Below, one piece after another: positions 1-64,000 of a stretch of 64,000 nucleotides of DNA. The DNA is from Kribbella jejuensis (GTDB taxonomy: Bacteria; Actinomycetota; Actinomycetes; Propionibacteriales; Kribbellaceae): the NCBI RefSeq assembly GCF_006715085.1, contig NZ_VFMM01000004.1, forward strand, positions 496,001-560,000. Reading direction: 5' to 3'. How positions within the stretch are numbered: position 1 is the stretch's first letter; each line of letters starts with the position of its first letter. A model generated the notes under the pieces. It was not told the origin of the DNA and ran no database searches. It was given only the letters and a program-made list of their open reading frames with translations. Position numbers and translations under genes: made by a program.

Positions 1-1
1 C

Positions 2-3000
2 CACACCGCGGACGTGATCGACTACCAGTCCGGCAACCACGGCTACATCTCCAAGGCCACCTCGCCGTACAAGGATGCCCAGGGCAACGTCTTCGACGAC
101 AAGCAGTACGCGGCCGGCGACACGTTCCCGCAGCTCGACCCGAACACCTCGTTCCCGAACGTGCCGATCTTCCACTCCAAGGCCGACGAGACCGTGAAGG
201 TGCCGGCCTGGCTGAACGACCCGACGCTGTACCACAACCGCGGCGACTCCACGTTCGCCGGCGAGAGCGCGGAGTACGGCGACTTCTCCGGCCTCGACGA
301 CCTGTTCACCGAGCAGCCGAAGGTCCGCGACGGGATGATCGACGTCTACAAGACCTGGGCCGAGTTCGGCATCGACGGCTTCCGGATCGACACCGTCAAG
401 CACGTCAACATCGAGTTCTGGCAGAAGTTCTCGCCGGCGATCCTGGCCGCGGCCCGCGGCGCGGGCGCGAAGAACTTCTTCATGTTCGGCGAGGTGTTCG
501 ACGCGAACCCGCAGTTCATGTCGACGTACACGACCAAGGGCGACCTGCAGGCGACGCTGGACTTCGGGTTCCAGCAGAACGCGGTGGCGTACGCGAAGGG
601 CGACTCGAGCACCAAGCTTCAGGACTTCTACGCGGACGACGACTACTACACCGACACGGACTCGAACGCCTACGAGCTGCCCACGTTCCTCGGTAACCAC
701 GACATGGGTCGTGTGGGCACGTTCTTGAAGCAGGGTGGCGCGTCAGGTCAGGAGCTGCTCTCACGAGACGAGCTGGCGCATTCCTTGATGTACCTGACGC
801 GCGGGCAGCCCGTTGTCTACTACGGCGACGAGCAGGGCTTCACCGGTCCGGGCGGGGACAAGGACGCGCGGCAGGACATGTTCGCGACCAAGACCGCCGA
901 CTACCAGGACGACGAGGTCGTCGACGGTACGGGTACGACGACGATCGGCAGCAAGGACCGGTACGACGTCAACGCCCCGATGTACAAGCACATCGCAGCG
1001 CTGGCGCAGCTGCGGGCGAAGTACCCTGCGCTGTCCGACGGGCGCCAGGTGAACAGGTACGCGTCCAACAACATCGGGCTGTACGCGTTCAGTCGGCTGG
1101 GCAGCGACAACGTCGAGTATCTCGTGGTGGCGAACAACTCCAAGACGGCGGCGTCCGCGACCGTACCGACGTACGGGCAGAACACGTGGTTCAAGCCTGT
1201 CTACGGCCTTTCTCGTTCGATCAAGACCGACCGTGAAGGCAGGGTCTCCGTCAGCCAGGGTCCGCTGTCCGTGACCGTGTACCAGGCTCAGTCGAAGGTC
1301 CCGCCGCGCGCCAAGGCGCCCAACGTCTACATGAGCTCGCCTGAGCTCGGCGCGACCGTCGGTGGACGCGCGGAGATCGCCGCAGCGGTCCCTGAGAACA
1401 CCCCGGCCACTGTGACGTTCGGCTACCGTCCCGTGGGTACGACGGAGTGGAAGCGGCTCGGGTCCGACGACAACGCGCCGTACCGGGTGTTCCAGGACGT
1501 CAGCGGGCTGCCCAAGGGCACGCTGCTCGAGTACCGCGCCGTGCTGCGTGACGGATCCGGCAACTACTCGGTGTCCGGCTCGTACGGCGTTGTCGGTGAC
1601 GCTGCCGCACCGGGTGGTGGCGGCGGTTCCACCGGACCGGTCGTCCAGCCGGCCAACGTGTCCGTGCCGGGTGACCACAACACCGAGATGGGCTGCGCAG
1701 CGGACTGGGCGCCGGACTGCGACCAGGCACAGCTGAAGCTGGACCCGAACGACAAGGTGTGGAAGGGCACGTACACGCTCCCGGCTGGTGAGCACGCCTA
1801 CAAGGCGGCCATCAACAAGACCTGGGACGTCAACTACGGAGCCGGTGGTGTGCAGAACGGCGCCAACATCTCCTACACCGCACCGACCGGACCAGTCACC
1901 TTCTACTACGAGCACGGGCGGCACTACGTCACGTCGAGTGCGCAGGGGCCGATCATCACCGCGCCGGGTTCGTACCAGAAGGCACTGGGCTGCTCGGCCG
2001 ACTGGGACCCGGCGTGCATGCGACCCTGGTTGACCGACGAGGACGGTGACGGGACCTACACGTGGTCCACCAGCGAACTGAAGGCGGGCAACTATGAGGC
2101 GAAGGTGGCGCACAACCTGTCCTGGGACGAGAGCTACCCGGCTCAGAACGTGCCGGTTGTGGTACCGAGCGACGGGCTGGTCGTCACGTTCTCGTACGTG
2201 CTCGCGACCCACCAGTTCACGGTGACCACCTCCAAGCCCGGTGCGCACCCGGACCTCAGCCAGGCGAAGGCGTACTGGATCGACCGGGACACCCTCGCCG
2301 TACCGGCCGTCGACCACCCGGAGCGGTACCGGTGGCGCCTGCACTGGTCGGACACCGGTTCGCTGAAGGTCGACGCGGACGACATCGGTGGTTCGTCGAC
2401 GGCCCTGAGCTACGACCCTGCGGTCGTCAAGCCTGGGTACACCACGCTGCGACTGGACCATGCCGACGTCGAGAAGATCCTCACTGGGCAGCTGGGACTG
2501 GCGCAGTACGACGACACAGGGCGTCTGTTGGATGCCACCGGCGTACAGATCCCGGGTGTGCTCGACGACGTGTACGCAGGCGCCGTCAACCGCTCGTACG
2601 GTGTCACGTGGCAAGCAGGCAAGCCCACCTTCACGGTGTGGGCCCCCACTGCCCAGAACGTCCGTCTGCTGGTCGGCACCTCGGCTGTGCCGATGCACCG
2701 CAATTCAGATGGGTCCTGGGCGATCGCTGGACCGCGCTCTTGGAAGAACGCTTCGTACCGTTTCGAGGTCACGGTCTTCGCGCCCAGTACTGGAAAGGTA
2801 GAGAAGAACGTTGTCACGGATCCGTACTCGGTTGCGTTGACGACGGACTCGACCTACTCGGTGGCGGCGGATCTGAGTGATCCGGCGGGGAAGCCGGCGT
2901 TGTGGTCGAGCACTCCTTCGCCGAAGCTTGCACGACGTGTCGACTCGACGATCTACGAGCTGCACGTGCGGGACTTCTCCATCAACGACAGCACGGTGCC

Positions 3001-4807
3001 TGCGGCACACCGCGGTACCTACCTGGCCTTCGCGGACAACGGCAACGGCACGAAGCACCTGCGCTCGCTGGCAGCCGCCGGGCTCAACACCGTGCACCTG
3101 CTACCCACCTTCGACATCGCGTCGATCCCTGAGACCAACCAGCAAACGCCTGCCTGCGACCTGAAGTCCATGCCGGCCGACTCCGACCAGCAGCAAGCCT
3201 GTGTGACGGCCGTGGCAGCCAAGGACGGTTTCAACTGGGGCTACGACCCGTTCCACTGGCTGGCGCCGGAGGGGTCGTACGCAACACAGAAGGACGGCCT
3301 GCCACGAGTAGCCGAGTTCCGCACGATGGTGGGCGCACTGCACAAGTCCGGCCTGCGTGTGGTGTTGGACCAGGTCTACAACCACACCCCGGCCGCCGGT
3401 GAGGCGCCGACGTCGGTGCTCGACCAGATCGTGCCCGGGTACTACCAGCGGCTGGACGCGACCGGCAAGGTCGAGAACTCGACGTGCTGCAGCAATATCG
3501 CCACCGAGCACGCGATGGCCGAGAAGATCATGGTCGACGGCACGGTCAGCTGGGCCCGCAACTACCACGTGGACGGCTTCCGGTACGACCTGATGGGCCA
3601 CCACTCCAAGGCGAACATGCTCAAGGTCCGCGCCGCGCTGAACAAGCTGACCCTGGCGAAGGACGGCGTCGACGGCAAGTCGATCTACCTGTACGGCGAG
3701 GGCTGGAACTTCGGCGAGGTGGCCGACGACGCGCTGTTCGTCCAGGCCCGGCAGGGCAATCTCGGCGGCACCGGGATCGGTACGTTCTCGGACCGGCTGC
3801 GGGACGCGGTCCGCGGCGGCGGGCCGTTCGACGACGACCCGCGGATCCAGGGCTTCGGCTCCGGCGAGGCGAGCGACCCGAACGGTGCCGCGGTGAACGG
3901 TACGCCGGCCGACCGCACGAAGCGGCTCGCCCACGACACCGACCTGGTTCAGCTCGGACTGGCCGGGAACCTGCGCTCGTTCACGTTCAAGTCGGTCTCG
4001 TCGGGCGCGGACGTCCGCGGCGACCAGGTCGACTACAACGGCACGCCGGCCGGGTACGCCGACCAGCCCGACGAGGTGGTGACGTACGTCGATGCCCACG
4101 ACAACGAAACGCTGTGGGACACGCTGACGTACAAGCTGCCGGCCGATCTGCCGATGCCGGACCGGATCCGGATGAACACGTTGTCGTTGGCAACGACCGC
4201 GCTGGCGCAGACGCCGTCGTTCTGGCACGCCGGCGCCGACCTGCTGCGAAGCAAGTCGCTGGACCGCAACTCGTACGACTCCGGTGACTGGTTCAACACG
4301 CTCGACTGGACCGGCACGGACAACGGGTTCGGTCACGGCCTGCCGCCGAAGGCCGACAACGAGGCCAAGTGGCCGTTCATGAAGCCACTGCTCGCCAACC
4401 CGGCCCTCAAGCCGTCCGCGGCTGACGTCGCCACCGCTTCCGCGGCCGCGGCCGACCTGCTGAAGCTGCGGTTCTCCACTCCGCTGTTCCGGCTGGGGAC
4501 CGCGGACCTGATCAACCAGAAGCTCACGTTCCCGGTGAGCGGTACGACGCCTGGCGTGATCACGATGCGGATCGACGACACAGTCGGCGCGGACGTCGAC
4601 CCTGCGTTGAAGGGCGTCCTGGTCGTCTTCAACTCCACCAACGCCGCCGTCACACAGCAGGTCCCTGGGTTGACCGGCGCCAACCTCACCCTGTCGCCGA
4701 TCCAGGCAGCTGGTTCAGACCCGGTAGTCAAGCAGACAACCTGGTCAGCAACCACTGCCACAGCAACAGTCCCACCGCGCACGGTCGCCGTACTGGTCCA
4801 ACACTAA
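2..4807 (+). CDS. Secreted dual-GH13 amylopullulanase, 5' end missing
   Basis: Hydrolyses alpha-1,4 and alpha-1,6 links in starch, glycogen or pullulan outside the cell. The reading frame is open to the window edge and begins inside GH13 region I (NHTADV), so the signal peptide and first domain start lie upstream. About 1,601 residues are visible. The first GH13 domain has nucleophile D130 (DGFRID), acid E164 (GEVFD) and D234 (NHD). Two X25/starch-binding-like repeats follow at about 550-640 and 650-740, each with a paired-Cys GC.ADW..C motif. Then come a pullulanase N-terminal module, a CBM48 near 866 (FTVWAPTAQ) and a second GH13 of pullulanase type with [11 protein letters not shown]1196 (DGFRYD), E1233 (YGEGWNFGE) and D1367 (DAHDNE). 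Both catalytic triads are intact, so both domains should be active. The stop overlaps the convergent DoxX gene by 4 bases. Family call is firm; exact substrate split between domains is inferred. Confidence 0.93.
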
Positions 4808-5172
4808 AGCGCGGCGAACCGAGCCGCCGCCACGAAGGCCGCCAATGCCAGCAGAACGGCATTGGCGGCCGTGGACCGCGGCTCACGCAGTGAGGAGTGC
4901 GAGGTTGCGGCGCCGACCATCACGACGCACAGGCCGACAGCTGCAAGCGGCGTGAGTACACGGGCCGTATCGGTGAGCCAGGGCGCGAGGAGCCCGATGA
5001 CCGCCAGCAGTTCGCAGACAGCCACCAGGCGGACCAGTGGCATGGGGAACGGGGCGATGCCCGTCTGACCGGTGGCGATCAGGCGGGCACGCGACATGGT
5101 CGCCTTCAGCACGCCGGAGATCGTGAAGACAACTGCCAGCAATCCGGTGAAGATCCAGACGATGATGTTCAT
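4804..5172 (-). CDS. DoxX-like integral membrane protein
   Basis: A 122-residue hydrophobic protein with about four predicted membrane helices and the DoxX/DoxD look: an N-terminal helix followed by SGVLKA and a central VRLVAVCELLAVIGLL segment. Family members are small membrane proteins sometimes tied to redox or oxidative stress; the exact role is unknown. The ATG is chosen because it lies just 3' of an ECF41-type promoter (5183-5209), giving a leader of only a few bases. It is divergent from the SigJ-type sigma gene and shares its intergenic region, so co-regulation by that factor is likely. Its 3' end overlaps the amylopullulanase stop. Confidence 0.8.
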   Translation of the reverse strand: MNIIVWIFTGLLAVVFTISGVLKATMSRARLIATGQTGIAPFPMPLVRLVAVCELLAVIGLLAPWLTDTARVLTPLAAVGLCVVMVGAATSHSSLREPRSTAANAVLLALAAFVAAARFAAL

Positions 5173-5182
5173 GAGGATTGTT

Positions 5183-5209
5183 GACGATCCGGCGATCCCC
5201 TGGGTGACA
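5183..5209 (-). promoter_or_regulatory. ECF41-type promoter of the DoxX gene
   Basis: Read on the minus strand, TGTCACC (5209-5203) is followed by exactly 16 bases and CGTC (5186-5183). This matches the ECF41 consensus as I recall it (TGTCACA-N16-CGTC). The DoxX ATG at 5172 lies about 10 bases after the -10 element, so the transcript would be almost leaderless. Confidence 0.65.
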
Positions 5210-5210
5210 C

Positions 5211-5237
5211 TGTCACTGCGTGACCCTGTCGATCGTC
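5211..5237 (+). promoter_or_regulatory. ECF41-type autoregulatory promoter of the sigma factor gene
   Basis: TGTCACT (5211-5217), 16 bases, then CGTC (5234-5237), matching the ECF41 consensus with one change. It stands back to back with the DoxX promoter with a single base between the two -35 elements. The ATG at 5251 follows 13 bases after the -10 element, so the message is near-leaderless. Confidence 0.65.
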
Positions 5238-5250
5238 TGAGATGGTTGTG

Positions 5251-5889
5251 ATGGAGGAACTCAGGCCGCTGCTGCTGTCGATCGCGTACCGGATGCTCGG
5301 GACGTTCGGTGACGCTGAGGACGTCGTTCAGGAGGCGTATCTGCGGCTGCATCGCGAGCCCGAGGTGACGTCGCCGAAGTCGTTCCTGACCACGGTCACC
5401 ACCCGGCTCGCGATCGACCAACTGCGGTCCGCCAGGCGACAGCGTGAGCAGTACTTCGGTCCATGGCTGCCGGAACCTGCCGTGGACGAGTACGTCGACC
5501 TGGCGGACCGGGCCGCGCTCTCGGAGGTACGGCGCTTCGTCGCGGCCGCCGAGGACGGCGAACTGGACGCGTTGGTCGCGCTCCTCACCCCGGATGCGAC
5601 GTTCACCGGCGACGGCGGCGGTAAGGGCGGCTTCCCCCGCCCGGTCCACGGTGCCGGCAACGTCGCGCGGTTGGTGATCGGCGCCTTCGGCAAGTTCCGC
5701 GGCCTGGCGACCGAGCCCGTGCACATCGGCGGTCAACCAGCGCTACGGATTCACGACGCCGCCGACCGCACCGTAGCGGTCTGGTCGTTCGTCGTTACCG
5801 AGGGCCGGATCGACGCTGTGCACGGCGTCGTGAACCCGGACAAGCTCACGCACGTCCAGCCGTCACGGTACTCGGACGACCAGGGCTGA
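5251..5889 (+). CDS. sigJ: ECF41 (SigJ-type) RNA polymerase sigma factor lacking region 4
   Basis: ECF sigma factors direct RNA polymerase to a small regulon; ECF41 members carry a SnoaL-like C-terminal domain that tunes activity. This 212-residue protein starts MEELRPLLLSIAYRML, has an intact sigma region 2 (about 1-65) and all three ECF41 hallmarks: WLPEP (72-76), DGGGK (121-125) and NPDKL (195-199). Usual length is about 290. The roughly 75-residue region 4 helix-turn-helix that should sit between WLPEP and the SnoaL domain is absent: residue 85 (ADRAALSEV) runs straight into RRFVAAAEDGELDALVALL. The frame is kept, so this is a clean internal deletion rather than a frameshift. ATG 5251 is preferred over 5242 from homology and the promoter position. 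Its 3' end overlaps the convergent kinase by 27 bases. Family assignment is sure; function without region 4 is not. Confidence 0.85.
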   Translation: MEELRPLLLSIAYRMLGTFGDAEDVVQEAYLRLHREPEVTSPKSFLTTVTTRLAIDQLRSARRQREQYFGPWLPEPAVDEYVDLADRAALSEVRRFVAAAEDGELDALVALLTPDATFTGDGGGKGGFPRPVHGAGNVARLVIGAFGKFRGLATEPVHIGGQPALRIHDAADRTVAVWSFVVTEGRIDAVHGVVNPDKLTHVQPSRYSDDQG

Positions 5890-6759
5890 CTCGTCTACTT
5901 CGGCTACGAGGGTGGCGCCGTCGGGGATGGTGTCGCCGTCGAGTTGGCGGCGTACTGGGCGTTCGGCCTGGACCTGGAAGCGGTGGCCGGTGAAGCGTTC
6001 GACGTGCCGTTCGCGCCAGGACTTGATCAGCAGACCGAGGGCGAGCCGCGGCCAGTGGGCGATCCGGCGTGGGGCGAGGACGACCAGGTCGATCCGGCCG
6101 TCGTCGGGGACCGCGTCCGGCAGCAGCGGGATGTTCGCCTGCAGCGTGCCGACGTTGCCGATCACCACGGTGCGCGCGCGACGGCGTACCGGCGGGTGGT
6201 CGTCGACGGTGATCTCCACCTGGACGAACGGATGGTTCAGGTTCTTCAGCGTCGAGACGACGTACGCGGCCCACCCGACGCGCTTCTTCAGTTCGTCGGG
6301 GGCGTCTTCGATGATCGCGGCGTCCAGCCCGAGGCCTGCCATCACCACGAAACGGTCGACGTCCAGTTGGTCGCCCTTGATCAGCACGCTGTCGATCCGC
6401 TGTTCCGAACCGTCGAGCAGCGCCGCCACCGCATCCTCCAGCCGGAGCGGGATGCCGAGATTGCGCGCCAGCAGGTTGCCGGTGCCGCCCGGCAGTACGG
6501 CGACCGGGATCCCGGTCCGCGCCAGCTCGGCGCAGACCACCCGGACCGTGCCGTCACCGCCCGCGACGAGGACCAGGTCCACCTGGTCGTCGACGGCGCG
6601 CCGGGCCATCGTCATCCCGGCGTCGTCGGCGGTCGTCTCGAGCCACAACGGCTCGGCGAACCCACGATCGCGGAGCGCCTGCCCGACCGTTTCACGGAAG
6701 GTGTCGCCGTCGACCTTGATCGGGTTCACGATTACGGCTGCCCGTCTGGCAGAACTCAC
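5863..6759 (-). CDS. Diacylglycerol kinase-like lipid kinase
   Basis: A 298-residue member of the DAGK catalytic / YegS-like family, which phosphorylates diacylglycerol, sphingoid or related lipids with ATP at the membrane. The N-terminus has VNPIK, then the nucleotide-binding GGDGT at 67-71 and PGGTGNLLARNLGIP, both diagnostic. The C-terminal half is the usual beta-sandwich with RIDLVVLAPR. No membrane segment is evident. GTG 6759 is chosen because GGTGG lies about 7 bases upstream; GTG 6771 is the alternative. The gene is divergent from the serine hydrolase with a gap of under 30 bases, so promoters must overlap. The true lipid substrate cannot be read from sequence. Confidence 0.85.
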   Translation of the reverse strand: MSSARRAAVIVNPIKVDGDTFRETVGQALRDRGFAEPLWLETTADDAGMTMARRAVDDQVDLVLVAGGDGTVRVVCAELARTGIPVAVLPGGTGNLLARNLGIPLRLEDAVAALLDGSEQRIDSVLIKGDQLDVDRFVVMAGLGLDAAIIEDAPDELKKRVGWAAYVVSTLKNLNHPFVQVEITVDDHPPVRRRARTVVIGNVGTLQANIPLLPDAVPDDGRIDLVVLAPRRIAHWPRLALGLLIKSWRERHVERFTGHRFQVQAERPVRRQLDGDTIPDGATLVAEVDESALVVRVP

Positions 6760-6787
6760 CTGATATTCCACCGTTCGGAGAGATAGC

Positions 6788-8215
6788 GTGCTGTCGGTGA
6801 GCAGACTTCCACGGAGTACGCCAGAAGCCCAGGATCTGTCCGCCGCTGCGCTCGACAGTTTCGTCGGAGCGCTCGACGCCGGGCAGCCCGAGATCCAGAC
6901 AGTCACTGTAGTACGGCACGGACACGTGGTGCTCGAGGAGGCGTGGGCGCCGTACCGGGCCGACGACCGGCACCTGTTGTTCTCGGTGTCCAAAAGTTTC
7001 ACCTCGACCGCGATCGGGCTCGCGGTCGACGCCGGACTGCTGACCCTCGACGATCGGGTCATCTCGTTCTTCACCGCGGACGAGCTGCCGGAGACGATCA
7101 GCGACAACCTCGCCGCGATGACGGTCCGGCACCTGCTGACAATGACGACCGGACACTCGAAGGACACCGTCGACGCGCTCAGCCGGGACCGCCGGATGGT
7201 GAAGGTCTTCCTGGGCCTCGAGGTCGTGCACGAGCCTGGGACCGTGTTCGTCTACAACAGCGGCGCGACGTACATGTTGTCGGCAATCCTGCAACGGCTC
7301 GCCGGGGAGAACCTGCTCGACTACCTGCGGCCGCGGCTGTTCGAGCCGCTCGGCGCGACCGAGGCGATCTGGCAGGTGTCGCAGGAGGGCATCGTCGTCG
7401 GCGGCTGGGGCCTCAGCCTGAACACAGAGTCGCTGGCCTGCTTCGGGCAGCTGCTCCTGCAGCACGGCGAATGGGACGGCAAGCAGCTCGTCCCGGCCGA
7501 GTGGTTCGAGGCGGCCACCTCGAGGCAGGTCCCCAACGACAACGAGGAGAACCCGGACTGGAAGCAGGGGTACGGCTTTCAGTTCTGGCGCGGCCGGCAC
7601 AACACGTACCGCGCCGACGGCGCCTTCGGGCAGTTCGTCCTGGTCTTCCCGGAGTACGACGCCGTGCTCGTCACGACCAGTGCGACCGGGGACATGCAGG
7701 CGATCCTGAACACCGCGTGGGAGTACCTGCTGCCGGCGCTCGAGGGCAAGGACGTCCCCGTGGTGCCGCGCCCATCGCAGCTGGAGCTGCCGCCGCCCAG
7801 CGGCGCAGCACCGGCGCCCGGCGACGGGCAGACGTACCGCTTCGCCGGATCCAACGCGACCGGGCTGACCGCTGTCCGGCTGGATGCGGACGGCACCGGC
7901 ACGTTCACGTTCGAGGACCCACGCGGCGGGACGCACGAACTCGTCTGTGCGGCCGGCCCCTGGCGGGAACAGACTGCGCCGGGGACGGTCGCCGACGCCG
8001 GGCCGGAGACCGGCGAACGGATCCTGACCAGCGCGTACGGCGACGGTGACGCGTTCGTCGCGACGTTCCGCTGGGTCGAGACGCCGTTCGTCGCGACGCT
8101 CAGCTGCCGCGTCGACCCTGCTGCCGATGGCCGGATGACCGTTGACGGCAGGCTCAACGTGTCCTTCGGACCGACCGAGTTCAGCGAAGTTTCGGAGCCG
8201 ATGTCACAGAGCTGA
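6788..8215 (+). CDS. Beta-lactamase-fold serine hydrolase
   Basis: A 475-residue class C beta-lactamase / 6-aminohexanoate-dimer hydrolase-like enzyme. SVSK at 66-69 is the SxxK nucleophile motif, and YNS (about 158) fills the Y-x-N place. No signal peptide is visible, so it is probably cytoplasmic and acts on esters or amides rather than as a resistance enzyme. The C-terminal 110 residues form an extra domain rich in beta-strand that is common in such esterases. GGAGAG sits 6 bases before GTG 6788, supporting this start. It lies just upstream of the SDR gene on the same strand; the SDR's putative -35 element falls inside its last codons. Confidence 0.8.
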   Translation: MLSVSRLPRSTPEAQDLSAAALDSFVGALDAGQPEIQTVTVVRHGHVVLEEAWAPYRADDRHLLFSVSKSFTSTAIGLAVDAGLLTLDDRVISFFTADELPETISDNLAAMTVRHLLTMTTGHSKDTVDALSRDRRMVKVFLGLEVVHEPGTVFVYNSGATYMLSAILQRLAGENLLDYLRPRLFEPLGATEAIWQVSQEGIVVGGWGLSLNTESLACFGQLLLQHGEWDGKQLVPAEWFEAATSRQVPNDNEENPDWKQGYGFQFWRGRHNTYRADGAFGQFVLVFPEYDAVLVTTSATGDMQAILNTAWEYLLPALEGKDVPVVPRPSQLELPPPSGAAPAPGDGQTYRFAGSNATGLTAVRLDADGTGTFTFEDPRGGTHELVCAAGPWREQTAPGTVADAGPETGERILTSAYGDGDAFVATFRWVETPFVATLSCRVDPAADGRMTVDGRLNVSFGPTEFSEVSEPMSQS

Positions 8216-8228
8216 GCCGTCGCGTGTC
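8202..8228 (+). promoter_or_regulatory. Possible ECF41-type promoter of the SDR gene
   Basis: A perfect TGTCACA (8202-8208) is followed after 16 bases by TGTC (8225-8228), one change from the CGTC -10 motif. It would give a leader of about 28 bases containing the strong GGAGG site of the SDR gene. Weaker than the two divergent ECF41 sites and therefore tentative. Confidence 0.35.
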
Positions 8229-8262
8229 CTCCGGGTCGAAAGCTGAGACGACGGAGGAAGAG

Positions 8263-9201
8263 ATGAAGGTGTTGGTGGCAGGTGCGACCGGCGGACTGGG
8301 CCGGTCGCTGGTACCGCAGCTGGTCGCGGCCGGGCACGAGGTGACCGGGATGATCCGGTCCAGGTCCGGCGCGGCCGGCGTCCGGGCGTCCGGTGCGGAG
8401 GTCGTACTCGCGGACGGTCTGGACTCAGGAGCGGTCCGGGCCGCCGTGGCGTCGGTCCGCCCGGAGGTCGTCGTCCACCAGATGACGGCGCTCAAGGGCG
8501 GCATCGACTTCAAGCACTTCGACGACAGCTTCGCGCTGACGAACAAGCTGCGGACGATCGGTGTCGACAATCTGATCGCCGCCGCCCAAGCTGCCGGCGT
8601 ACGGCGGTTCGTCGTCCAGTCGTACGCCGGCTGGAACCTGCAGCACGGCGGGCCGGCCACCCGGACCGAGGCCGACCCGCTCGACCCGAACCCGGTGCCC
8701 GCGCAGCGGCAGACGATGGCCGCGATCAAACACCTGGAGTCCGCGGTGCTGAACGCCGACGGGCTCGAAGGGGTCGCGCTGCGGTACGCGAACTTCTACG
8801 GGCCGACCGCGGACCTCGGGAAGGGCGGCTCGATGGTCGAGCTGGTCCAGAAGCGCCGGCTGCCGATCATCGGCGACGGTACGGGCGTCTGGTCGTTCAT
8901 CCACTACGACGACGCGGCCGCGGCCACGGTGAAGGCCGTGGAGAGCGACGTCACCGGCGTGTTCCAGATCGCCGACGACGACCCGGCCCAGGCGGCCGTG
9001 TGGCTGCCCGAGTTCGCCCGCATTCTCGGCGCGAAGCCACCTCGGCACATCCCGGCCTGGCTCGGCCGCCTCGCGGTCGGCGACGTCGGCGTGGCCGCGT
9101 TCACCGAGATCCGCGGCGCCGACAACACCCTCGCCAAGAAGACCTTCGACTGGCAACCCGGCTACGCCTCCTGGCGCGAAGGTTTCAGGCACGGGCTGTG
9201 A
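8263..9201 (+). CDS. NAD(P)-dependent epimerase/dehydratase (extended SDR)
   Basis: A 312-residue extended short-chain dehydrogenase. The N-terminal Rossmann motif GATGGLG is intact and RYANFYGP matches the epimerase family. The catalytic tyrosine region reads SYAGWN without a clear YxxxK, so this may be an atypical SDR that binds NAD(P) and modifies a sugar nucleotide, quinone or small carbonyl compound. ATG 8263 follows a strong GGAGGAAG site (8253-8260). Epimerase-type SDRs are among the partners reported for ECF41 sigma factors, and a candidate ECF41 promoter lies upstream, so it may belong to the regulon of the sigma gene 2.4 kb away. A strong hairpin follows the gene. Confidence 0.82.
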   Translation: MKVLVAGATGGLGRSLVPQLVAAGHEVTGMIRSRSGAAGVRASGAEVVLADGLDSGAVRAAVASVRPEVVVHQMTALKGGIDFKHFDDSFALTNKLRTIGVDNLIAAAQAAGVRRFVVQSYAGWNLQHGGPATRTEADPLDPNPVPAQRQTMAAIKHLESAVLNADGLEGVALRYANFYGPTADLGKGGSMVELVQKRRLPIIGDGTGVWSFIHYDDAAAATVKAVESDVTGVFQIADDDPAQAAVWLPEFARILGAKPPRHIPAWLGRLAVGDVGVAAFTEIRGADNTLAKKTFDWQPGYASWREGFRHGL

Positions 9202-9262
9202 AGCGCGCATCCCTGAGAGGTTTTCTTTACTTCTGCGTTACACGCGATGACCGGAGCTGAAA

Positions 9263-9295
9263 CCGGCGGGTCCTGAACTGATGTGGACCCGCCGG
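9263..9295. terminator. Strong hairpin after the SDR gene
   Basis: A perfect 11-bp inverted repeat, CCGGCGGGTCC (9263-9273) and GGACCCGCCGG (9285-9295), with an 11-base loop. No U-run follows, which is common in actinobacterial terminators. It separates the SDR gene from the riboswitch-led operon. Confidence 0.5.
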
Positions 9296-9305
9296 GACGG
9301 CGGGG

Positions 9306-9430
9306 CGCCCCTAGGGTTCCGCTGCTCGTCGAGGTGACGGGCAGGACTGGTCCGAGAGGGGAGGCGAGACCGCCGGCGATTCGTCTGCCGCGACGGTGTC
9401 GTTCCACGGCGGGACAAAAGCCCGGGAGGC
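9306..9430 (+). ncRNA. Guanidine-I (ykkC) riboswitch aptamer
   Basis: Conserved blocks of the ykkC class appear in order and spacing: CTAGGGTTCCG (9311-9321), GGACTGGTCCGAGAG (9344-9358), a variable stem, then ACGGCGGGACAAAAGCCCGGGAGG (9406-9429, quoted here only to mark the block). The class binds guanidinium and turns expression on. Genes downstream are exactly those usually controlled by it (DUF1989 pair, carboxylase part, allophanate hydrolase, transporter), which independently supports the call. Confidence 0.92.
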
Positions 9431-9447
9431 CTTGAAAGGCCCCGGGC
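9420..9447 (+). terminator. Riboswitch expression platform hairpin
   Basis: GCCCGG (9420-9425) pairs with CCGGGC (9442-9447) and GGCC (9428-9431) with GGCC (9438-9441), leaving a 2-base bulge and a 6-base loop. The left arm is part of the aptamer's own conserved 3' block, so aptamer folding and hairpin formation exclude each other. Guanidine binding should break the hairpin and allow read-through. The U-tract downstream is weak. Confidence 0.6.
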
Positions 9448-9486
9448 TGCTGTGTGCATTCCCGGGCCGATCCAGCGGAGGCCGGA

Positions 9487-11070
9487 ATGCCAGGATCAAC
9501 AACAGCATCCCCCGAAACACTGAGCACCGATCAACTGGGCGCACGAGATCTCGGCCGGTTCGGCTACGCCCAGCAGCTGTCCCGCCGGGTCGGCAGTTAC
9601 GCCTCGTTCGCGGCCGGCTTCTCGTTCGTCTCGATCCTCACCACCGTGTTCCAGCTGTTCGGCCTGGGCTTCGGTTTCGGCGGTACGGCGTTCTTCTGGA
9701 CCTGGCCGGCCGTTCTCGCCGGTCAGCTCACGGTCGCGTTGTGCTTCGCCGAACTCGCGGCGCGGTACCCGTTGTCCAGCGCGATCTACCAATGGGCCAG
9801 ACGCCTCGGTGGCGCCGTCGTCGGCTGGTTCGCCGGCTGGACGATGGTGATCGCGCAGATCATCACGCTGGCGACGGCAGCCATCGCGCTGCAGGTCGTA
9901 CTGCCCGCGGTCTGGCCCGGCTTCCAGTTGGTTGGCAGCAACCCCGCCCTGGCCTCCAAGGACGGCGCCGCGAACGCCGTCCTGCTCGGCTGCATCCTGC
10001 TCGCCGCCACGACCCTGCTGAACGCGACCAGCGTGCGGATCACGGCACTCGTCAACTCGGTCGGCGTGACGTGCGAGCTGATCGGCGTCGTGCTGATCGT
10101 CATCTTGTTGACGAGCCGAGCCGAGCGCGGCCCGTCCGTCGTCCTGCACACCACGAACCTCGACAGTTCGACCGGGTACGTCGTACCGCTGCTGATCTCG
10201 GCGTTGATGGCGGCGTACGTGCTCGTCGGCTTCGACAGCGCCGGTGAATTGTCGGAGGAGACGCACAAACCGCGCGCGACGACACCCCGGACTATCATCC
10301 GCGCGGTCGTCGCGTCCGGGGTCGGCGGCGCGTTCCTGATCGTCGCGGCGCTGATGGCCGCACCCTCACTGACCGACGGCGACCTCGCGACGCAAGGGCT
10401 CCCGTACGTGTTGACGAGCCGGCTCGGTACGACCACCGGCAAGCTGCTGTTGCTCGACGTCGCGCTCGCCGTCTGCGTGTGCACGCTCGCGATCCAGACC
10501 GCGGCCGCCCGGATGATCTTCTCGATGGCCCGCGACAACGTGCTGCCGGGCTCGCGCCAACTCCGCAAGGTGTCCACGCGGACCGGCACGCCGGTGGCCG
10601 CGACAGTGGTTCCGGGTGTGCTGGCCGCGGTCTGCCTGGTCGTGAACGTCGGCAACGCCGGCCTGTTCCTCGGCCTCGCCAGCGTCTGCATCATGCTGCT
10701 GTACGTCGCGTACCTGATGGTCACCACGCCCTTGCTGGTACGACGCCTCACCGGCGGCGGTCTGCCGAGCGGGACCGACGAGAACGGGCGACCGCTGTTC
10801 TCGCTCGGCCGGTTCGGGCCGCTCGTCAACATCGTTGCCGTGGGCTACGGACTCGCGATGGCGGTCAACCTCGGCTGGCCCCGGGCCGAGGTGTACGACC
10901 CGGCGGGCGCCGGCTGGTACCTGCACTACCTTCCGCTGATCACGCTCGGCGTCGTGGCCGTCGGTGGCGCGATCGCCTTCTACTTCCAACGCCCGGCGTA
11001 CTTCGCCTCGATCGGAGTGCCCGCCCGCGTCGCGGAGCCGGTCGTCGAACCGGAAGGGATCAGCGCATGA
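9487..11070 (+). CDS. APC-family permease, urea carboxylase-related type (UctT-like)
   Basis: A 527-residue amino acid/polyamine/organocation transporter with about 12 hydrophobic segments, the first starting near residue 40 (YASFAAGFSFVSILTTVFQLF) and a typical GFDSAGELSEET loop. Such permeases recur with DUF1989 and allophanate hydrolase genes, so the cargo is probably guanidine or a guanidino/urea-like compound. ATG 9487 is preferred to 9454 because GGAGG lies 5 bases upstream (9477-9481) and the upstream extension would overlap the leader. It is the first gene of the riboswitch operon and overlaps the next gene by ATGA. Confidence 0.85.
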   Translation: MPGSTTASPETLSTDQLGARDLGRFGYAQQLSRRVGSYASFAAGFSFVSILTTVFQLFGLGFGFGGTAFFWTWPAVLAGQLTVALCFAELAARYPLSSAIYQWARRLGGAVVGWFAGWTMVIAQIITLATAAIALQVVLPAVWPGFQLVGSNPALASKDGAANAVLLGCILLAATTLLNATSVRITALVNSVGVTCELIGVVLIVILLTSRAERGPSVVLHTTNLDSSTGYVVPLLISALMAAYVLVGFDSAGELSEETHKPRATTPRTIIRAVVASGVGGAFLIVAALMAAPSLTDGDLATQGLPYVLTSRLGTTTGKLLLLDVALAVCVCTLAIQTAAARMIFSMARDNVLPGSRQLRKVSTRTGTPVAATVVPGVLAAVCLVVNVGNAGLFLGLASVCIMLLYVAYLMVTTPLLVRRLTGGGLPSGTDENGRPLFSLGRFGPLVNIVAVGYGLAMAVNLGWPRAEVYDPAGAGWYLHYLPLITLGVVAVGGAIAFYFQRPAYFASIGVPARVAEPVVEPEGISA

Positions 11071-11672
11071 GCCACACGCATGAGCTTCCAGCGGCGGCGG
11101 CATGGTCGGCACCGGTCCGTGCGGGACGCACCGTCCGGCTGACGGCGCTCGGGGACAACGCGAACGCGTCGGTGCTGATCGTCGGCGCCGACCGGCTCGA
11201 TCGCCTGAACATCCCGGACACGTTGAAGTCGCAGATGTCCGCCCGGATCAAGCCAGGCATGGTGTTGATGTCGGACCGTGGTCAGGCACTGGCGACCGTA
11301 CTCGACTCGACCCTGGACTGGCACGACTGCTTGACCGGCGCGCTCCCCGGCAGGCTGCTCTTGCTGGAGCTGACCAAGCACGGGTTCGGCGAGGCCGATC
11401 TGCACGGCTGCATCAACTTCTTCAGCAAGGTCGCCGTCTCGGACTCCGCATCCCTCGAGTTCGTCCCAGGGCATGCAACCGCAGGTGACTCGGTGACGCT
11501 GCGAGCCGATCAGGACCTGCTGATCTTCATCTCGACCACGCCGCACGCCCTGTCCGACCTGCCCGGGGCGGGAGTCGCCGTACAGATCGAAACGCCCGAG
11601 CACACCGAGGACCCCGAACTCCGCGAGGAAGCGCAGCGCGCACTCCGACTGACCCGGGAGCTGATCGCATGA
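11067..11672 (+). CDS. Carboxyguanidine deiminase subunit (DUF1989, UAAP1)
   Basis: A 201-residue DUF1989 protein of the type long annotated as urea amidolyase-associated protein 1. Work on guanidine assimilation identified the UAAP pair as a two-subunit carboxyguanidine deiminase (CgdA/CgdB) producing allophanate and ammonia. Conserved metal-region residues are visible: DWHDCLTGA near 90 and HGCINFFSKV near 115. It starts in an ATGA overlap with the permease and ends in another with UAAP2, so the two subunits should be made in equal amounts. Which of the CgdA/CgdB names applies is not decided here, so no symbol is given. Confidence 0.88.
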   Translation: MSHTHELPAAAAWSAPVRAGRTVRLTALGDNANASVLIVGADRLDRLNIPDTLKSQMSARIKPGMVLMSDRGQALATVLDSTLDWHDCLTGALPGRLLLLELTKHGFGEADLHGCINFFSKVAVSDSASLEFVPGHATAGDSVTLRADQDLLIFISTTPHALSDLPGAGVAVQIETPEHTEDPELREEAQRALRLTRELIA

Positions 11673-12286
11673 CCGTCACCGCGACCACCGTCGGACTCGA
11701 CACCGTCGTGGACGCCGGCGACGGCGCGCTCGTCACCGTGCCCGCGGGTGGCCGGTTGCGGATCGTCGACCTGTACGGCAACCAGGCCGTCGACACGTTG
11801 TTCTACGACGCGCACGACATCGACAACCGGTACTCCGCGTTCGACACGATCCGCGAACAGCGGGCCGTCTTCCTGACCACCGGATCGCGCCTGCTGTCGA
11901 CCCGGCTGGACGAGCTCGCGGTGATCACCGACGACACGTGCGGCCGGCACGACACCGTCGGCGGCGCGTGCTCGCAGGAGAGCAACGTGATCCGGTACGG
12001 CGAGTCCACGCGGCACCAGCACGCCTGCCGGCAGACGTTCCTGCGGTACGGCGCGCAGGCGGGTATCGGGCAGCGTCAACTCACCCACAACATCAACTTC
12101 TTCATGAACGTACCGGTGACGCCGGACGGCGGCCTCACCTTCGAGGACGGGCTGTCCGCGCCCGGGAAGTACGTCGAACTGACGGCGAGCCGCGACCTGC
12201 TCGTGCTGATCAGCAACTGTCCGCAGATCAACAATCCTTGCAACGGCTGGAACCCGACACCGATCCAGCTGCTGGGCTGGTGGTGA
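11669..12286 (+). CDS. Carboxyguanidine deiminase subunit (DUF1989, UAAP2)
   Basis: A 205-residue DUF1989 partner of the preceding gene. It carries the fuller set of likely metal ligands: DDTCGRHD near 88, GGACSQESN near 98, HACRQTF, NINFFMNVPV and the C-terminal CPQINNPCNGWNPTPIQ. These match the family closely. Together with the previous protein it should deiminate N-carboxyguanidine to allophanate in the cytoplasm. Its stop overlaps the GTG of the carboxyltransferase gene, keeping the operon tightly coupled. Confidence 0.88.
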   Translation: MTVTATTVGLDTVVDAGDGALVTVPAGGRLRIVDLYGNQAVDTLFYDAHDIDNRYSAFDTIREQRAVFLTTGSRLLSTRLDELAVITDDTCGRHDTVGGACSQESNVIRYGESTRHQHACRQTFLRYGAQAGIGQRQLTHNINFFMNVPVTPDGGLTFEDGLSAPGKYVELTASRDLLVLISNCPQINNPCNGWNPTPIQLLGWW

Positions 12287-14244
12287 GGATGCCGGCGACC
12301 GTCACAGTTGTTGCTCCAGGCACCCAAACCACCGTGCAGGACCTGGCCGGCCGGCCCGGATTGTGGGATGTCGGCGTACCGCCGTCCGGCGCGGCCGACG
12401 AGCTCACGTTCGCGCTGGTCAACGCCGCGGTCGGCAATCCGGCTACCGCGGCAGGACTCGAGTGCGTACTGACCGGACCGGTACTGACCTGCGACGAGGA
12501 CCGGCTGGTCTGCGTCGGCGGAGCTGTCCGCAATGCGACCATCGGCAATTGGCGGCTCCGGCCTGGCCTGGTCGTCCGTTGGCCCGCCGGTACGGTGCTG
12601 GACGTCGGCCCGATCGACGGTCCCGGGATGCGCGGCTACGTGGCGATCCAGGGAGGCCTCGAGGTGCCACGGGTCCTCGGCAGCCGGTCGACGTTCATCC
12701 TCGGCGGCTTCGGCGGCCACGACGGCAAGCCGCTCGCGGCCGGCATACGGCTTCCGCTCGGCCGGCAGGAGAATCTGCTGACCCCGCAGTCGGTCGAACT
12801 GCCCGTGCTGTCGGATGCCTGGCAGCTCCGGGTGATCCCGGGACCCCACGGGGCGCCCGAGCACCTGACGATCGACGGCGTCGAGGCGTTCTTCGCCACC
12901 AAGTGGACAGTCGACCACCGGTCGGACCGCACCGGCGTCCGGCTGATCGGGCCGACGCCCGGCTGGGCCCGGACCGACGGCGGCGAGGCGGGCCTGCACC
13001 CGTCGAACGTGCACGACTCGGCGTACCCGGTCGGCGGCATCATGCTGTCCGGCGACACCCCGGTGATCGTCGGCAAGGACGGCCCGTCCCTCGGCGGCTT
13101 CGTCGTACCCGCCGTCGTCATCGAGGCCGATCGCTGGATGCTCGGCCAGTTGCGCGCCGGTGACTCGGTCCAACTGGTCCCGGTGACGCCCGAGGTCGCG
13201 TCCGAGGCGATCCGGTCTCGCCGCCGCTGGCTGACCGACCTCCGGCAAGATCCGGCTCCGGTCGCCGCCTCGGTCGGTACGCCGGACCGCCCGAGGACGC
13301 TGCACCGCGGCGAGCGCTCCGCGACGGCACCGTCGTACACGATCCGCTGCGCGGGCGAACGGCACCTGCTGGTCGAGGCCGGGCCGGCCGAGCTGGACCT
13401 CACGGTCCGGGTCTGGATCCACCTGCTCGCGCAGGCATTGCGCGACGACCGGCCGGCCGCTGTCACCGAGATCGTCGAAGGAGTGCGCTCGCTGCTCGTC
13501 GCGGTCGACTCCGCACGGATCGGGCTGACCGAGCTCGCCGAGCGGCTCGCGTTCCTGGCCGCCGGCCTGGACGATCCCGAGACGGTGGTGCTGCCGGCCC
13601 GCGAGGTGCTGCTGCCGATCGCGTTCGACCATCCCGAGGCGCACGAGGCGATGCGCCGCTACGCCACGTCGGTGCGGCCGGACGCGCCGTGGTGCCCGGA
13701 CAACGTCGAGTTCATCCGGCGGGTCAACGATCTGGCCGAACGCGACGAGGTGTTCGAGATCGTGCAGGCCGCGACGTACCTGGTGGTCGGTCTCGGCGAC
13801 GTGTACTTGGGCGCGCCGGTCGCCGTACCGATCGATCCGCGGCACCGGCTCGTCACCACGAAGTACAACCCGGCGCGGACCTGGACCCCGCAGAACGCGG
13901 TCGGCATCGGCGGGATCTACCTGTGCGTGTACGGGATGGAAGGGCCGGGCGGGTACCAGTTGGTCGGGCGTACCGTACCGGTCTGGCGGCTGTCCCCCGC
14001 CGACGAGCAACCATGGTTGCTGAGGCAGTTCGACCTGATCAGATTCACGCCGGTGAGCGCGGAGCAGCTCGCGCACGAGCGGGCCGAGATCGCTGCCGGG
14101 CGCGCGGACCTGAAGACCGCACCCGCGACGTTCTCGATCGCCGACGTACGCCGGATCGAGCAGGAGGCACCGATGGAGATATCGACCGTACGGGCCCGGC
14201 GCCGCGCCGCGTTCGAGGCCGAGCGGGCCCGGTGGGGCGCATGA
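12283..14244 (+). CDS. Free-standing carboxyltransferase of guanidine/urea carboxylase, lacking BC and BCCP domains
   Basis: A 653-residue protein made only of the central carboxyltransferase of urea/guanidine carboxylase. An AHS2/KipA-like half comes first (about 1-310, starting VVAPGTQTTVQDLAGR) and an AHS1/KipI-like half second (about 350-570), then the family C-terminus with YNPARTWTPQNAVGIGG. It ends at FEAERARWGA, exactly where the biotin carrier domain normally begins. Full enzymes are about 1,200 residues with an N-terminal biotin carboxylase and a C-terminal MKM biotin domain; neither is present here or in the neighbouring genes. The KipA-KipI order argues against a 5-oxoprolinase PxpBC fusion, and no PxpA is nearby. 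GTG 12283 overlaps the previous stop; ATG 12289 is an alternative. A shared acyl-CoA carboxylase alpha subunit could supply the missing domains, which is inference. Confidence 0.85.
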   Translation: MRMPATVTVVAPGTQTTVQDLAGRPGLWDVGVPPSGAADELTFALVNAAVGNPATAAGLECVLTGPVLTCDEDRLVCVGGAVRNATIGNWRLRPGLVVRWPAGTVLDVGPIDGPGMRGYVAIQGGLEVPRVLGSRSTFILGGFGGHDGKPLAAGIRLPLGRQENLLTPQSVELPVLSDAWQLRVIPGPHGAPEHLTIDGVEAFFATKWTVDHRSDRTGVRLIGPTPGWARTDGGEAGLHPSNVHDSAYPVGGIMLSGDTPVIVGKDGPSLGGFVVPAVVIEADRWMLGQLRAGDSVQLVPVTPEVASEAIRSRRRWLTDLRQDPAPVAASVGTPDRPRTLHRGERSATAPSYTIRCAGERHLLVEAGPAELDLTVRVWIHLLAQALRDDRPAAVTEIVEGVRSLLVAVDSARIGLTELAERLAFLAAGLDDPETVVLPAREVLLPIAFDHPEAHEAMRRYATSVRPDAPWCPDNVEFIRRVNDLAERDEVFEIVQAATYLVVGLGDVYLGAPVAVPIDPRHRLVTTKYNPARTWTPQNAVGIGGIYLCVYGMEGPGGYQLVGRTVPVWRLSPADEQPWLLRQFDLIRFTPVSAEQLAHERAEIAAGRADLKTAPATFSIADVRRIEQEAPMEISTVRARRRAAFEAERARWGA

Positions 14245-15833
14245 ACCACGAGTGGATCGCCCGGGTCGAGCCGGTCGCACCGCAGCCCGGGCCGTTGCGC
14301 GGGCTGACGATGGCGGTCAAGGACAACATCGATCTGGCGGGCGTACCGACAACGGCGGGCGACCCGCGCAACACCCGGCCCGCGGAGCGGAACGCGTTCG
14401 TGGTGGACCGGTTGATCGCGGCCGGCGCCGTACCGTTGGGCAAGACGAACCTGGACCAGTACGCGACCGGCCTGGTCGGCACCCGGTCGCCGTACGGGCC
14501 TTGTCACTCGGTGTTCTCCGAGCTGCATGTGTCCGGCGGATCGAGTTCGGGCAGTGCGGTCGCGGTGGCGAGTGGACAGGTCGATTTCGCGCTCGGCACC
14601 GACACGGCCGGGAGCGGCCGGGTGCCGGCAGCATTCAACCGGCTGATCGGCATCAAGCCGAGCCGTGGACTCGTGTCCGCGCGTGGCGTGGTCCCGGCCT
14701 GCCGGTCGCTGGACTGTGTGACCGTGATGGCGCGTACCGTCGCGACCGCGCGGGCGGCGTACGACGTGATGGTTGCCTACGACCCCGATGACGCGTGGTC
14801 GCGGCCAGTTGGTTTGTTGCCGCAGCGCCGGGCCGGACGCGGCGACCAGGCCGTCATCGGCGTACCGGACCTGGCGCTCGACCTGGATCCGTTGCATGCC
14901 GAGGCCTGGCAGGCGACGCTCGACGAGGCACATCGGCTGGGCGAGGTCGTCAAGGTGGACGTCCGGCCGCTGCTCGAGGCCGCTGACCTGCTGTACTCCG
15001 GGCCGTGGCTGGCCGAGCGCTGGCTGGCCTTCGGTGACAAGCTCGACGACGATCCGGCCGTCGACCCGGCGGTCCGAACGATCGTCCGCGCCGGCGAGTC
15101 GCTCACCGCGGCGGCCGCTTTTGCCGGTTTCGATCGGCTGGCCGAGCTGGCCCGCGCGAGTTCGTCCTTGTGGACGGAGGTGGATGCGCTGCTGCTGCCG
15201 GTCACACCCGGCCACCCCACGTTGGCCGAGGTCGCGGCCGATCCGATCGGCGTGAACAGCCGCTTGGGCCGGTTCACGAACATGGTGAACCTGCTGGATC
15301 TGTGCGCAATCGCCTTTCCTGGAACGGATCGTGCCGACGGCCTGCCGTTCGGGGTCCAACTGCTCGCACCGGCCGGTCACGACCATGAGCTGATCGATCT
15401 GGCGGCGTTGTGGTGCGGTGAACCGGTTCCGCCGCGCGCTTCGGACGACGTACTGCTGGCTGTCGCCGGCGCGCACCTCAGCGGCCAACCGCTCAACGAC
15501 GAACTCGTACGCCGCGGAGCCCGGCTCGCGTACACAGCCCGTACTGCGGCGTCGTACCGCATGTACCTCGTCGACGGCCCCCGCCCCGGCCTGACCCGAA
15601 CGCTGAACGACGAGCCCGGGCCGGGCATCGAAGTGGAGGTCTGGAAGCTGCCCACCGCCGAACTCGCCGGCTTCATGTCAACCATCGCGCCCCCGCTGAC
15701 CATCGGTCCCCTCGAACTGTCCGACGGCCAGCAGGTGCTCGGCTTCCTCTGCACTGCGGATGCCGCAGATCCGACCCAAGACATCACCAGCTGGGGCAGC
15801 TGGCGCGCGTACCTGGACGGGCGCGAAGCCTAG
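14241..15833 (+). CDS. atzF: Allophanate hydrolase
   Basis: A 530-residue amidase-signature enzyme that splits allophanate to ammonia and CO2, the final step of guanidine nitrogen release. Catalytic Lys27 (AVKDN), the GGSSSGS cis-Ser loop (99-105) and nucleophile Ser125 (DTAGSGRVPA) are all present. After about 440 residues of amidase fold there is the separate allophanate hydrolase C-terminal domain (ARTAASYRMYLV to DITSWGSWRAYL), which marks AtzF rather than a generic amidase. It begins in an ATGA overlap with the carboxyltransferase and is the last member of the core guanidine operon. Confidence 0.92.
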   Translation: MNHEWIARVEPVAPQPGPLRGLTMAVKDNIDLAGVPTTAGDPRNTRPAERNAFVVDRLIAAGAVPLGKTNLDQYATGLVGTRSPYGPCHSVFSELHVSGGSSSGSAVAVASGQVDFALGTDTAGSGRVPAAFNRLIGIKPSRGLVSARGVVPACRSLDCVTVMARTVATARAAYDVMVAYDPDDAWSRPVGLLPQRRAGRGDQAVIGVPDLALDLDPLHAEAWQATLDEAHRLGEVVKVDVRPLLEAADLLYSGPWLAERWLAFGDKLDDDPAVDPAVRTIVRAGESLTAAAAFAGFDRLAELARASSSLWTEVDALLLPVTPGHPTLAEVAADPIGVNSRLGRFTNMVNLLDLCAIAFPGTDRADGLPFGVQLLAPAGHDHELIDLAALWCGEPVPPRASDDVLLAVAGAHLSGQPLNDELVRRGARLAYTARTAASYRMYLVDGPRPGLTRTLNDEPGPGIEVEVWKLPTAELAGFMSTIAPPLTIGPLELSDGQQVLGFLCTADAADPTQDITSWGSWRAYLDGREA

Positions 15834-15844
15834 GGTAGGTGGGC

Positions 15845-17107
15845 ATGAGCCTGACGCCCGCCGAACAGAACGTACTGGAACGGATCGACGAACGACTGCT
15901 GATCCGCGTCACACAGGAACTGGTCCGCGCGCCTGGGCAGAACCCACCGGGCGAGGAGGCCGCGACGGTCGCCGCACTCGTGGCGGCCGCACGCGACCTC
16001 GACCTCGACGTGACGACTCGTTCTGTCGAGGCAGGTCGCGACAACGTGTCGGTGACGCTGTCCGGTGGCGACAGTCCCGGCCTGCTGTTGCTCGGTCATA
16101 CCGATGTCGTGCCGGTCGGCGACGGGTGGACGGTCGACCCGTACGGCGGGCTCGTGCGCGACGGGCGGATCTACGGGCGCGGTGCGTCCGACATGAAGGG
16201 CGGTCTGGCTGCTGCGCTGGCTGCCCTCGCGGCATTGCGTGGTACGGCTTTGAGCGGTCCGGTGGAACTGGCCGCCGTGGTCGACGAAGAGGAGACGGGC
16301 AAGGGGATCCGCGCGTTCATCGAGTCCGCTCAGCGCGCACCTGTGGATAACTCCGGTCCGACCAGCTCGCCGAGCGATAGACTTGAAGCGGAAAGGACAG
16401 GGGCGAAACACCAGTACGTCGGGTGCATCACAGCCGAGCCGACCGATCTGCAGACCATCATCGCGGCGCGCGGCGACTCGTACTTGCAGGTGGCGGTGCA
16501 CGGGCGTGCCTCGCACGCGGGTAACCCGGACGGTGGCGCCAACGCGATCTACGGCGCGGCGGCCGTCGTCGCGGAGATCGAACGCCTGCACGGCGAGCTG
16601 GCGCAGGCACCCCATCCCCTGCTCGGGCCCGCGACCTGGAGCGTCGGCCAGATCAACGGCGGCACCGGCGGCTCGATCGTGCCGGCCGACTGTGTGGTGG
16701 TCGCGGACCGCCGGCTCCTGCCGGGCGAATCACCCGCCGAGGTACTCGCCGACCTGGGCCGCCGGGTCGCCGCCCTGCGGTTGGAGGACCGTGAGCTGAC
16801 CGTCGAACTCTCCATGCCGATGGAAATGCCGGCCTTCGAAACCTCCGAGGACCACGAACTGGTACGCGTCACCGAGTCCGCCCGCTTCGACGCCGGCGGC
16901 CCACCCCTGCCCCTCGCCGGCTGGACCGCAGCCTGCGACGGCGGCTACATCGCCCGCGACCTCAGCATCCCGGTGGTCGTCCTAGGCCCCGGCTCAGTAA
17001 CCACCCAAGCCCACCGCGGCGACGAGTCGGTCGCAATCGCCGAACTCGTGACCGCGGCGCGCGCCTATGCGTTGATCGCCCTACGGCTGCTCGGTACGAC
17101 GGCGTGA
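15845..17107 (+). CDS. M20 family metallopeptidase/deacylase (ArgE/DapE type) with an inserted segment
   Basis: A 420-residue zinc-dependent amidohydrolase of the M20 family. Metal-site motifs are complete: LLGHTDVVPVGD near 80, GRGASDMKGG near 118, the DEEETG pair near 150, TAEPTD near 200 and HRGDES near the end; the dimerisation lid is ASHAGNPDGG. Acylated amino acids or N-substituted amides are the usual substrates. An unusual stretch of about 27 residues (bases 16334-16414) splits AFIESAQ from YVGCITAEP; it is richer in A and T than its surroundings and contains an exact DnaA-box match. ATG 15845 follows AGGGTAGG. It sits 11 bases after atzF and overlaps the next gene by GTGA, so it may ride on the guanidine operon. 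Confidence 0.85.
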   Translation: MSLTPAEQNVLERIDERLLIRVTQELVRAPGQNPPGEEAATVAALVAAARDLDLDVTTRSVEAGRDNVSVTLSGGDSPGLLLLGHTDVVPVGDGWTVDPYGGLVRDGRIYGRGASDMKGGLAAALAALAALRGTALSGPVELAAVVDEEETGKGIRAFIESAQRAPVDNSGPTSSPSDRLEAERTGAKHQYVGCITAEPTDLQTIIAARGDSYLQVAVHGRASHAGNPDGGANAIYGAAAVVAEIERLHGELAQAPHPLLGPATWSVGQINGGTGGSIVPADCVVVADRRLLPGESPAEVLADLGRRVAALRLEDRELTVELSMPMEMPAFETSEDHELVRVTESARFDAGGPPLPLAGWTAACDGGYIARDLSIPVVVLGPGSVTTQAHRGDESVAIAELVTAARAYALIALRLLGTTA

Positions 17108-18264
17108 GTCGGCGGGTCCTGCATTCGGGCTCGGTGCTTGATGTCCGTTCGGGTGACGTGCGGTCGGCCGATGTTGTGCTTGCCGACGATCGCATTGCCG
17201 ATGTGGGGATCGGACTGGACGGCGACGAGGGCGTCGACTGCACAGGCGCGTTGCTGGTGCCTGGCTTCATCGACTGTCACACCCACGTGTGCTTCGGGCC
17301 TGCTGGCGTGGATGCGCTGCAATTGCCGCGGTCGGCTCGGACGCTGTCCGCAGTACCGGTGTTGCGGACGTTGCTGCGGCTCGGGGTGACGACGGTGCGG
17401 GACGCGTGGGGCGCCGACGCCGGCGTACGGCTCGCGATCGAGAACGGGTGGATCGAAGGACCTGAGCTGCTGCTGAGTTTGCGGCAGGTCGGTACGACGG
17501 GTGCGATCGGCGACGTGTGGGCGCCGCGGACCGGGGCGCTCGAGTTCTACGGGGATCCGTCACTGCCGGATCCGATCTTCGACGGGGCCGACGCAGGACG
17601 AGCCGTCGTACGGCGGATGGTTCAGGCTGGGGCGGACTGGATCAAGGTGACGGCGAGCGGGTCGATGGCGCTCGGGATCGGCGTGCACGATGTACATCTG
17701 ACGTACGACGAGCTGGCTGCGGTGGTGGATGAGGCGCACCGGCGGGGTGGGCGGCGGGTGATGGTTCATGCGCATGGGGCGCGGGCGGCCGAGCTTGCGG
17801 CGCGCGCCGGGGCGGCGAGCGTGGAGCACGGAACCTACCTGGATGAGGCTGCGGTAGCTGCGATGGCGGATTGCGGGACCTGGTACGTGCCGACCTTGTC
17901 GGTTACTCAGTCGGATCCGGAGCACGGGCCGGACGGGGCGCCCGAAGCGCACCGGGAGTCGATGCGACTGGCGATCGAAGCCGGGGTGCGGATCGCGATG
18001 GGAACGGATGGTCCGGTACGGCCGCACTCAGAGGTGTTGCGGGAACTCAGCCATCTGGCAGCCGCCGGGTTGGGCGAGGCCGGGGCATTCCGGGCGGCGA
18101 CGATCGACGCGGCGCGGTTGCTCGGGCTGGCGGAGGATCGCGGGGAGATCGCGGTTGGCAAGCGTGCTGATCTGGTGGTGCTCGATGGGGCGACGCTGGA
18201 CTGCGCGGCCATGGAGGAGCGGCTCCGCCAGGTGTTTCACAACGGGGTCGAGGTCGTCCGTTGA
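17104..18264 (+). CDS. Amidohydrolase family protein (imidazolonepropionase/prolidase-like)
   Basis: A 386-residue metal-dependent amidohydrolase. Ligands of a binuclear site are visible in order: HTH near 58, the lysine of DWIKVTASG near 183 (probably carboxylated), HAHG near 222, EHGT near 243 and the catalytic Asp in MGTDGPV near 302. It closes with the usual GEIAVGKRADLVVLDG. The family includes Xaa-Pro/Arg dipeptidases and cyclic amide hydrolases; the substrate is unknown. It starts at GTG overlapping the M20 stop, which implies one transcript and perhaps sequential steps on the same nitrogen compound. Confidence 0.82.
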   Translation: MSRRVLHSGSVLDVRSGDVRSADVVLADDRIADVGIGLDGDEGVDCTGALLVPGFIDCHTHVCFGPAGVDALQLPRSARTLSAVPVLRTLLRLGVTTVRDAWGADAGVRLAIENGWIEGPELLLSLRQVGTTGAIGDVWAPRTGALEFYGDPSLPDPIFDGADAGRAVVRRMVQAGADWIKVTASGSMALGIGVHDVHLTYDELAAVVDEAHRRGGRRVMVHAHGARAAELAARAGAASVEHGTYLDEAAVAAMADCGTWYVPTLSVTQSDPEHGPDGAPEAHRESMRLAIEAGVRIAMGTDGPVRPHSEVLRELSHLAAAGLGEAGAFRAATIDAARLLGLAEDRGEIAVGKRADLVVLDGATLDCAAMEERLRQVFHNGVEVVR

Positions 18265-18297
18265 CTCTCACACGGTGTCAGACATTAGACAGCTCGT

Positions 18298-19593
18298 ATG
18301 TTGACAGCAGGAGAGGCTGCGGAGCGGATCCGCGTAGGGCAGACGACGTCACGAGAGCTCACTGAAGAGCTCCTTACCCGGATCGCCGCTGATACCGCGG
18401 TTAACGCGGTCGTGGAAGTGCGGCGGGAGTATGCGCTCAGCGCAGCAGATCGAGCCGATAGAGGGGGTGGGTCGTCGGGGGCTTTGCATGGGGTGCCGGT
18501 GACGGTCAAGGAGTGTTTTGATGTCGGGGGGATGCATACGACTTGGGGGAATCCGGCGTTTGCGGGGTTTGTGGCTCGGCGGGATGCGGTGGTGGTGGAG
18601 CGGTTGCAGCGGGCCGGGGCGATTGTTGTCGGGAAGACCAACGTTCACACGATGCTTGCCGACTTCGGGCAGACCACGAACGAGATCTACGGGCGGACCA
18701 ACAACCCCGCCGACCTCACCCGGACGCCCGGCGGATCGTCCGGCGGGGCGGCGGCCGCGCTGGCGGTAGGGCTCACGTATCTCGAGTACGGATCCGACCT
18801 GGTCGGATCGGTCCGGCTGCCCGCGGCGTACTGCGGCGTCTACGGACTGAAGCCCACCAACGGACTCGTCCCGCAACGCGGTTTCCAGCCCCCGGGTACG
18901 CCGTACGTCCCGAGCGAACTGCCCAACTTGTCGACCCTCGGACCACTCGCCCGCTCGGCCGCGGATCTCCGGATCGCCCTGCGCGCAACAGCCGGTCCCG
19001 AGGCGCCGTACTCGTACACGCTCCGCCCACCGCGACACCGACAGCTGAGCGACTATCGCGTAGGAATCGTCACTGACCACCCGGCCGCACCGGTCACCGC
19101 GGAGGTCGGTGACGCGCTGTCCAACACGATCGACGTCCTGGCGAAGAGCGGTGCGAAGATCGTTGAGAAGTGGCCGGACCGCGTCGACCCGAACGGACAG
19201 GCCGACGAATTCGGCCGCCAGGTCGAACTCTTCTTCGCCCTGCACGGCGGCGAACCCAGCTCGCTGACCGTCGACCAGCTCCTCACCACCGAACGCAACC
19301 GCCTGGCAGCCAGAGCCAAATGGCAGCAGTACTTCGAGAACGTCGACGTCTTCCTCTGCCCGACCAGCTTCACCGTCGCGTTCCCGCACGGCTCGACCAC
19401 CATCGACGGCCGGCCGTACGAGGCGCAGGTGTTCTGGATCGCGCACGCGTCGCTCATCGGCCACCCCGCCCTCAGCATGCCGATCGGCCGGACGGCCGCC
19501 GGGCTCCCGACCGCCGCGCAAGTCATCGGCCCCTGGCACGAGGACGACACCGCCATCACCTTCGCCGAACTCCTCGGCCAACTGGTTGACTGA
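18298..19593 (+). CDS. Amidase-signature family amidase
   Basis: A 431-residue amidase. The Ser-Ser-Lys triad is recognisable: Lys in VTVKECFD, the GGSSGGA loop and the nucleophile in SDLVGSVRLPA. The C-terminus lacks the extra allophanate hydrolase domain, so it is not a second AtzF. It probably releases ammonia from a simple amide. ATG 18298 lies 33 bases after the amidohydrolase stop with no convincing ribosome site; TTGACT (18261) and an AT-richer ATTAGA block (18284) suggest its own promoter with a short leader. It shares strand and theme with the guanidine genes but may be separately controlled. Confidence 0.83.
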   Translation: MLTAGEAAERIRVGQTTSRELTEELLTRIAADTAVNAVVEVRREYALSAADRADRGGGSSGALHGVPVTVKECFDVGGMHTTWGNPAFAGFVARRDAVVVERLQRAGAIVVGKTNVHTMLADFGQTTNEIYGRTNNPADLTRTPGGSSGGAAAALAVGLTYLEYGSDLVGSVRLPAAYCGVYGLKPTNGLVPQRGFQPPGTPYVPSELPNLSTLGPLARSAADLRIALRATAGPEAPYSYTLRPPRHRQLSDYRVGIVTDHPAAPVTAEVGDALSNTIDVLAKSGAKIVEKWPDRVDPNGQADEFGRQVELFFALHGGEPSSLTVDQLLTTERNRLAARAKWQQYFENVDVFLCPTSFTVAFPHGSTTIDGRPYEAQVFWIAHASLIGHPALSMPIGRTAAGLPTAAQVIGPWHEDDTAITFAELLGQLVD

Positions 19594-19598
19594 CAGCC

Positions 19599-20405
19599 AT
19601 GTTCGCGATCGGTGAGTTCGCCCGCCACGGCCGGGTGTCGATTCGGATGCTGCGGCACTACGATGCGATCGGCCTGCTGCGACCGGCGCACGTCGATCCC
19701 GCGACCGGGTACCGCAGCTACACCGCGGCCCAGCTCGCCGACCTGAACCGGATCGTCGCGCTGAAGGATCTCGGTTTCTCCCTCGATCAGGTCGCCACGA
19801 TGATCGCCGGCGATCCGAGCCCGGCCGAACTCCGTACGATGCTCACCCTGCGGCGTGCGCAGCTCGAGACGGCCGTTGCCGAGAGCAACGCCCGGCTCGC
19901 GCAGGTCGAGGCCCGGCTGCGCGGCCTGGAGGCCGAGATCCCGGCCGCGGACATCATCGTCAAAGAATTGCCCGCCGTACGACTCGTCGGTCTGACCGCG
20001 ACCGCCGCGAGCTTCACGCCCGACGACATCACGCCCGTCGTCCACCCGCTCTGCGCGGAACTCGGCCGACGTCTTCCGGACTCCGACGTACGACCCGCCG
20101 GCCGCCTCACCTGCCTGTACGAACAAGCCGACGAGATCGTCGTACGGGCGACCGTACCTGCTGCGGTCGATGCCGGAGGCAACCTCAACGGCCTCGAAGT
20201 CCTCGACCTGCCGGGGATCCGGGCGGCGACCCTGGTACATCGCGGCCCGATCGACCAGGTCCTGCCGTCCTGGCAGGCCCTTGCCCGCTGGCTCGAAGAG
20301 AACGACCGGAGCGCCGCCGAACCGGCCCGCGAGCTCTACCTCGACACCCCGGAGGATCCGGCCGGCTGGGTCACCGAACTACAGCAGCCGTTCCTCACCG
20401 CGTGA
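19599..20405 (+). CDS. MerR family regulator with GyrI-like effector domain
   Basis: A 268-residue activator of the BltR/BmrR kind. Residues 1-70 form the winged helix (FAIGEFARHGRVSIRMLRHYD, then DPATGYRSYTAAQL), 75-110 the dimer coiled coil, and 115-268 a GyrI-like small-molecule pocket. The lack of a Cys cluster rules out a metal sensor. It starts 6 bases after the amidase stop and so may be co-transcribed; a drug or hydrophobic ligand is the usual inducer. Its target is not obvious, since no MerR-type 19-20 bp spaced promoter was noticed nearby. The 3' end overlaps the convergent FAD/Fe-S gene by 27 bases. Confidence 0.85.
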   Translation: MFAIGEFARHGRVSIRMLRHYDAIGLLRPAHVDPATGYRSYTAAQLADLNRIVALKDLGFSLDQVATMIAGDPSPAELRTMLTLRRAQLETAVAESNARLAQVEARLRGLEAEIPAADIIVKELPAVRLVGLTATAASFTPDDITPVVHPLCAELGRRLPDSDVRPAGRLTCLYEQADEIVVRATVPAAVDAGGNLNGLEVLDLPGIRAATLVHRGPIDQVLPSWQALARWLEENDRSAAEPARELYLDTPEDPAGWVTELQQPFLTA

Positions 20406-23231
20406 ATCCAGCTCTCGGGCAAGAATCCTGGCCAGGTGCTCCGCTGCGCGTGGAGTGCCCTGGGAGATCTGGGTGCGACAGCTGAAGCCGTCGGCGAGCA
20501 CGGTTGTTGTCGCCGGCAACGAGCGGACCGCGGGCAGCAGGGTACGTTCGCCGACCGCCTTCGAGATCTCGTAGTGGTCGCGTTCGAGGCCGAAGTTGCC
20601 GGCCAGGCCGCAACAGCCCGGCGCCGCGAGCTCGACGTCGATGCCGGCCGCCGCCATCACCTTTTGGTCCGCGTCGAAGCCGAGCACGGCGTGCTGATGA
20701 CAGTGCGGTTGGACGAACGCCGCTCCCCCGATCCGCGGGGGTTGCCAGCCTGACTCGACAAGAACCTCCGAGAACGTCCGCGTGTTGGCCGCCAGCGATC
20801 CGGCCAGCGGATTGCCGGCGATCAGAGCAGGCCCGTCCTGGCGGAGAGCCGCCGTACAGCTGGGTTCGAGGCCGACGATCGGCGTGCCCGCGGCGAGCTC
20901 GGGAGCGAGCGTGGCGAGCGATCGGCTGAGGACCCGGCGGGCGGTCGTGAGCTGCCCGGTCGAGATCCAGGTCAGGCCGCAGCAGACCGGCTTGCCGGGC
21001 AGCACGACCTCGTGTCCTGCCGCCTCGAGGACGGCAACGGCATCCCGGCCGATCTCCGGCGCGAAGAAGTTGGTGAGCGTGTCCGGCCACAACACCACCC
21101 GCCGGCCACCGGCGCTCGGCGGCTTGCGGCTCGTGAACCAGTCCGTGAAGCTCTGCGCCGCGAAGGACGGGACGTCTCGTTCAGGGGCGATTCCACCGAG
21201 TCGCTTGGCGACCGGCAGCCCGGCCAACCGGTTGGCGACGGTCGGCGCCCGCGACGCGATCCGCGACCAGAGCGGCAGCCAGCCCATCGACCAGTGCGAC
21301 ATCGGACGCGCCCACGGACGGCCCGCGTAGTGGTGATGGGTGAACTCGGCCTTGTAGGTCGCCATGTCGACGTTGACCGGGCAGTCGGACAGACAGCCCT
21401 TGCAGGACAGGCAGAGGTCGAGGCCATCGCGTACCTCGGTCGATCGCCAGCCGTCGGTGATCAGGTCGCCCTGCAACATCTCCCAGAGCAGGTGCGCCCG
21501 CCCGCGGGTCGAATGCTTTTCCTCGCGCGTCACCTGGTAGCTCGGGCACATCACGCTGCCCGACGTCTGCCGGCACTTGCCGATCCCGACACAGCGTCGT
21601 TGCGCCTGCGCGAAGTCGTGCCCGTCGTCCGGGTACCCGAAGATCGTCGGCAACCGGCGATCCTTCGCCGGGCCGTCGTGCCGGATCGCCGCATCGAGCG
21701 GCGGCGGGTCGACGATCATCCCCGGGTTCATCACCGTGGCCGGATCCCAGATCCGCTTGAGCTCGGCGAACAGCGCCACCCCGTCGGCGCCGTACATCTT
21801 CGCGAGCAGCTCGCTGCGGGCCCGCCCGTCGCCGTGTTCGCCGGACACCGATCCACCGAGCCCCACGACCAGGTCCGCGGCCTGCTCGACGAACTCCCGG
21901 TACGTCGCGATTCCCCGCGAGCTCAGCAGATCGAAGTCGATCCGCAGGTGCATGCAGCCCTCGCCGAAGTGCCCGTACGAAGCACCCGACAAGCCGTGCC
22001 GCCCGAGCAGTTCGTCGAGCCCGCGCAGGTACGCACCCAGACGTTCCGGCGGTACGGCGGCGTCCTCCCAGCCGCCCCACGCTTCCGCCCCGTCCGCGCG
22101 GCGGGTCGCGAGTCCCGCGGCGTCGGTACGGCACCGCCACAAGACGGCCTGTGCCCTCGGATCGGTCACCAGTGCACCGGTCGCGCCGGAATCCTGCAAC
22201 TCCTCGAGCATCGCACCCGCACGGGCAGCCGCGGTCGCGGGGTCGTCGCCGCCGATCTCGACGAGCAGCCAGGCCTTCCCGTCCGGGAGCCCGGCGTGGA
22301 CCGCGGCGTCGCGGACCTCGGTCGGCAGCCGGTGGACGAGTTCGTCGTTGATCGATTCCATCGTCAGCGGCGCGTGCCGCAGTACGACCGGCACGCAGTC
22401 CGCCGAGCTGATCGAGTCGGCGAACCCGAGTACACAGAGAACCCTTGCCTTGGGCAACTCGACCAGCCGGACGGTCGCCCGGAGCGTGGCCGCCAGTCCG
22501 CCCTCGCTGCCGGACAGCAGGCCGGCCACGTTGTAGTCGCCGACCAGCCGGTGCAAGGCGTACCCGGAGATCTGCCGGCTGAACTGCCCGAACCGCCGGC
22601 GGATCAGCAGCTCGTGACGATCCGCGAACGACTGGAGCGCGCGGTGCAGTTCTCCCTCGGAGCCGGGTCGCGCCGCCGCGACCGCACGATCGGCGGAGGC
22701 GTCGACGGTCAGCAGAGTCCCGTTGGCCGCGATCAGGTCGAGGGATCGCAGATTGTCCGCCGTCGTACCCCAGGCGACCGAGTGCGCGCCGCAGGCGTTG
22801 TTCGCGATCATGCCGCCCAGCGTCGCCCGGCTCCCCGACGACGGGTCGGCCCCGAACGCGAGCCCGTACGGTTTCACCGCCGCCAGCAGGTCGGTCAGTA
22901 CGACGCCCGGCTCGACCACCGCGGTACGCCCGACCGGGTCGATGTCGAGGATCCGGTTCACGTGCCGTGAGGCGTCGACGACCACGCCGCCGATCGCGTT
23001 GCCCGCCATCGACGTACCGCCACCGCGCAGCACTACGGGCGCCCCGGCCGCTGCGGTCAGGGCCACCGCCGCGGCCAGGTCGTCGGCATCGGCCGGTACG
23101 ACGACCAGGTCGGGCACGGCGCGATAGTTCGAGCCGTCCGCGGCGTACAGCGCCCGGGTCCCGGGATCGTCCCTGACCGTGCCCCGGAGTTCGTGACGCA
23201 GCGTTTCGAGCAGCCGCTCTGGGGTTAGCAT
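20379..23231 (-). CDS. FAD-linked oxidase fused to Fe-S/CCG domains (D-2-hydroxyacid dehydrogenase type)
   Basis: A 950-residue membrane-associated flavo-iron-sulfur dehydrogenase. The N-terminal PCMH-type FAD domain (about 35-215) has VVLRGGGTSMAGNA and DPSSGSRATLGGMIANNACG. The FAD-oxidase C domain follows with SGEHGDGRAR and WDPATVMNPG. Then come an Fe-S section with CVGIGKC, MCPSY and CLSCKGCLSDCP (near 605), and two CCG repeats (VCCGLTW, GCCGLAGNFG). This layout suits D-lactate, glycolate or D-2-hydroxyglutarate oxidation with electrons passed to the quinone pool, joining GlcD/Dld and GlpC functions in one chain. ATG 23231 agrees with the family start MLTPERLLETLRHEL. It is divergent from the racemase-like gene by 45 bases. 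Confidence 0.88.
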   Translation of the reverse strand: MLTPERLLETLRHELRGTVRDDPGTRALYAADGSNYRAVPDLVVVPADADDLAAAVALTAAAGAPVVLRGGGTSMAGNAIGGVVVDASRHVNRILDIDPVGRTAVVEPGVVLTDLLAAVKPYGLAFGADPSSGSRATLGGMIANNACGAHSVAWGTTADNLRSLDLIAANGTLLTVDASADRAVAAARPGSEGELHRALQSFADRHELLIRRRFGQFSRQISGYALHRLVGDYNVAGLLSGSEGGLAATLRATVRLVELPKARVLCVLGFADSISSADCVPVVLRHAPLTMESINDELVHRLPTEVRDAAVHAGLPDGKAWLLVEIGGDDPATAAARAGAMLEELQDSGATGALVTDPRAQAVLWRCRTDAAGLATRRADGAEAWGGWEDAAVPPERLGAYLRGLDELLGRHGLSGASYGHFGEGCMHLRIDFDLLSSRGIATYREFVEQAADLVVGLGGSVSGEHGDGRARSELLAKMYGADGVALFAELKRIWDPATVMNPGMIVDPPPLDAAIRHDGPAKDRRLPTIFGYPDDGHDFAQAQRRCVGIGKCRQTSGSVMCPSYQVTREEKHSTRGRAHLLWEMLQGDLITDGWRSTEVRDGLDLCLSCKGCLSDCPVNVDMATYKAEFTHHHYAGRPWARPMSHWSMGWLPLWSRIASRAPTVANRLAGLPVAKRLGGIAPERDVPSFAAQSFTDWFTSRKPPSAGGRRVVLWPDTLTNFFAPEIGRDAVAVLEAAGHEVVLPGKPVCCGLTWISTGQLTTARRVLSRSLATLAPELAAGTPIVGLEPSCTAALRQDGPALIAGNPLAGSLAANTRTFSEVLVESGWQPPRIGGAAFVQPHCHQHAVLGFDADQKVMAAAGIDVELAAPGCCGLAGNFGLERDHYEISKAVGERTLLPAVRSLPATTTVLADGFSCRTQISQGTPRAAEHLARILARELDSRGEERLL

Positions 23232-23276
23232 TGCCGACAATCTACCCAGCCGGTGCGGCTCGAGCCAGGAGGTCCG

Positions 23277-23984
23277 ATGGTCACGGTGGGCCTGCTGTAT
23301 CCCGGACACAGCGCCGAGGACGACTACCAGGCGCTCGCGGCGAGGCTGAACGGCGAGGTCAGGTTGCCGGTCGTGACCACCTCGGTGGGCGAGGACGCGC
23401 ACCGGGTGGACGCGCTCCTCGACCTCGGCCGGGCCGAGCGGCTGGCCGAGGGCGCGGTGCAGCTCAAGCAGGAGCAGCCGGACTCGGTGATGTGGGCGTG
23501 CACGTCGGGCAGTTTCGTGTTCGGCCGGGAGGGTGCCAACATCCAGGCAGGCGGGCTCGCTCAGGCGGTCGGCGTACCGGCATCGTCCACGTCGATCGCG
23601 TTCGTGGACGCCTGCAAGTCGCTGGAGATCTACCAGGTCGCCGTCGCCGCGTCGTACCCGGAGGACATCACGCAGCACTTCGTCCGGTTCCTGGCCGCGG
23701 CCGGCATCGAGGTGGTGTCGACGGGCAGCAACGGGATCCTCACCGCGGCCGAGGTCGCCATGCTGACGGCCGACCAGGTGATCGACATGGTGAACGCCGC
23801 CGACCACCCGGATGCCGAGGCGGTGCTGGTGCCCGACACCGCGATGCATACGCTCGCGATCGTCGACGACCTGGAGCTCGCGACCGGCAAGACCGTGCTG
23901 ACGGCCAACCAGGTGACGGTGTGGAAGGGCCTCGACCTCGTCGGGCCCGTCCCGTCGCTGCCAGATCTCGGGATGTTGTTCTAG
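23277..23984 (+). CDS. Asp/Glu racemase / maleate isomerase / decarboxylase-like protein
   Basis: A 235-residue member of the Asp/Glu/hydantoin racemase superfamily. The first catalytic cysteine is present (C75 in WACTSGSF), but at the position of the usual second cysteine the chain reads VPDTAMHT with Asp187. Members with one Cys include arylmalonate decarboxylases, though those keep the other cysteine, so the reaction here is uncertain. AGGAGG (23267-23272) four bases before ATG 23277 makes this start preferable to GTG 23253. It is divergent from the FAD/Fe-S dehydrogenase, suggesting a shared organic-acid pathway. It converges on the TetR gene with a 4-base overlap. Confidence 0.75.
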   Translation: MVTVGLLYPGHSAEDDYQALAARLNGEVRLPVVTTSVGEDAHRVDALLDLGRAERLAEGAVQLKQEQPDSVMWACTSGSFVFGREGANIQAGGLAQAVGVPASSTSIAFVDACKSLEIYQVAVAASYPEDITQHFVRFLAAAGIEVVSTGSNGILTAAEVAMLTADQVIDMVNAADHPDAEAVLVPDTAMHTLAIVDDLELATGKTVLTANQVTVWKGLDLVGPVPSLPDLGMLF

Positions 23985-24691
23985 GTCCGGTCGGCCAGCG
24001 CGGCCAGGCCCGCGGTGATGACCGTGATACCGAATTCGAAACGCTCGTCTCCGCTGGCCCCGGACGTCAACGGGCCGGCGAGAGCCACCACCAACGGGAA
24101 CCGGTCGGCCGGCTGCTCGGCGAGGAACGTCCGCAGACCGTTCACGAACTCCTCGACGTCCTGAGGCGTCCAGTCCGACGCGCTCTGCACCGTCTCCTCG
24201 AAGGCCACGGCGGTGACGTAGAGCGGAATCAGGTCGACGGCCCACGCCGCCGCTTGGTCCGGAAGGTTGCCGGCCTTCAGCAAGGTCAGCATCCGCTCGG
24301 TGGTCTGCAGCGCCCGCTCCCCCAGCGGCACCGCGCCGATCGCGGCCCGTGCCACCCCTGGGTTGGCCCGCATCGCCCGGAGCATCTCGCGCATCAGCGC
24401 CTTGAGCTGCTCCTGCCAACGCGTCGGATCGACCGGCTCGTCGAACACCATCTGGGCGTTGGCCCGCTCGACCAGGAGCTGATCGAGCTCCCGCTTGTTC
24501 GCCACGTGGGCATAGAGCGAGGCCGGCCCGGTCTTGAGCTCCTGCGCGACCTTGCGCATCGAGACCCCGTCGTACCCCTCCTTGCGGAGCACCTCCATCG
24601 CCGCGTCGACGATCCGCTCCCGGGTGAGCGGTGCCTTGCGCTCGCGGACGGGCTTGGCGGGAGAGATCGGCTGCCACGGGGATTGACTCAT
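23981..24691 (-). CDS. TetR family repressor of the adjacent exporter
   Basis: A 236-residue repressor with a TetR_N helix-turn-helix at about 20-70 (TRERIVDAAMEVLRKEGYDG followed by RKVAQELKTGPASLYAHV) and a TetR_C type ligand domain resembling tetracycline-family repressors. It is divergent from the DHA2 exporter, and the 100-base gap holds four near-identical palindromic half-turn sites (24706-24769). The standard model is that it represses both genes until an exported compound binds. ATG 24691 is the only start giving the normal N-terminal arm. Confidence 0.88.
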   Translation of the reverse strand: MSQSPWQPISPAKPVRERKAPLTRERIVDAAMEVLRKEGYDGVSMRKVAQELKTGPASLYAHVANKRELDQLLVERANAQMVFDEPVDPTRWQEQLKALMREMLRAMRANPGVARAAIGAVPLGERALQTTERMLTLLKAGNLPDQAAAWAVDLIPLYVTAVAFEETVQSASDWTPQDVEEFVNGLRTFLAEQPADRFPLVVALAGPLTSGASGDERFEFGITVITAGLAALADRT

Positions 24692-24705
24692 GCGACCACT
24701 GTAGC

Positions 24706-24769
24706 GAACACCGTACTTGACACGAACACTGTTCGTAGATAGAACAGTGTTCGTCAACGAACACCGTTC
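24706..24769. promoter_or_regulatory. Four-copy TetR operator array
   Basis: Four 11-base near-palindromes: GAACACCGTAC (24706), GAACACTGTTC (24724), GAACAGTGTTC (24742) and GAACACCGTTC (24759), spaced 18, 18 and 17 bases. The middle pair also forms one perfect 13-base inverted repeat with a 7-base spacer. TTGACA (24717-24722) with TAGAAC (24740-24745) is a plausible exporter promoter buried in the array, so bound repressor would block it. Confidence 0.7.
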
Positions 24770-24791
24770 GAAAACTACAAAGGGGGCACTT

Positions 24792-26234
24792 ATGAGCACC
24801 ACACTCGAAACAGACACCACGACCACGCCACGCGGTACGCCGTACCGCTGGCGCTGGCTCGTGCTTGCGACCATCCTGATCGCCGAGATCATGGACCTGG
24901 TCGACTCGACGATCGTCAACATCGCGGCACCGTCGATCCGGGCCGAGCTCGGCGGCTCGGAGTCGGCGATGCAGTGGATGCTGGCCGGTTACACGCTGGC
25001 GTTCGCGATCGGCCTGATCACCTTCGGCCGGCTCGGCGACCTGGTCGGCCGCCGGCGGCTGTTCGTGATCGGCGCCCTCGGCTTCACGGTCGCGTCCGCG
25101 GTCTGCGGGCTGGCCACCAGCCCGGAACTGCTGATCGGCAGCCGGGTCGCGCAGGGCCTGCTCGGCGCGGTGATGATTCCGCAAGGCTTCGCGATCGCGA
25201 AGTCGATCTTCCCGCCGGACGAGCTCGGCAAGGCGTTCGGCATGTTCGGCCCGGTGATGGGACTGTCCGCGGTCGCGGGCCCGATCCTGGCCGGCGTACT
25301 GATCGACGCCAACTGGTTCGACGCCGGCTGGCGGACGATCTTCTTCATCAACGTGCCGATCGGCGCCGCCGCGTTGGTCGGTGCACTGCGCTTCATGCCC
25401 GAGGTCAAGACACCCGGCGCGACCCGGCTCGACACGATCGGCGTACTACTGGTCAGCGCAGCGTCAGGCCTGCTGATCTACCCACTCGTCCAGGGCCGCG
25501 AGCTCGGCTGGCCGCTGTGGACGATCCTCATGCTGGCAAGCTCGCTCCTCGTCTTCGCCCTGTTCGGCTGGCGGGAGCGCCGGTCCGGCAACCCGGTCAT
25601 CGACCCGTCACTGTTCCGCAGCCGTGGGTACGTCCCCGGCCTCGGCGTGATCACCACGTTCTTCCTCGCGATGAACGGCTTCATGCTGGTCTTCAACCTG
25701 TTCACCCAGCTCGGTCTGCACTACAGCCCGCTCAAGGCAGGCCTCGCGATGGTGCCGTTCTCACTCGGGATCGCGATCGGCGCACCGGTGTCCGCCGCGC
25801 TGCTCGCCCCGAAGCTCGGCCGCAAGGCGCTGCAGCTCGGCGTCGCGGTGATGACACTGGCGATGGCCGGCGTCTGGTTCACCCTGCACACGTACGGCGA
25901 CGCGACCACGATCTGGAACCTGGTCCCCGCGACCCTCGCCACCGGCATCGGCGCCGGCCTGGTGTTCGCGCCACTCTTCGACATCATCCTGGCGTCCGTC
26001 GACGACCAGGCCGCGGGATCGGCGTCCGGCGTACTCACCGCCATGCAGCAGTACGGCGGAGCGATCGGCATCGCCGTGATCGGCACGATCTTCTTCCAGC
26101 TGCTGCCGGCGCACGCGTTCCTGGGCGCCACCAAGACCTCGGTCCTGGTCGCGATCGGCTTGTTCATCGTCAGCCTGGCGGTGACGTTCCTGCTCCCGAA
26201 GCGCGCTCGCGAGGAGAGCGTCAGCCATGCCTGA
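24792..26234 (+). CDS. DHA2-family MFS drug exporter (EmrB/QacA type)
   Basis: A 480-residue proton-driven efflux transporter with 14 predicted membrane segments. The DHA2 signatures are present: LVDSTIVNIAAPSI in helix 1, GRLGDLVGRRRLF in the helix 2-3 loop and VAGPILAGVLID in helix 5. ATG 24792 follows AAAGGGGG at good spacing; extending upstream would enter the operator array. It should pump a lipophilic drug or secreted metabolite and is regulated by the divergent TetR protein. The gene ends in a hairpin. Confidence 0.9.
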   Translation: MSTTLETDTTTTPRGTPYRWRWLVLATILIAEIMDLVDSTIVNIAAPSIRAELGGSESAMQWMLAGYTLAFAIGLITFGRLGDLVGRRRLFVIGALGFTVASAVCGLATSPELLIGSRVAQGLLGAVMIPQGFAIAKSIFPPDELGKAFGMFGPVMGLSAVAGPILAGVLIDANWFDAGWRTIFFINVPIGAAALVGALRFMPEVKTPGATRLDTIGVLLVSAASGLLIYPLVQGRELGWPLWTILMLASSLLVFALFGWRERRSGNPVIDPSLFRSRGYVPGLGVITTFFLAMNGFMLVFNLFTQLGLHYSPLKAGLAMVPFSLGIAIGAPVSAALLAPKLGRKALQLGVAVMTLAMAGVWFTLHTYGDATTIWNLVPATLATGIGAGLVFAPLFDIILASVDDQAAGSASGVLTAMQQYGGAIGIAVIGTIFFQLLPAHAFLGATKTSVLVAIGLFIVSLAVTFLLPKRAREESVSHA

Positions 26235-26242
26235 CATGCCGA

Positions 26243-26275
26243 AGCCCCTGGTCACCGTGCCGGCGGCCAGGGGCT
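26243..26275. terminator. Bidirectional hairpin between exporter and erpA
   Basis: AGCCCCTGG (26243-26251) pairs perfectly with CCAGGGGCT (26267-26275) across a 15-base loop. It lies in the 51-base gap between two converging genes and can end both transcripts, although no U-run is present. Confidence 0.6.
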
Positions 26276-26285
26276 CCGGAGTAAC

Positions 26286-26642
26286 TCAGTTGAACGAGTC
26301 GCCGCAGGCGCAGGAGCCGGTGGCGTTCGGGTTGTCGATCGTGAAGCCCTGCTTCTCGATCGTGTCGACGAAGTCGATCGTCGCACCCTTCAGGTACGGC
26401 GCGCTCATCCGGTCGGTGACGACGCTCACACCGCCGAAGTCGGCCACCACGTCGCCGTCGAGCTGACGCTCGTCGAAGAACAGCTGGTACCGCAGCCCGG
26501 AGCACCCACCCGGCTGAACGGCGACCCGCAGCGCGAGGTCGTCGCGGCCTTCCTGGTCGAGCAGCGCCTTCACCTTCGAGGCGGCTCCGTCGGTGAGGAG
26601 AACACCCGTCGCCGTAGCCTGCTCGGTCTGCGCTTCAGTCAT
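26286..26642 (-). CDS. erpA: Iron-sulfur cluster insertion protein (HesB/IscA family)
   Basis: A 118-residue A-type carrier that hands [2Fe-2S] or [4Fe-4S] clusters to apo-enzymes. The three conserved cysteines are present: GGCSG (about 46) and the C-terminal GSCACGD pair. Length and the NPNATGSCACGDSF tail are typical of actinobacterial ErpA. It stands alone, not in a suf operon. The quinolinate synthase encoded 2 kb away needs a [4Fe-4S] cluster and is one possible client. Confidence 0.9.
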   Translation of the reverse strand: MTEAQTEQATATGVLLTDGAASKVKALLDQEGRDDLALRVAVQPGGCSGLRYQLFFDERQLDGDVVADFGGVSVVTDRMSAPYLKGATIDFVDTIEKQGFTIDNPNATGSCACGDSFN

Positions 26643-26792
26643 TCCTGACTCCAGTCATCTACTCAAGTGCCTACGCTCGAACTCCGTCGGCACGGAAGTC
26701 TCTTGTCAGCACAGGACAACAGCTGCCGTCCCGCGCTCATTCCCATGGTCGCACACCAATTTCACAGATCAACCATCCCGCCCGCTGCGCGG
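26643..26792. other. Intergenic region between erpA and the glycerate kinase gene
   Basis: About 150 bases with lower GC than the surrounding genes. It must hold the erpA promoter on the minus strand, but no hexamer pair was convincing. The end of the region forms a hairpin that spans the glycerate kinase stop. No small open frame with a ribosome site was found. Confidence 0.5.
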
Positions 26793-26801
26793 TCAGCGGG
26801 C
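26780..26801 (-). terminator. Hairpin across the glycerate kinase stop codon
   Basis: GCCCGCTG (26780-26787) and CAGCGGGC (26794-26801) form a perfect 8-bp stem with a 6-base loop. The kinase stop codon (26793-26795) lies in it, so the stem begins in the coding region and could terminate transcription just after translation. Confidence 0.45.
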
Positions 26802-27887
26802 CCAGGTCCGGGCGACGCGCTCGGCGACCGTGGCGAGGGAGCCGTGCGCGTCGGCGAACGCCTGTTCCTCACCGACCGCGTCGACCAGCGCGTACGCGGA
26901 CTCGACGCCCATCGAACGCATCTCCCGGGAGCCGATCAGCACCTTACCGGCGAGTACGACACACGGCCGCATCGCGTCGTTCGCCACCTTCGCTACGCCG
27001 GCGATCACCTTGCCGTCGCGCGACTGGAAGTCGAACGCACCCTCGCCGCTGATCACCAGATCCACCTGCGACGCCTTCTGCTTCAGCCCGGTCAGCTCGG
27101 CCACCAGGTCGATCCCGGAGACCCGCTCGGCACCGAGCAGCAGCAGCGCGTACCCGAGCCCGCCCGCGGCACCCGCACCCTTCTGGTCGGCGGTCTTCCG
27201 GTCGGCCAGCTCCGCGAAATGCGTCAGCCACCCGTCCACCACGGGCTTCCGTTCGTCCGGGATCCCCTTCTGCGCCCCGAACACGCTGGTCGCGCCCCGC
27301 AGCCCGAGCATCGGATTCTCGACATCACTCGCCGCCACGAACTCGATACCCCTAACCCGCTCACGAGCTGGGGCCAGGTCGACGGAGGTCAGCGTGGCGA
27401 GCCCGGCCGCGCCGGCATCCAGCCCACCCGACTCGGCTGTCGCGCCGAGGGCAGCGAGGAGGCCGGCGCCCGCGTCGTTCGTGCCCGAGCCGCCGAGGCC
27501 GAGGATGATCCGCTTCGCGCCGGCGTCCACGGCCGCGGTGATCAGCTGGCCGACGCCGTACGTCGACGCATCCTCCGGGCGCCGGTTCTTCGGCTCCACC
27601 AGATGCAGCCCGCAGGCTTGAGCGGTCTCGACGTACGCCGTCTCTCCCGCCAGCAGCACCGTCGCCGGGGTCTCGTCGCCGAGCGGCCCGCGGACCGTGA
27701 CGGACAGCAACTTCCCGTCCACGACCGCCGACAGTACGTCGATGAATCCGGGCCCGCCGTCGGCCATCGGCGCCACCAGCACCTCGGCCTCGGGGTCGCG
27801 CCGCCGCCAGCCTTCCTCGATCGCCGCCGCCGCCTCCACAGCCGTCAACGTCCCCGCGAACTTGTCCGGCGCAATCAGAATCCGCAT
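26793..27887 (-). CDS. Glycerate 2-kinase (GK-I, GarK/GlxK family)
   Basis: A 364-residue class I glycerate kinase that phosphorylates D-glycerate, linking glyoxylate, serine or sugar-acid breakdown to glycolysis. MRILIAPDKFAGTL at the start, GLGGSGTNDAGAG near 135, VFGAQKG and SGEGAFDFQS near 275 are family hallmarks; length is normal. ATG 27887 lies 8 bases after a GGGGGAGGA site. The MobA-like gene upstream on the same strand ends 25 bases before it, so the two may be co-transcribed. Confidence 0.92.
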   Translation of the reverse strand: MRILIAPDKFAGTLTAVEAAAAIEEGWRRRDPEAEVLVAPMADGGPGFIDVLSAVVDGKLLSVTVRGPLGDETPATVLLAGETAYVETAQACGLHLVEPKNRRPEDASTYGVGQLITAAVDAGAKRIILGLGGSGTNDAGAGLLAALGATAESGGLDAGAAGLATLTSVDLAPARERVRGIEFVAASDVENPMLGLRGATSVFGAQKGIPDERKPVVDGWLTHFAELADRKTADQKGAGAAGGLGYALLLLGAERVSGIDLVAELTGLKQKASQVDLVISGEGAFDFQSRDGKVIAGVAKVANDAMRPCVVLAGKVLIGSREMRSMGVESAYALVDAVGEEQAFADAHGSLATVAERVARTWAR

Positions 27888-27911
27888 ACGCACATCCTCC
27901 CCCACACCGCG

Positions 27912-28514
27912 CTACCCACCCGACCCCTGTCCACCGGCACCGTGTCCTGCGGGAAGGCGGTCTGGCGTGTCGACGTCTGCTCCGTCGGCAATGTCCGCGC
28001 ATTCCACCAAGTTGGCGCGGTGCGACCGCAAGTACGTGCGGGCGCCTTCGTCGCCTCGCGCCGAGGCGAGCACCGCGTTCCAGTGATCCCGCCCGATCGT
28101 CACCGGATGTCCCGGAGCCCCGTCGTACGTCGCCCGAACCAGGACCCCCGCACCAGCCCGGGACATCACCCGCTGCACAGCTGCAACGGTCAACCCCGGA
28201 ACGTCCACCGGCACAACCACAACCGCCTCCGCCGGACTGGACTCCAGGTGGGTCAGACCCGTGCGGAGGGAGGCGCTCATGCCCTCGGGCCAGTCGACTG
28301 CTTCTACGACCTCGACCGGTTCGGAGGTCAGTGAAGCTCGGGCTGTTTCGGCGGCGGCGCCCACTACGACAACTACCGGAGTGCAGCCGGCTTCCGCGAG
28401 GAGGCGGGCGGTGCGGACCACCCACGGCACGCCGGACGGGTCGCGGATGAGGGCCTTGGGGGTGCCCATGCGGTGACCGGCGCCCGCGGCCAGGAGCAGG
28501 CCTGCGATCTTCAC
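27912..28514 (-). CDS. MobA/MocA-like nucleotidyltransferase
   Basis: A 200-residue GT-A fold nucleotidyltransferase similar to molybdenum cofactor cytidylyltransferase. LLLAAGAGHRMGTPKAL (residues 6-22) is the NTP-binding signature with the conserved Lys, and VPVDVPGL (about 101-108) is the metal-binding Asp region. It probably adds CMP or GMP to molybdopterin, or activates another phosphorylated substrate. The Gly-rich tail (AGGQGSGG) is probably disordered. No molybdoenzyme gene lies nearby, so the partner is unknown. Divergent from nadA. Confidence 0.82.
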   Translation of the reverse strand: MKIAGLLLAAGAGHRMGTPKALIRDPSGVPWVVRTARLLAEAGCTPVVVVVGAAAETARASLTSEPVEVVEAVDWPEGMSASLRTGLTHLESSPAEAVVVVPVDVPGLTVAAVQRVMSRAGAGVLVRATYDGAPGHPVTIGRDHWNAVLASARGDEGARTYLRSHRANLVECADIADGADVDTPDRLPAGHGAGGQGSGG

Positions 28515-28587
28515 AGCGGCAGCGTACTGATTTCACAGTTCGGGCAGTGACGTCCACCACGCGGTGTCCGGCGAGACGCGTGGGAGC

Positions 28588-29778
28588 ATGTCTGCCGTGA
28601 CGACGATCGCAGACGGCTCGAAGTCCCTTCCGTTGCTGTTTCTGGGGCAGAACACGGACCCGCACTCCGAGCGCGGCGTCGAGTGCCCGGGCGCGCTCCC
28701 GCCGGCGTCCGACCCGGATCTGGTGGAGCGGGCGCTGACGGCGAAGGCGGCGCTCGGCGACCAGGTGTTCGTGCTCGGGCACCACTACCAGCGCGACGAG
28801 GTGATCCAGTTCGCGGACGTCACCGGTGACTCGTTCAAGCTGGCCCGGGACGCGGCGGCCCGCCCGGACGCGCCGTACATCGTGTTCTGCGGGGTGCACT
28901 TCATGGCCGAGTCGGCCGACATCCTCACCAACGACCAGCAGACCGTGATCCTCCCGGACCTCGCGGCCGGCTGCTCGATGGCGGACATGGCCCGGATCCA
29001 GCAGGTCGAGGCGGCCTGGGACGCGCTGGCCGACGCCGGCGTCGCCGATGTCACGGTGCCCGTGACGTACATGAACTCGAGCGCCGACATCAAGGCGTTC
29101 TGCGGCCGCCACGGCGGTGTCGTGTGTACGTCGAGCAACGCCGAAACCGCGCTGAACTGGGCGTTCGAGCAGGGCGAGAAGGTGCTGTTCCTCCCCGATC
29201 AGCACCTCGGCCGCAACACCGCCGTACTGCAGCTGGGCATGTCGCTCGAGGACTGCGTGGTGTACGACCCGCACAAGCCGGGCGGCGGCCTGACCAAGGA
29301 GCAACTCGCGGCGGCGAAGATGATCCTGTGGCGCGGGCACTGCTCGGTCCACGGCCGCTTCACCGCCGAGTCGGTCGACGACGTCCGCTCCCGGGTGCCA
29401 GGGGTGAACGTGATCGTCCATCCCGAGTGCCGCCACGAGGTCGTCACGAAGGCCGACCAGGTGGGCTCCACGGAGTACATCATCAAGGCCCTCGAAACCG
29501 CCGAGCCCGGTACGTCGTGGGCCGTCGGCACCGAGCTCAACCTGGTCCAGCGGCTGGCGAAGCAGCACCCCGAGAAGAACATCGTGTTCCTCGACAAGAC
29601 GGTCTGCTACTGCGCGACGATGAACCGGATCGACCTTCCGCACTTCGTCTGGACCCTGGAGAACCTGGTCGCCGGCCACGTCGTGAACCCGATCAAGGTC
29701 GACCCCGACACCGAGCACTACGCCAAGGTCGCGCTCGACCAGATGCTCGCCCTCCCGGGCAAGACCGCCAAGGACTGA
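28588..29778 (+). CDS. nadA: Quinolinate synthase
   Basis: A 396-residue NadA that condenses iminoaspartate with dihydroxyacetone phosphate to quinolinate in NAD synthesis, using a [4Fe-4S] cluster. The tripled domain pattern and cysteines are visible in FCGVHFMAES, VCTSSNAETA and VIHPECRHEV, with GHHYQRDEVIQFAD near the start. No nadB or nadC gene is adjacent, which is unusual but not rare. Start choice is uncertain: ATG 28588 has GGGAG almost touching it, whereas GTG 28597 gives better spacing; GTG 28564 also exists. The 3' end meets the alpha/beta hydrolase gene without a gap. Confidence 0.93.
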   Translation: MSAVTTIADGSKSLPLLFLGQNTDPHSERGVECPGALPPASDPDLVERALTAKAALGDQVFVLGHHYQRDEVIQFADVTGDSFKLARDAAARPDAPYIVFCGVHFMAESADILTNDQQTVILPDLAAGCSMADMARIQQVEAAWDALADAGVADVTVPVTYMNSSADIKAFCGRHGGVVCTSSNAETALNWAFEQGEKVLFLPDQHLGRNTAVLQLGMSLEDCVVYDPHKPGGGLTKEQLAAAKMILWRGHCSVHGRFTAESVDDVRSRVPGVNVIVHPECRHEVVTKADQVGSTEYIIKALETAEPGTSWAVGTELNLVQRLAKQHPEKNIVFLDKTVCYCATMNRIDLPHFVWTLENLVAGHVVNPIKVDPDTEHYAKVALDQMLALPGKTAKD

Positions 29779-30648
29779 TCAGAGGAAGTCGCGGAGGCTT
29801 CGGACGAGGTCTTCCGGATTGCGTTCGGCGATGTGGTGGGTGGACTTGATGCCGTGGCCCTCGACCTGCCGGCACCACGGCCGCCAGACCGCGACCACAT
29901 CGCCGTAGATCTGCTCCATGTCGTCGTCGGTCGACCACAGCGCCAGAGTCGGGCATTCGATCCGGCGTCCCGCGGCCCGGTCCGCCTCGTCGTTGCCGCG
30001 GTCAACGGTCAGCCCGGCGCGGTAGTCCTCGACCATCGCGTGCACGGTCGCGGGATTGCGGATGGCGGCCAGGAAGTCGGCGTGGTTCTCCGGGCCGAGT
30101 GCCTGCGGCGAATTCGTCGTCCACGCGTTGTACCAGGTTTCCGGATCCGCGCAGATCACCCGCTCGGCCGGCTTCTCCTGCTGGGCGAAGAACCACCAGT
30201 GCCACCAGGCCGCGGCGAACTCGGCACCGCACCGCTCCAGCGCCTCGACGACCGGCACGCTGTCCATCACGACCAGCTTGCTGACCCGCTCCGGGTGGTC
30301 GAGCGCGGTGCGGTAGGCGACGTACGAACCGCGATCGTGCCCGGCGACCGCGAAGCGGTCATGCCCGAGCGCGTCCATCAGCCGTACGACGTCCAGCGCC
30401 ATCGCCCGTTTCGAGTACGGCATGTGGTCCGCGTCGGTCACCGGTTTGCCCGACTGCCCGTAGCCGCGCAGATCCGGACAGACGACGGTGTACCCGGCCG
30501 CCGCGAGCCGCGGCGCCACGGCGTACCAGGTCGTATGGGTCCGCGGGTGGCCGTGCAGCAACACGACCGCGGGTCCGGTGCCGCCGTACCGCACGCGGAT
30601 CCGCTGGCCCTCGAGCTCGACGTACTCCAGTACGAATTCTTCGAACAC
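29779..30648 (-). CDS. Alpha/beta hydrolase, haloacetate dehalogenase-like
   Basis: A 289-residue alpha/beta hydrolase whose layout follows fluoroacetate dehalogenases: LLHGHPRTHTTW, PDLRGYGQS, nucleophile Asp105 in GHDRG, acid region MDSVP, a Trp-rich cap (WWHWWFFAQQEKPAERV) and a catalytic His in STHHIAE. An Asp nucleophile favours dehalogenase or epoxide hydrolase chemistry over esterase. The second substrate-binding Arg of true fluoroacetate dehalogenases (four residues after the Asp) is Tyr109 here, so haloacetate may not be the substrate. It converges tightly on nadA and is followed upstream by the VOC gene on the same strand. Confidence 0.8.
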   Translation of the reverse strand: MFEEFVLEYVELEGQRIRVRYGGTGPAVVLLHGHPRTHTTWYAVAPRLAAAGYTVVCPDLRGYGQSGKPVTDADHMPYSKRAMALDVVRLMDALGHDRFAVAGHDRGSYVAYRTALDHPERVSKLVVMDSVPVVEALERCGAEFAAAWWHWWFFAQQEKPAERVICADPETWYNAWTTNSPQALGPENHADFLAAIRNPATVHAMVEDYRAGLTVDRGNDEADRAAGRRIECPTLALWSTDDDMEQIYGDVVAVWRPWCRQVEGHGIKSTHHIAERNPEDLVRSLRDFL

Positions 30649-30663
30649 GACCCGCCTGTACCC

Positions 30664-31041
30664 TCAGAAGCCGGGCAGGAACAGGCAGAACAGGTGCCCG
30701 TCCGGGTCGCGCATGACCCGGACCCCTTCCGGTTGCGGCTGGTACGACTCCACGCTCGCGCCCATGCTCACCGCATGCTCCACCTCACGGTCGAGGTCGT
30801 CGACCGCGATGTCGAGATGGGCCTGCATCTGCTGGGAACCGGGTTGCTGCGGCCAGATCGGCGGGACGTGGTCCGTCTCCAACTGGAAGCTGAGGCCGGG
30901 CCTTTCCGACTCGGGAGGCCGTAGCCGGACCCACTCCGGCTCTCGGCTCACCTCGACCCACCCCAGCAGTTCCCGGTAGAAATCCGCCAGCCTGGGTGGA
31001 TCCGGAGTTCCGAGGACGGTGGCAGCGAGATTCGCGGACAT
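30664..31041 (-). CDS. VOC (glyoxalase/bleomycin resistance-fold) protein
   Basis: A 125-residue single-domain VOC protein with the paired beta-alpha-beta units: LGTPDPPRLADFYRELLGW at the start and VRVMRDPDGHLFCLFL at the end, including the terminal His/Glu-type metal region. Such proteins range from dioxygenases to antibiotic-binding proteins; nothing here narrows the substrate. It lies 15 bases upstream of the hydrolase in the same direction, so co-transcription is likely. ATG 31041 fits the family start. Confidence 0.82.
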   Translation of the reverse strand: MSANLAATVLGTPDPPRLADFYRELLGWVEVSREPEWVRLRPPESERPGLSFQLETDHVPPIWPQQPGSQQMQAHLDIAVDDLDREVEHAVSMGASVESYQPQPEGVRVMRDPDGHLFCLFLPGF

Positions 31042-31096
31042 GGTGGCCTTTCTGTGAACGGGACCGGCACTTTTTGCAGGTACCCCGTTCCACGCC

Positions 31097-32284
31097 TCAG
31101 TCCGCGGGGACTTTCGCCGGCGCGTACCAGTCGGCGAGTAGGTCCGGGAGGCGGTCCGGACCCCAGCGGTCCACCGGCGTGATCCGGCCGCGCAACGACG
31201 CCAGCCCCTTCGCCAGTTCACCGACGACGTCGCCGCGCCACGGAACGCTGACGCCTTCGTCCGGGCCGACGATGACGGCCGGGCCGCCGCGGTCCACACA
31301 CACCACGGGGCAGCCGGACGCGAGCGCCTCGGTGACGGCCCAGCCGGCCGCCTCGCGGAACGCCGGGGCCAGCAGCGCGTCCGCGCGAAACATCGCGGCC
31401 AGCACCTCCTCGCGCGGCAGCGCACCCATGAACTCCACCCGATCGCGCACACCCAGCTGCCACGCGAGGCTCTCGGCGCGACCCCAGTCCGGGCCGTCGC
31501 CGATGATCCGGAGCTCCCAGCCGGCCGCCTCCGAGCGGGCCAGCGCGCTGATCGCGAGCAGCACGCCCTTCCAGGGAATCAGCCGCCCGACGAACAGCGC
31601 CGTCTTCACGCCGGCGCTGAACGGTTCGTACGGCCCGGAGGCCGTGAAGCGCCGGATCGCGACGTTCGGCTGGACCACGATCTGCTGTGCGTACGGCGCG
31701 AACGCCTCCGCCACATCGTTGTTCTGGGCAACCATCAGGTCGGCGGTCTGCGCCATCCGGCGGCCGGTCAGGCGCCGCCGGGCGCCGGTGTAGGCGCGGC
31801 GTACCAGCTCCCCGAGGACGCCGCGCGCGCCGAGCCAGTGCGCCATCGACAGCGGTGCCGTCGTGGACCCGCCGACCGGTCCCCAGATCACCTTCGCCGA
31901 CGACTGCTCGACCACGCCGGCGCCCATCCAGTCGACCGCGAACGTCAGGTGATGGATCACGTCGAACGAGTGCCGCGCGTGCAGCTCCCGCGCCGTACGG
32001 CGAGCCAGCCCCTGCCACAGCGGGTAGTACCAGTACACGTCCGAAGGCCGCCGCCGGAGCCGGAGGATCCACCGCGGCAGCTCCAGCGGTACGACGGTCA
32101 GCCCGGGCACCGGCCGGGCCGCGAGCTCCTCGTGGATCTCGTGCACGAACTTGCCCCGGGTCAGCAGCCACACGTCGTGGTCGCGCGCCGCGGCCTTCGC
32201 CCACGCCCACCCCGCGCCCGGCTCCGACCCGCCCGACGGCCGGCAGGCGTACGCGCTGAGCAATACCTTCGGCCGGTCAGGCAT
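31097..32284 (-). CDS. GT4 glycosyltransferase
   Basis: A 395-residue GT-B glycosyltransferase. The N-terminus shows ACRPSGGSEPGAGW, a frequent GT4 nucleotide-sugar-end loop, and the C-terminal half contains FVGRLIPWKG, GDGPDW and EAAGWAVTEALASGCPVV, the E-x7-E donor site. It probably adds a hexose to a lipid-linked repeat unit. The start overlaps the stop of the cytidylyltransferase gene by one base, so it is the last gene of a four-gene operon (33844 to 31097). Confidence 0.87.
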   Translation of the reverse strand: MPDRPKVLLSAYACRPSGGSEPGAGWAWAKAAARDHDVWLLTRGKFVHEIHEELAARPVPGLTVVPLELPRWILRLRRRPSDVYWYYPLWQGLARRTARELHARHSFDVIHHLTFAVDWMGAGVVEQSSAKVIWGPVGGSTTAPLSMAHWLGARGVLGELVRRAYTGARRRLTGRRMAQTADLMVAQNNDVAEAFAPYAQQIVVQPNVAIRRFTASGPYEPFSAGVKTALFVGRLIPWKGVLLAISALARSEAAGWELRIIGDGPDWGRAESLAWQLGVRDRVEFMGALPREEVLAAMFRADALLAPAFREAAGWAVTEALASGCPVVCVDRGGPAVIVGPDEGVSVPWRGDVVGELAKGLASLRGRITPVDRWGPDRLPDLLADWYAPAKVPAD

Positions 32285-32700
32285 CAGCTCATCCCCTCCA
32301 GAAGCCTCCGCAGATCGGTGCTCGAGGTGGAGGCGGTGTACGGGAAGTAGTGCACCTGTGCGCCGACCTCACCCAGCAACCGTTCCAGTCTGGTCCCCTT
32401 TTCGGTTCCCTTCCAGTCATCCCCTTTGAACAGGATGTCGTACCGCAGCTGCTGCCACATCTCGAACTTGTCGCTGGACCAGTCGCTGACCACGTCGTCG
32501 ACCAGGTCGAGCGCCCGGATCACGTCCATCCGTTCCTGGTGCGGCACGACCGGCGGGCGGCCCTTGATCCGCGCCACCACGTCGTCCTCGACGACGCCGG
32601 CGATCAGGTGGTCGCAGTGCTCCCGGGCCCGGCGGAGGATGTTCAGGTGGCCGATGTGGAACATGTCGTACACCCCGGGCGCGTAGCCGACGATCGTCAC
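32284..32700 (-). CDS. Cytidylyltransferase-family protein (TagD-like), copy A
   Basis: A 138-residue nucleotidyltransferase that should make a CDP- or ADP-activated alcohol or sugar phosphate. It has the HIGH motif in GVYDMFHIGHLN, then KGRPPVVPHQERM and FKGDDWKG; the usual C-terminal RxxxSST site reads STSSTDLRRLL. It starts at GTG in a 4-base overlap with the CDP-alcohol transferase, and a second cytidylyltransferase lies on the other side of that gene. The true substrate (glycerol-3-P, inositol-P, ethanolamine-P or other) cannot be told. Confidence 0.82.
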   Translation of the reverse strand: MTIVGYAPGVYDMFHIGHLNILRRAREHCDHLIAGVVEDDVVARIKGRPPVVPHQERMDVIRALDLVDDVVSDWSSDKFEMWQQLRYDILFKGDDWKGTEKGTRLERLLGEVGAQVHYFPYTASTSSTDLRRLLEGMS

Positions 32701-33422
32701 GCCTGAACCCCCAGGACGGACATCTCGCGGTACCACTTCCCGACCGCGGCGGCCAGGAACAGCAGGTTCAGCACGAGCAGAGCGCCGTACAGCACGACGA
32801 AGACCGCCGGGGTGCCGAAGGCAAGGAAGACCAGGCAGAGGACGCCGTAGTCGGTCGGTGCGATCAGCAACGACTTGACCACGGAATCCCCGCGCTCGTT
32901 GGGTTTCGCGGCCGCGCCGTGCCGGCGGCGGAGCTGGTCGATCAGGATCAGCCCGAAGAACAGTACCGACGACATGCAGACGTAGGCCAGCGGGACGAGC
33001 AGTACGAGATGATTGCTGAAGGCATCGAAGCGGTAGAACGAGATCAGTACGGCGCTGTGCAGCAGCACGATCTTCACCGCGTCGATCATGTGGTCGAGCC
33101 ACTCCCCCAACGGCGAGCCGCCGCCGCGCAACCGGGCCAGTTGCCCGTCGGCGGAGTCCAGCCCGTACCCGAGGACGAGCAGTGCGGTCACCAGCAGGGC
33201 GAGCCACCACGACGGCCGAACGGTTGCCACCAGCACGATCCCGACCAGCGAGCAGAATCCGGATGCCAGGCTGACCTGGTTCGGCGTCCGTCCTGCTAGG
33301 TACGCCGCAGCGGCGAACACCCGGCCGATCCGGCGATTAACGAATCGCGAGTACGCCGGCGTACCGGCCGACGGCTTCTGCGCCTGGGAGAGTCGCGCGA
33401 CCGTATCCCGCAGCGCGCTCAT
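32697..33422 (-). CDS. CDP-alcohol phosphatidyltransferase family membrane enzyme
   Basis: A 241-residue integral membrane enzyme with about six helices. The CDP-OH-P signature is complete in SADGQLARLRGGGSPLGEWLDHMID, giving the D-x2-DG-x2-AR-x8-G-x3-D-x3-D metal and CDP site (motif starts near residue 90). Family members move a phospho-alcohol from CDP to an acceptor hydroxyl. Because it is tied by 4-base overlaps to a cytidylyltransferase on each side and sits in a polymer locus, the acceptor may be a glycan or polyol rather than a phospholipid; that is inference. Confidence 0.87.
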   Translation of the reverse strand: MSALRDTVARLSQAQKPSAGTPAYSRFVNRRIGRVFAAAAYLAGRTPNQVSLASGFCSLVGIVLVATVRPSWWLALLVTALLVLGYGLDSADGQLARLRGGGSPLGEWLDHMIDAVKIVLLHSAVLISFYRFDAFSNHLVLLVPLAYVCMSSVLFFGLILIDQLRRRHGAAAKPNERGDSVVKSLLIAPTDYGVLCLVFLAFGTPAVFVVLYGALLVLNLLFLAAAVGKWYREMSVLGVQA

Positions 33423-33844
33423 GCGACCGAGCTGCGGGACTGGCGCTGGTCGATCGCGGCGCGCAGGATCGTGCTGCGCGAGCCGCGGCCCGCCGGCAGC
33501 ACGGTGATCAGCTCGGCCGGGATCCCGGACAGTTCGCCCACGCCCAGTACGCCGTCCAGACCGGTGGCGGCGAAGACGGTCTGCGCCCCCAGCACCTCGG
33601 TCAGCCAGCCAGGCTGTACGCCGTCGACGGCGACGACCTCGTCGACACAGCGCAGGTGCTCGAGGATCTGCGCCCGCTCGAGCAGCGGTACGAACGGCCG
33701 CCCGCCCCACGCGTCCAGCGCCCACTCGTCGGACAGCACCGCCACGACCAGCCGGTCACAGACCTTGCGCGCCCGCTCGAGCACGTCGATGTGCCCGACA
33801 TGGAACAGGTCGAAGACTCCGGCGACGCATCCGGTGCGCGGCAC
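33419..33844 (-). CDS. Cytidylyltransferase-family protein (TagD/RfaE-like), copy B
   Basis: A second, diverged nucleotidyltransferase of 141 residues with HVGH in GVFDLFHVGHID and a final RGSRSTILRAAI site. It shares the fold with copy A but little sequence, so the two probably activate different substrates. GTG 33844 follows GGGGGAAA; the frame is open further upstream but that extension has no family resemblance. It overlaps the CDP-alcohol transferase start by ATGA and leads the operon. A short GC-rich hairpin lies between it and the upstream glycosyltransferase. Confidence 0.78.
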   Translation of the reverse strand: MPRTGCVAGVFDLFHVGHIDVLERARKVCDRLVVAVLSDEWALDAWGGRPFVPLLERAQILEHLRCVDEVVAVDGVQPGWLTEVLGAQTVFAATGLDGVLGVGELSGIPAELITVLPAGRGSRSTILRAAIDQRQSRSSVA

Positions 33845-33881
33845 ACTTTCCCCCAACACGAACTCCTGCGTTCCCTGATGC

Positions 33882-33903
33882 CCGACGCTGCCCCCCGCGT
33901 CGG
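33882..33903 (-). terminator. Hairpin between glycosyltransferase and cytidylyltransferase genes
   Basis: CCGACGC (33882-33888) and GCGTCGG (33897-33903) pair perfectly across an 8-base C-rich loop. It lies 9 bases after the stop of the 33912-35135 gene in the direction of transcription, and no U-run follows. It may end that transcript or sit in the leader of the next gene. Confidence 0.4.
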
Positions 33904-33911
33904 GGGTGACT

Positions 33912-35135
33912 TTATACCCGGGGGGCACGACCCGCCCAACGTCCCGCGCGCGACCGGTCGCGGGCGGCGTGCCGGGCGATCGCATCCGTGTAGATCCTTT
34001 CCGTGGCCACTTGGTCACGCTCCGGAGTGAAGCGCTCCAGGTAGACCTGACGGGCTCGTTCGCCGCAGGCTATCGAAGTCACGGGATCAGCCATCAACCC
34101 GATCGCCTTCCGCAGCGATTCCGGGTCGCCGGGCTCGGTCAGCGCTCCGGTCTCTCCGTCGTCGACGAGCTCGGCCAGCGCACCCAACCGGGAGGCGACC
34201 ACCGGTACGCCGTGCGCGAAAGCCTCAACCACCACGAGTCCGAAGCTCTCATACGAACGAGCCGGTACGACGGCGACGCGCGCGGTTCTCAGCACATCCA
34301 TGCCGGAAGCCCACGGTAGTTGACCAAGCACCTGAACGGACAGGTCTTTCCGGGCCCGTTCCTCGGCCTCCGCCCGCAATGGACCGTCACCGACGACGAC
34401 GAGCCGGCCGAGCGTGGAATCCCATGCCTGCAGGAGATCGGCGAAACCCTTGTCCTCGCTCAGCCGCCCGAGGAACACCACCGCATCGCCGGGACCGGAC
34501 CTGGCCGGACCTTCGTGCGGTACGGCGTGGGGCTTCACCACGAACCGCTCCGCGTCGAACCCGGCCGCCACGTACCGGTCCCGGACGAAGCCGGACGGTA
34601 CGACGAACGTGTCGACGTACCGCTGCCAGGTGTGGAGCGTGTTGTGGACGCCGATGCTCGTCGCCAGCGGCAAGGTCTGCACGCGCGACTCCCGGTAGCA
34701 CGCGTGCCGTACCGCGGCCAGCGGCAACTTGCCGATACACGACTCGCACGGCCGGCCGTCGCGCTGCAGGACCGCGTTGGCGCAGAGCAGCCGGAAGTTG
34801 TGCAGGGTCGCCACGACCGGGAGATCCAGCCGGTACGCCGCGCGCAGTACGGAGGCGCTGAACAACGGGAACGTGTTGTGGACGTGCACCACATCGGGCC
34901 GTTGCGCTTGCAATAGCTGTGTTAAATCGCGTTCCGCCGAAAATGACCAAACGGATCGAAACGGTAACAGTGCGCGATCTTTTCGGCCGAGATCGGCGAT
35001 GTCGTCGCTGTTCCGCGCGTACAGGTCGACTTCATGTCCTGAGTTACGCAACAAATCAACCGTTTGCGCGACAACCGTGTTCTCACCACTGGGTTGACCG
35101 GTCCGGTAACGGTTGTGCAGCATGGCGACCCGCAT
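33912..35135 (-). CDS. GT4 glycosyltransferase
   Basis: A 407-residue GT-B glycosyltransferase of the GT4 kind. N-terminal NRYRTGQPSGENTVV and the VHVHNTFPLFS stretch are typical of capsule or O-unit transferases, and the donor side has VVFLGRLSEDKG, GDGPLRAEAE and YESFGLVVVEAFAHGVPVV. A CESCIGK cysteine pair in the middle is common in this subfamily. It is divergent from the first beta-helix protein gene with a 73-base gap that must contain both promoters. Confidence 0.88.
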   Translation of the reverse strand: MRVAMLHNRYRTGQPSGENTVVAQTVDLLRNSGHEVDLYARNSDDIADLGRKDRALLPFRSVWSFSAERDLTQLLQAQRPDVVHVHNTFPLFSASVLRAAYRLDLPVVATLHNFRLLCANAVLQRDGRPCESCIGKLPLAAVRHACYRESRVQTLPLATSIGVHNTLHTWQRYVDTFVVPSGFVRDRYVAAGFDAERFVVKPHAVPHEGPARSGPGDAVVFLGRLSEDKGFADLLQAWDSTLGRLVVVGDGPLRAEAEERARKDLSVQVLGQLPWASGMDVLRTARVAVVPARSYESFGLVVVEAFAHGVPVVASRLGALAELVDDGETGALTEPGDPESLRKAIGLMADPVTSIACGERARQVYLERFTPERDQVATERIYTDAIARHAARDRSRAGRWAGRAPRV

Positions 35136-35208
35136 GGCACTACCTTAAGTCCCTTGGCGATTGCTCTTGGCTACACCTGGTCTCTCGCCTGTTCCCAGGA
35201 GAAGTGCA

Positions 35209-36918
35209 TTGAGGAAGTTGTGGTCGGTGGCGCTCGGTGCCGGAGCGCTGACGGTTGTCGCCGTTGCTGTGCCGGTGATCGCCAACGAGAACAAGGCAAC
35301 GACGACGGCGAAGTTCCAGGAGTCGGAGCAGGCAGCCGGCCGGGTGCTGCCTTCGCACCGCCCCGGCAAGTCGGGCTCGACGCCTGCGCCGCGTGCGACC
35401 AAGCCGACTGCCACCTCAACTGTGCCTACCCCGTCGACGAAGCCGGGTCCGACGCGGAAGCCGACGTCCTCGACCACCACCACGACGAAACCGGTCGAGC
35501 CCAAGCTCCCCAAGCCGCCGGCGGTCAGCTCCGACGAGGCCGGACCGGCCGTCGCCGGTCCGTGCAGCGGCGTGGTGATCAAGCCGGGCCAGGACGCGGC
35601 CTCGATCGTCAACTCCAAGCCGGCCGGTACGACGTTCTGCTTCGCCGCCGGTGTGCACCGGATCAGCTCGACGATCCGGCCGAAGGCGAACCAGGTCCTC
35701 GCGAGCGCGCAGCGCGCCGTACTGACCGGGTCCGTGCCGCTGAGCGGCTGGGTCCGCTCGGGGTCGGCGTGGGTGGCCCGCGGCGCGCTGCCGGCGGCGT
35801 ACGGCAAGAGCGGTCAGTGCGAGGACGACAAGGCGAACATCTGCTACCTGCGCGAGCAGCTGTTCCTGGACGGCACGCACCTGACGCGGGTCGCGAGCGC
35901 CTCGGCCGTGAAGGCGGGGACGTTCTACGCCGACTACGCAGCGAACGCGATCTATCTCGGCAGCAACCCTGTCGGGCACGACGTCGAGATGTCGAAGACC
36001 GCGACCGCGATCGAGTCGAACGCTTCCGGTGTGGTCGTCCGTGGTCTGACGATCCAGCACTTCGCCAGCGCGCCCCAGGCCGGGGCGCTCGTGTCCGGGC
36101 CGGGCTGGAAAGTGACGGCGAACGACGTCTCCTGGAACCACGCCGTCGGCGTGATGCTGGTCGATGCGGACAAGACGATCGTCGACAAGAACCTGATCCA
36201 CCACAACGGACAGCTCGGCCTCGGGCAGTACAGCTCGGCCGCGGCCGACGTGACCCGGAACGTGATCAGCTCGAACAACACCGACGGCTTCTGGATCGCC
36301 GACTGGGAGTCCGGCGGGATCAAGTCCACCCGCTCGTCCGGGACCGTGAGCGGCAACGTGATCAAGGCCAACAAGGGCATCGGGATGTGGGCCGACGTCG
36401 CCGACGACGGCCGGGTGATCGCCGGCAATCAGATCGTCGGCAACGCGGCCGACGGCATCCGGTACGAGATCAGCCGCAACGGCACCATCGAGGGCAACAC
36501 CGTGATGGGCAACGGGTTCGGCACCGGGCGTGGCTCGGGTACGTCGCTGTGGGACGGCGGCGGGATCAACGTGAACACCTCGACCGGTGTCACGATCAAG
36601 GACAACCGGGTCTCGGGCAACGTCAACGGCGTGACGATCCAGTCGCGGACCCGCGGCAGCGGCCCGTGGGGCACGTACCTGCTGCGCGACATCCAGGTCA
36701 GCGGCAACGTCATCGAGATGACGTCCGGCACCCAGGCGACCGGCATGGTCCAGAACTCCGGCGCCGAGGTGCCGGCCGGCGAGGTCGTGTTCAGCGGCAA
36801 CAAATACGTCCTCGACAGCCTCGGCACCCAGCGCTTCGCCCGCTTCGGCACCAAACTGACCGCGGCCGGCTGGCGCCAGGCCGGCCTCGACAAGATCAGC
36901 AGCTTCCTCGCCAACTGA
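35209..36918 (+). CDS. Secreted right-handed beta-helix protein, paralog 1 (linker-anchored)
   Basis: A 569-residue exported protein starting at TTG 35209, chosen because AGGAGA sits 6 bases upstream and the product then begins with a clear signal peptide (MRKLWSVALGAGALTVVAVAV). A Pro/Thr/Lys-rich flexible linker follows at about 45-115. The rest is a parallel beta-helix with repeated N-G-I/V turns and family motifs shared with two other genes here: FCFAAGVHRI, GQCEDD.ANICYLREQ, NTDGFWIADWESGGIK, ADGIRYEIS and GFGTGRGSGTSLWDGGG. Such folds house polysaccharide lyases, hydrolases and epimerases, so a role in trimming or shaping the exopolysaccharide is likely but not shown. Confidence 0.82.
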   Translation: MRKLWSVALGAGALTVVAVAVPVIANENKATTTAKFQESEQAAGRVLPSHRPGKSGSTPAPRATKPTATSTVPTPSTKPGPTRKPTSSTTTTTKPVEPKLPKPPAVSSDEAGPAVAGPCSGVVIKPGQDAASIVNSKPAGTTFCFAAGVHRISSTIRPKANQVLASAQRAVLTGSVPLSGWVRSGSAWVARGALPAAYGKSGQCEDDKANICYLREQLFLDGTHLTRVASASAVKAGTFYADYAANAIYLGSNPVGHDVEMSKTATAIESNASGVVVRGLTIQHFASAPQAGALVSGPGWKVTANDVSWNHAVGVMLVDADKTIVDKNLIHHNGQLGLGQYSSAAADVTRNVISSNNTDGFWIADWESGGIKSTRSSGTVSGNVIKANKGIGMWADVADDGRVIAGNQIVGNAADGIRYEISRNGTIEGNTVMGNGFGTGRGSGTSLWDGGGINVNTSTGVTIKDNRVSGNVNGVTIQSRTRGSGPWGTYLLRDIQVSGNVIEMTSGTQATGMVQNSGAEVPAGEVVFSGNKYVLDSLGTQRFARFGTKLTAAGWRQAGLDKISSFLAN

Positions 36919-36981
36919 GCACTCGTCGCGAGGCTATCGCTTGCCTTTCGCAACATGTTTGTGCGCTACGTATTGCCATGA

Positions 36982-36994
36982 CTACGTGACGTAG
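36982..36994. promoter_or_regulatory. Palindrome upstream of beta-helix paralog 2
   Basis: CTACGTGACGTAG is a perfect 13-base palindrome. A further CTACGTA copy lies at 36966 and a CCTACG at about 37004. They flank a possible promoter with TTGCCA (36973) and TAACCT (36998). A regulator site is plausible; none is identified. Confidence 0.3.
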
Positions 36995-37065
36995 GGGTAA
37001 CCTGCCTACGAAGCCGCGCCATGGGGGGTGCGCTCAGGGCTACCTGTGCCACCGGAGGCTCCGCT

Positions 37066-38655
37066 ATGAAGAAGGCAGTTCTGGCAGTTGTTGTCGTCGG
37101 CACCAGTCTGGTTGCTGTCGGCCCATTACCCGCGAACAGCGCACCGCCTGACGACGAGCCGCAGGTGGTGACCACGCCCCCACGGGACGGGTCCTTTCGG
37201 ACCGGACCGGCGGTGGCGCCGTCGTGCACCGGGGTCACGATCGGTACGGACGACGATGCCGCCGCGATCGTCGACCAGGCGCCGGCCGGTACGACGTTCT
37301 GCTTCACTGCCGGCCTGCACCGGATCAGCAAACCGATCCAGCCGAAGGCGAATCAGGTGCTCGCCAGCGACCGCGGCGCCGTGCTCACCGGCTCCGTCCC
37401 CCTCACCCGCTGGTCACCCTCGAACACCACCTCCCCGGCCGGCGTGAACCGTGCTTGGGTGACCACCGGGGTGCTGCCGCCGGCGTACCCGCGGACCGGG
37501 CAGTGCGAGGACAACCAGGCGAACATCTGCTACCTCCGCGAGCAGGTGTTCCGCGACGACACGCACCTGACCCGGGTGGCATCCCGCGAGAAGGTTGCCC
37601 CCGGCACCTTCTACGCGGACTACGCGGCGAACGCGGTCTACCTCGGCGACTCGCCGTACGGGCATGCGATCGAGATGTCCAGTACGCCGACCGCGATCGA
37701 GCCGGGTGGCAACAACGTGATCGTCCGCGGGTTGACGATCGAACACTTCGCCACTCCCCCGCAGGGCGGCGCGATCGTGCTCGGGCTGGGCTGGCACGTA
37801 TACGGGAACGACATCGGCTGGAACCACGCCGTCGGAGCGATGCTGATCAACGCCGACAGCGCCGTCCTGGAGCGGAACCGGATCCACGACAACGGGCAGC
37901 TCGGCGTCGGCCAGTACAGCACGCTGAAGGGCACGATCACCGCCAACGAGGTGAGCGGCAACAACACCGACGGATTCTGGATCGCGGACTGGGAGTCCGG
38001 CGGGATCAAGACCACCTGGTCGAGCGGCGGTTCGGTGAGCGGCAACCTGATCGAGGACAACCTCGGTGTCGGGCTGTGGAGCGACGCGTACGACGACAGC
38101 CGTACGTTCGCCAACAACCAGATCGCCGACAACGCCGCGGACGGGATCCGCTACGAGATCGGCCGCAACGGTGTGATCGAGGACAACGTGATCAGCGGCA
38201 ACGGGTTCGGCACCGGCCGCGGTTCCGGTACGTCGCTGTGGGACGGCGGCGGGATCAACGTGAACACGTCGTCGAACGTGCAGGTCCGCGACAACATCGT
38301 CGCGAACAACGTGAACGGGATCGCGATCCAGTCCCGGACCCGCGGCTCCGGACCGTGGGGGACCAACGTGCTCCGCGACATCGTGGTCTCCGGCAACCGC
38401 GTGACCATGCGCGGCGGGACCACGGCGACCGGCATGGTGCAGAACGCCGGCGCGGTGATCCCGGCCGGCGAGGTCACGATGAACGACAACTCCTACATCC
38501 TGGACAGCCTCGGCGCCGAACGGTTCCAGAAGACCGGTGAGTGGTACACCGCCAAGCAATGGCAGAACACCGGCCAGGACACCACCAGCCTCTTCACCAT
38601 CGGCAAGGCAGTCCTGGACGCCACCGGCATCCTGACCGTCCTCCCGGCGAGCTAG
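37066..38655 (+). CDS. Secreted right-handed beta-helix protein, paralog 2
   Basis: A 529-residue exported protein with an ordinary signal peptide (MKKAVLAVVVVGTSLVAVG, cleavage near NSA) and no long linker. It repeats the family core in the same order as paralog 1: FCFTAGLHRI, GQCEDNQANICYLREQ, FYADYAANAVYLG, NTDGFWIADWESGGIK, ADGIRYEIG and the GRGSGTSLWDGGG loop. Conserved Asp/Glu and Trp residues in these motifs are candidate catalytic or substrate-binding groups. ATG 37066 has GGAGG 8 bases upstream. The stop overlaps the converging fructuronate reductase gene by 4 bases, which hints that its product could feed uronate catabolism. Confidence 0.82.
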   Translation: MKKAVLAVVVVGTSLVAVGPLPANSAPPDDEPQVVTTPPRDGSFRTGPAVAPSCTGVTIGTDDDAAAIVDQAPAGTTFCFTAGLHRISKPIQPKANQVLASDRGAVLTGSVPLTRWSPSNTTSPAGVNRAWVTTGVLPPAYPRTGQCEDNQANICYLREQVFRDDTHLTRVASREKVAPGTFYADYAANAVYLGDSPYGHAIEMSSTPTAIEPGGNNVIVRGLTIEHFATPPQGGAIVLGLGWHVYGNDIGWNHAVGAMLINADSAVLERNRIHDNGQLGVGQYSTLKGTITANEVSGNNTDGFWIADWESGGIKTTWSSGGSVSGNLIEDNLGVGLWSDAYDDSRTFANNQIADNAADGIRYEIGRNGVIEDNVISGNGFGTGRGSGTSLWDGGGINVNTSSNVQVRDNIVANNVNGIAIQSRTRGSGPWGTNVLRDIVVSGNRVTMRGGTTATGMVQNAGAVIPAGEVTMNDNSYILDSLGAERFQKTGEWYTAKQWQNTGQDTTSLFTIGKAVLDATGILTVLPAS

Positions 38656-40028
38656 CGCGTCAGAGCCGTTACGTGGTTGACGAGGAGGCCACGGAAGACG
38701 TCCGAGTCGCGGAGGTCGGGCGTGAAGATCGTGTCGACGGCCCGTAGGGCGTCGACCAGTTTGGCGGGGTCGGTGATACCACTCACGGCGGTCTGCAGGC
38801 GGGCGGCCTGGGGATCGTCCAGGTCCGGGGTGCGGAGCACGTAGACCATCCAGGCAGCGACGGCCAGGGAGATCACCTCGGGCTCGGCGCCGGTGGCCAG
38901 GCGGTCCCGGACGGTGCCGAGCATCCGGACCGGGAGTTTGACCGAGCCGTCCATCGCGACCTGGCGGGTGCGGTGTTTGAGGGCCGGGTTCTCGAAGCGT
39001 TCGAGGACGGTGGCGCCGTACGCCGTCAGGTCGAGGCCGTCGGGTGCGGTCAGGGTCGGGATGACGTCCTCGGTCATCAAGCGGCGCGCGAGGCCGCCCA
39101 GCTCGTCGTCGCGGACCGCCTCGGCGATCGTCTCGTAGCCGCGCAAGGCGCCGAGGTAGGCGAGCATCGAGTGGGTGGCGTTGAGCATCCGCAGCTTCGC
39201 CTGCTCCCACGGCGCGACGTCGGACGTGAGCACCGCGCCGCCCCGCTCCCACGCGGGCCGCGCACCGGCGAAGTCGTCCTCGATCACCCACTGCAGGAAC
39301 GGCTCCGCCACCACCACGGCCTCGTCCCGTACGCCGAGCATCCGGGCGGCGTCGTCGCGGTCTGCCTCGGTCGTCGCCGGGACGATGCGGTCCACCATGC
39401 CGGCCGGGAACCGCGTACCGTCGAACGCAGGCGGGACTTTGCCGAGCGCCTCGATGTAGTCGGTCATCAGCCTGCGCAGGAACGGGCCGTTGGCGACCAG
39501 ATTGTCGCAGGACAGGATCGTCAGCGGCTCGTCCCGCCGGGCGATCGCGGCCGCCAGCTGGCCGATCACCGTGCGCGGCGGGCGGCCGGTCAGGTCGGCC
39601 TGGATCTCCGGGTCGTCCAGGTTGAGCCCATCGCCCGCCGCCCGGTACCCCTTCTCGGTCACGGTCAGCGTCACCACCGAGACCGCCGGGTCCGCGATCC
39701 GCGCGACCACCGCTTCGGGGTCCTCGGGCGCCGTGAGAACGTCGCGGACGCTGCCGATCACCTGGATCGACGGCTCGCCGAGGCCGCGTTCGAGGACGGA
39801 GTACAGGCCGTCCTGGGGCGCGAGCTGGTCGCGGACCGTGGTCGAGCGCTGGCTCACCCCGGTGATCCCCCAGCGGGTCTCGCCGGTCGCGACCGCCGCG
39901 CGTTCGGTGACGACGGCCTGGTGGGCGCGGTGGAACGCGCCGATCCCGAGGTGCACGATGCCGACCGACAACGCGTTCGGGTCGACCGCCGGGGCGAGGG
40001 GCAGGTTGGTGAGGCTCAGCCTGTTCAA
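38652..40028 (-). CDS. Mannitol dehydrogenase-family oxidoreductase (fructuronate reductase type)
   Basis: A 458-residue polyol-specific long-chain dehydrogenase that interconverts a keto-hexose(uronate) and its polyol or aldonate with NAD(H). The N-terminal Rossmann half has VHLGIGAFHRAHQA, and the catalytic K-x4-N-x2-H motif is present in AKLRMLNATHSML. Being next to uxaC under the same LacI regulator, reduction of D-fructuronate to D-mannonate (UxuB role) is the best guess; mannitol 2-dehydrogenase is the alternative. It starts at TTG 40028 in a TTGA overlap with the LacI stop, so the regulator and enzyme share a transcript. Confidence 0.85.
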   Translation of the reverse strand: MNRLSLTNLPLAPAVDPNALSVGIVHLGIGAFHRAHQAVVTERAAVATGETRWGITGVSQRSTTVRDQLAPQDGLYSVLERGLGEPSIQVIGSVRDVLTAPEDPEAVVARIADPAVSVVTLTVTEKGYRAAGDGLNLDDPEIQADLTGRPPRTVIGQLAAAIARRDEPLTILSCDNLVANGPFLRRLMTDYIEALGKVPPAFDGTRFPAGMVDRIVPATTEADRDDAARMLGVRDEAVVVAEPFLQWVIEDDFAGARPAWERGGAVLTSDVAPWEQAKLRMLNATHSMLAYLGALRGYETIAEAVRDDELGGLARRLMTEDVIPTLTAPDGLDLTAYGATVLERFENPALKHRTRQVAMDGSVKLPVRMLGTVRDRLATGAEPEVISLAVAAWMVYVLRTPDLDDPQAARLQTAVSGITDPAKLVDALRAVDTIFTPDLRDSDVFRGLLVNHVTALTR

Positions 40029-41053
40029 GCGGAACTACCTTTCGATCCGTGGGTTCTTCCGTCACCCGGGTCACGAGCCGGTCCGGTCGAGTCCCGGACG
40101 ATCAGTTCCCCGTGCAGGTCCCGGTGTGCCGCAAAGGCGGCTGACGGGTCGTCGAGCATCGCGAGCAACAGTTCGACCGCGAGCCGGCCGGCCTCCTGCG
40201 TCGGCAGCCGGACCGTGGTCAGCGCCGGCCGGGCCATTCCCGACATCGCAATGTCGTCGACGCCGACGACGCTCAGGTCGCCGGGCACCGAGATGCCGCG
40301 GCTGTGCAGCCGGGCCAGCAAGCCGACCGCGACCAGGTCGTTGTACGCGACCACCGCGGTGGCACCCGTCGCGACCACCTGGTCCGCGGCCGCCATACCG
40401 CCCTCGTAGGTCGGGGCGAAGTTGCCGACCGGCACGAGCTGGGCGCCGAGCGCCTCGGCGGCGTTCCGGAGACCGAGGCCGCGGTGCTGCGTGGACCACG
40501 ACGACGCCGGTCCGCCCACCCAGGCGATCCGACGGTGGCCGAGGGCAACAAGATGGGCGACGGACTGACGCATGCCGTCCTCGTTGTCGAAGTTGATCCC
40601 CGGCAGGCCCTCGGCGGCGCGGTTGACCAGCACCACGGTGGTCTCCTGGGCGATCGCCGCAAGCTCGGCGTCACCGGCACGCGGCGAGCACAGGACGACG
40701 CCGTCGACCTGCTTGGCCAGCGCCCGGACCAGCCCGGCCTCGACGCCCGGGTCCTCGTCGGTGTCCGCCACGAAGACCGCGACATCGTGGCGACGGGCGC
40801 GGGCCTGCACGCCCTTGGTCAGGCCGGCGAAGAACGGGTTGGCCAGATCCGGCACGACCAGTCCGATGGTCCCGGTCCGGCCGGTGATCAGCCCGCGCGC
40901 GGCGCGGTTCGGCTCGTACCCGAGCTGTTCGACGGCGGCCGCCACCCGGGCGCGGGTCGTCGCGTTCACCATCCCCGGCAGCGAGAGCGCCCGCGACACG
41001 GTCGACGGCGAGACGCCGGCCAACCGCGCCACATCCCGAATCGTCGCCGCCAC
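40025..41053 (-). CDS. LacI family regulator of uronate genes
   Basis: A 342-residue repressor. Residues 1-55 form the LacI helix-turn-helix and hinge (TIRDVARLAGVSPSTVSRAL), followed by a periplasmic-binding-protein-like sensor ending in DDIAMSGMARPALTTVRLP. GTG 41053 is preferred since GGGAGG lies 5 bases upstream and the product then begins MAATIRDVA. It is divergent from uxaC; two CTGCAA-N4-TTGCAG operators in the 182-base gap are its probable sites. The inducer is probably a hexuronate or an intermediate of its breakdown. Confidence 0.9.
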   Translation of the reverse strand: MAATIRDVARLAGVSPSTVSRALSLPGMVNATTRARVAAAVEQLGYEPNRAARGLITGRTGTIGLVVPDLANPFFAGLTKGVQARARRHDVAVFVADTDEDPGVEAGLVRALAKQVDGVVLCSPRAGDAELAAIAQETTVVLVNRAAEGLPGINFDNEDGMRQSVAHLVALGHRRIAWVGGPASSWSTQHRGLGLRNAAEALGAQLVPVGNFAPTYEGGMAAADQVVATGATAVVAYNDLVAVGLLARLHSRGISVPGDLSVVGVDDIAMSGMARPALTTVRLPTQEAGRLAVELLLAMLDDPSAAFAAHRDLHGELIVRDSTGPARDPGDGRTHGSKGSSA

Positions 41054-41131
41054 GCTCACCTCCCGCACCAAGCACCGACCCCGCTCCCCTCCGTCCCGGG
41101 CGAAGCGAGGGTGAGGGTGAGCGGATCGAGT

Positions 41132-41203
41132 CTGCAATCGGTTGCAGCTTGTGTCAAGGACCGGGGTATTGTGCGGGCAGGCATGGACTGCAATCCTTTG
41201 CAG
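41132..41203. promoter_or_regulatory. Paired LacI-type operators between LacI and uxaC
   Basis: CTGCAATCGGTTGCAG (41132-41147) and CTGCAATCCTTTGCAG (41188-41203) are two copies of the palindrome CTGCAA-N4-TTGCAG, 56 bases centre to centre. They bracket a TATTGT -10-like element (41167). The spacing suits cooperative binding or looping by the adjacent LacI protein. Confidence 0.7.
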
Positions 41204-41235
41204 TGCTGTTTCACCAACCGCTCATCGGAGGACAG

Positions 41236-42648
41236 ATGCCGAAGGCTTTGCAGCCCCATCCGGACCGAGCCCTGCCGGCCGGCCCGGCCCGTGACGTCGC
41301 ACGCCGGATCCACGCCTCGACGAAGGACCTGCCGCTGCTCTGCCTGCACGGACACGTCGACATCGGGCTGTTCGCCACCGACGCACCGTTCGGCAACCCG
41401 GCCGACCTGCTCGTCGTCCCGGACCACTACGTGACCCGGATGCTGATCTCCCAGGGCGTCTCCCCTGACAAGCTGGGCCTTCCCCGCCGTCACGGTGAGC
41501 AGACCGCCCAGGCACAGCCGCGGGAGGTCTGGCGGGAGTTCTGCGCCAACTGGCACCTGTTCCTCGGTACGCCGAGCCGGTACTGGCTGGAGCACGAGTT
41601 CGCCGAGGTTCTCGGACTCGACGTCCACCCGTCCGCGGAGACCGCCGACGACCTGTACGACCGGATCATGGCCCGGATCGCCGAGCCCGGCTTCCGCCCG
41701 CGCGCGCTGCTCGACCGGTTCAACATCGAGCTGATCTCCACCACCGACGCGGCCACCGACGACCTCGCGCAGCACGCGAGCCTCGACCAGGAGCTGCCCG
41801 GCCGCGTGGTCCCGACGTTCCGCCCCGACGCTGTGGCCCACGTCGACCGGGACGGCTGGCCCGGCCTGATCGCGCAGCTCGGCAAGCTGGCCGACGTCGA
41901 CACCACGACGTACGACGGCTTCCTGCAGGCACTGCGGCAACGCCGGCGGGCCTTCATCGCGGCCGGCGCGCGGGCCACCGATCACGGTCACCTGAGCGCG
42001 GCCGCCGTACCGCTGACCGACGCCGAGGCGGCCCGGATCTACGCGGGCGCGCTCAAGGGCGACGTCACGGCGCAGGACGCCCAGGCGTTCGCCGGGCACA
42101 TGCTGTACCAGTTCGCGGTGATGTCGGCCGAGGACGGGTTGGTCATGCAGCTGCACCCCGGCGTACTGCGCGACCACGACCCGGCGATCTTCGCGACGTA
42201 CGGGCCGGACCAGGGCCACGACATCCCGGTGGCGGCCGAGTTCACCCGCTCGCTGCGACCGTTGCTCGAGCGGTTCGGGCACGCCGAGGGCTTCCGGCTC
42301 GTGCTGTTCACCGTCGACGAGACCGTGTACAGCAGGGAGCTCGCGCCGCTCGCGGGCGTCTACCCGGCCGTACGGCTCGGGGCGCCGTGGTGGTTCCTGG
42401 ACAGCCCGGACGGGATGCGCCGGTTCCGCGAGCTGGTCACCGAGACGGCCGGCTTCTACAACATGTCGGGCTTCGTCGACGACACCCGCGCGTACCTGTC
42501 GATCCCGGCCCGGCACGACCTGGCCCGCCGGATCGACGCCGGGTACCTGGCCAACCTCGTCGTCCAACACCGTCTGGACGAGGACGACGCGCTGCAGGTC
42601 GCGAAGGCCCTCGCGTACGACCTCGCGAAGGACACGTACCTCTCCTGA
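41236..42648 (+). CDS. uxaC: Glucuronate isomerase
   Basis: A 470-residue UxaC-family enzyme, the usual length, converting D-glucuronate to D-fructuronate (or galacturonate to tagaturonate). CLHGHVDI near 35 is the metal-binding motif at the start of the barrel, and EFCANWHLFLGTPSRYWLEHEF, LISTTDAATDD and GAPWWFLDSPDGMRRFRE match the family. ATG 41236 has GGAGG 5 bases upstream; the frame is open further up but that would run through the operators. It is the first enzyme of the module whose second step is the reductase at 38652-40028. Confidence 0.9.
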   Translation: MPKALQPHPDRALPAGPARDVARRIHASTKDLPLLCLHGHVDIGLFATDAPFGNPADLLVVPDHYVTRMLISQGVSPDKLGLPRRHGEQTAQAQPREVWREFCANWHLFLGTPSRYWLEHEFAEVLGLDVHPSAETADDLYDRIMARIAEPGFRPRALLDRFNIELISTTDAATDDLAQHASLDQELPGRVVPTFRPDAVAHVDRDGWPGLIAQLGKLADVDTTTYDGFLQALRQRRRAFIAAGARATDHGHLSAAAVPLTDAEAARIYAGALKGDVTAQDAQAFAGHMLYQFAVMSAEDGLVMQLHPGVLRDHDPAIFATYGPDQGHDIPVAAEFTRSLRPLLERFGHAEGFRLVLFTVDETVYSRELAPLAGVYPAVRLGAPWWFLDSPDGMRRFRELVTETAGFYNMSGFVDDTRAYLSIPARHDLARRIDAGYLANLVVQHRLDEDDALQVAKALAYDLAKDTYLS

Positions 42649-42673
42649 CTGCCCGTGGGGGGCAGCGTCGCCG

Positions 42674-44137
42674 CTAGCGTCCCGGAACGTCCGGTGCCCG
42701 CGAGGTCCGGCCGTTGGCCGACCGGCCGCCCGGGCGGTCCGGGTCGGCCACCGCCGGCGCGGACGGCCGGAGCTCACCGGCAGCGGACGATCTGTCCACC
42801 GCATCGAGGGTGGAGAAGTACGCGTCGACCTCGGCGACGACCTGCGCGATCTTCTGCTCGCCACCGGCCTTCTCGGACAGCTGGGTGAAGGTACGAACGA
42901 TGTCCTCAGGCGCGGATCGGTACGACGTCCCGGGTCCCTGGTAGAAACCGCGACGAGCCATCGACGCCGTCAGGTCCGAGAGCTCGAGCGCGGACCCGGT
43001 CCGCTCGTTGACCACCCGGTAGTCGCTGCTGCCGACCCCGCCGTCGCGGAACGGCGACGGCTGCACGCCCATCGATCCGTTCGCCTCGATCCGGTAGCGA
43101 TGGTGATCGGGCCCGACGTACTGCTTGACGGCGAACCGGGCGGACGCCGTGGTCGCGTTCTCGACGGTCACCGCGAGCTCCTCGTGGGTCAGGCCGAGTC
43201 TGCGGACCACCTCGTTGTCGCGAGCCAGGGTCCGCAACAGGCTGTCCCGGGGGCCGAGGAATCCTTCCTGCGAACGATTGAAGTCCACCGGTTCCGAGGG
43301 CCGATCCGGATCGAACGGGCGCATCCAGGCCTCGAGTTCCCGGACCGGCCGGCCGTCGATCTCGGTCAGGCCGAGGATCCGCTCGGTCTCGTCGCCGGCT
43401 GCCGGGGCGTCGGGCAGCGTCACCTCGGGCAGGCCGAGTTCGGCACGCGTCGCGGGGCGCGTCATCTCGACGTCCAGGGGATGGGTGAAGGGCTGTTCCA
43501 GTGTGTAGGTCATCCACTCCCCACTCAGCCTGAGTGCCGGCTGCGGACCCCTGTACGTCTGCACCTGTACGGGTCCGACGACGCGGGAACGCCGGATCAC
43601 GTCATCGATCGCGGCGTTGCCGGTGGGAGTGTAGAAGCCGACCTCGCCGTCGCGCACGACCGCGGTGATCGTGCTGCCGAACCGGCTGTGCCGCCAGATG
43701 CCGTCGGAGACCTGCTCGAAGCCCGCGTCAGCCAGTCGAGAGCCGATCGGAAGCCTCGGCGACTCGGCGGCAAGGAGCTTCGACTTGACCGACTCCTCCC
43801 AGAGTCCGCCGCTGCTCCCCTCGCTCCAGTGCATGTCGTACGCCTTGTCGGCCGCCTGCCGATCCGGGTCGAACACCCGGTAGGCAAGCATCGGGCCGCG
43901 CTCACCAGGCTCGACGACCAGTGCGACCAGCCGCTCGGCCCGAAGGTCCACCCGCGGCGCATGCAGGTGCAGCCCGTCCGCGGCGGTCTCGATCAGGAAA
44001 CCCGCGCCCAGTGCGAGCTCCGGGCTGATCGCTTCGACCCCCCGAGCATCCCGCTTCGACCCAGCGCCAGACGTCGCGGCAGACGTTGTGGCAGCGGCGC
44101 CTCGACGTGACCGCCAGAACCCGGGTATGCGCACCAT
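42674..44137 (-). CDS. Hypothetical protein of unknown function
   Basis: A 487-residue hydrophilic protein that I do not recognise. It has no signal peptide or membrane helix. The N-terminus carries a short basic patch (GFWRSRR), followed by a low-complexity Ala/Thr/Ser stretch and a long globular region with several Trp/Tyr-rich segments (GLWEESVKSKLL, YRGPQPALRLSGEWMTYTLEQPF). The C-terminal 40 residues are Pro/Arg/Gly-rich and probably disordered. ATG 44137 was preferred to 44182 because the extra N-terminal residues look non-coding, but no good ribosome site supports either. It converges on uxaC and is divergent from beta-helix paralog 3. Codon use is normal for the window. Confidence 0.7.
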   Translation of the reverse strand: MVRIPGFWRSRRGAAATTSAATSGAGSKRDARGVEAISPELALGAGFLIETAADGLHLHAPRVDLRAERLVALVVEPGERGPMLAYRVFDPDRQAADKAYDMHWSEGSSGGLWEESVKSKLLAAESPRLPIGSRLADAGFEQVSDGIWRHSRFGSTITAVVRDGEVGFYTPTGNAAIDDVIRRSRVVGPVQVQTYRGPQPALRLSGEWMTYTLEQPFTHPLDVEMTRPATRAELGLPEVTLPDAPAAGDETERILGLTEIDGRPVRELEAWMRPFDPDRPSEPVDFNRSQEGFLGPRDSLLRTLARDNEVVRRLGLTHEELAVTVENATTASARFAVKQYVGPDHHRYRIEANGSMGVQPSPFRDGGVGSSDYRVVNERTGSALELSDLTASMARRGFYQGPGTSYRSAPEDIVRTFTQLSEKAGGEQKIAQVVAEVDAYFSTLDAVDRSSAAGELRPSAPAVADPDRPGGRSANGRTSRAPDVPGR

Positions 44138-44284
44138 TGATCGATCCGTCCTAGTACCTGCCCCCGCCGAAGAGCTCAGCACTCTACCGACTCCGGGGTC
44201 TCACGCCGCTGCTACTGCGACAAGGTAGGGTCCCCGGAGGTCCGGTTCGCCGAGCGTCCGGACATGCGCCTGGAAGGGACTGAG

Positions 44285-45805
44285 ATGAGGGGTCGTGTGG
44301 CCGCGACGGCGGGCGTCGCGCTGGTGCTCCTGACGGGGTGCACCGACGGCGACCAGAACGCCGGACACCCGGCCGGAACCCCCACGTCCACAGTGACGGT
44401 CCCCACCGGCCCACCTGCCGCCGCTGCCGCCGTGCTCGGACCGACCGGCCCGAGTACGGCGAAGCCCTGCACAGGTACGGCGATTCCGGTCGGGACCGAC
44501 CCGCAGCCTGTCATCGACGCCGCCCCCGGAGGCACGACGTTCTGCTTCGCGAAGGGTGTGCACCGGCTGATCCGCGCGATCCAGCCGAAAAGGGGTGACA
44601 CGCTCGGCGGACAACTCGGCGCGGTGCTGAGCGGAGCCGTCAGGTTGACCGGCTGGAAGCACACCGGCACGAGCTGGTCGGTACACGGTGTCCTACCAAG
44701 CCCCTATCCGCTCAAGGGCCAGTGCGAGGACAACAGGACCAACCCGTGTCAACGGGGCGAGCAGCTGTTCGTCGACGGCAAGCACCTGACCCGAGTCATG
44801 AGCCTCCAAGAGCTCAAGCCCGGCACCTTCTACGGCGACTACACGACCAACACCGTCTACGTCGGAGCTGATCCGGCCGGTCACGTCGTCGAGATGTCGC
44901 GGACGCAGACCGCGATCGACAAGTCCGCCGACAACGTGACCGTGACCGGGCTGACGATCGAGTACTTCGCCGGCCGCCCGCAGGCCGGCGCGCTGCAGGC
45001 CGGTCCCGGCTGGAAGGTCGTGTCGAACGAGGTCCGCTGGAACCACGCCGTCGGGATCATGGTGATCGAGGGCGACAACGCCGAGGTCAGCCGGAACACG
45101 GTCGCGGAAAACGGCCAGCTCGGCATCGGTCAGTACAAGTCGAAGGACGTCCGGATCAGCGCGAACCTGGTCACCCGGAACAACACCGACGGGTTCTGGA
45201 TCGCGGACTGGGAGTCCGGCGGGATCAAGTCCACCCGGTCGTCCGGCGAGGTCAGCGGCAACGACGTGGTCGCGAACACCGGCGTCGGGATCTGGAGCGA
45301 CATCGCGGAGTACGACCGCCGGATCACCGGGAACCGGATCCGGGACAACGCCGCGGACGGCATCCGATACGAGATCAGCTACACCGGCGTGATCGACCAG
45401 AACGTCGTCGAGCACAACGGTTTCGGTACCGGTCGCGGCTCCGGCGGCACGCTCTGGGACGGCGGCGGTATCAACGTCAACACCTCGTCCGACGTGCAGG
45501 TGCGGGGCAACCTGATCAAGGACAACCGGAACGCGCTGTCGATCCAGTCGCGGACCCGGGGCGAAGGGCCGCGCGGGACGTACGTCCTCAGCAACGTGCT
45601 CGTCGAGGGCAACCTGTTCGTGATGACGGACCCGTCGGCGTCGCTCGGCGTGGTCGAGAACAAGAAGTCGCCGACACAGCCGGGTGCGGTCACCTTCCGC
45701 CGGAACAGCTACCAGGGCGCCGGGAAGTTCGCTTACCGCGGCAAGACCCTCACCTGGTCGCAGTGGCAGCAGTCCGGCTTCGACCAGGACTCAGTGAGCA
45801 GCTAG
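44285..45805 (+). CDS. Lipoprotein right-handed beta-helix protein, paralog 3
   Basis: A 506-residue member of the same beta-helix family but with a lipobox: MRGRVAATAGVALVLLTGC predicts lipid attachment at Cys19. After a Thr/Pro linker (to about 70) come FCFAKGVHRL, GQCEDNRTNPCQRGEQ, NTDGFWIADWESGGIKSTRSSG, ADGIRYEIS and GRGSGGTLWDGGG. The conserved motif set matches the two other copies, with the CYLRE cysteine kept as PCQRGE. It converges with the polymerase gene (15-base overlap at the 3' ends). ATG 44264 is a possible earlier start, but it would put seven charged residues before the signal sequence. Confidence 0.82.
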   Translation: MRGRVAATAGVALVLLTGCTDGDQNAGHPAGTPTSTVTVPTGPPAAAAAVLGPTGPSTAKPCTGTAIPVGTDPQPVIDAAPGGTTFCFAKGVHRLIRAIQPKRGDTLGGQLGAVLSGAVRLTGWKHTGTSWSVHGVLPSPYPLKGQCEDNRTNPCQRGEQLFVDGKHLTRVMSLQELKPGTFYGDYTTNTVYVGADPAGHVVEMSRTQTAIDKSADNVTVTGLTIEYFAGRPQAGALQAGPGWKVVSNEVRWNHAVGIMVIEGDNAEVSRNTVAENGQLGIGQYKSKDVRISANLVTRNNTDGFWIADWESGGIKSTRSSGEVSGNDVVANTGVGIWSDIAEYDRRITGNRIRDNAADGIRYEISYTGVIDQNVVEHNGFGTGRGSGGTLWDGGGINVNTSSDVQVRGNLIKDNRNALSIQSRTRGEGPRGTYVLSNVLVEGNLFVMTDPSASLGVVENKKSPTQPGAVTFRRNSYQGAGKFAYRGKTLTWSQWQQSGFDQDSVSS

Positions 45806-47074
45806 CGCCCGTCTTCGCTGTCTCAGCCGGTCGGCGTCGCAGATCGCCGCGGCGACCAGCAGGTGCACCGTCATCGAGGACAGGTCGGACAGGCCGCTCT
45901 CGTTGAGCGAGGCCGCGGTCACGTACCCGAGCAGCAGCGCGCCACAGGCCCTGATGTACGGCGTGGGCGCGCGCAGCACGGACACCCAGGCCAGGATCAG
46001 CGCCAGCGCGACGATCGCGACGGCGAGCAGCCCGGTCTCCCAGTACAGGCCGAGCCAGCTGTTGTCGATCGCCATCACGTCGACGTCGCCCTCGCCGCGG
46101 GTCAGCAGGACCCGCTTGTTCCCGAGGCCGTGGCCGATGATCGCGGTCTGCGTCGACACCTTCTCGTCCACGACCGCGTGCCAGCTCGTCGTCCGGCCGC
46201 TCAGCGACGTGATCTGCCGGGTGCCCTGACCGCGCAGCAGCCAGGTGTGCAACGAGCCGATGGTCAGGAACGCGAGCCCGAGCAACGCCGGTACGGCGAG
46301 GCACGCGATCCGGCCGAGCCACGTCTTCCGGGTGATGATGAGGGCGATCACCAGCCCGAACGCGACCGCCGCGGCCGACGTACGGGTCCGGCTGGCCGCG
46401 ATCAGTACGCCGCCGAGGCCGATCAGCGCGAACGCCGGCAGCGCCGACAGCTTCCGGGCGAACAGCCCGATCAGCGCGAGCCCGAGCAGGATCGCGCCGA
46501 CCTCGCCGACCCGCGGCGGCAGCATCGGGATGATGACACCCTGCAGCCGGGACCCGGCGCCGAGCGAACGGAGCGGCCGCCACGCCTGCGACGGCGAGTA
46601 CGCGAGGCTCAGCACGACGGTTGCCGCCAGCAACACATGGGCCCACAGGTGCGCCCGGACCAGCCGCTCCGGTACCTGGATCAGCGGCCGCCAGAGCAGG
46701 AAGACGAAGACCAGTCCGATCAGGAACCGGGCCAACCGGGTCAGCGGACCCATCGGCTCGGCCAGCAGGAACGCTGTCGCGCAGGCGAACAGCACGTACA
46801 TCACGTAGAGCCAGCTGGCCGGATTCACCCGGGTCCGGAAGCCCGGCCTGGTCGCCGCGACCGCGACCAGGAACACCACTCCGAGCAGCACGCCTTTCGC
46901 CATGCTGTTCGTGGACCCCGTCGTACCCTGCGGCGCCGCGACCCGTGACGACCACGGCTGCACACCGAGGACGAACAGGCACCACAGCATCAGCCAGAAC
47001 CAGGCCGGTCGCTCGTCGACGTTCTCGACCGTGCCTGGAACGGGAGGTGCCAAGGTCCCGAGCGACACGGACAT
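45791..47074 (-). CDS. O-antigen ligase/polymerase-type membrane protein (Wzy)
   Basis: A 427-residue protein with about ten membrane helices, a TRTSAAAVAFGL segment and a large external loop (about 270-340) containing SGRTTSWHAVVDEK and GHGLGNK, the pattern of the Wzy_C / O-antigen ligase family. It should join lipid-linked repeat units into polymer outside the membrane. It begins in a one-base overlap with the chain-length regulator gene upstream, forming the classical Wzz-Wzy pair. Confidence 0.85.
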   Translation of the reverse strand: MSVSLGTLAPPVPGTVENVDERPAWFWLMLWCLFVLGVQPWSSRVAAPQGTTGSTNSMAKGVLLGVVFLVAVAATRPGFRTRVNPASWLYVMYVLFACATAFLLAEPMGPLTRLARFLIGLVFVFLLWRPLIQVPERLVRAHLWAHVLLAATVVLSLAYSPSQAWRPLRSLGAGSRLQGVIIPMLPPRVGEVGAILLGLALIGLFARKLSALPAFALIGLGGVLIAASRTRTSAAAVAFGLVIALIITRKTWLGRIACLAVPALLGLAFLTIGSLHTWLLRGQGTRQITSLSGRTTSWHAVVDEKVSTQTAIIGHGLGNKRVLLTRGEGDVDVMAIDNSWLGLYWETGLLAVAIVALALILAWVSVLRAPTPYIRACGALLLGYVTAASLNESGLSDLSSMTVHLLVAAAICDADRLRQRRRALAAH

Positions 47075-48678
47075 CAGTCCAGCGGCTTGTAGTTCAGCGG
47101 GATGCCGAGCGTCTCGTCCTGCGCCGCCGTACCGATCAGCACGACGCCGAGCACCGGAGCGCCGGCGAACTGCAGGGCGCCGGTCAGCCGGGCGACGTCC
47201 ATCTCCTTGTCGAGGCCGACCTGGACGACGAGCACCGAGGCGTCGACCGCGGCGGCGAGCGGGCTGATCCCGTGCCGCCCGACCGAGGCCGGGCCGTGGA
47301 TGACGACGGAGTATCCCGGGGGCAGGTCCGCGACGATGCCCGGGACGAGCGACGGCCCGACGGCCTCGGCGGTCTCCTCGTGGTTCAGGCCGGGCGGTAG
47401 CACGTACAGGTCGGCGACGGTGCCGGGCCGGAACAGCTTGCGGGCGCGGATCGCGCGGGTCGCGGCCGGCTCGTTGACCAGGTCGGTGAGCCCTTCGTGC
47501 CCGGTGAGGTGCGGCAGCACCGGCGGACCTTCGATGTCGGCCAGCACGAGCAGGGTCTCGCGGCCGTCGCGCGCGTTCGCCTCGGCCATCGCGAGCGCGA
47601 TGCCCGCGGAGTTCGGCGTCGGGGACGCCGACACCACCAGCAACGCTCCGGGGCTGCCGCCCGCGACCGCTCGCGGGTTCAGCTCGCGCCGGGCCAGCGC
47701 ACCGCTCGCCTCGGCGCCGAGGGCTGTGATCTCGTACTGCGGGAGCTCCGGGGCGGACCGCTGCCAGAACCGGCGGCGATGTCCCTCGGAGGCCGCCATC
47801 ACCGGCGCGCTGGCGGCCCGGGCCGCCTGGTCGCGGGTCAGGATGTACGGCGTCAGGTGCGACCGGAGCAGGGCCAGGCCGAAGCCGAGCACCAGGCCGA
47901 GGATGCCGCCGACCAGGATGTCGCGCGCAACGATCGGCGACGACGTGGCGGTGTCGGTGGTGGCCGGTGTGACGAGCTGGCTCCCGGCGCCGACGGCGGT
48001 CAGCGCCTTCAGCATCGCGGCCGCGTCGTCAGCGGCCTGCCGGGCCTCGGTCGCCAGGCCGACGCGCTGGTCGCGGAGCGCCGCCGCGGTCTGGTTGTCG
48101 CCGCGGCCGACCGCTTCGTTGATCTGGCTGATCAGGCTGCGGGACTGCTGGGTCGCGGTCTTCGACCGGCCCTGCGCCTGCTCGGCCAGGTTGGTGAGCA
48201 GCGCCTTCGCCTCGTTGTTGCGCTGGGTCAGGTAGATCGTGGCGATCGCGTTCGCGCGGTCGACCGCCTGCTGCGCGGTCGGGCCGTCGGTGGTCACCAG
48301 GTACGCGTTGTCGGTGACCGCTTTCACCCGGGTCACCGCGGCCAGGCCCTGGATGGTCTTGTCGGTGTTCGGCATGCCGAGCGACTTCACCACCGCGGCG
48401 AGCAGCGTCGGGCTGGCCATCACCCGGGCCTGGGTCTCGGCCGGCAGGTCCATGCCGAGCGGGCCGGTCTTGTCGGCGCCGGTGGACAGCTTCCCGACCA
48501 GCGCGGGCGGGACGGCCGGGCCGATCACCAGCTGGCTCGAGGCCGTCCAGCGGGTCGTCTGGGAGAGCGCGAACACCGAGGCGCCGAGCAGTCCGAGCAG
48601 TACACAGCCGAGGATGAGCCATTTCTGCCGCAACAGTGACTGAGCGGTCTCCCGCCAGACCACAGTGCCGGGTTCCAT
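47074..48678 (-). CDS. Chain-length determinant fused to a degenerate BY-kinase domain (Wzc-like)
   Basis: A 534-residue co-polymerase. Two membrane helices (about 20-42 and 255-280) flank an external coiled-coil region, as in Wzz/Wzc. The cytoplasmic part from about 290 has the bacterial tyrosine kinase fold, but the Walker A loop expected to read GEGKT is PTPNSAG (about 350-356), and no Tyr-rich tail follows; the chain ends LNYKPLD. The Walker A' Asp (VLADIEG) remains. ATP use and self-phosphorylation are therefore unlikely, and the domain may act only as a scaffold or be regulated by another kinase. It leads the Wzz-Wzy pair. Confidence 0.85.
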   Translation of the reverse strand: MEPGTVVWRETAQSLLRQKWLILGCVLLGLLGASVFALSQTTRWTASSQLVIGPAVPPALVGKLSTGADKTGPLGMDLPAETQARVMASPTLLAAVVKSLGMPNTDKTIQGLAAVTRVKAVTDNAYLVTTDGPTAQQAVDRANAIATIYLTQRNNEAKALLTNLAEQAQGRSKTATQQSRSLISQINEAVGRGDNQTAAALRDQRVGLATEARQAADDAAAMLKALTAVGAGSQLVTPATTDTATSSPIVARDILVGGILGLVLGFGLALLRSHLTPYILTRDQAARAASAPVMAASEGHRRRFWQRSAPELPQYEITALGAEASGALARRELNPRAVAGGSPGALLVVSASPTPNSAGIALAMAEANARDGRETLLVLADIEGPPVLPHLTGHEGLTDLVNEPAATRAIRARKLFRPGTVADLYVLPPGLNHEETAEAVGPSLVPGIVADLPPGYSVVIHGPASVGRHGISPLAAAVDASVLVVQVGLDKEMDVARLTGALQFAGAPVLGVVLIGTAAQDETLGIPLNYKPLD

Positions 48679-48867
48679 CTACTACCTCGATCCGCCTCGA
48701 TCCGCCCCGACCCGCTGGGGGCCGGCGACCCAGGATATCCACAGCGCCGGGTGGCCCGCGTACACGATCCCGCTCCGGTGCCTTACTCTCTGTTCCGGGG
48801 GAGCTTCGACCGAAGATCTGGGGTACGGCGCCGTGAGGCGGCGCCGGATTGTGTCCTAGGGGGGACA
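48679..48867. other. Divergent intergenic region before the beta-propeller genes
   Basis: The 189 bases serve promoters for the Wzc-like gene (minus) and the first beta-propeller gene (plus). A direct repeat of CTCGATCCGCC lies near 48687-48706. A 7-bp perfect hairpin, GGCGCCG (48827-48833) with CGGCGCC (48839-48845), stands 22 bases before the TTG start and could affect translation. No promoter was identified with confidence. Confidence 0.45.
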
Positions 48868-51087
48868 TTGACGAAACGACGGCTGTTCACGCGGCTGGGG
48901 ATCGCCGGAACCATCCTGGCGATCGCAGGAACGCTGCTCATCGCGCCGCCGGCGCAGAGCGTCGAGGCCTCGCTCTCGGCGGTCAACACCTCGACCTGGC
49001 AGACCAACGCCAGTGTCCAGGCGCTGGCGGTCGCAGCAGGCAAGGCGTACGCCGGGGGCCGCTTCACCAGCGTCCGCCCGCCGGGCGCCGCCGCCGGGAC
49101 CGGTGAGGTGGCCCAGGCGTACCTGGCCGCCTTCGACGCATCGACCGGCGCGCTGGTCACCACCTTCACCCCGGTGCTGAACGGCCAGGTCTACGCGGTC
49201 GCCGCCTCGGCGGACGGGTCGCGGATCTTCGTCGGCGGTGACTTCACCACCGTGAACGGCCAGACCCGGAACCGGATCGCCGCGTTCGACACGGCCACCG
49301 GCGCCCTGGTGGCGGACTGGAAGCCCTCGGTGTCGTACCGGGTGAAGTCCATCGCCGTGTCCGGGACGACGGTGTACTTCGGCGGCTCGTTCGGCCTGGT
49401 CAACGGCCTGACCCGCAACCGGCTCGCCGCGGTCACCACCGACACCGGCGCGCTGTTGCCGTGGGCGCCGGACGTGAACGGCGACGTCTACGCCGTGGAC
49501 GTCGCCGACGACGCGTCCAAGGTGTACGCGGGTGGTCAGTTCAGTACGGTCAACGGCACCAACCAGAACACCGTGACCAGCCTCGACCCGGTGACCGGCG
49601 CCGTGCTGCCCTTCCCGGGCGCCTCGGCCGTGCCGCTGCCGACCGGGTCCTGCACGACCCGGGTGAAGAGCATCGACGCCAGCGGCGACACGGTGTACTT
49701 CGGCAACGGCGGTGACGGCGGCGGCTGCTTCGACGGCACCTGGGCGGTCGACATCGCCACCAACACGCTCAAGTGGAAGAACCAGTGCCTCGGTGCGACC
49801 GAAGCGGTCAAGGTCGTCAACGGCTGGCTGTACAAGGGCTCGCACGCGCACGACTGCGCCAACCAGGGCGCCGGCGGCTTCCCGCAGGGCTTCGGGTACC
49901 ACTTCCTGCTCTCGGAGAAGCTGACCGACGGCTCGCTGGGTCCCTGGTTCCCGAACACCGACGCCGACCCGAACAGCGTGACGAACGTCGGCCCGCTGGC
50001 CTTCGCGACCGGCGGCAGCGACCTGTGGGTCGGCGGCGACTTCCTGAACGTGAACGGCAGCGGCCAGCAAGGCCTCACGCACTTCACCAACGCCGGCCCC
50101 GGGGCCGCGCCGGCCAAGCCCGCCAAGCTGCTGCCGTACAGCGTCCAGCCCGGCGTGGTCCAGATCCACTTCCCGACCGTCGTCGACAACGACGACAGCA
50201 CGCTGACGTACCGGCTGCTGAAGGGGTTCACCAACACCACGATCGCGACCTGGACGGCCAAGTCGACGCCGTGGGACCGGCCCTGGCTGAGCTACACCGA
50301 CACCTCCTCGGCACCCGGTGAGGTGACGAACTACCGCGTCGAGGTCAGCGACGGCACCACGACTGTCCGCGGCAACTACTCCGACCCGCTCACGGTCGCC
50401 TCGACGGCGTCCACGGCCTACGACCAGATCGTCAACGCCGACGGCCCACAGGCGTACTGGCGCCTCGGCGAGCCCGCAGGTACGACGACCTCGGTGGACT
50501 CCTCCGGGCAGAGCAACAACGGCACCTTCACCGGTGTCACGCTCGGCAGCGCCGGTGCGATCGCGGGCAACACCGCGATGACCACCAGCACCAGCACCGG
50601 ACGGATGGTCGGCGAGAAGGCGTACAGCATGCCGCAGCAGTTCACCGTCGAGGCCTGGGTCAAGCAGAGCGGCTTCAACCGCGGCGGCCGGATCATCGGC
50701 TTCGGCAACTCGAAGACCGGGAACAGCGGTGGCGGCGGCGACCGGATGCTCTACATGCGGACGAACGGCTCGATCGTGTTCGGCGTCAACGACGGCGCGC
50801 AGCGGACCTTGACCAGCTCGTCCGGGAAGAACGACGGCAACTGGCACCACGTCGTCGGTACCTACGACAACGGCAGCATGAAGCTGTACGTCGACGGCGT
50901 GCTGAGCGGCAGTGCGCTCGTCGGCCCCGCGTCGATCTACTACGGCTGGTGGCGAGTCGGGTACGACCTGACCAACTCGTGGCCCGGCGGCGGAGCGACC
51001 CAGACCGGTATGGGCATCGACGAGGCGGCCGTCTACCCGTACGCCCTGTCGCCGCTGCAGGTGCAGTCTCACTACGCGGCCAGGTGA
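48868..51087 (+). CDS. Secreted beta-propeller protein with LamG domain, paralog 1
   Basis: A 739-residue exported protein starting at TTG 48868, the codon that gives a proper signal peptide (MTKRRLFTRLGIAG to PAQS) after a G-rich ribosome site. Residues about 35-420 form a beta-propeller with repeats of the form V-x-A-V-A-x-G-x2-x-Y-x-GG-x-F and the family opening WQTNASVQALAV. A fibronectin-type III-like segment (about 430-530) and a C-terminal LamG/concanavalin-like domain (about 545-735, YWRLGEP and WHHVVGTYDNG) follow. The LamG domain suggests sugar or matrix binding. Two shorter paralogs follow directly. Function unknown; a matrix or adhesion role fits the location. Confidence 0.83.
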   Translation: MTKRRLFTRLGIAGTILAIAGTLLIAPPAQSVEASLSAVNTSTWQTNASVQALAVAAGKAYAGGRFTSVRPPGAAAGTGEVAQAYLAAFDASTGALVTTFTPVLNGQVYAVAASADGSRIFVGGDFTTVNGQTRNRIAAFDTATGALVADWKPSVSYRVKSIAVSGTTVYFGGSFGLVNGLTRNRLAAVTTDTGALLPWAPDVNGDVYAVDVADDASKVYAGGQFSTVNGTNQNTVTSLDPVTGAVLPFPGASAVPLPTGSCTTRVKSIDASGDTVYFGNGGDGGGCFDGTWAVDIATNTLKWKNQCLGATEAVKVVNGWLYKGSHAHDCANQGAGGFPQGFGYHFLLSEKLTDGSLGPWFPNTDADPNSVTNVGPLAFATGGSDLWVGGDFLNVNGSGQQGLTHFTNAGPGAAPAKPAKLLPYSVQPGVVQIHFPTVVDNDDSTLTYRLLKGFTNTTIATWTAKSTPWDRPWLSYTDTSSAPGEVTNYRVEVSDGTTTVRGNYSDPLTVASTASTAYDQIVNADGPQAYWRLGEPAGTTTSVDSSGQSNNGTFTGVTLGSAGAIAGNTAMTTSTSTGRMVGEKAYSMPQQFTVEAWVKQSGFNRGGRIIGFGNSKTGNSGGGGDRMLYMRTNGSIVFGVNDGAQRTLTSSSGKNDGNWHHVVGTYDNGSMKLYVDGVLSGSALVGPASIYYGWWRVGYDLTNSWPGGGATQTGMGIDEAAVYPYALSPLQVQSHYAAR

Positions 51088-51121
51088 AAAGGCTTCTCTG
51101 GCACAAAGTCATAACGCGATC

Positions 51122-51148
51122 AGGGGGCCCGCTTCCGGTGGGCCTCCT
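51122..51148 (+). terminator. Hairpin after beta-propeller paralog 1
   Basis: AGGGGGCCC (51122-51130) pairs with GGGCCTCCT (51140-51148) with one G-T pair and a 9-base loop. It lies 35 bases after the stop and 70 bases before the next start, so each paralog may have its own transcript. Confidence 0.45.
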
Positions 51149-51219
51149 GCAGCGCTAGTGTCCGACGCTGGTGCGTGATGAGGCACGCGCTGTGAGGCCC
51201 CGCCTGTGTTAGGACATCA

Positions 51220-52749
51220 ATGAAGAAGTTAGTGCTGGCCCTTGTCACCGGTGCGGCCGTTCTGGCCGCCGCGCTGATCCCCTCCGGACCGCCTGTCCAG
51301 GCGGCGACCCCGGGGTTCGCGACCGCGGTGTCAGCGATCAAGCAGCCGTCGTGGCAGACCAACAACAGCGTGAACGCGCTGGCGATCTCCGGGAACACCG
51401 TGTTCGCGGGCGGTCTGTTCACCCGGCTCCGCCAGCCCGGCAAGGCCTCGGGTCAGGCGCCGGAGGCGAAGCGCACGTACGTCGCCGCGTTCAACCGGAC
51501 GACCGGTGCGCCGACCGCGTTCGCGCCGGTGCTGAACGGCCCGGTGTACGCGATCGCGACCAGCCCGGACGGCAAGTGGGTCGTGATCGGCGGCGACTTC
51601 ACCATGGTCAACGGGGTCCGGCGCAGCAAGATCGCGATGTTCTCGGTCGCCACCGGCAAGCTCGTCGCCGCCTGGGACCCGGTCGTCGCGGCCCGCGTGA
51701 AGGCGCTGGCCATCTACGGCAACAGCGTGTTCATCGGCGGCGCGTTCGGCAAGATCGACGGCGTGGTCCGCAACCGGCTCGGCGCGGTCCGGCTGATCCA
51801 GGGTGATCTGCTGCCGTGGAACCCGAACGCCAACGCCGACGTGTACGCGATCGACGTCTCCGACAACGGCACCCGGGTCTTCGTCGGCGGCCCGTTCAGC
51901 ACGATCAACGGCAAGGACCACTACGCGCTGGCGATGCTGAACAACACCAACGGCGCGGCCTTCGCCTTCCCGGCCGCCGCGGCGATCCCGAAGCCGACGC
52001 CGACCTGCACCACCCGGGTCAAGGACATCGACACCCTCGGCGACAACGTGTACGTGTCCAACGGCGGCGACGGTTCCGGCTGCTACGACGGTGTTCTCGC
52101 CGCGTCGGTGTCGACCGGCAAACTGCTCTGGCAGAACAAGTGTCTGGGCGCGACCGAGGCGATCAAGGCGATCGGCAACTGGCTCTACAAGGGTTCGCAC
52201 GCCCATGACTGCACCTCGACCCCGAACGGCTTCGGCAACGGCACCGGGACGCACTACCTGCTGGTCGAGAGCACGATCAACGGCTACCTCGGATCCTGGT
52301 TCCCGAACACCGACGCGAACCCGAAGAGCACCACGAAGGTCGGTCCGCTGGCGATGGCCGGCACCGCCACGGACCTGTGGGTCGGGGGCGACTTCCTGCA
52401 CGTCAACGGCCAGCTCCAGGTCGGTATCACCCGGTTCACGAACACGCCGGGCGGCGCGGCTCCCGCCGTACCGAAGGCGCCGAGGCTGACCGCGACGTCG
52501 GCCGGCCGGGTGTACGTCAGCTACAGCGACTCCTACGACCTGGACAACCTCACCCTGACGTACAACGTGTTCCGCGGCGCGCTGAACATCGGCTCGAACC
52601 GGTACACGACCTACTTCTGGCAGCCCCGGAAGACCTACCAGGTGGTCGACCGCGGCCTCAAGCGCGGCTCGACGTACTCGTACCACGTCGAGGTGCACGA
52701 CGGTCGCAACATCATGAAGGGCGCCACGGCCAGCATCAAGATCCCGTAA
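51220..52749 (+). CDS. Secreted beta-propeller protein, paralog 2
   Basis: A 509-residue exported protein with signal peptide MKKLVLALVTGAAVLAAALI and the same propeller as paralog 1 (WQTNNSVNALAISGN, VIGGDFTMVNG, LWVGGDFLHVNGQ) followed by the fibronectin-like segment, but without the LamG domain. Four conserved cysteines (TCTTRVK, SGCYDG, NKCLGATEA, HDCTS) match those in paralogs 1 and 3 and probably form disulfides. ATG 51220 has AGGA 5 bases upstream. The more basic C-terminus (RKTYQVVDRGLKRG) may favour binding to acidic polymer. Confidence 0.82.
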   Translation: MKKLVLALVTGAAVLAAALIPSGPPVQAATPGFATAVSAIKQPSWQTNNSVNALAISGNTVFAGGLFTRLRQPGKASGQAPEAKRTYVAAFNRTTGAPTAFAPVLNGPVYAIATSPDGKWVVIGGDFTMVNGVRRSKIAMFSVATGKLVAAWDPVVAARVKALAIYGNSVFIGGAFGKIDGVVRNRLGAVRLIQGDLLPWNPNANADVYAIDVSDNGTRVFVGGPFSTINGKDHYALAMLNNTNGAAFAFPAAAAIPKPTPTCTTRVKDIDTLGDNVYVSNGGDGSGCYDGVLAASVSTGKLLWQNKCLGATEAIKAIGNWLYKGSHAHDCTSTPNGFGNGTGTHYLLVESTINGYLGSWFPNTDANPKSTTKVGPLAMAGTATDLWVGGDFLHVNGQLQVGITRFTNTPGGAAPAVPKAPRLTATSAGRVYVSYSDSYDLDNLTLTYNVFRGALNIGSNRYTTYFWQPRKTYQVVDRGLKRGSTYSYHVEVHDGRNIMKGATASIKIP

Positions 52750-52805
52750 CTGCTCTATCCCGATCGGTACTCTCGGTCGTAGCTTGATGACTGGGAGTGC
52801 CGACC

Positions 52806-54302
52806 ATGAGAAGACTTTTCGTTGCGCTGGGCATCAGTGGGCTGGTCCTCGCGGTGCTGTCACCGCAGCCCGCGCTGAGCACCGGAGCACGGCTGACGGC
52901 GATCGCTGCCGCCAGCTGGCAGACCAATGCCAGCGTGCTCGGCCTGGCCGTTGCCAAGGGCAAGGTGTACGTCGGCGGCCGGTTCACCACGGTCCGTCCG
53001 CCCGGCGCGCCGGCCGGCACTCGCGAGGTGACCCGGACCTACCTGGCCGCGTTCGACGAGCGCACGGGAGCGCTCGATGCCGCGATGAACCACGAGCTGG
53101 ACGGATTCGTCTGGGCGGTGGTGGCCTCGCCCGACGGTTCCCGGGTGTACGTCGGGGGCGACTTCACCCGCGTCGACGGTCTGGTCCGGAACCGGCTCGC
53201 CGCCTTCGACACCGCGACCGGCCGGCTCGTCGCGAACATCGCGCCGCAGGTCTCGTACCGGGTGAAGGCGCTCGCGATCGGCCGGAACAGTCTGTACTTC
53301 GGTGGTTCCTTCGAGCAGGTGAACGGCGTGACCCGGAACCGGGTGGCCGCGATCAGTACCGTCACCGGCGCCCTGCTGCCGTGGAATCCGGACGCGGACG
53401 ACGACGTCTACGCGATCGATGTCGCCGACGACAACTCGAAGGTCTACGTGGGCGGGACGTTCTCGACGCTGCGCGGGACGGATCACTGGGCAGTTGCCAG
53501 CGTCAACACTTCCACCGGTGCGGCGCTGCCGTTCCCGGCCGCGTCCGCCGTACCGCTGCCGAACGACTCGTGCACCTCGCGGGTGAAGGACATCGAGACG
53601 TCCGGGAGCCGGGTCTTCTTCGCCGACGCCGGTGACGGCTGGGGCTGCTTCGACGGGACCTGGGCCGCGGACGTTGCCACCGGCAAGCTGCTGTGGAGGA
53701 GCAACTGCCTGGGCGCGACCGAGGCGCTGGCGATGGTCGACGGATGGCTGTTCAAGGGGTCGCACGCGCACAGTTGTCCGCACACGTTCGCCGACGGCAG
53801 CGGCACCCACTTCCTGCTGCTGCAGAATCCCGCGACCGGCGCCCTGGGGCCGTGGTTCCCGAACGCGAACGGCGGGCCGCCGACGTTGGTCGGTCCACTG
53901 GTCGCGGTCAGCGGCGGCAGCGACCTGTGGATCGGCGGCGACTTCACCGAGATCAACGGCGTCGGTCAGGAGGGCCTGACCCGGTTCACCAACTTCGGTC
54001 CCGGGGCCGCACCGCTGACCCCGCCGGCGCCGGCGCTGTCCAGCACCAGGGTCCATCGGGTGAACGCCACCGTCAGGGCATCGCTCGACAACGACGACAT
54101 ACGGCTCACGTACCGGCTGCTCCGCGGGCGGACGAACACCGTCGTCGCCGCGACCACGGTCAGCTCCTCGTTCTGGTACCGGCCCAGCATCACGCTCACC
54201 GACACCGCGGCGCCGTCCGGGACCACTCAGGCCTACCGGATCGAGGTCTTCGACGGACATCACGTCGTCCGCGGCGGCTACGCGACCGTCAGGGTGCGCT
54301 GA
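52806..54302 (+). CDS. Secreted beta-propeller protein, paralog 3
   Basis: A 498-residue exported protein, signal peptide MRRLFVALGISGLVLAVLS, with the full propeller pattern (WQTNASVLGLAVAKG, VYVGGDFTRVDG, LWIGGDFTEINGVGQEGLTRF) and the fibronectin-like end. It lacks LamG, like paralog 2. Its VRPPGAPAGTREV segment is closer to paralog 1 than to paralog 2. ATG 52806 has GGGAG 8 bases upstream. The 3' end overlaps the converging flippase gene by 14 bases. Confidence 0.82.
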   Translation: MRRLFVALGISGLVLAVLSPQPALSTGARLTAIAAASWQTNASVLGLAVAKGKVYVGGRFTTVRPPGAPAGTREVTRTYLAAFDERTGALDAAMNHELDGFVWAVVASPDGSRVYVGGDFTRVDGLVRNRLAAFDTATGRLVANIAPQVSYRVKALAIGRNSLYFGGSFEQVNGVTRNRVAAISTVTGALLPWNPDADDDVYAIDVADDNSKVYVGGTFSTLRGTDHWAVASVNTSTGAALPFPAASAVPLPNDSCTSRVKDIETSGSRVFFADAGDGWGCFDGTWAADVATGKLLWRSNCLGATEALAMVDGWLFKGSHAHSCPHTFADGSGTHFLLLQNPATGALGPWFPNANGGPPTLVGPLVAVSGGSDLWIGGDFTEINGVGQEGLTRFTNFGPGAAPLTPPAPALSSTRVHRVNATVRASLDNDDIRLTYRLLRGRTNTVVAATTVSSSFWYRPSITLTDTAAPSGTTQAYRIEVFDGHHVVRGGYATVRVR

Positions 54303-55557
54303 GCCGCCGGTGCGCGGCGATGGCACGGTGTGCCTCGTTCCACCACAGCAACAACGTGGCGAACGAGGCTCCGGCCAGCCCCCACGCCGCGCCCTTCGGG
54401 CCCCAGGCGTAGGCGCCGGTGATCCCGCAGGTGATCAGTACGACCGACGAGATCAGTCGGACCCGCAGGCCGCGGGTCGCTGCCGTCAGTGCGCGCAGGA
54501 TCGCGAAGGCGCCGGCGTTCGAGGCGCCGAGGGCCTGTAGCAGGATCACCGGGATCAGGACGGGGTGCGCCTGGTTCCAGACGCCCGGGCCGAGCAGCTC
54601 GCGGCCGACGACGGCCGGCAGCAGCAGGAAGATCGCGCCCCAGGCCAGTGCGCCGGCGCCGACGCCGAGTGAGATCGCCAGACCGACCAGCCACAGGCGG
54701 CGGTACGAGTGCCTCAAGGCCCGCGCGGCCTCGGGGACCGAGATCATCCGGATGCCCTGGTTCAGGACGTTCACCGGGCCGAGCAGGACCTGGGCGCCGC
54801 GGATGCCCGCGGTGGCGACCAACCCAGCGGCCGCGGTGATGCCGAGCATGTAGACCTGGATGGTGCCGGAGACGGCGAGCATCTCGCCGACGTACTTCGG
54901 GCTCAGGTCCCAGTTGCGTTTCACCCATTCCCGGATCAGCTGCCGGCGCGGGGCGACGCCTGCCTGGAAGCGGCCGGCGATCGCCGCGATCACCGCGCCG
55001 AGGCCCCAGGCGAACGTGAGGGTGAAGGCCGAGGTGGTCTTGGTGAGGTAGAGGCCGCCGAAGATCGCGAGCATGGCGAGTAGCCAGATCAGGTCGTTGA
55101 CGAAGGCTTTCTGCCCTTCGCCGACGACGAAGAAGGCCCAGCGCCACGCATCCTGTAGTAGCAGGCCGGGCATGGTGAGGGCGAAGGCGATGAGGACACC
55201 CTTTGACGGAACGCCCGGGACTGCGGCGATCAGGAGGCCCACCAACATGGCCAGGAGACCGCACAACATGGCGGTTGCCGTACTTGCCCGGACTGCTCGT
55301 TGCCACTCCGGGGTTCTGGTGCCGGAGTGGCGGACGGCCAGGGGTTCTGTGGAGACGGCTCTGGAGACGTTGAGGGCGATGGTGTAGCCGCCGAACGCGA
55401 GGGCGTACACGCCGAAGTCGGCGACCGTGCTCGAGCGCGCGACGACCACTCCGACGGCGAGGTTGCTCAGGCTGGAGAGCGCCTGGTCGGCCAAACCCCA
55501 GGTGGCGCGACCGGCCGGTCCGGCCAGCCGACGCAGCTTCGGCCGCCGGAACTTCAC
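54289..55557 (-). CDS. Polysaccharide flippase (Wzx/MATE-like), copy 1
   Basis: A 422-residue membrane protein with about 12-14 helices of the oligosaccharide flippase family. WGLADQALSSLSNLAVGVVVARSS at the start is the typical first helix pair, and the protein should move lipid-linked repeat units across the membrane. It resembles the second flippase at 61127-62539 in layout (LADQALSSLSNL versus IADQAVSSIGNF), so the two are paralogs. It lies 9 bases downstream of the WecG-type gene and ends the fucose operon. Confidence 0.85.
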   Translation of the reverse strand: MKFRRPKLRRLAGPAGRATWGLADQALSSLSNLAVGVVVARSSTVADFGVYALAFGGYTIALNVSRAVSTEPLAVRHSGTRTPEWQRAVRASTATAMLCGLLAMLVGLLIAAVPGVPSKGVLIAFALTMPGLLLQDAWRWAFFVVGEGQKAFVNDLIWLLAMLAIFGGLYLTKTTSAFTLTFAWGLGAVIAAIAGRFQAGVAPRRQLIREWVKRNWDLSPKYVGEMLAVSGTIQVYMLGITAAAGLVATAGIRGAQVLLGPVNVLNQGIRMISVPEAARALRHSYRRLWLVGLAISLGVGAGALAWGAIFLLLPAVVGRELLGPGVWNQAHPVLIPVILLQALGASNAGAFAILRALTAATRGLRVRLISSVVLITCGITGAYAWGPKGAAWGLAGASFATLLLWWNEAHRAIAAHRRLSAP

Positions 55558-55566
55558 CGGCTCACT

Positions 55567-56352
55567 CTAGAGGGCGCGTGGTGGATGGCGCAGGACGCCC
55601 AGGAGGAATCGCGGGATGCCGAGCACGTACCGCTTCCAGAGCCGCCGCGGCTCCTTGTACAGCCGGTAGCTCCACTCCAGTCCGGCGCGCTGCATCCAGC
55701 GCGGCGCGCGGTCCAGCCGGCCGGTGTGGAAGTCGAACGCCGCGCCGACGCCGATCAGGATGGCCGCGTTCAGCCGGTCGCGGTGCTCGGCCATCCAGCG
55801 CTCCTGTTTCGGCGCGCCGAGCCCCACCCAGACGATGTCCGGGCGCGCCTCGTTGAGCCGCGCGACGGTCTCCGCGTCCTCGGCCTCGGTCAGCGCCCGG
55901 TACGGCGGGCACTCGACGCCGACGACTTTCAACGCGGGGTGCCGTTGCTGGAACCGCTCCCGCAGCTCCTCGGCCACGCCGTCGGCGCCGCCGTAGAAGT
56001 ACTGCGTCCAGCCGCGCTCGGCGGCCTCGGCCAGCACCCGTTCGAGCAGGTCCGGCCCGGCGACCCGGTCCATCTGCTCGAAGCCGGCCTTCTTCCCGGC
56101 CCACACGAGCGGCATCCCGTCCGGGACGGTCAGCCCGGACGTGTTGTAGACCTCGGTCAGCCGCTCGTCGGCGCGGGCGTGCAGCAGCGCGTTCATGTCG
56201 GTGACGCAGACCAGCTGCCGCTCGCCACGCTCGATCCAGCCGGCGAAGGTCTGGACCGTGTGGTCGAGGTTCGTCACGCTGACGTGGATACCGAGAACGT
56301 CGACACGCTGCGCGACAGTGGAGGTTGTGGGCTCCGCGTGAAGGTCGGTCAT
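55567..56352 (-). CDS. WecG/TagA/CpsF family glycosyltransferase
   Basis: A 261-residue GT26 enzyme that adds a sugar (often ManNAc(A) or a related residue) to a polyprenyl-linked primer at the inner face of the membrane. Family motifs are clear: [12 protein letters not shown] near 52, [24 protein letters not shown] and [13 protein letters not shown]. The basic, aromatic C-terminus ([15 protein letters not shown]) is the usual membrane-association tail. Its ATG overlaps the gmd stop, and it is followed by the flippase in one operon. Confidence 0.88.
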
Positions 56353-57344
56353 CGGTCCTCTCCTTCCAGCCCTGACAACGCTGCGAGGTCGGCGTCGACC
56401 ATGATCCGGACGAGTTCGGGTACGTGCACCTGGGCCTTCCAGCCGAGTTCCACGGCGGCCTTGGTGGCGTCGCCGATCAGCGAGTCGACCTCGGTCGGCC
56501 GCTCGTAGCGTTGGTCGTGGTCGACGTACTGTTCCCAGTCCAGCCCGACGTGCTCGAACGCGAGCGAGACGAAGTCGCGCACGGAGTACGACGTACCGGT
56601 CGCGATCACGTAGTCCGCGGGGGTGTTGTGCTGCAGCATCCGCCACATGCCCTCGACGTACTCCGGGGCGTAGCCCCAGTCCCGGCACGCGTCCAGGTTG
56701 CCCAGGTACAACCGGTCCTGGCGCCCGGTCTTGATCGCCGCGACCGCGCGGGTGATCTTGCGGGTCACGAACGTCTCGCCGCGCCGCGGGGACTCGTGGT
56801 TGAACAAGATCCCGTTCACCGCGAACATGTCGTACGCCTCGCGGTAGTTCCGGGTCATCCAGTACCCGTAGAGCTTCGCGGCGCCGTACGGCGAGCGCGG
56901 GTAGAACGGGGTGTCCTCGTTCTGCGGCGGGGGCGTCGCGCCGAACATCTCCGAACTCGACGCCTGGTAGAACCGGCAGTCCAGCCCGATCATCCGGATC
57001 GCCTCGAGCAGCCGCGTCGTACCCATCCCGGTCGTGTCACCGGTGTACTCCGGCTCGTCGAAGCTCACCCGTACATGCGACTGCGCGGCCAGGTGGTACA
57101 CCTCGGCCGGCTGGATCGCCGCCAGCAGCGTGACGAGCCGCGACCCGTCGGTCAGATCGCCGTAGTGCAGGAACAGCCGCTGGTCCTGCGCGTGCGGATC
57201 CTCGTACAGATGGTCGATCCGCTTCGTATTGAAGGTCGAAGCGCGGCGGATCAGGCCGTGCACCTCATACCCCTTGGACAGCAGCAACTCGGCCAGATAG
57301 GAACCGTCCTGGCCGGTGATACCGGTGATGAAGGCCTTCTTCAT
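56349..57344 (-). CDS. gmd: GDP-mannose 4,6-dehydratase
   Basis: A 331-residue extended SDR that turns GDP-mannose into GDP-4-keto-6-deoxymannose, the first step to GDP-L-fucose. [16 protein letters not shown] binds NADP; SSSEMFG supplies the Ser/Thr-Glu pair, and [10 protein letters not shown] the catalytic Tyr and Lys. [16 protein letters not shown] is the family's signature loop. It is locked by 4-base overlaps between fcl and the WecG-type gene. Substrate specificity is firm from the motifs. Confidence 0.95.
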
Positions 57345-58279
57345 GCGGTGCGCTCCAAGCTCTCCACATACCAGCGGTAGGTGGCGGCCACACCGTCTTC
57401 CAACGAAATCGAGGGCTTCCAACCCAGCGCCTGCAGCCGGCTCACGTCGAGCAGCTTGCGCGGCGTGCCGTCCGGCTTGGACAGATCGTTGCTGATCGCA
57501 CCGGTGTAGCCCACGGTCCGGGCGACCAACTCGGCCAGCTCGCGGATCGTCACGTCCGCGCCGACCCCGACGTTGATCGGCTCCGGTTCGTCGTAGTGCT
57601 CCAGCAGGTGCAGACACGCATCGGCCAGGTCGTCGACATGCAGGAACTCCCGGCGCGGTGTGCCACTCCCCCACAGCACGACTTCCTCCGCGGCGGTCGT
57701 CTTGGCTTCGTGGAAGCGGCGGATCAGCGCGGGCAGCACATGCGAGCTGGTCGGGTCGAAGTTGTCGTTCGGCCCGTACAGGTTGGTCGGCATCGCCGAG
57801 ATCCAGCGCAGACCGTACTGCCGGCGGACCGCCTGGACCTGCATGATCCCGGCGATCTTCGCGATCGCGTACGCGTCGTTGGTCGGCTCCAGCTCCCCGG
57901 TCAGCAGACTCGACTCGCGGATCGGCTGCTCGGCGTACTTCGGGTAGATACACGACGAACCCAGGAACAGCAGCCGCGGCGTGCGGACCTCGAGGGCGGC
58001 GTCCATCAGGTTCACCTGGATGCGCAGGTTGTCGCTGAGGAACTCCGTCGGATGGTCCCGGTTCGCGAGGATGCCACCGACCCGCGCCGCCGCGTCGATG
58101 ACAGTGACCGGCCGATGTTCGCGCAGGAACGCGAACGTCTGCTCACGATCCCGCAGATCCAGCTCCGCCGATGACGCGCCGATCAGATTCGTGTACCCGG
58201 CCGCGTCCAAGCGCCGCCAGATCGCCGAACCGACCAGACCACGATGGCCGGCCACATACACCGGTGCATGAAAATCCAT
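57341..58279 (-). CDS. fcl: GDP-L-fucose synthase
   Basis: A 312-residue SDR that epimerises and reduces GDP-4-keto-6-deoxymannose to GDP-L-fucose. [12 protein letters not shown] is the cofactor loop, [13 protein letters not shown] the substrate region, YAIAKIAG the YxxxK pair and [11 protein letters not shown] the epimerase signature. Together with gmd it shows that the polymer contains L-fucose or a related 6-deoxyhexose. Its ATG shares one base with the stop of the initiating sugar transferase gene, so it is second in the operon. Confidence 0.94.
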
Positions 58280-59754
58280 TAATAAGCTCCCGCGCCGTAG
58301 ATCACCGCGCGCACGGTCTTCCAGAGAATCAGCAGATCCAGCGTCATCGACCAGTTGTCGACATACCGCAAGTCCAGACGGACCGACTCGTCCCACGACA
58401 GGTCGCTGCGGCCACTGACCTGCCACAGACCTGTCATGCCGGGCTTCACCAGCATCCGCCGCGAGTCGTCCGCGGCATACAGCGCGACCTCCTCGGCCAG
58501 CGGCGGTCGCGGCCCGACCAGCGACATGTCACCGCGCAACACGTTGAACAACTGCGGCAACTCGTCCAGCGAGAACCGGCGGATCCACCGACCCATCGGC
58601 GTCATCCGCGGATCGTTGCGCATCTTGAAAATCACGCCGTTGCCGTCGCTCAACGCATACAGGTCACTGAGCCGCTGCTCGGCGTCGACGTACATGCTGC
58701 GGAACTTCAACATCGTGAACTCGACACCGGCACGCCCCACGCGCTGCTGGCGGAACAACACCGGCCCGGCGCTGGTCAGCTTCACCGCGAGCGCCAGCCC
58801 GATCAGCACCGGCGACAACAACACGATGATGCCCAGAGCAACCACACGGTCGAAGACAGCCTTCATCAGGTGCGGACCGCCGCTGACCGACGGCCGCTCC
58901 AGATGCAGCAGCGACAACCCAGCCACCGGGCGCACCGAGATCCGCGGACCGGCCACCTCGATAATGCCCGGCGAGACGATCAACTCCACGCCACGCTGTT
59001 CGAGCGCCCAGGACAGCCGGCGCAGCGACTGACCGGCCAACTCCGGGTCGGTCGCGATCGCCACCACCTCGACGGCGTGCCGGTCGGCGGCCGCCAGGAT
59101 GTCGGGCTCGTCCAGGGCCTCGACCTCACCGGACTCACCGCGCGGGCGGCACGTCGCCACCACCCGGTAACCATCGGTCGGGCGGCTCTCCAAGTGCTCA
59201 CACAGAGTCGCGGCCGGGCCACTTCGCCCGACCACGAGAACCCTGTGCATGCACCGACCTCGCACGCGGTGCCGGTGCAGGTCCTTCCGCAGCGCGTACC
59301 GCAGCAGCAAGGCGGAACCGACCATCACCGGAATCGCCAGCACCACGAACCCGCGGGCGATCTCGGCCTTGGTCACGTACGACGTCATCGCGACCGCCGC
59401 GGTCAGCCCGACGCCGGCCCGGATCAGCGAGCGGAACTCGTCCGGCCCGGCGCCGAAGAACCGGGGGTCGTATCCCTTGGAGAGGCCGACGACGGCGACC
59501 CAGGCCAGCGGCAACAGGCTGCTGACGACGAGATAACTGGAGCCGACGTGGTACCCGAAGCGGGTCAGCAGCGCGATCGAGACGCCGAGCATCGCCGCGA
59601 GCAGGTCCCCACCCACCGCGGCCCAGCGATACACCCCGACCCAGCGTGGTTCGGTCGACCGCGACGGCAACGGAACGATCGCCGGCACCTCGTGCGGGAC
59701 AACCCAGAGCGGCCGACGGCTGTCTACAGCGTCCGGCGCTTCTGCTCCGCTCAC
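58279..59754 (-). CDS. Initiating polyprenyl glycosylphosphotransferase (WbaP/WcaJ type)
   Basis: A 491-residue enzyme that moves a sugar-1-phosphate to undecaprenyl phosphate and so starts repeat-unit assembly. Four or five N-terminal helices precede a CoA-binding-like domain (about 150-270) and the catalytic bacterial sugar transferase domain (about 285-491), with LKFRSMYVDAE, FSLDELPQLFNVLRGDM, LVGPRPPL and KPGMTGLWQVSGRS. GTG 59754 is preceded by GAGGGG at fair spacing. It is the first gene of the five-gene operon that includes fcl, gmd, the WecG-type gene and a flippase. Confidence 0.92.
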   Translation of the reverse strand: MSGAEAPDAVDSRRPLWVVPHEVPAIVPLPSRSTEPRWVGVYRWAAVGGDLLAAMLGVSIALLTRFGYHVGSSYLVVSSLLPLAWVAVVGLSKGYDPRFFGAGPDEFRSLIRAGVGLTAAVAMTSYVTKAEIARGFVVLAIPVMVGSALLLRYALRKDLHRHRVRGRCMHRVLVVGRSGPAATLCEHLESRPTDGYRVVATCRPRGESGEVEALDEPDILAAADRHAVEVVAIATDPELAGQSLRRLSWALEQRGVELIVSPGIIEVAGPRISVRPVAGLSLLHLERPSVSGGPHLMKAVFDRVVALGIIVLLSPVLIGLALAVKLTSAGPVLFRQQRVGRAGVEFTMLKFRSMYVDAEQRLSDLYALSDGNGVIFKMRNDPRMTPMGRWIRRFSLDELPQLFNVLRGDMSLVGPRPPLAEEVALYAADDSRRMLVKPGMTGLWQVSGRSDLSWDESVRLDLRYVDNWSMTLDLLILWKTVRAVIYGAGAY

Positions 59755-59945
59755 AGCGGCCCCTCGTTCCCTCCTGCAACGGCCCCGTCACTAACAGTGT
59801 CCGGCGCGGCGTGCAGCGTGTCCTTGTTCACCCGCGCGTCGTCGCCGAGTCACCGAAGATTACTACGAGGTCGGGGCGTCAGCGACGCAGGGGACATCCA
59901 CTTGTCAAGAAGTTTCGACAAGGACGATCAGCCCGGCAAGGTTCC
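59755..59945. other. Intergenic region before the initiating transferase
   Basis: 191 bases with lower GC. On the minus strand it contains TAATCT (59862-59857) as a possible -10 for the operon below, and a short CTTGTC/GACAAG inverted repeat (59901-59922) just after the upstream glycosyltransferase gene that may act as a weak terminator. No gene with a ribosome site was found. Confidence 0.4.
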
Positions 59946-61130
59946 TCAGCGGAGCTCGGTCGCGTCCAGGAAGTCGGTGAGGCGGCGCCCGACGACTTCG
60001 CGGGAGAACTCGGTTTCGGCACGAAGCCGCGCGGCGGCGGCCATCGCCGTCCGGCGACCCTCGTCCTGGAGGGTCTCGATGAGTACGCCGGCTGCTGTCT
60101 CGGCGTCGTCGAGCGGCCAGAACTGACCCTCGACACCGGGGCGGACCATCTCCGGGATGCCGCCGACGGCGCCGGCCAGGACCGGTAGCCCGGCGGCCAT
60201 GGCCTCGAGTAGTGCGATCGGCAGGTTCTCGATGATCGCGGTGTGGCAGTAGAGGCGGTGGCCGGGCAGCAGCGCGGGCGGGTCGGCCTGGTAGCCGAGG
60301 AAGCGGACCTGGTCGCCGATGCCGTGGCCGTCGGCGCGGGCCTCGAGCGCGCGGCGGTCGGGGCCGCTGCCGATGATGTCGAGCGTGTACCGGTGCCCGC
60401 GGCGGGCGGCGGCGCCGAGGACGTCGATCAGGTACGCGTGGTTCTTGCGGGACTCCAGGAACCCGACCGTGATCAGATCCGCTGGGTCGGTGGTCGGCGC
60501 AGCCGTCGACGCGCTCACCGGGTTCGGGACGACGACGGACGGCACGTTCCGCAGTGCCGGGATCCGCTCCTCCAGCACCGAGCGCGCGAAGTCGGACACA
60601 TAGACGATGCCGTCGAGCCGCGGCAGCAAGGACTCCTCGTACGCACGGATCGAGCGGTACAGCCGGCCACCCTCGGGGAGCTCGCCCTTGCCCGCCCACT
60701 CGTCGGCCTGCGACACGTTCAGGTGCGCGGCCATCACCACCGGCTGCGTCGTCCGGGCACGCATCGCGGCCCCCGCGGACACCGGGCACTGGGTGTAGAT
60801 GACGGCATTCGGATTGCCGGCAATCCGCTGCTCGAGCGCCTTCTGCAGGTAGTAGGCGTGCCAGTACCGGTACCACCAGACGCCGGCCGGCTTGCTGACC
60901 GGGCGGATCGCGAGGCGGGCGCCGAACATCGGCTTCATCGTCAGCGACCGCAGCGAGAACGGGCTGATCACGCTCGCCGGCCGGGACGCGTCGTCCAGGT
61001 ATTCGTGGAACGTGCGCACGTGACTCTGCAGCCCCGACGTACCGGTCGGCCGCATGGGCGTCGCGATGACGATCTCGCGATCCGCTCCCACGACGACCGG
61101 CTTGCCTGCGCTCTTCGTCTGCTCGCTCAT
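59946..61130 (-). CDS. GT4 glycosyltransferase
   Basis: A 394-residue GT-B transferase. The acceptor half has PTGTSGLQSHVRTF near 30, and the donor half VGFLESRKNHAYLI, IGSGPDRRALEARA and ENLPIALLEAMAAGLPVL, giving the E-x7-E site. It probably adds a later sugar to the repeat unit. It starts in an ATGA overlap with the second flippase and is the last gene of a second operon that enters from beyond the window. Confidence 0.88.
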   Translation of the reverse strand: MSEQTKSAGKPVVVGADREIVIATPMRPTGTSGLQSHVRTFHEYLDDASRPASVISPFSLRSLTMKPMFGARLAIRPVSKPAGVWWYRYWHAYYLQKALEQRIAGNPNAVIYTQCPVSAGAAMRARTTQPVVMAAHLNVSQADEWAGKGELPEGGRLYRSIRAYEESLLPRLDGIVYVSDFARSVLEERIPALRNVPSVVVPNPVSASTAAPTTDPADLITVGFLESRKNHAYLIDVLGAAARRGHRYTLDIIGSGPDRRALEARADGHGIGDQVRFLGYQADPPALLPGHRLYCHTAIIENLPIALLEAMAAGLPVLAGAVGGIPEMVRPGVEGQFWPLDDAETAAGVLIETLQDEGRRTAMAAAARLRAETEFSREVVGRRLTDFLDATELR

Positions 61131-62539
61131 ACCGCCGCACTCTCTTCCGGGGTCGCGACGTGTTGGCGTCGCGCCTTCACCAGCCGGCTCCACCAGACGC
61201 CGATCCCGAGCACCGAGGCGATCGCCGAACCCCACACGACGCCCTGTGCCTGCCAGAACACGCCGCTGAGCGTGGCCAGTACGACGAACATCGTGGTGAC
61301 GGCGATCTGGCACTGCATGGTCTGATCCGCGCGCCCGAGCGCCCGCAGTCCCGCCGACGGCCCGACGTACAGGCAACCGGCGGCCGCGCTGATTATCACG
61401 CCCAGCACCAGCGCGTGGGCGTCGCGCCACACACTGCCCAGGACGACCTCACCGAGGCCGAGCGGGAAGACGACCAGGATCACCAGGCCCCACGACAAGG
61501 CGATCGCCGACAGTCCACCACTCAGCAGGGCGCACAACCGCCACAACACGTGGGTGCCACGCGCCAGCGCCCGCGCCGCTTCGGGTACGGCGACCTGGCC
61601 GACGCCCATCAGCAGCGCCGCGACCGGGCCGATCAGCATCTCGGCTCCGCGGATCGCACCGGCCGCGGCGAGCCCACCACTGGCCGCGACGATCAGCGTG
61701 CGGATCTGACCACCTGCTCCGAGGACGACGTTCTCGACCAGGAAGCGCAGTCCGAGATCGCTGTGGCTGCGCATCCAGCCGACCGCACCCGCCGGACGCG
61801 GCATCACCCCGGACTGCCGGATCCCGTACAGGCCGGCGACCGCCGCCGTCCCGCCGAAGGTGAGCAGGGCGGCGGTGATGCCGAAGTCCAGGTAGCGACC
61901 GGCGAACAGGACTGTCAACATGAGGACTGTCCACAAGGCGTCGTTCGCGAACGTCTTCGCGCCCTGGCCGGCGGAGAAGAACGCGGAGCGCCAGCTGTCC
62001 TGCAACGTCAACCCGGGCAGAACGATGCCCAGGGCAATGAAAGCGGCACCCGGCTCGGAGTGCGGCGTCATCAGCCGCAGGACGATCCCGATCAGTACGC
62101 AGATCAGACCGCCGGCGATTCCGACCAGCAGCGCGACGCCGCCGGCCGCGGCGACGGCCTGCCGGCGGTCACTGCGCCCCGACACGCTGAACCGCACCAT
62201 CAGGGCGTCTGTCGACAACGCGCGCGAGCAGTTCAATGCCACCGAGTACGCGAGGAACGCGAGCCCGAGCGCGCCGAGTCCAGTTGCCCCGAGCAACCGG
62301 GCGACGAAGACCCCGAGCAGGAAGTTGCCGATGCTCGACACCGCCTGGTCGGCAATCCCCCACCCCAGCCGCCCGGCAACACCGCGGCGCCCCGGCTGAA
62401 CCGAGGGCGCCGCGGAAACCCGCAGGCCTGGCTCGGCCGGCGGACCCGACTCGACCCCCTGACTCGGCTCGACCGGCAGGCCCGGCTCGACCGGCTCGGG
62501 TGAGCGGCCGGCGGCGTGGCGGCCGTGGTTGGCGGTCAT
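61127..62539 (-). CDS. Polysaccharide flippase (Wzx/MATE-like), copy 2
   Basis: A 470-residue oligosaccharide flippase with about 12-14 helices and a long disordered N-terminal extension of some 55 residues, rich in Pro/Glu/Gly (EPVEPGLPVEPSQGV), that copy 1 lacks. The membrane part opens WGIADQAVSSIGNFLLGVFVA, parallel to copy 1. Two flippases in one locus suggest two different lipid-linked substrates or two polymers. It overlaps both neighbours by ATGA, so it is made together with the pyruvyl transferase and the GT4 enzyme. Confidence 0.85.
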   Translation of the reverse strand: MTANHGRHAAGRSPEPVEPGLPVEPSQGVESGPPAEPGLRVSAAPSVQPGRRGVAGRLGWGIADQAVSSIGNFLLGVFVARLLGATGLGALGLAFLAYSVALNCSRALSTDALMVRFSVSGRSDRRQAVAAAGGVALLVGIAGGLICVLIGIVLRLMTPHSEPGAAFIALGIVLPGLTLQDSWRSAFFSAGQGAKTFANDALWTVLMLTVLFAGRYLDFGITAALLTFGGTAAVAGLYGIRQSGVMPRPAGAVGWMRSHSDLGLRFLVENVVLGAGGQIRTLIVAASGGLAAAGAIRGAEMLIGPVAALLMGVGQVAVPEAARALARGTHVLWRLCALLSGGLSAIALSWGLVILVVFPLGLGEVVLGSVWRDAHALVLGVIISAAAGCLYVGPSAGLRALGRADQTMQCQIAVTTMFVVLATLSGVFWQAQGVVWGSAIASVLGIGVWWSRLVKARRQHVATPEESAAV

Positions 62540-63771
62540 GCGCGGCTCGGGGTGTTGAGCAGCTCGGTGGACAGGCGGGCGAACTGTTCGTCCAGCTGTT
62601 CGCGGTTCCGGGTGGCTCGTGCGGTCAGGATCTGCGTGATCCGGGCACGATCGTTCGAGAGGGAGGCGACCTGCTTCTCCAGCAGGTCCGCGTCCAGGTC
62701 GGCGATCTGCTGGACCCAGTCGCCGACGCCCATCTCGTTCATCAGCTCGGTGTGCTTGCGCCCGTACGCGATCGCGACCGTCGGCTTGCCGAGCATCAGC
62801 GCGACCAGCACGGTGTGGAACCGGGTGCCGACGACGAGGTCGACCTGGCTGAGCTGGTCCATCACCTCGTCGATCGTCGACAGTTCTTCGAAAACCACCG
62901 GCGGCTCGCCCGGCCCGGTCCACCGCGACCGCGCGTCGGCGAGGATCTCCTCCACCACCGGCAGGTCGTTGAAGTCGCCGATCATCAGCCGGACCCGGTG
63001 CCCGTCGTCGATCAGCGACCGGACGAGCTGCGTCATCTTGCCAACGTACGCCGAACGCACCTCGGCGGCCCGGTTGCGGTCCGACGGCGTCCCGTCGTAC
63101 GCCATCACGCCGACCGCGACCGCGCCGGTGGGCTCCGGGCGAGCGGGCGGTACGGGCAGTGCGAACACGAGGTCCGGGTAGACGCGATCGTCCGGGCCGG
63201 CCATCCGCATCCGGCGCGCCGCGTCGAGCGACGACTGGTCGCGGAACGACCGGTAGTGCGCGAGCCGGCAGGCGGCCCGGAGCAGCCGGCCGGTGACGGG
63301 CTGCTCGGTCGCGGTCGCGCCGACGCTGACGTAGGCGACCTTGGTACCGAACAGCCGTCCGGCCGCGGACACCAGGAACAACGAGTACGGGAACTCCCAC
63401 GGCCGTTGCGCAAGGTCGGTCTCGAACAGTCCCATCCCCGGCAGGATCACCACGTCGTGCCCCGAGACCCAGGCGCCGATCCAGATCGCGTCGGCGACCG
63501 CTCCGATGCCGATCCGCAGCATCGTCAGCACGATGTGCAGCAGCCGCGAGCGCGACCTGCCCGCCGGACGCAACCAGTTCAGCCGGGTGACCCGTAGACC
63601 GTACCGGTCACCGACCGGTTCCGGACCGGTGAACATCGCGTCGAGCACGGCGTCCGGGTGCTCCCGGCGCAGGTACTGCAGCACGGCTTCCAGGCTCGCG
63701 TCGTTCCCGAGGTTGCCGGCGCCGATCCGCCCGAACAACCCCACCCGCTGCTGGACCTGCTCGTGCGGCAC
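62536..63771 (-). CDS. Polysaccharide pyruvyl transferase family protein
   Basis: A 411-residue CsaB/WcaK-type enzyme that adds a ketal pyruvate from phosphoenolpyruvate to a sugar of the polymer. FGRIGAGNLGNDASLEAVL at the start and VDLVVGTRFHTVLVALMLGKPTVAI near 320 are the family's two strongest motifs. Pyruvyl ketals give negative charge and can anchor surface proteins. The gene starts at GTG 63771, directly after the stop of the partial gene upstream. Confidence 0.9.
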   Translation of the reverse strand: MPHEQVQQRVGLFGRIGAGNLGNDASLEAVLQYLRREHPDAVLDAMFTGPEPVGDRYGLRVTRLNWLRPAGRSRSRLLHIVLTMLRIGIGAVADAIWIGAWVSGHDVVILPGMGLFETDLAQRPWEFPYSLFLVSAAGRLFGTKVAYVSVGATATEQPVTGRLLRAACRLAHYRSFRDQSSLDAARRMRMAGPDDRVYPDLVFALPVPPARPEPTGAVAVGVMAYDGTPSDRNRAAEVRSAYVGKMTQLVRSLIDDGHRVRLMIGDFNDLPVVEEILADARSRWTGPGEPPVVFEELSTIDEVMDQLSQVDLVVGTRFHTVLVALMLGKPTVAIAYGRKHTELMNEMGVGDWVQQIADLDADLLEKQVASLSNDRARITQILTARATRNREQLDEQFARLSTELLNTPSRA

Positions 63772-64000
63772 TCAGCTCGCCTCCTGTCCGGCCACTACCG
63801 CGCGCACCGACAGTCCGTCGACCTTGCCGAACGTGGACGGCGGCTCCGCCGGGTACCAGCCGCGCAGCCGCCGCGACACCCGGCTCCCGATCCAGCGGAA
63901 GATCTGGCCGTAGCAGGCGATCCGCTCGCGGACCGGCAACGGCGCCCGGCCGACCGCGGTGAACCAGCTCAGCAGGTATTCGGCCACCAGCCGGACCGCG
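63772..64000 (-). CDS. C-terminal part of an unidentified protein, 5' end outside the window
   Basis: Seventy-five or so final codons of a gene entering from the right. The visible part reads like the end of a sugar-modifying enzyme (LLSWFTAVGRAPLPVRERIACYGQIFRWI), a tail found in some actinobacterial family 2 glycosyltransferases, but too little is visible to be sure. It ends directly at the start of the pyruvyl transferase gene, so it belongs to the same operon. Confidence 0.5.
   Translation of the reverse strand, partial: AVRLVAEYLLSWFTAVGRAPLPVRERIACYGQIFRWIGSRVSRRLRGWYPAEPPSTFGKVDGLSVRAVVAGQEAS

Follow-up and report, generated by a model that had tools for sequence, protein, structure and literature searches.

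A bare KipA-KipI-type carboxyltransferase in a guanidine riboswitch operon of Kribbella jejuensis, that probably relies on a housekeeping acyl-CoA carboxylase subunit in trans

Guanidine carboxylase is normally one long chain. According to PMC11410670 the enzyme contains biotin and depends on ATP, and at the position numbered 1330 in the K. lactis protein the guanidine enzymes are reported to carry Asp and the urea enzymes Asn (PMC11410670, PMC12186494); K. lactis Lys1605 is the proposed general base of the carboxyltransferase (CT) reaction (PMC5770610). A 2011 study of biotin carboxylase (BC) left open whether urea-type CTs that have no BC of their own collaborate with other BCs (PMC3199775). 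In the carboxylase operons of Cupriavidus, Pantoea and Rhizobium the UAAP1 and UAAP2 genes lie upstream, and in Cupriavidus and Rhizobium allophanate hydrolase (AtzF) lies downstream, as in the locus described here; these operons encode an ABC transporter, whereas the present one encodes an APC permease. Its CT shares fold and domain order with the guanidine/urea carboxylases (TIGR02712; K. lactis urea amidolyase, 5i8i; urea carboxylase, 3va7), but lacks the BC and biotin carrier (BCCP) domains that they possess and has Met in place of their Asp or Asn at 1330.

The locus is found in a 64-kb stretch of K. jejuensis DNA (the window). The original prediction had described a guanidine aptamer, a permease, two DUF1989 subunits, a 653-residue CT and AtzF, joined by 4-base overlaps, and all of these were confirmed. 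The features are as follows.

9300..9430, + strand: guanidine-I (ykkC) riboswitch aptamer (RF00442)
9420..9447, + strand: hairpin that takes up the aptamer's 3′ strand again (seen on folding the entire leader), probable expression platform
9487..11070, + strand: APC-type permease, probable guanidine importer (PF13520, TIGR03428)
11067..11672, + strand: UAAP1, CgdA-like DUF1989 subunit of carboxyguanidine deiminase (PF09347, TIGR03425)
11669..12286, + strand: UAAP2, CgdB-like DUF1989 subunit (TIGR03424)
12283..14244, + strand: bare KipA-KipI-type CT, 653 aa (PF02626 + PF02682, TIGR02712)
13042..13044, + strand: Met254 codon, guanidine/urea specificity position (K. lactis 1330)
13477..13479, + strand: Glu399 codon, clade-specific acidic residue (K. 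lactis 1478)
13798..13800, + strand: Asp506 codon (K. lactis Asp1584)
13861..13863, + strand: Lys527 codon (K. lactis Lys1605)
14241..15833, + strand: AtzF (TIGR02713, PF01425 + PF21986)
15839..19593, + strand: accessory genes for an M20 hydrolase, an amidohydrolase and a second amidase, present in part of the genus only

The permease, for which GTG 9454 is an alternative start, scored 678.7 bits in a profile search against TIGR03428 (“permease, urea carboxylase system”), under the cut-off of 740.45. UAAP1, scanned from 11073, likewise scored under the cut-off of TIGR03425 (148.2 against 205.95 bits), and has an internal gap of approximately 25 residues relative to other genera, which is common to most of the Kribbella loci aligned. 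UAAP2 scored over the cut-off of TIGR03424 (296.2 against 284.7 bits) and has motifs in common with the aligned proteobacterial proteins, and AtzF exceeded that of TIGR02713 (621.8 against 511.05 bits). The CT is read from GTG 12283 (653 codons); from the alternative ATG 12289 it would have 651 codons and the overlap would be lost. The junctions, as read in the DNA, are ATGA for permease/UAAP1, UAAP1/UAAP2 and CT/AtzF, and GTGA for UAAP2/CT. Both subunits of carboxyguanidine deiminase and AtzF thus lie beside the CT, as expected of a pathway operon.

The window aptamer matched RF00442 over the full model (1–107), core and structure included, with 61.8 bits (E 1.1e-10); this is below the gathering score of 63, and a search at that threshold listed nothing. 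It is the sole exception among the CT-linked aptamers of the genus, 23/24 of which score above 63 bits. An aptamer is present upstream of the CT operon in all 24 CT-bearing genomes of the genus, 2.7–3.2 kb away, and in 6/6 scanned CT loci from other genera, whereas the 14 CT-less genomes yielded one weak match (42.3 bits). Folding of the 55-base tails of the 24 leaders reveals that the aptamer GCCCGGG base-pairs with either of two CCGGGC-type partners further downstream. Because these tails were folded without the aptamer, we infer rather than observe a switching role for the hairpin at 9420..9447, which is probably the expression platform.

The CT covers positions 446–1106 of the 1201 in TIGR02712, scoring 763.7 bits against a curated cut-off of 1303.85. 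The match being confined to this region, the chain contains no BC domain, nor a BCCP domain, since positions 1131–1201, where carriers match, are unmatched. PF02626 and PF02682, the CT_A_B and CT_C_D parts of the KipA-KipI-type domain, are both above their cut-offs. The best PDB matches, by sequence as well as by fold, are 3va7 (38% identity in the fold match) and 5i8i; the TM-scores of 0.81–0.82, normalized by query length, were obtained with a model of moderate quality (mean pLDDT 71.5).

The statement that no BC or BCCP gene lies nearby held good: AccA-type proteins and stand-alone carriers of the same genome, used as tblastn queries, found none in the 64-kb window, and these queries did find BC/BCCP in three control loci. 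A TIGR02712 search of the whole genome revealed no full-length urea or guanidine carboxylase, the matches being limited to the bare CT, a KipA/KipI pair, BC proteins and carriers, among them a free carrier. Nor was a full-length enzyme found under a riboswitch of its own; just one further guanidine-I aptamer turned up in the genome, and the gene behind it encodes an MFS transporter. Three BC proteins occur in each of the 14 CT-less genomes of the genus, and three (22 genomes) or four (2 genomes) in those with the CT; since these counts are alike, no dedicated BC-BCCP protein tracks the CT. Genomes of the genus have AccA-type subunits whether or not they have the CT, and hence the presence of these subunits is not specific. 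The list of partners is narrowed by Goekera and Blastococcus, which show just two BC proteins apiece: an AccA3-like one (70–71% to the Kribbella counterpart) and an AccA1-like one adjoining its own AccD.

The CT was found in 24 of the 38 genomes of the genus searched and is bare in 24/24. Among 52 named actinobacterial relatives, UAAP1 was called beside the CT in 51, UAAP2 in 52 and AtzF in 39, and BC or BCCP in the flanks examined of none. Some of the loci without an AtzF call are cut by contig ends. A CT that is bare in all 24 carriers, each with an aptamer, together with UAAP2 in 52/52 relatives, is beyond chance, and its conservation across genus and relatives shows that it is not a local deletion. 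The bare-CT layout is widespread in actinobacteria and hence not peculiar to the K. jejuensis genome. Relatives carrying the missing domains, which the original prediction had named as evidence of such a deletion, do exist, but only at greater distance and not within the genus. On the best tree a second bare group, presumably mycobacterial, is placed among full-length enzymes. A sample of 198 genomes from a single genus, inferred to be mycobacterial, contained a bare CT in 54 and a full-length one in 25, and one genome (G575) carries both. A single bare clade was not rejected by the AU test (p 0.151), so that two independent losses are not proven. None of 8 scanned loci of the second group had a guanidine riboswitch above threshold, and the gene setting of this group is looser, with AtzF called in 11/20 and the permease in 9/20 of the loci read.

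Unexpectedly, position 1330 is Met in 26/26 first-sampled members of the window's clade and in 51/51 named loci covering it, whereas in the other groups aligned it is Asp or Asn. Asp, the marker of guanidine as against urea enzymes, is thus replaced by Met254 in the window CT, and the assignment of guanidine as the putative substrate therefore depends on the riboswitch and operon and not on the known active-site signature. Position 1478 is Glu in 49/49 covered loci of the clade and Pro in the aligned full-length actinobacterial enzymes; it is also Pro in 18/20 loci of the second-group genus, the other two reading Asp in a pairwise alignment. Asp506, the counterpart of Asp1584 (PMC11410670), is kept wherever the alignment covers it, and Lys527, the counterpart of Lys1605, is Lys in 47/47 covered clade loci. 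In the second-group genus Asp1330, Asp1584 and Lys1605 are retained in 20/20 loci read (7 full-length, 13 bare).

On these data, the CO2 used by the CT probably comes in trans from a housekeeping AccA subunit, with AccA3 the likeliest source. Guanidine would bind the leader RNA and switch on the permease; carboxylation would follow, then deimination to allophanate by UAAP1/UAAP2, and AtzF would hydrolyse the allophanate. The carboxylase would be split, the operon supplying the carboxyltransferase alone. Loading of CO2 onto biotin at the expense of ATP would fall to the alpha subunit of a housekeeping acyl-CoA carboxylase, a BC-BCCP protein that is most likely AccA3-like. The biotin arm of this protein would pass its carboxyl group on to the free-standing CT, much as AccA3 already serves several AccD proteins. 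This reading is favored because the genome lacks a full-length carboxylase, the bare form persists across the genus and the named relatives, the Asp and Lys are kept and two hosts show AccA-type BC proteins only. The shared alpha subunit of the original prediction is accordingly the best-supported explanation; the anatomy, its conservation and the narrowed choice of partners are observed, whereas binding of the CT to such a subunit, its catalysis and its use of guanidine are inferred. A precedent is PDB entry 9yx5, whose title describes the long-chain acyl-CoA carboxylase complex of M. smegmatis together with bound MSMEG_0435-0436; judging from title and chain matches, the latter are KipA/KipI homologues of the CT and AccA3 is in the entry. 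These chains are of the two-protein type, unlike the fused CT, which counts against the entry as a precedent. In two bare-CT genomes (G420 and G040) AccA3 is very close to the 9yx5 chain (1269 and 1171 bits), the alignments running end to end or nearly so.

A CT served in trans could instead act on a compound akin to guanidine, for example a substituted one selected by the Met, guanidine being merely the riboswitch signal. The invariance of Met at 1330 in the clade would suit this, as would the continuation of some Kribbella operons into the accessory genes (called among the 52 named loci in 14 for the M20 hydrolase, 6 for the amidohydrolase and 10 for the amidase). We consider it rather unlikely, in that UAAP2 and AtzF form the standard route from carboxyguanidine, the guanidine-I aptamer accompanies every CT operon scanned in the genus and the six from other genera, and Glu399 might, speculatively, replace the lost acidic group. 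The original prediction also offered a biotin-free reaction, for instance via carboxyphosphate or substrate phosphorylation. The 5-oxoprolinase subunits PxpB/PxpC, which have the same fold as the CT, are not known to require biotin; the operon has no BC or BCCP, and the genus departs from the usual residue at approximately 30 CT positions that hardly vary elsewhere. Such a reaction has less support than supply in trans and appears improbable: Lys1605 and Asp1584 are kept and, by eye, are not aligned with the same residues in the genome's own PxpB-like protein; Asp-bearing CTs of the second group occur with and without BC-BCCP in one genus; and the curated PxpB and PxpC models give 45.3 and 138.8 bits, far under their cut-offs of 145.55 and 500.

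The carrier might also be the free BCCP of the genome (73 residues, TB7.3-like; NF004547, 107.5 bits), loaded by some BC domain, in place of the BCCP of AccA3 or AccA1. Short-frame carriers (85, 145 and 85 codons) occur in Blastococcus, Goekera and one of the two Nocardioides genomes searched; the neighbors of the free BCCP, however, resemble by eye a sigma factor and an anti-sigma factor and not carboxylase genes, and its tie to the CT is no stronger than that of AccA3, making this quite improbable. A bare CT in decay, or one acting as a non-catalytic partner, in an operon with another purpose, would agree with the loss of two of three domains and with the shortened UAAP1 of most aligned Kribbella loci, but is very hard to reconcile with catalytic residues kept over many genera, 4-base gene overlaps and a conserved riboswitch.

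Many actinobacteria carry a guanidine gene set in which the carboxylase retains its final catalytic part only, a form that would be overlooked or wrongly named under the signature-residue rule and the TIGR02712 cut-off. Supply in trans by AccA subunits is directly testable in these operons, which are inducible and for which two or three candidates can be named. Should AccA3 prove to be the partner, nitrogen assimilation would draw on a hub of lipid synthesis in actinobacteria; the Met substitution would mean either that guanidine is recognized in another way or that the substrate is new. More tentatively, with a little less than even confidence, we suggest a third CT class (Met, bare in all members examined) that runs actinobacterial guanidine assimilation on AccA3-activated CO2, AccA3 being a general carboxyl donor for unrelated CT folds (AccD, KipA/KipI and fused) that couples nitrogen scavenging to fatty-acid and mycolate supply.

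The proposed arrangement resembles that of the actinobacterial split acyl-CoA carboxylases, described as having one BC-BCCP alpha subunit for several CT subunits, with AccA3 common to three mycobacterial carboxylases (PMC11001197). These use an AccD-type CT, whereas that of the window is of the KipA-KipI (urea) type, presumably with a guanidine compound as substrate. PxpB/PxpC (KipI/KipA) and MSMEG_0435-0436 (3mml, 9yx5) share the CT fold but are two separate proteins where the window CT is fused, and the genome has its own separate PxpB/PxpC-looking cluster (L016). Among described loci, the annotated order of the AmtR-controlled “urea amidolyase” locus msmeg_2184-2189 of M. smegmatis, given as permease, two conserved hypothetical genes, urea amidolyase and allophanate hydrolase (PMC4222082), matches the window operon. 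This locus is reported to be induced on nitrogen limitation (PMC4617892) and, by analogy with related genomes, msmeg_2187 would be a bare CT.

The guanidine-I aptamer of the window is followed on its 3′ side by genes for a permease, the two DUF1989 subunits of carboxyguanidine deiminase (UAAP1 and UAAP2), a KipA-KipI carboxyltransferase (CT) and allophanate hydrolase (AtzF). All four gene junctions are 4-base overlaps (ATGA, ATGA, GTGA, and ATGA), the third of which requires a GTG start. The CT aligns to positions 446-1106 of the 1201-position urea carboxylase model; full-length enzymes carry biotin carboxylase (BC) before and the biotin carrier (BCCP) after that stretch, and the CT possesses neither. 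Since the end of UAAP2 falls inside the start of the CT, there is no space upstream for a BC domain. No BC or BCCP was found in the 64-kb window by tblastn, using queries which detect them in three control loci, and the urea carboxylase model reveals no full-length enzyme in the 7.5 Mb genome, where besides the CT it matches a distinct KipA/KipI pair, proteins that contain BC, and carrier domains. Three BC proteins are detected in this genome by a BC-specific model. The features concerned are:

Window 9300-9430: guanidine-I aptamer (61.8 bits, E 1.1e-10; gathering score 63)
Window 12283..14244, + strand: CT of 653 residues
AccA3-like BC protein: 591 residues, 863.6 bits to the mycobacterial acyl-CoA carboxylase alpha3 chain in the PDB
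AccA1-like BC protein (a label given in this analysis): adjoins an AccD-type gene and an apparent acyl-CoA dehydrogenase gene
L013:5426-10882 (locus on contig C3 of this genome): protein of 1818 residues with BC and carrier domains
L015:5157-5378 (locus on contig C1): stand-alone biotin carrier, 73 residues
L011:5311-5410 (locus on C1; C1:1920311 onward): second guanidine-I aptamer, 61.4 bits

The original prediction, that guanidine carboxylase is here reduced to its CT, is upheld in that no full-length enzyme lies under a riboswitch of its own; the sole other aptamer found precedes an MFS transporter (L011:5460-6629). Two relatives have homologues of this transporter 3′ of an aptamer (70%, and 42-47% split over two pieces; loci compared L172, L173, L174, and L171), only a 53-residue remnant aligning in L174 and nothing in L171. 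It is possibly a guanidine exporter outside the SMR family.

The genus, one member of which carries the label Streptomyces sp., has the CT in 24 of 38 genomes. Every one of the 24 matches is limited to the CT part, which rules out a local deletion. In each of these 24 a guanidine-I aptamer, in the same orientation, precedes the CT by 2.7-3.2 kb; a weak aptamer match (42.3 bits) turned up in one of the 14 genomes lacking the CT and no match in the other 13, up to 75 first-look candidates being scored per genome. The association is significant (Fisher p 2.6e-9), with the proviso that species are not independent. In the leader a hairpin can form 3′ of the aptamer, drawing on the aptamer's own conserved 3′ strand, and the same kind of pairing occurs in 24/24 leader tails folded; it may have a switching role. 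UAAP1 (window 11067-11672) is without some 25 internal residues present in other genera, a gap common to nearly all Kribbella loci aligned and absent from one locus, L217. Downstream of the operon (window 15839-20405) lie genes for an M20 hydrolase, an amidohydrolase, an amidase, and a MerR-type regulator, conserved in some, not all, Kribbella, through which the pathway might take in substituted guanidines.

Scanning named genomes yielded 52 loci, from Kribbella, Nocardioides, Actinokineospora, Pseudonocardia, Goekera, Blastococcus, Amycolatopsis, Planosporangium, Kutzneria, Yinghuangia, Actinospica, Dactylosporangium, and other or unclassified actinobacteria; these were picked by two peptide patterns, so that the scan favors close homologues. 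UAAP2 was called in 52, UAAP1 in 51, the permease in 44, and AtzF in 39; contig ends truncate several of the loci. The calls came from a codon-composition script and BLAST against the window proteins, such that starts are approximate and some genes were missed. Neither BC nor BCCP occurs in the available flanks of any of the 52, and all six of these loci scanned for RNA families possess a guanidine-I aptamer above threshold.

Bare CTs are not confined to this clade. In an even sample of the class (394 genomes), a full-length enzyme occurs in 34 genomes and a bare CT in 15, with both in two; 11 further genomes matched through a BC protein only. Twelve of the 15 belong to one family, on sequence grounds probably the Mycobacteriaceae; we call this second group mycobacterial because the AccA3 encoded by two of its genomes is a very close match to the M. 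smegmatis chain. One genus sampled for this group (198 genomes) gave 78 genomes with a match, 25 full-length and 54 bare, including one with both (G575; loci L295 and L296), in which deiminase genes were called only beside the bare form. Twenty loci of this genus were read, 7 full-length and 13 bare, with a UAAP2 call next to the CT in 6/7 and 13/13, respectively. The gene setting is looser than in the clade of the window: AtzF was called in 11/20, the permease in 9/20, and a TetR-like gene in 18/20. Some of the TetR-like calls (L289-L308) are at only 30-34% identity; by eye, such a gene is also present in loci L099, L101-L103, and L105-L108. No guanidine riboswitch above threshold was found in the eight second-group loci of the class sample that were scanned.

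Phylogenetic analysis places the clade of the window on one side of a branch (support 100 with 72 rows; 96/100 with 61 rows after thinning). The second group is a single clade (99; 100/99) among full-length actinobacterial enzymes. Two independent losses of BC and BCCP are likely on the best trees, not proven, since a single bare clade is not rejected by the AU test (p 0.151). These trees do not fix where the window's clade falls among the full-length enzymes from other phyla.

Active-site residues are given in the numbering of the K. lactis enzyme. Lys1605, the general base proposed in PMC5770610, and Asp1584 are each kept in 47/47 covered loci of the window's clade. According to the methods of PMC11410670, position 1330 distinguishes guanidine carboxylases, with Asp, from urea carboxylases, with Asn, and an alignment of 30 full-length actinobacterial enzymes contains 19 Asp and 11 Asn. 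In the clade of the window this residue is Met (26/26 in the first sample and 51/51 named loci, the one locus left out not covering the position), and by the published rule the CT is not a guanidine carboxylase. Contrary to this rule, the riboswitch and operon point to guanidine. A change of Pro to Glu399 is found in 49/49 covered loci, and one may speculate that it replaces the lost acidic group. Twelve bare enzymes of the second group have Asp at 1330, and Asp1330, Asp1584, and Lys1605 are kept in all 20 loci read in its sampled genus; thus the same Asp-bearing active site exists both in chains that include BC and BCCP and in chains that lack them.

The original prediction had the missing parts supplied in trans or a biotin-free reaction. 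The 5-oxoprolinase subunits PxpB/PxpC have a biotin-free role. No BC-BCCP protein tracking the CT was found among the 38 genomes of the genus: regardless of the CT, 36 encode three BC proteins and two encode four. The extra BC of genome G001 is adjoined by CT-like and carrier genes; in G008 the extra BC protein has 1088 residues. All 38 have a BC match in an open frame of 1833-2060 codons. The 73-residue carrier adjoins, by eye, genes resembling a sigma factor and an anti-sigma factor. Counts in 33 further bare-CT genomes range from one (G052, 78% complete) and two (Goekera and Blastococcus) up to 10; small stand-alone carriers were found as well. The two BC proteins of Goekera and of Blastococcus are AccA3-like (70-71% identity to the Kribbella protein) and AccA1-like with an AccD-type neighbor. 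Provided that the assemblies are complete and the reaction uses biotin, one of these two must perform the BC step there.

Fourteen genomes of the class sample encode a BC protein matching the urea carboxylase model at E ≤ 1e-165, and three of these (G122, G277, and G359) also have a bare CT. In the five loci read of the 14 (those three, G103, and G284) the BC gene adjoins an AccD-type gene of its own, and these five are ruled out as dedicated partners. A BC-BCCP protein of 1127-1129 residues, by its size presumably pyruvate carboxylase, lies within a few kb of the bare CT in loci L107, L306, and L308; it may be the BC source there, and is read as local gene order, other bare loci read being without it.

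The second-group loci resemble the AmtR-controlled locus msmeg_2184-2189 of M. smegmatis as described in PMC4222082 and PMC4617892. According to PMC4222082, this AmtR had no known effector, urea and amino acids being without influence; guanidine is a putative candidate.

A fold search with the AlphaFold model of the CT (pLDDT 71.5 on average and below 50 in the active-site stretches; adequate for the fold, not the active site) returned the K. lactis enzymes first, with TM-scores of 0.81-0.82 by query length. Among the KipA/KipI structures matched was 9yx5, “Structure of the long chain acyl-CoA carboxylase complex from Mycobacterium smegmatis with MSMEG_0435-MSMEG_0436 bound,” an entry known here by its title and chain matches, AccA3 being among the chains. 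It shows that a CT of KipA/KipI fold can sit on an AccA3 complex. No paper on this complex, nor one describing the bare-CT layout for guanidine, was found in the literature searched, which lacks most subscription journals. A 2011 analysis (PMC3199775) asked if urea-type CTs that stand alone work together with other BCs. On the anatomy, distribution, residues, and candidate partners observed, we infer the CT-AccA interaction, the catalysis, and the substrate: carboxylation would occur in trans, a housekeeping AccA subunit, most likely AccA3, serving the bare CT. Such service by AccA would explain the conserved CT active site together with the absence of a dedicated partner, the occurrence of both bare and full-length forms within a single genus, and the precedent of 9yx5.
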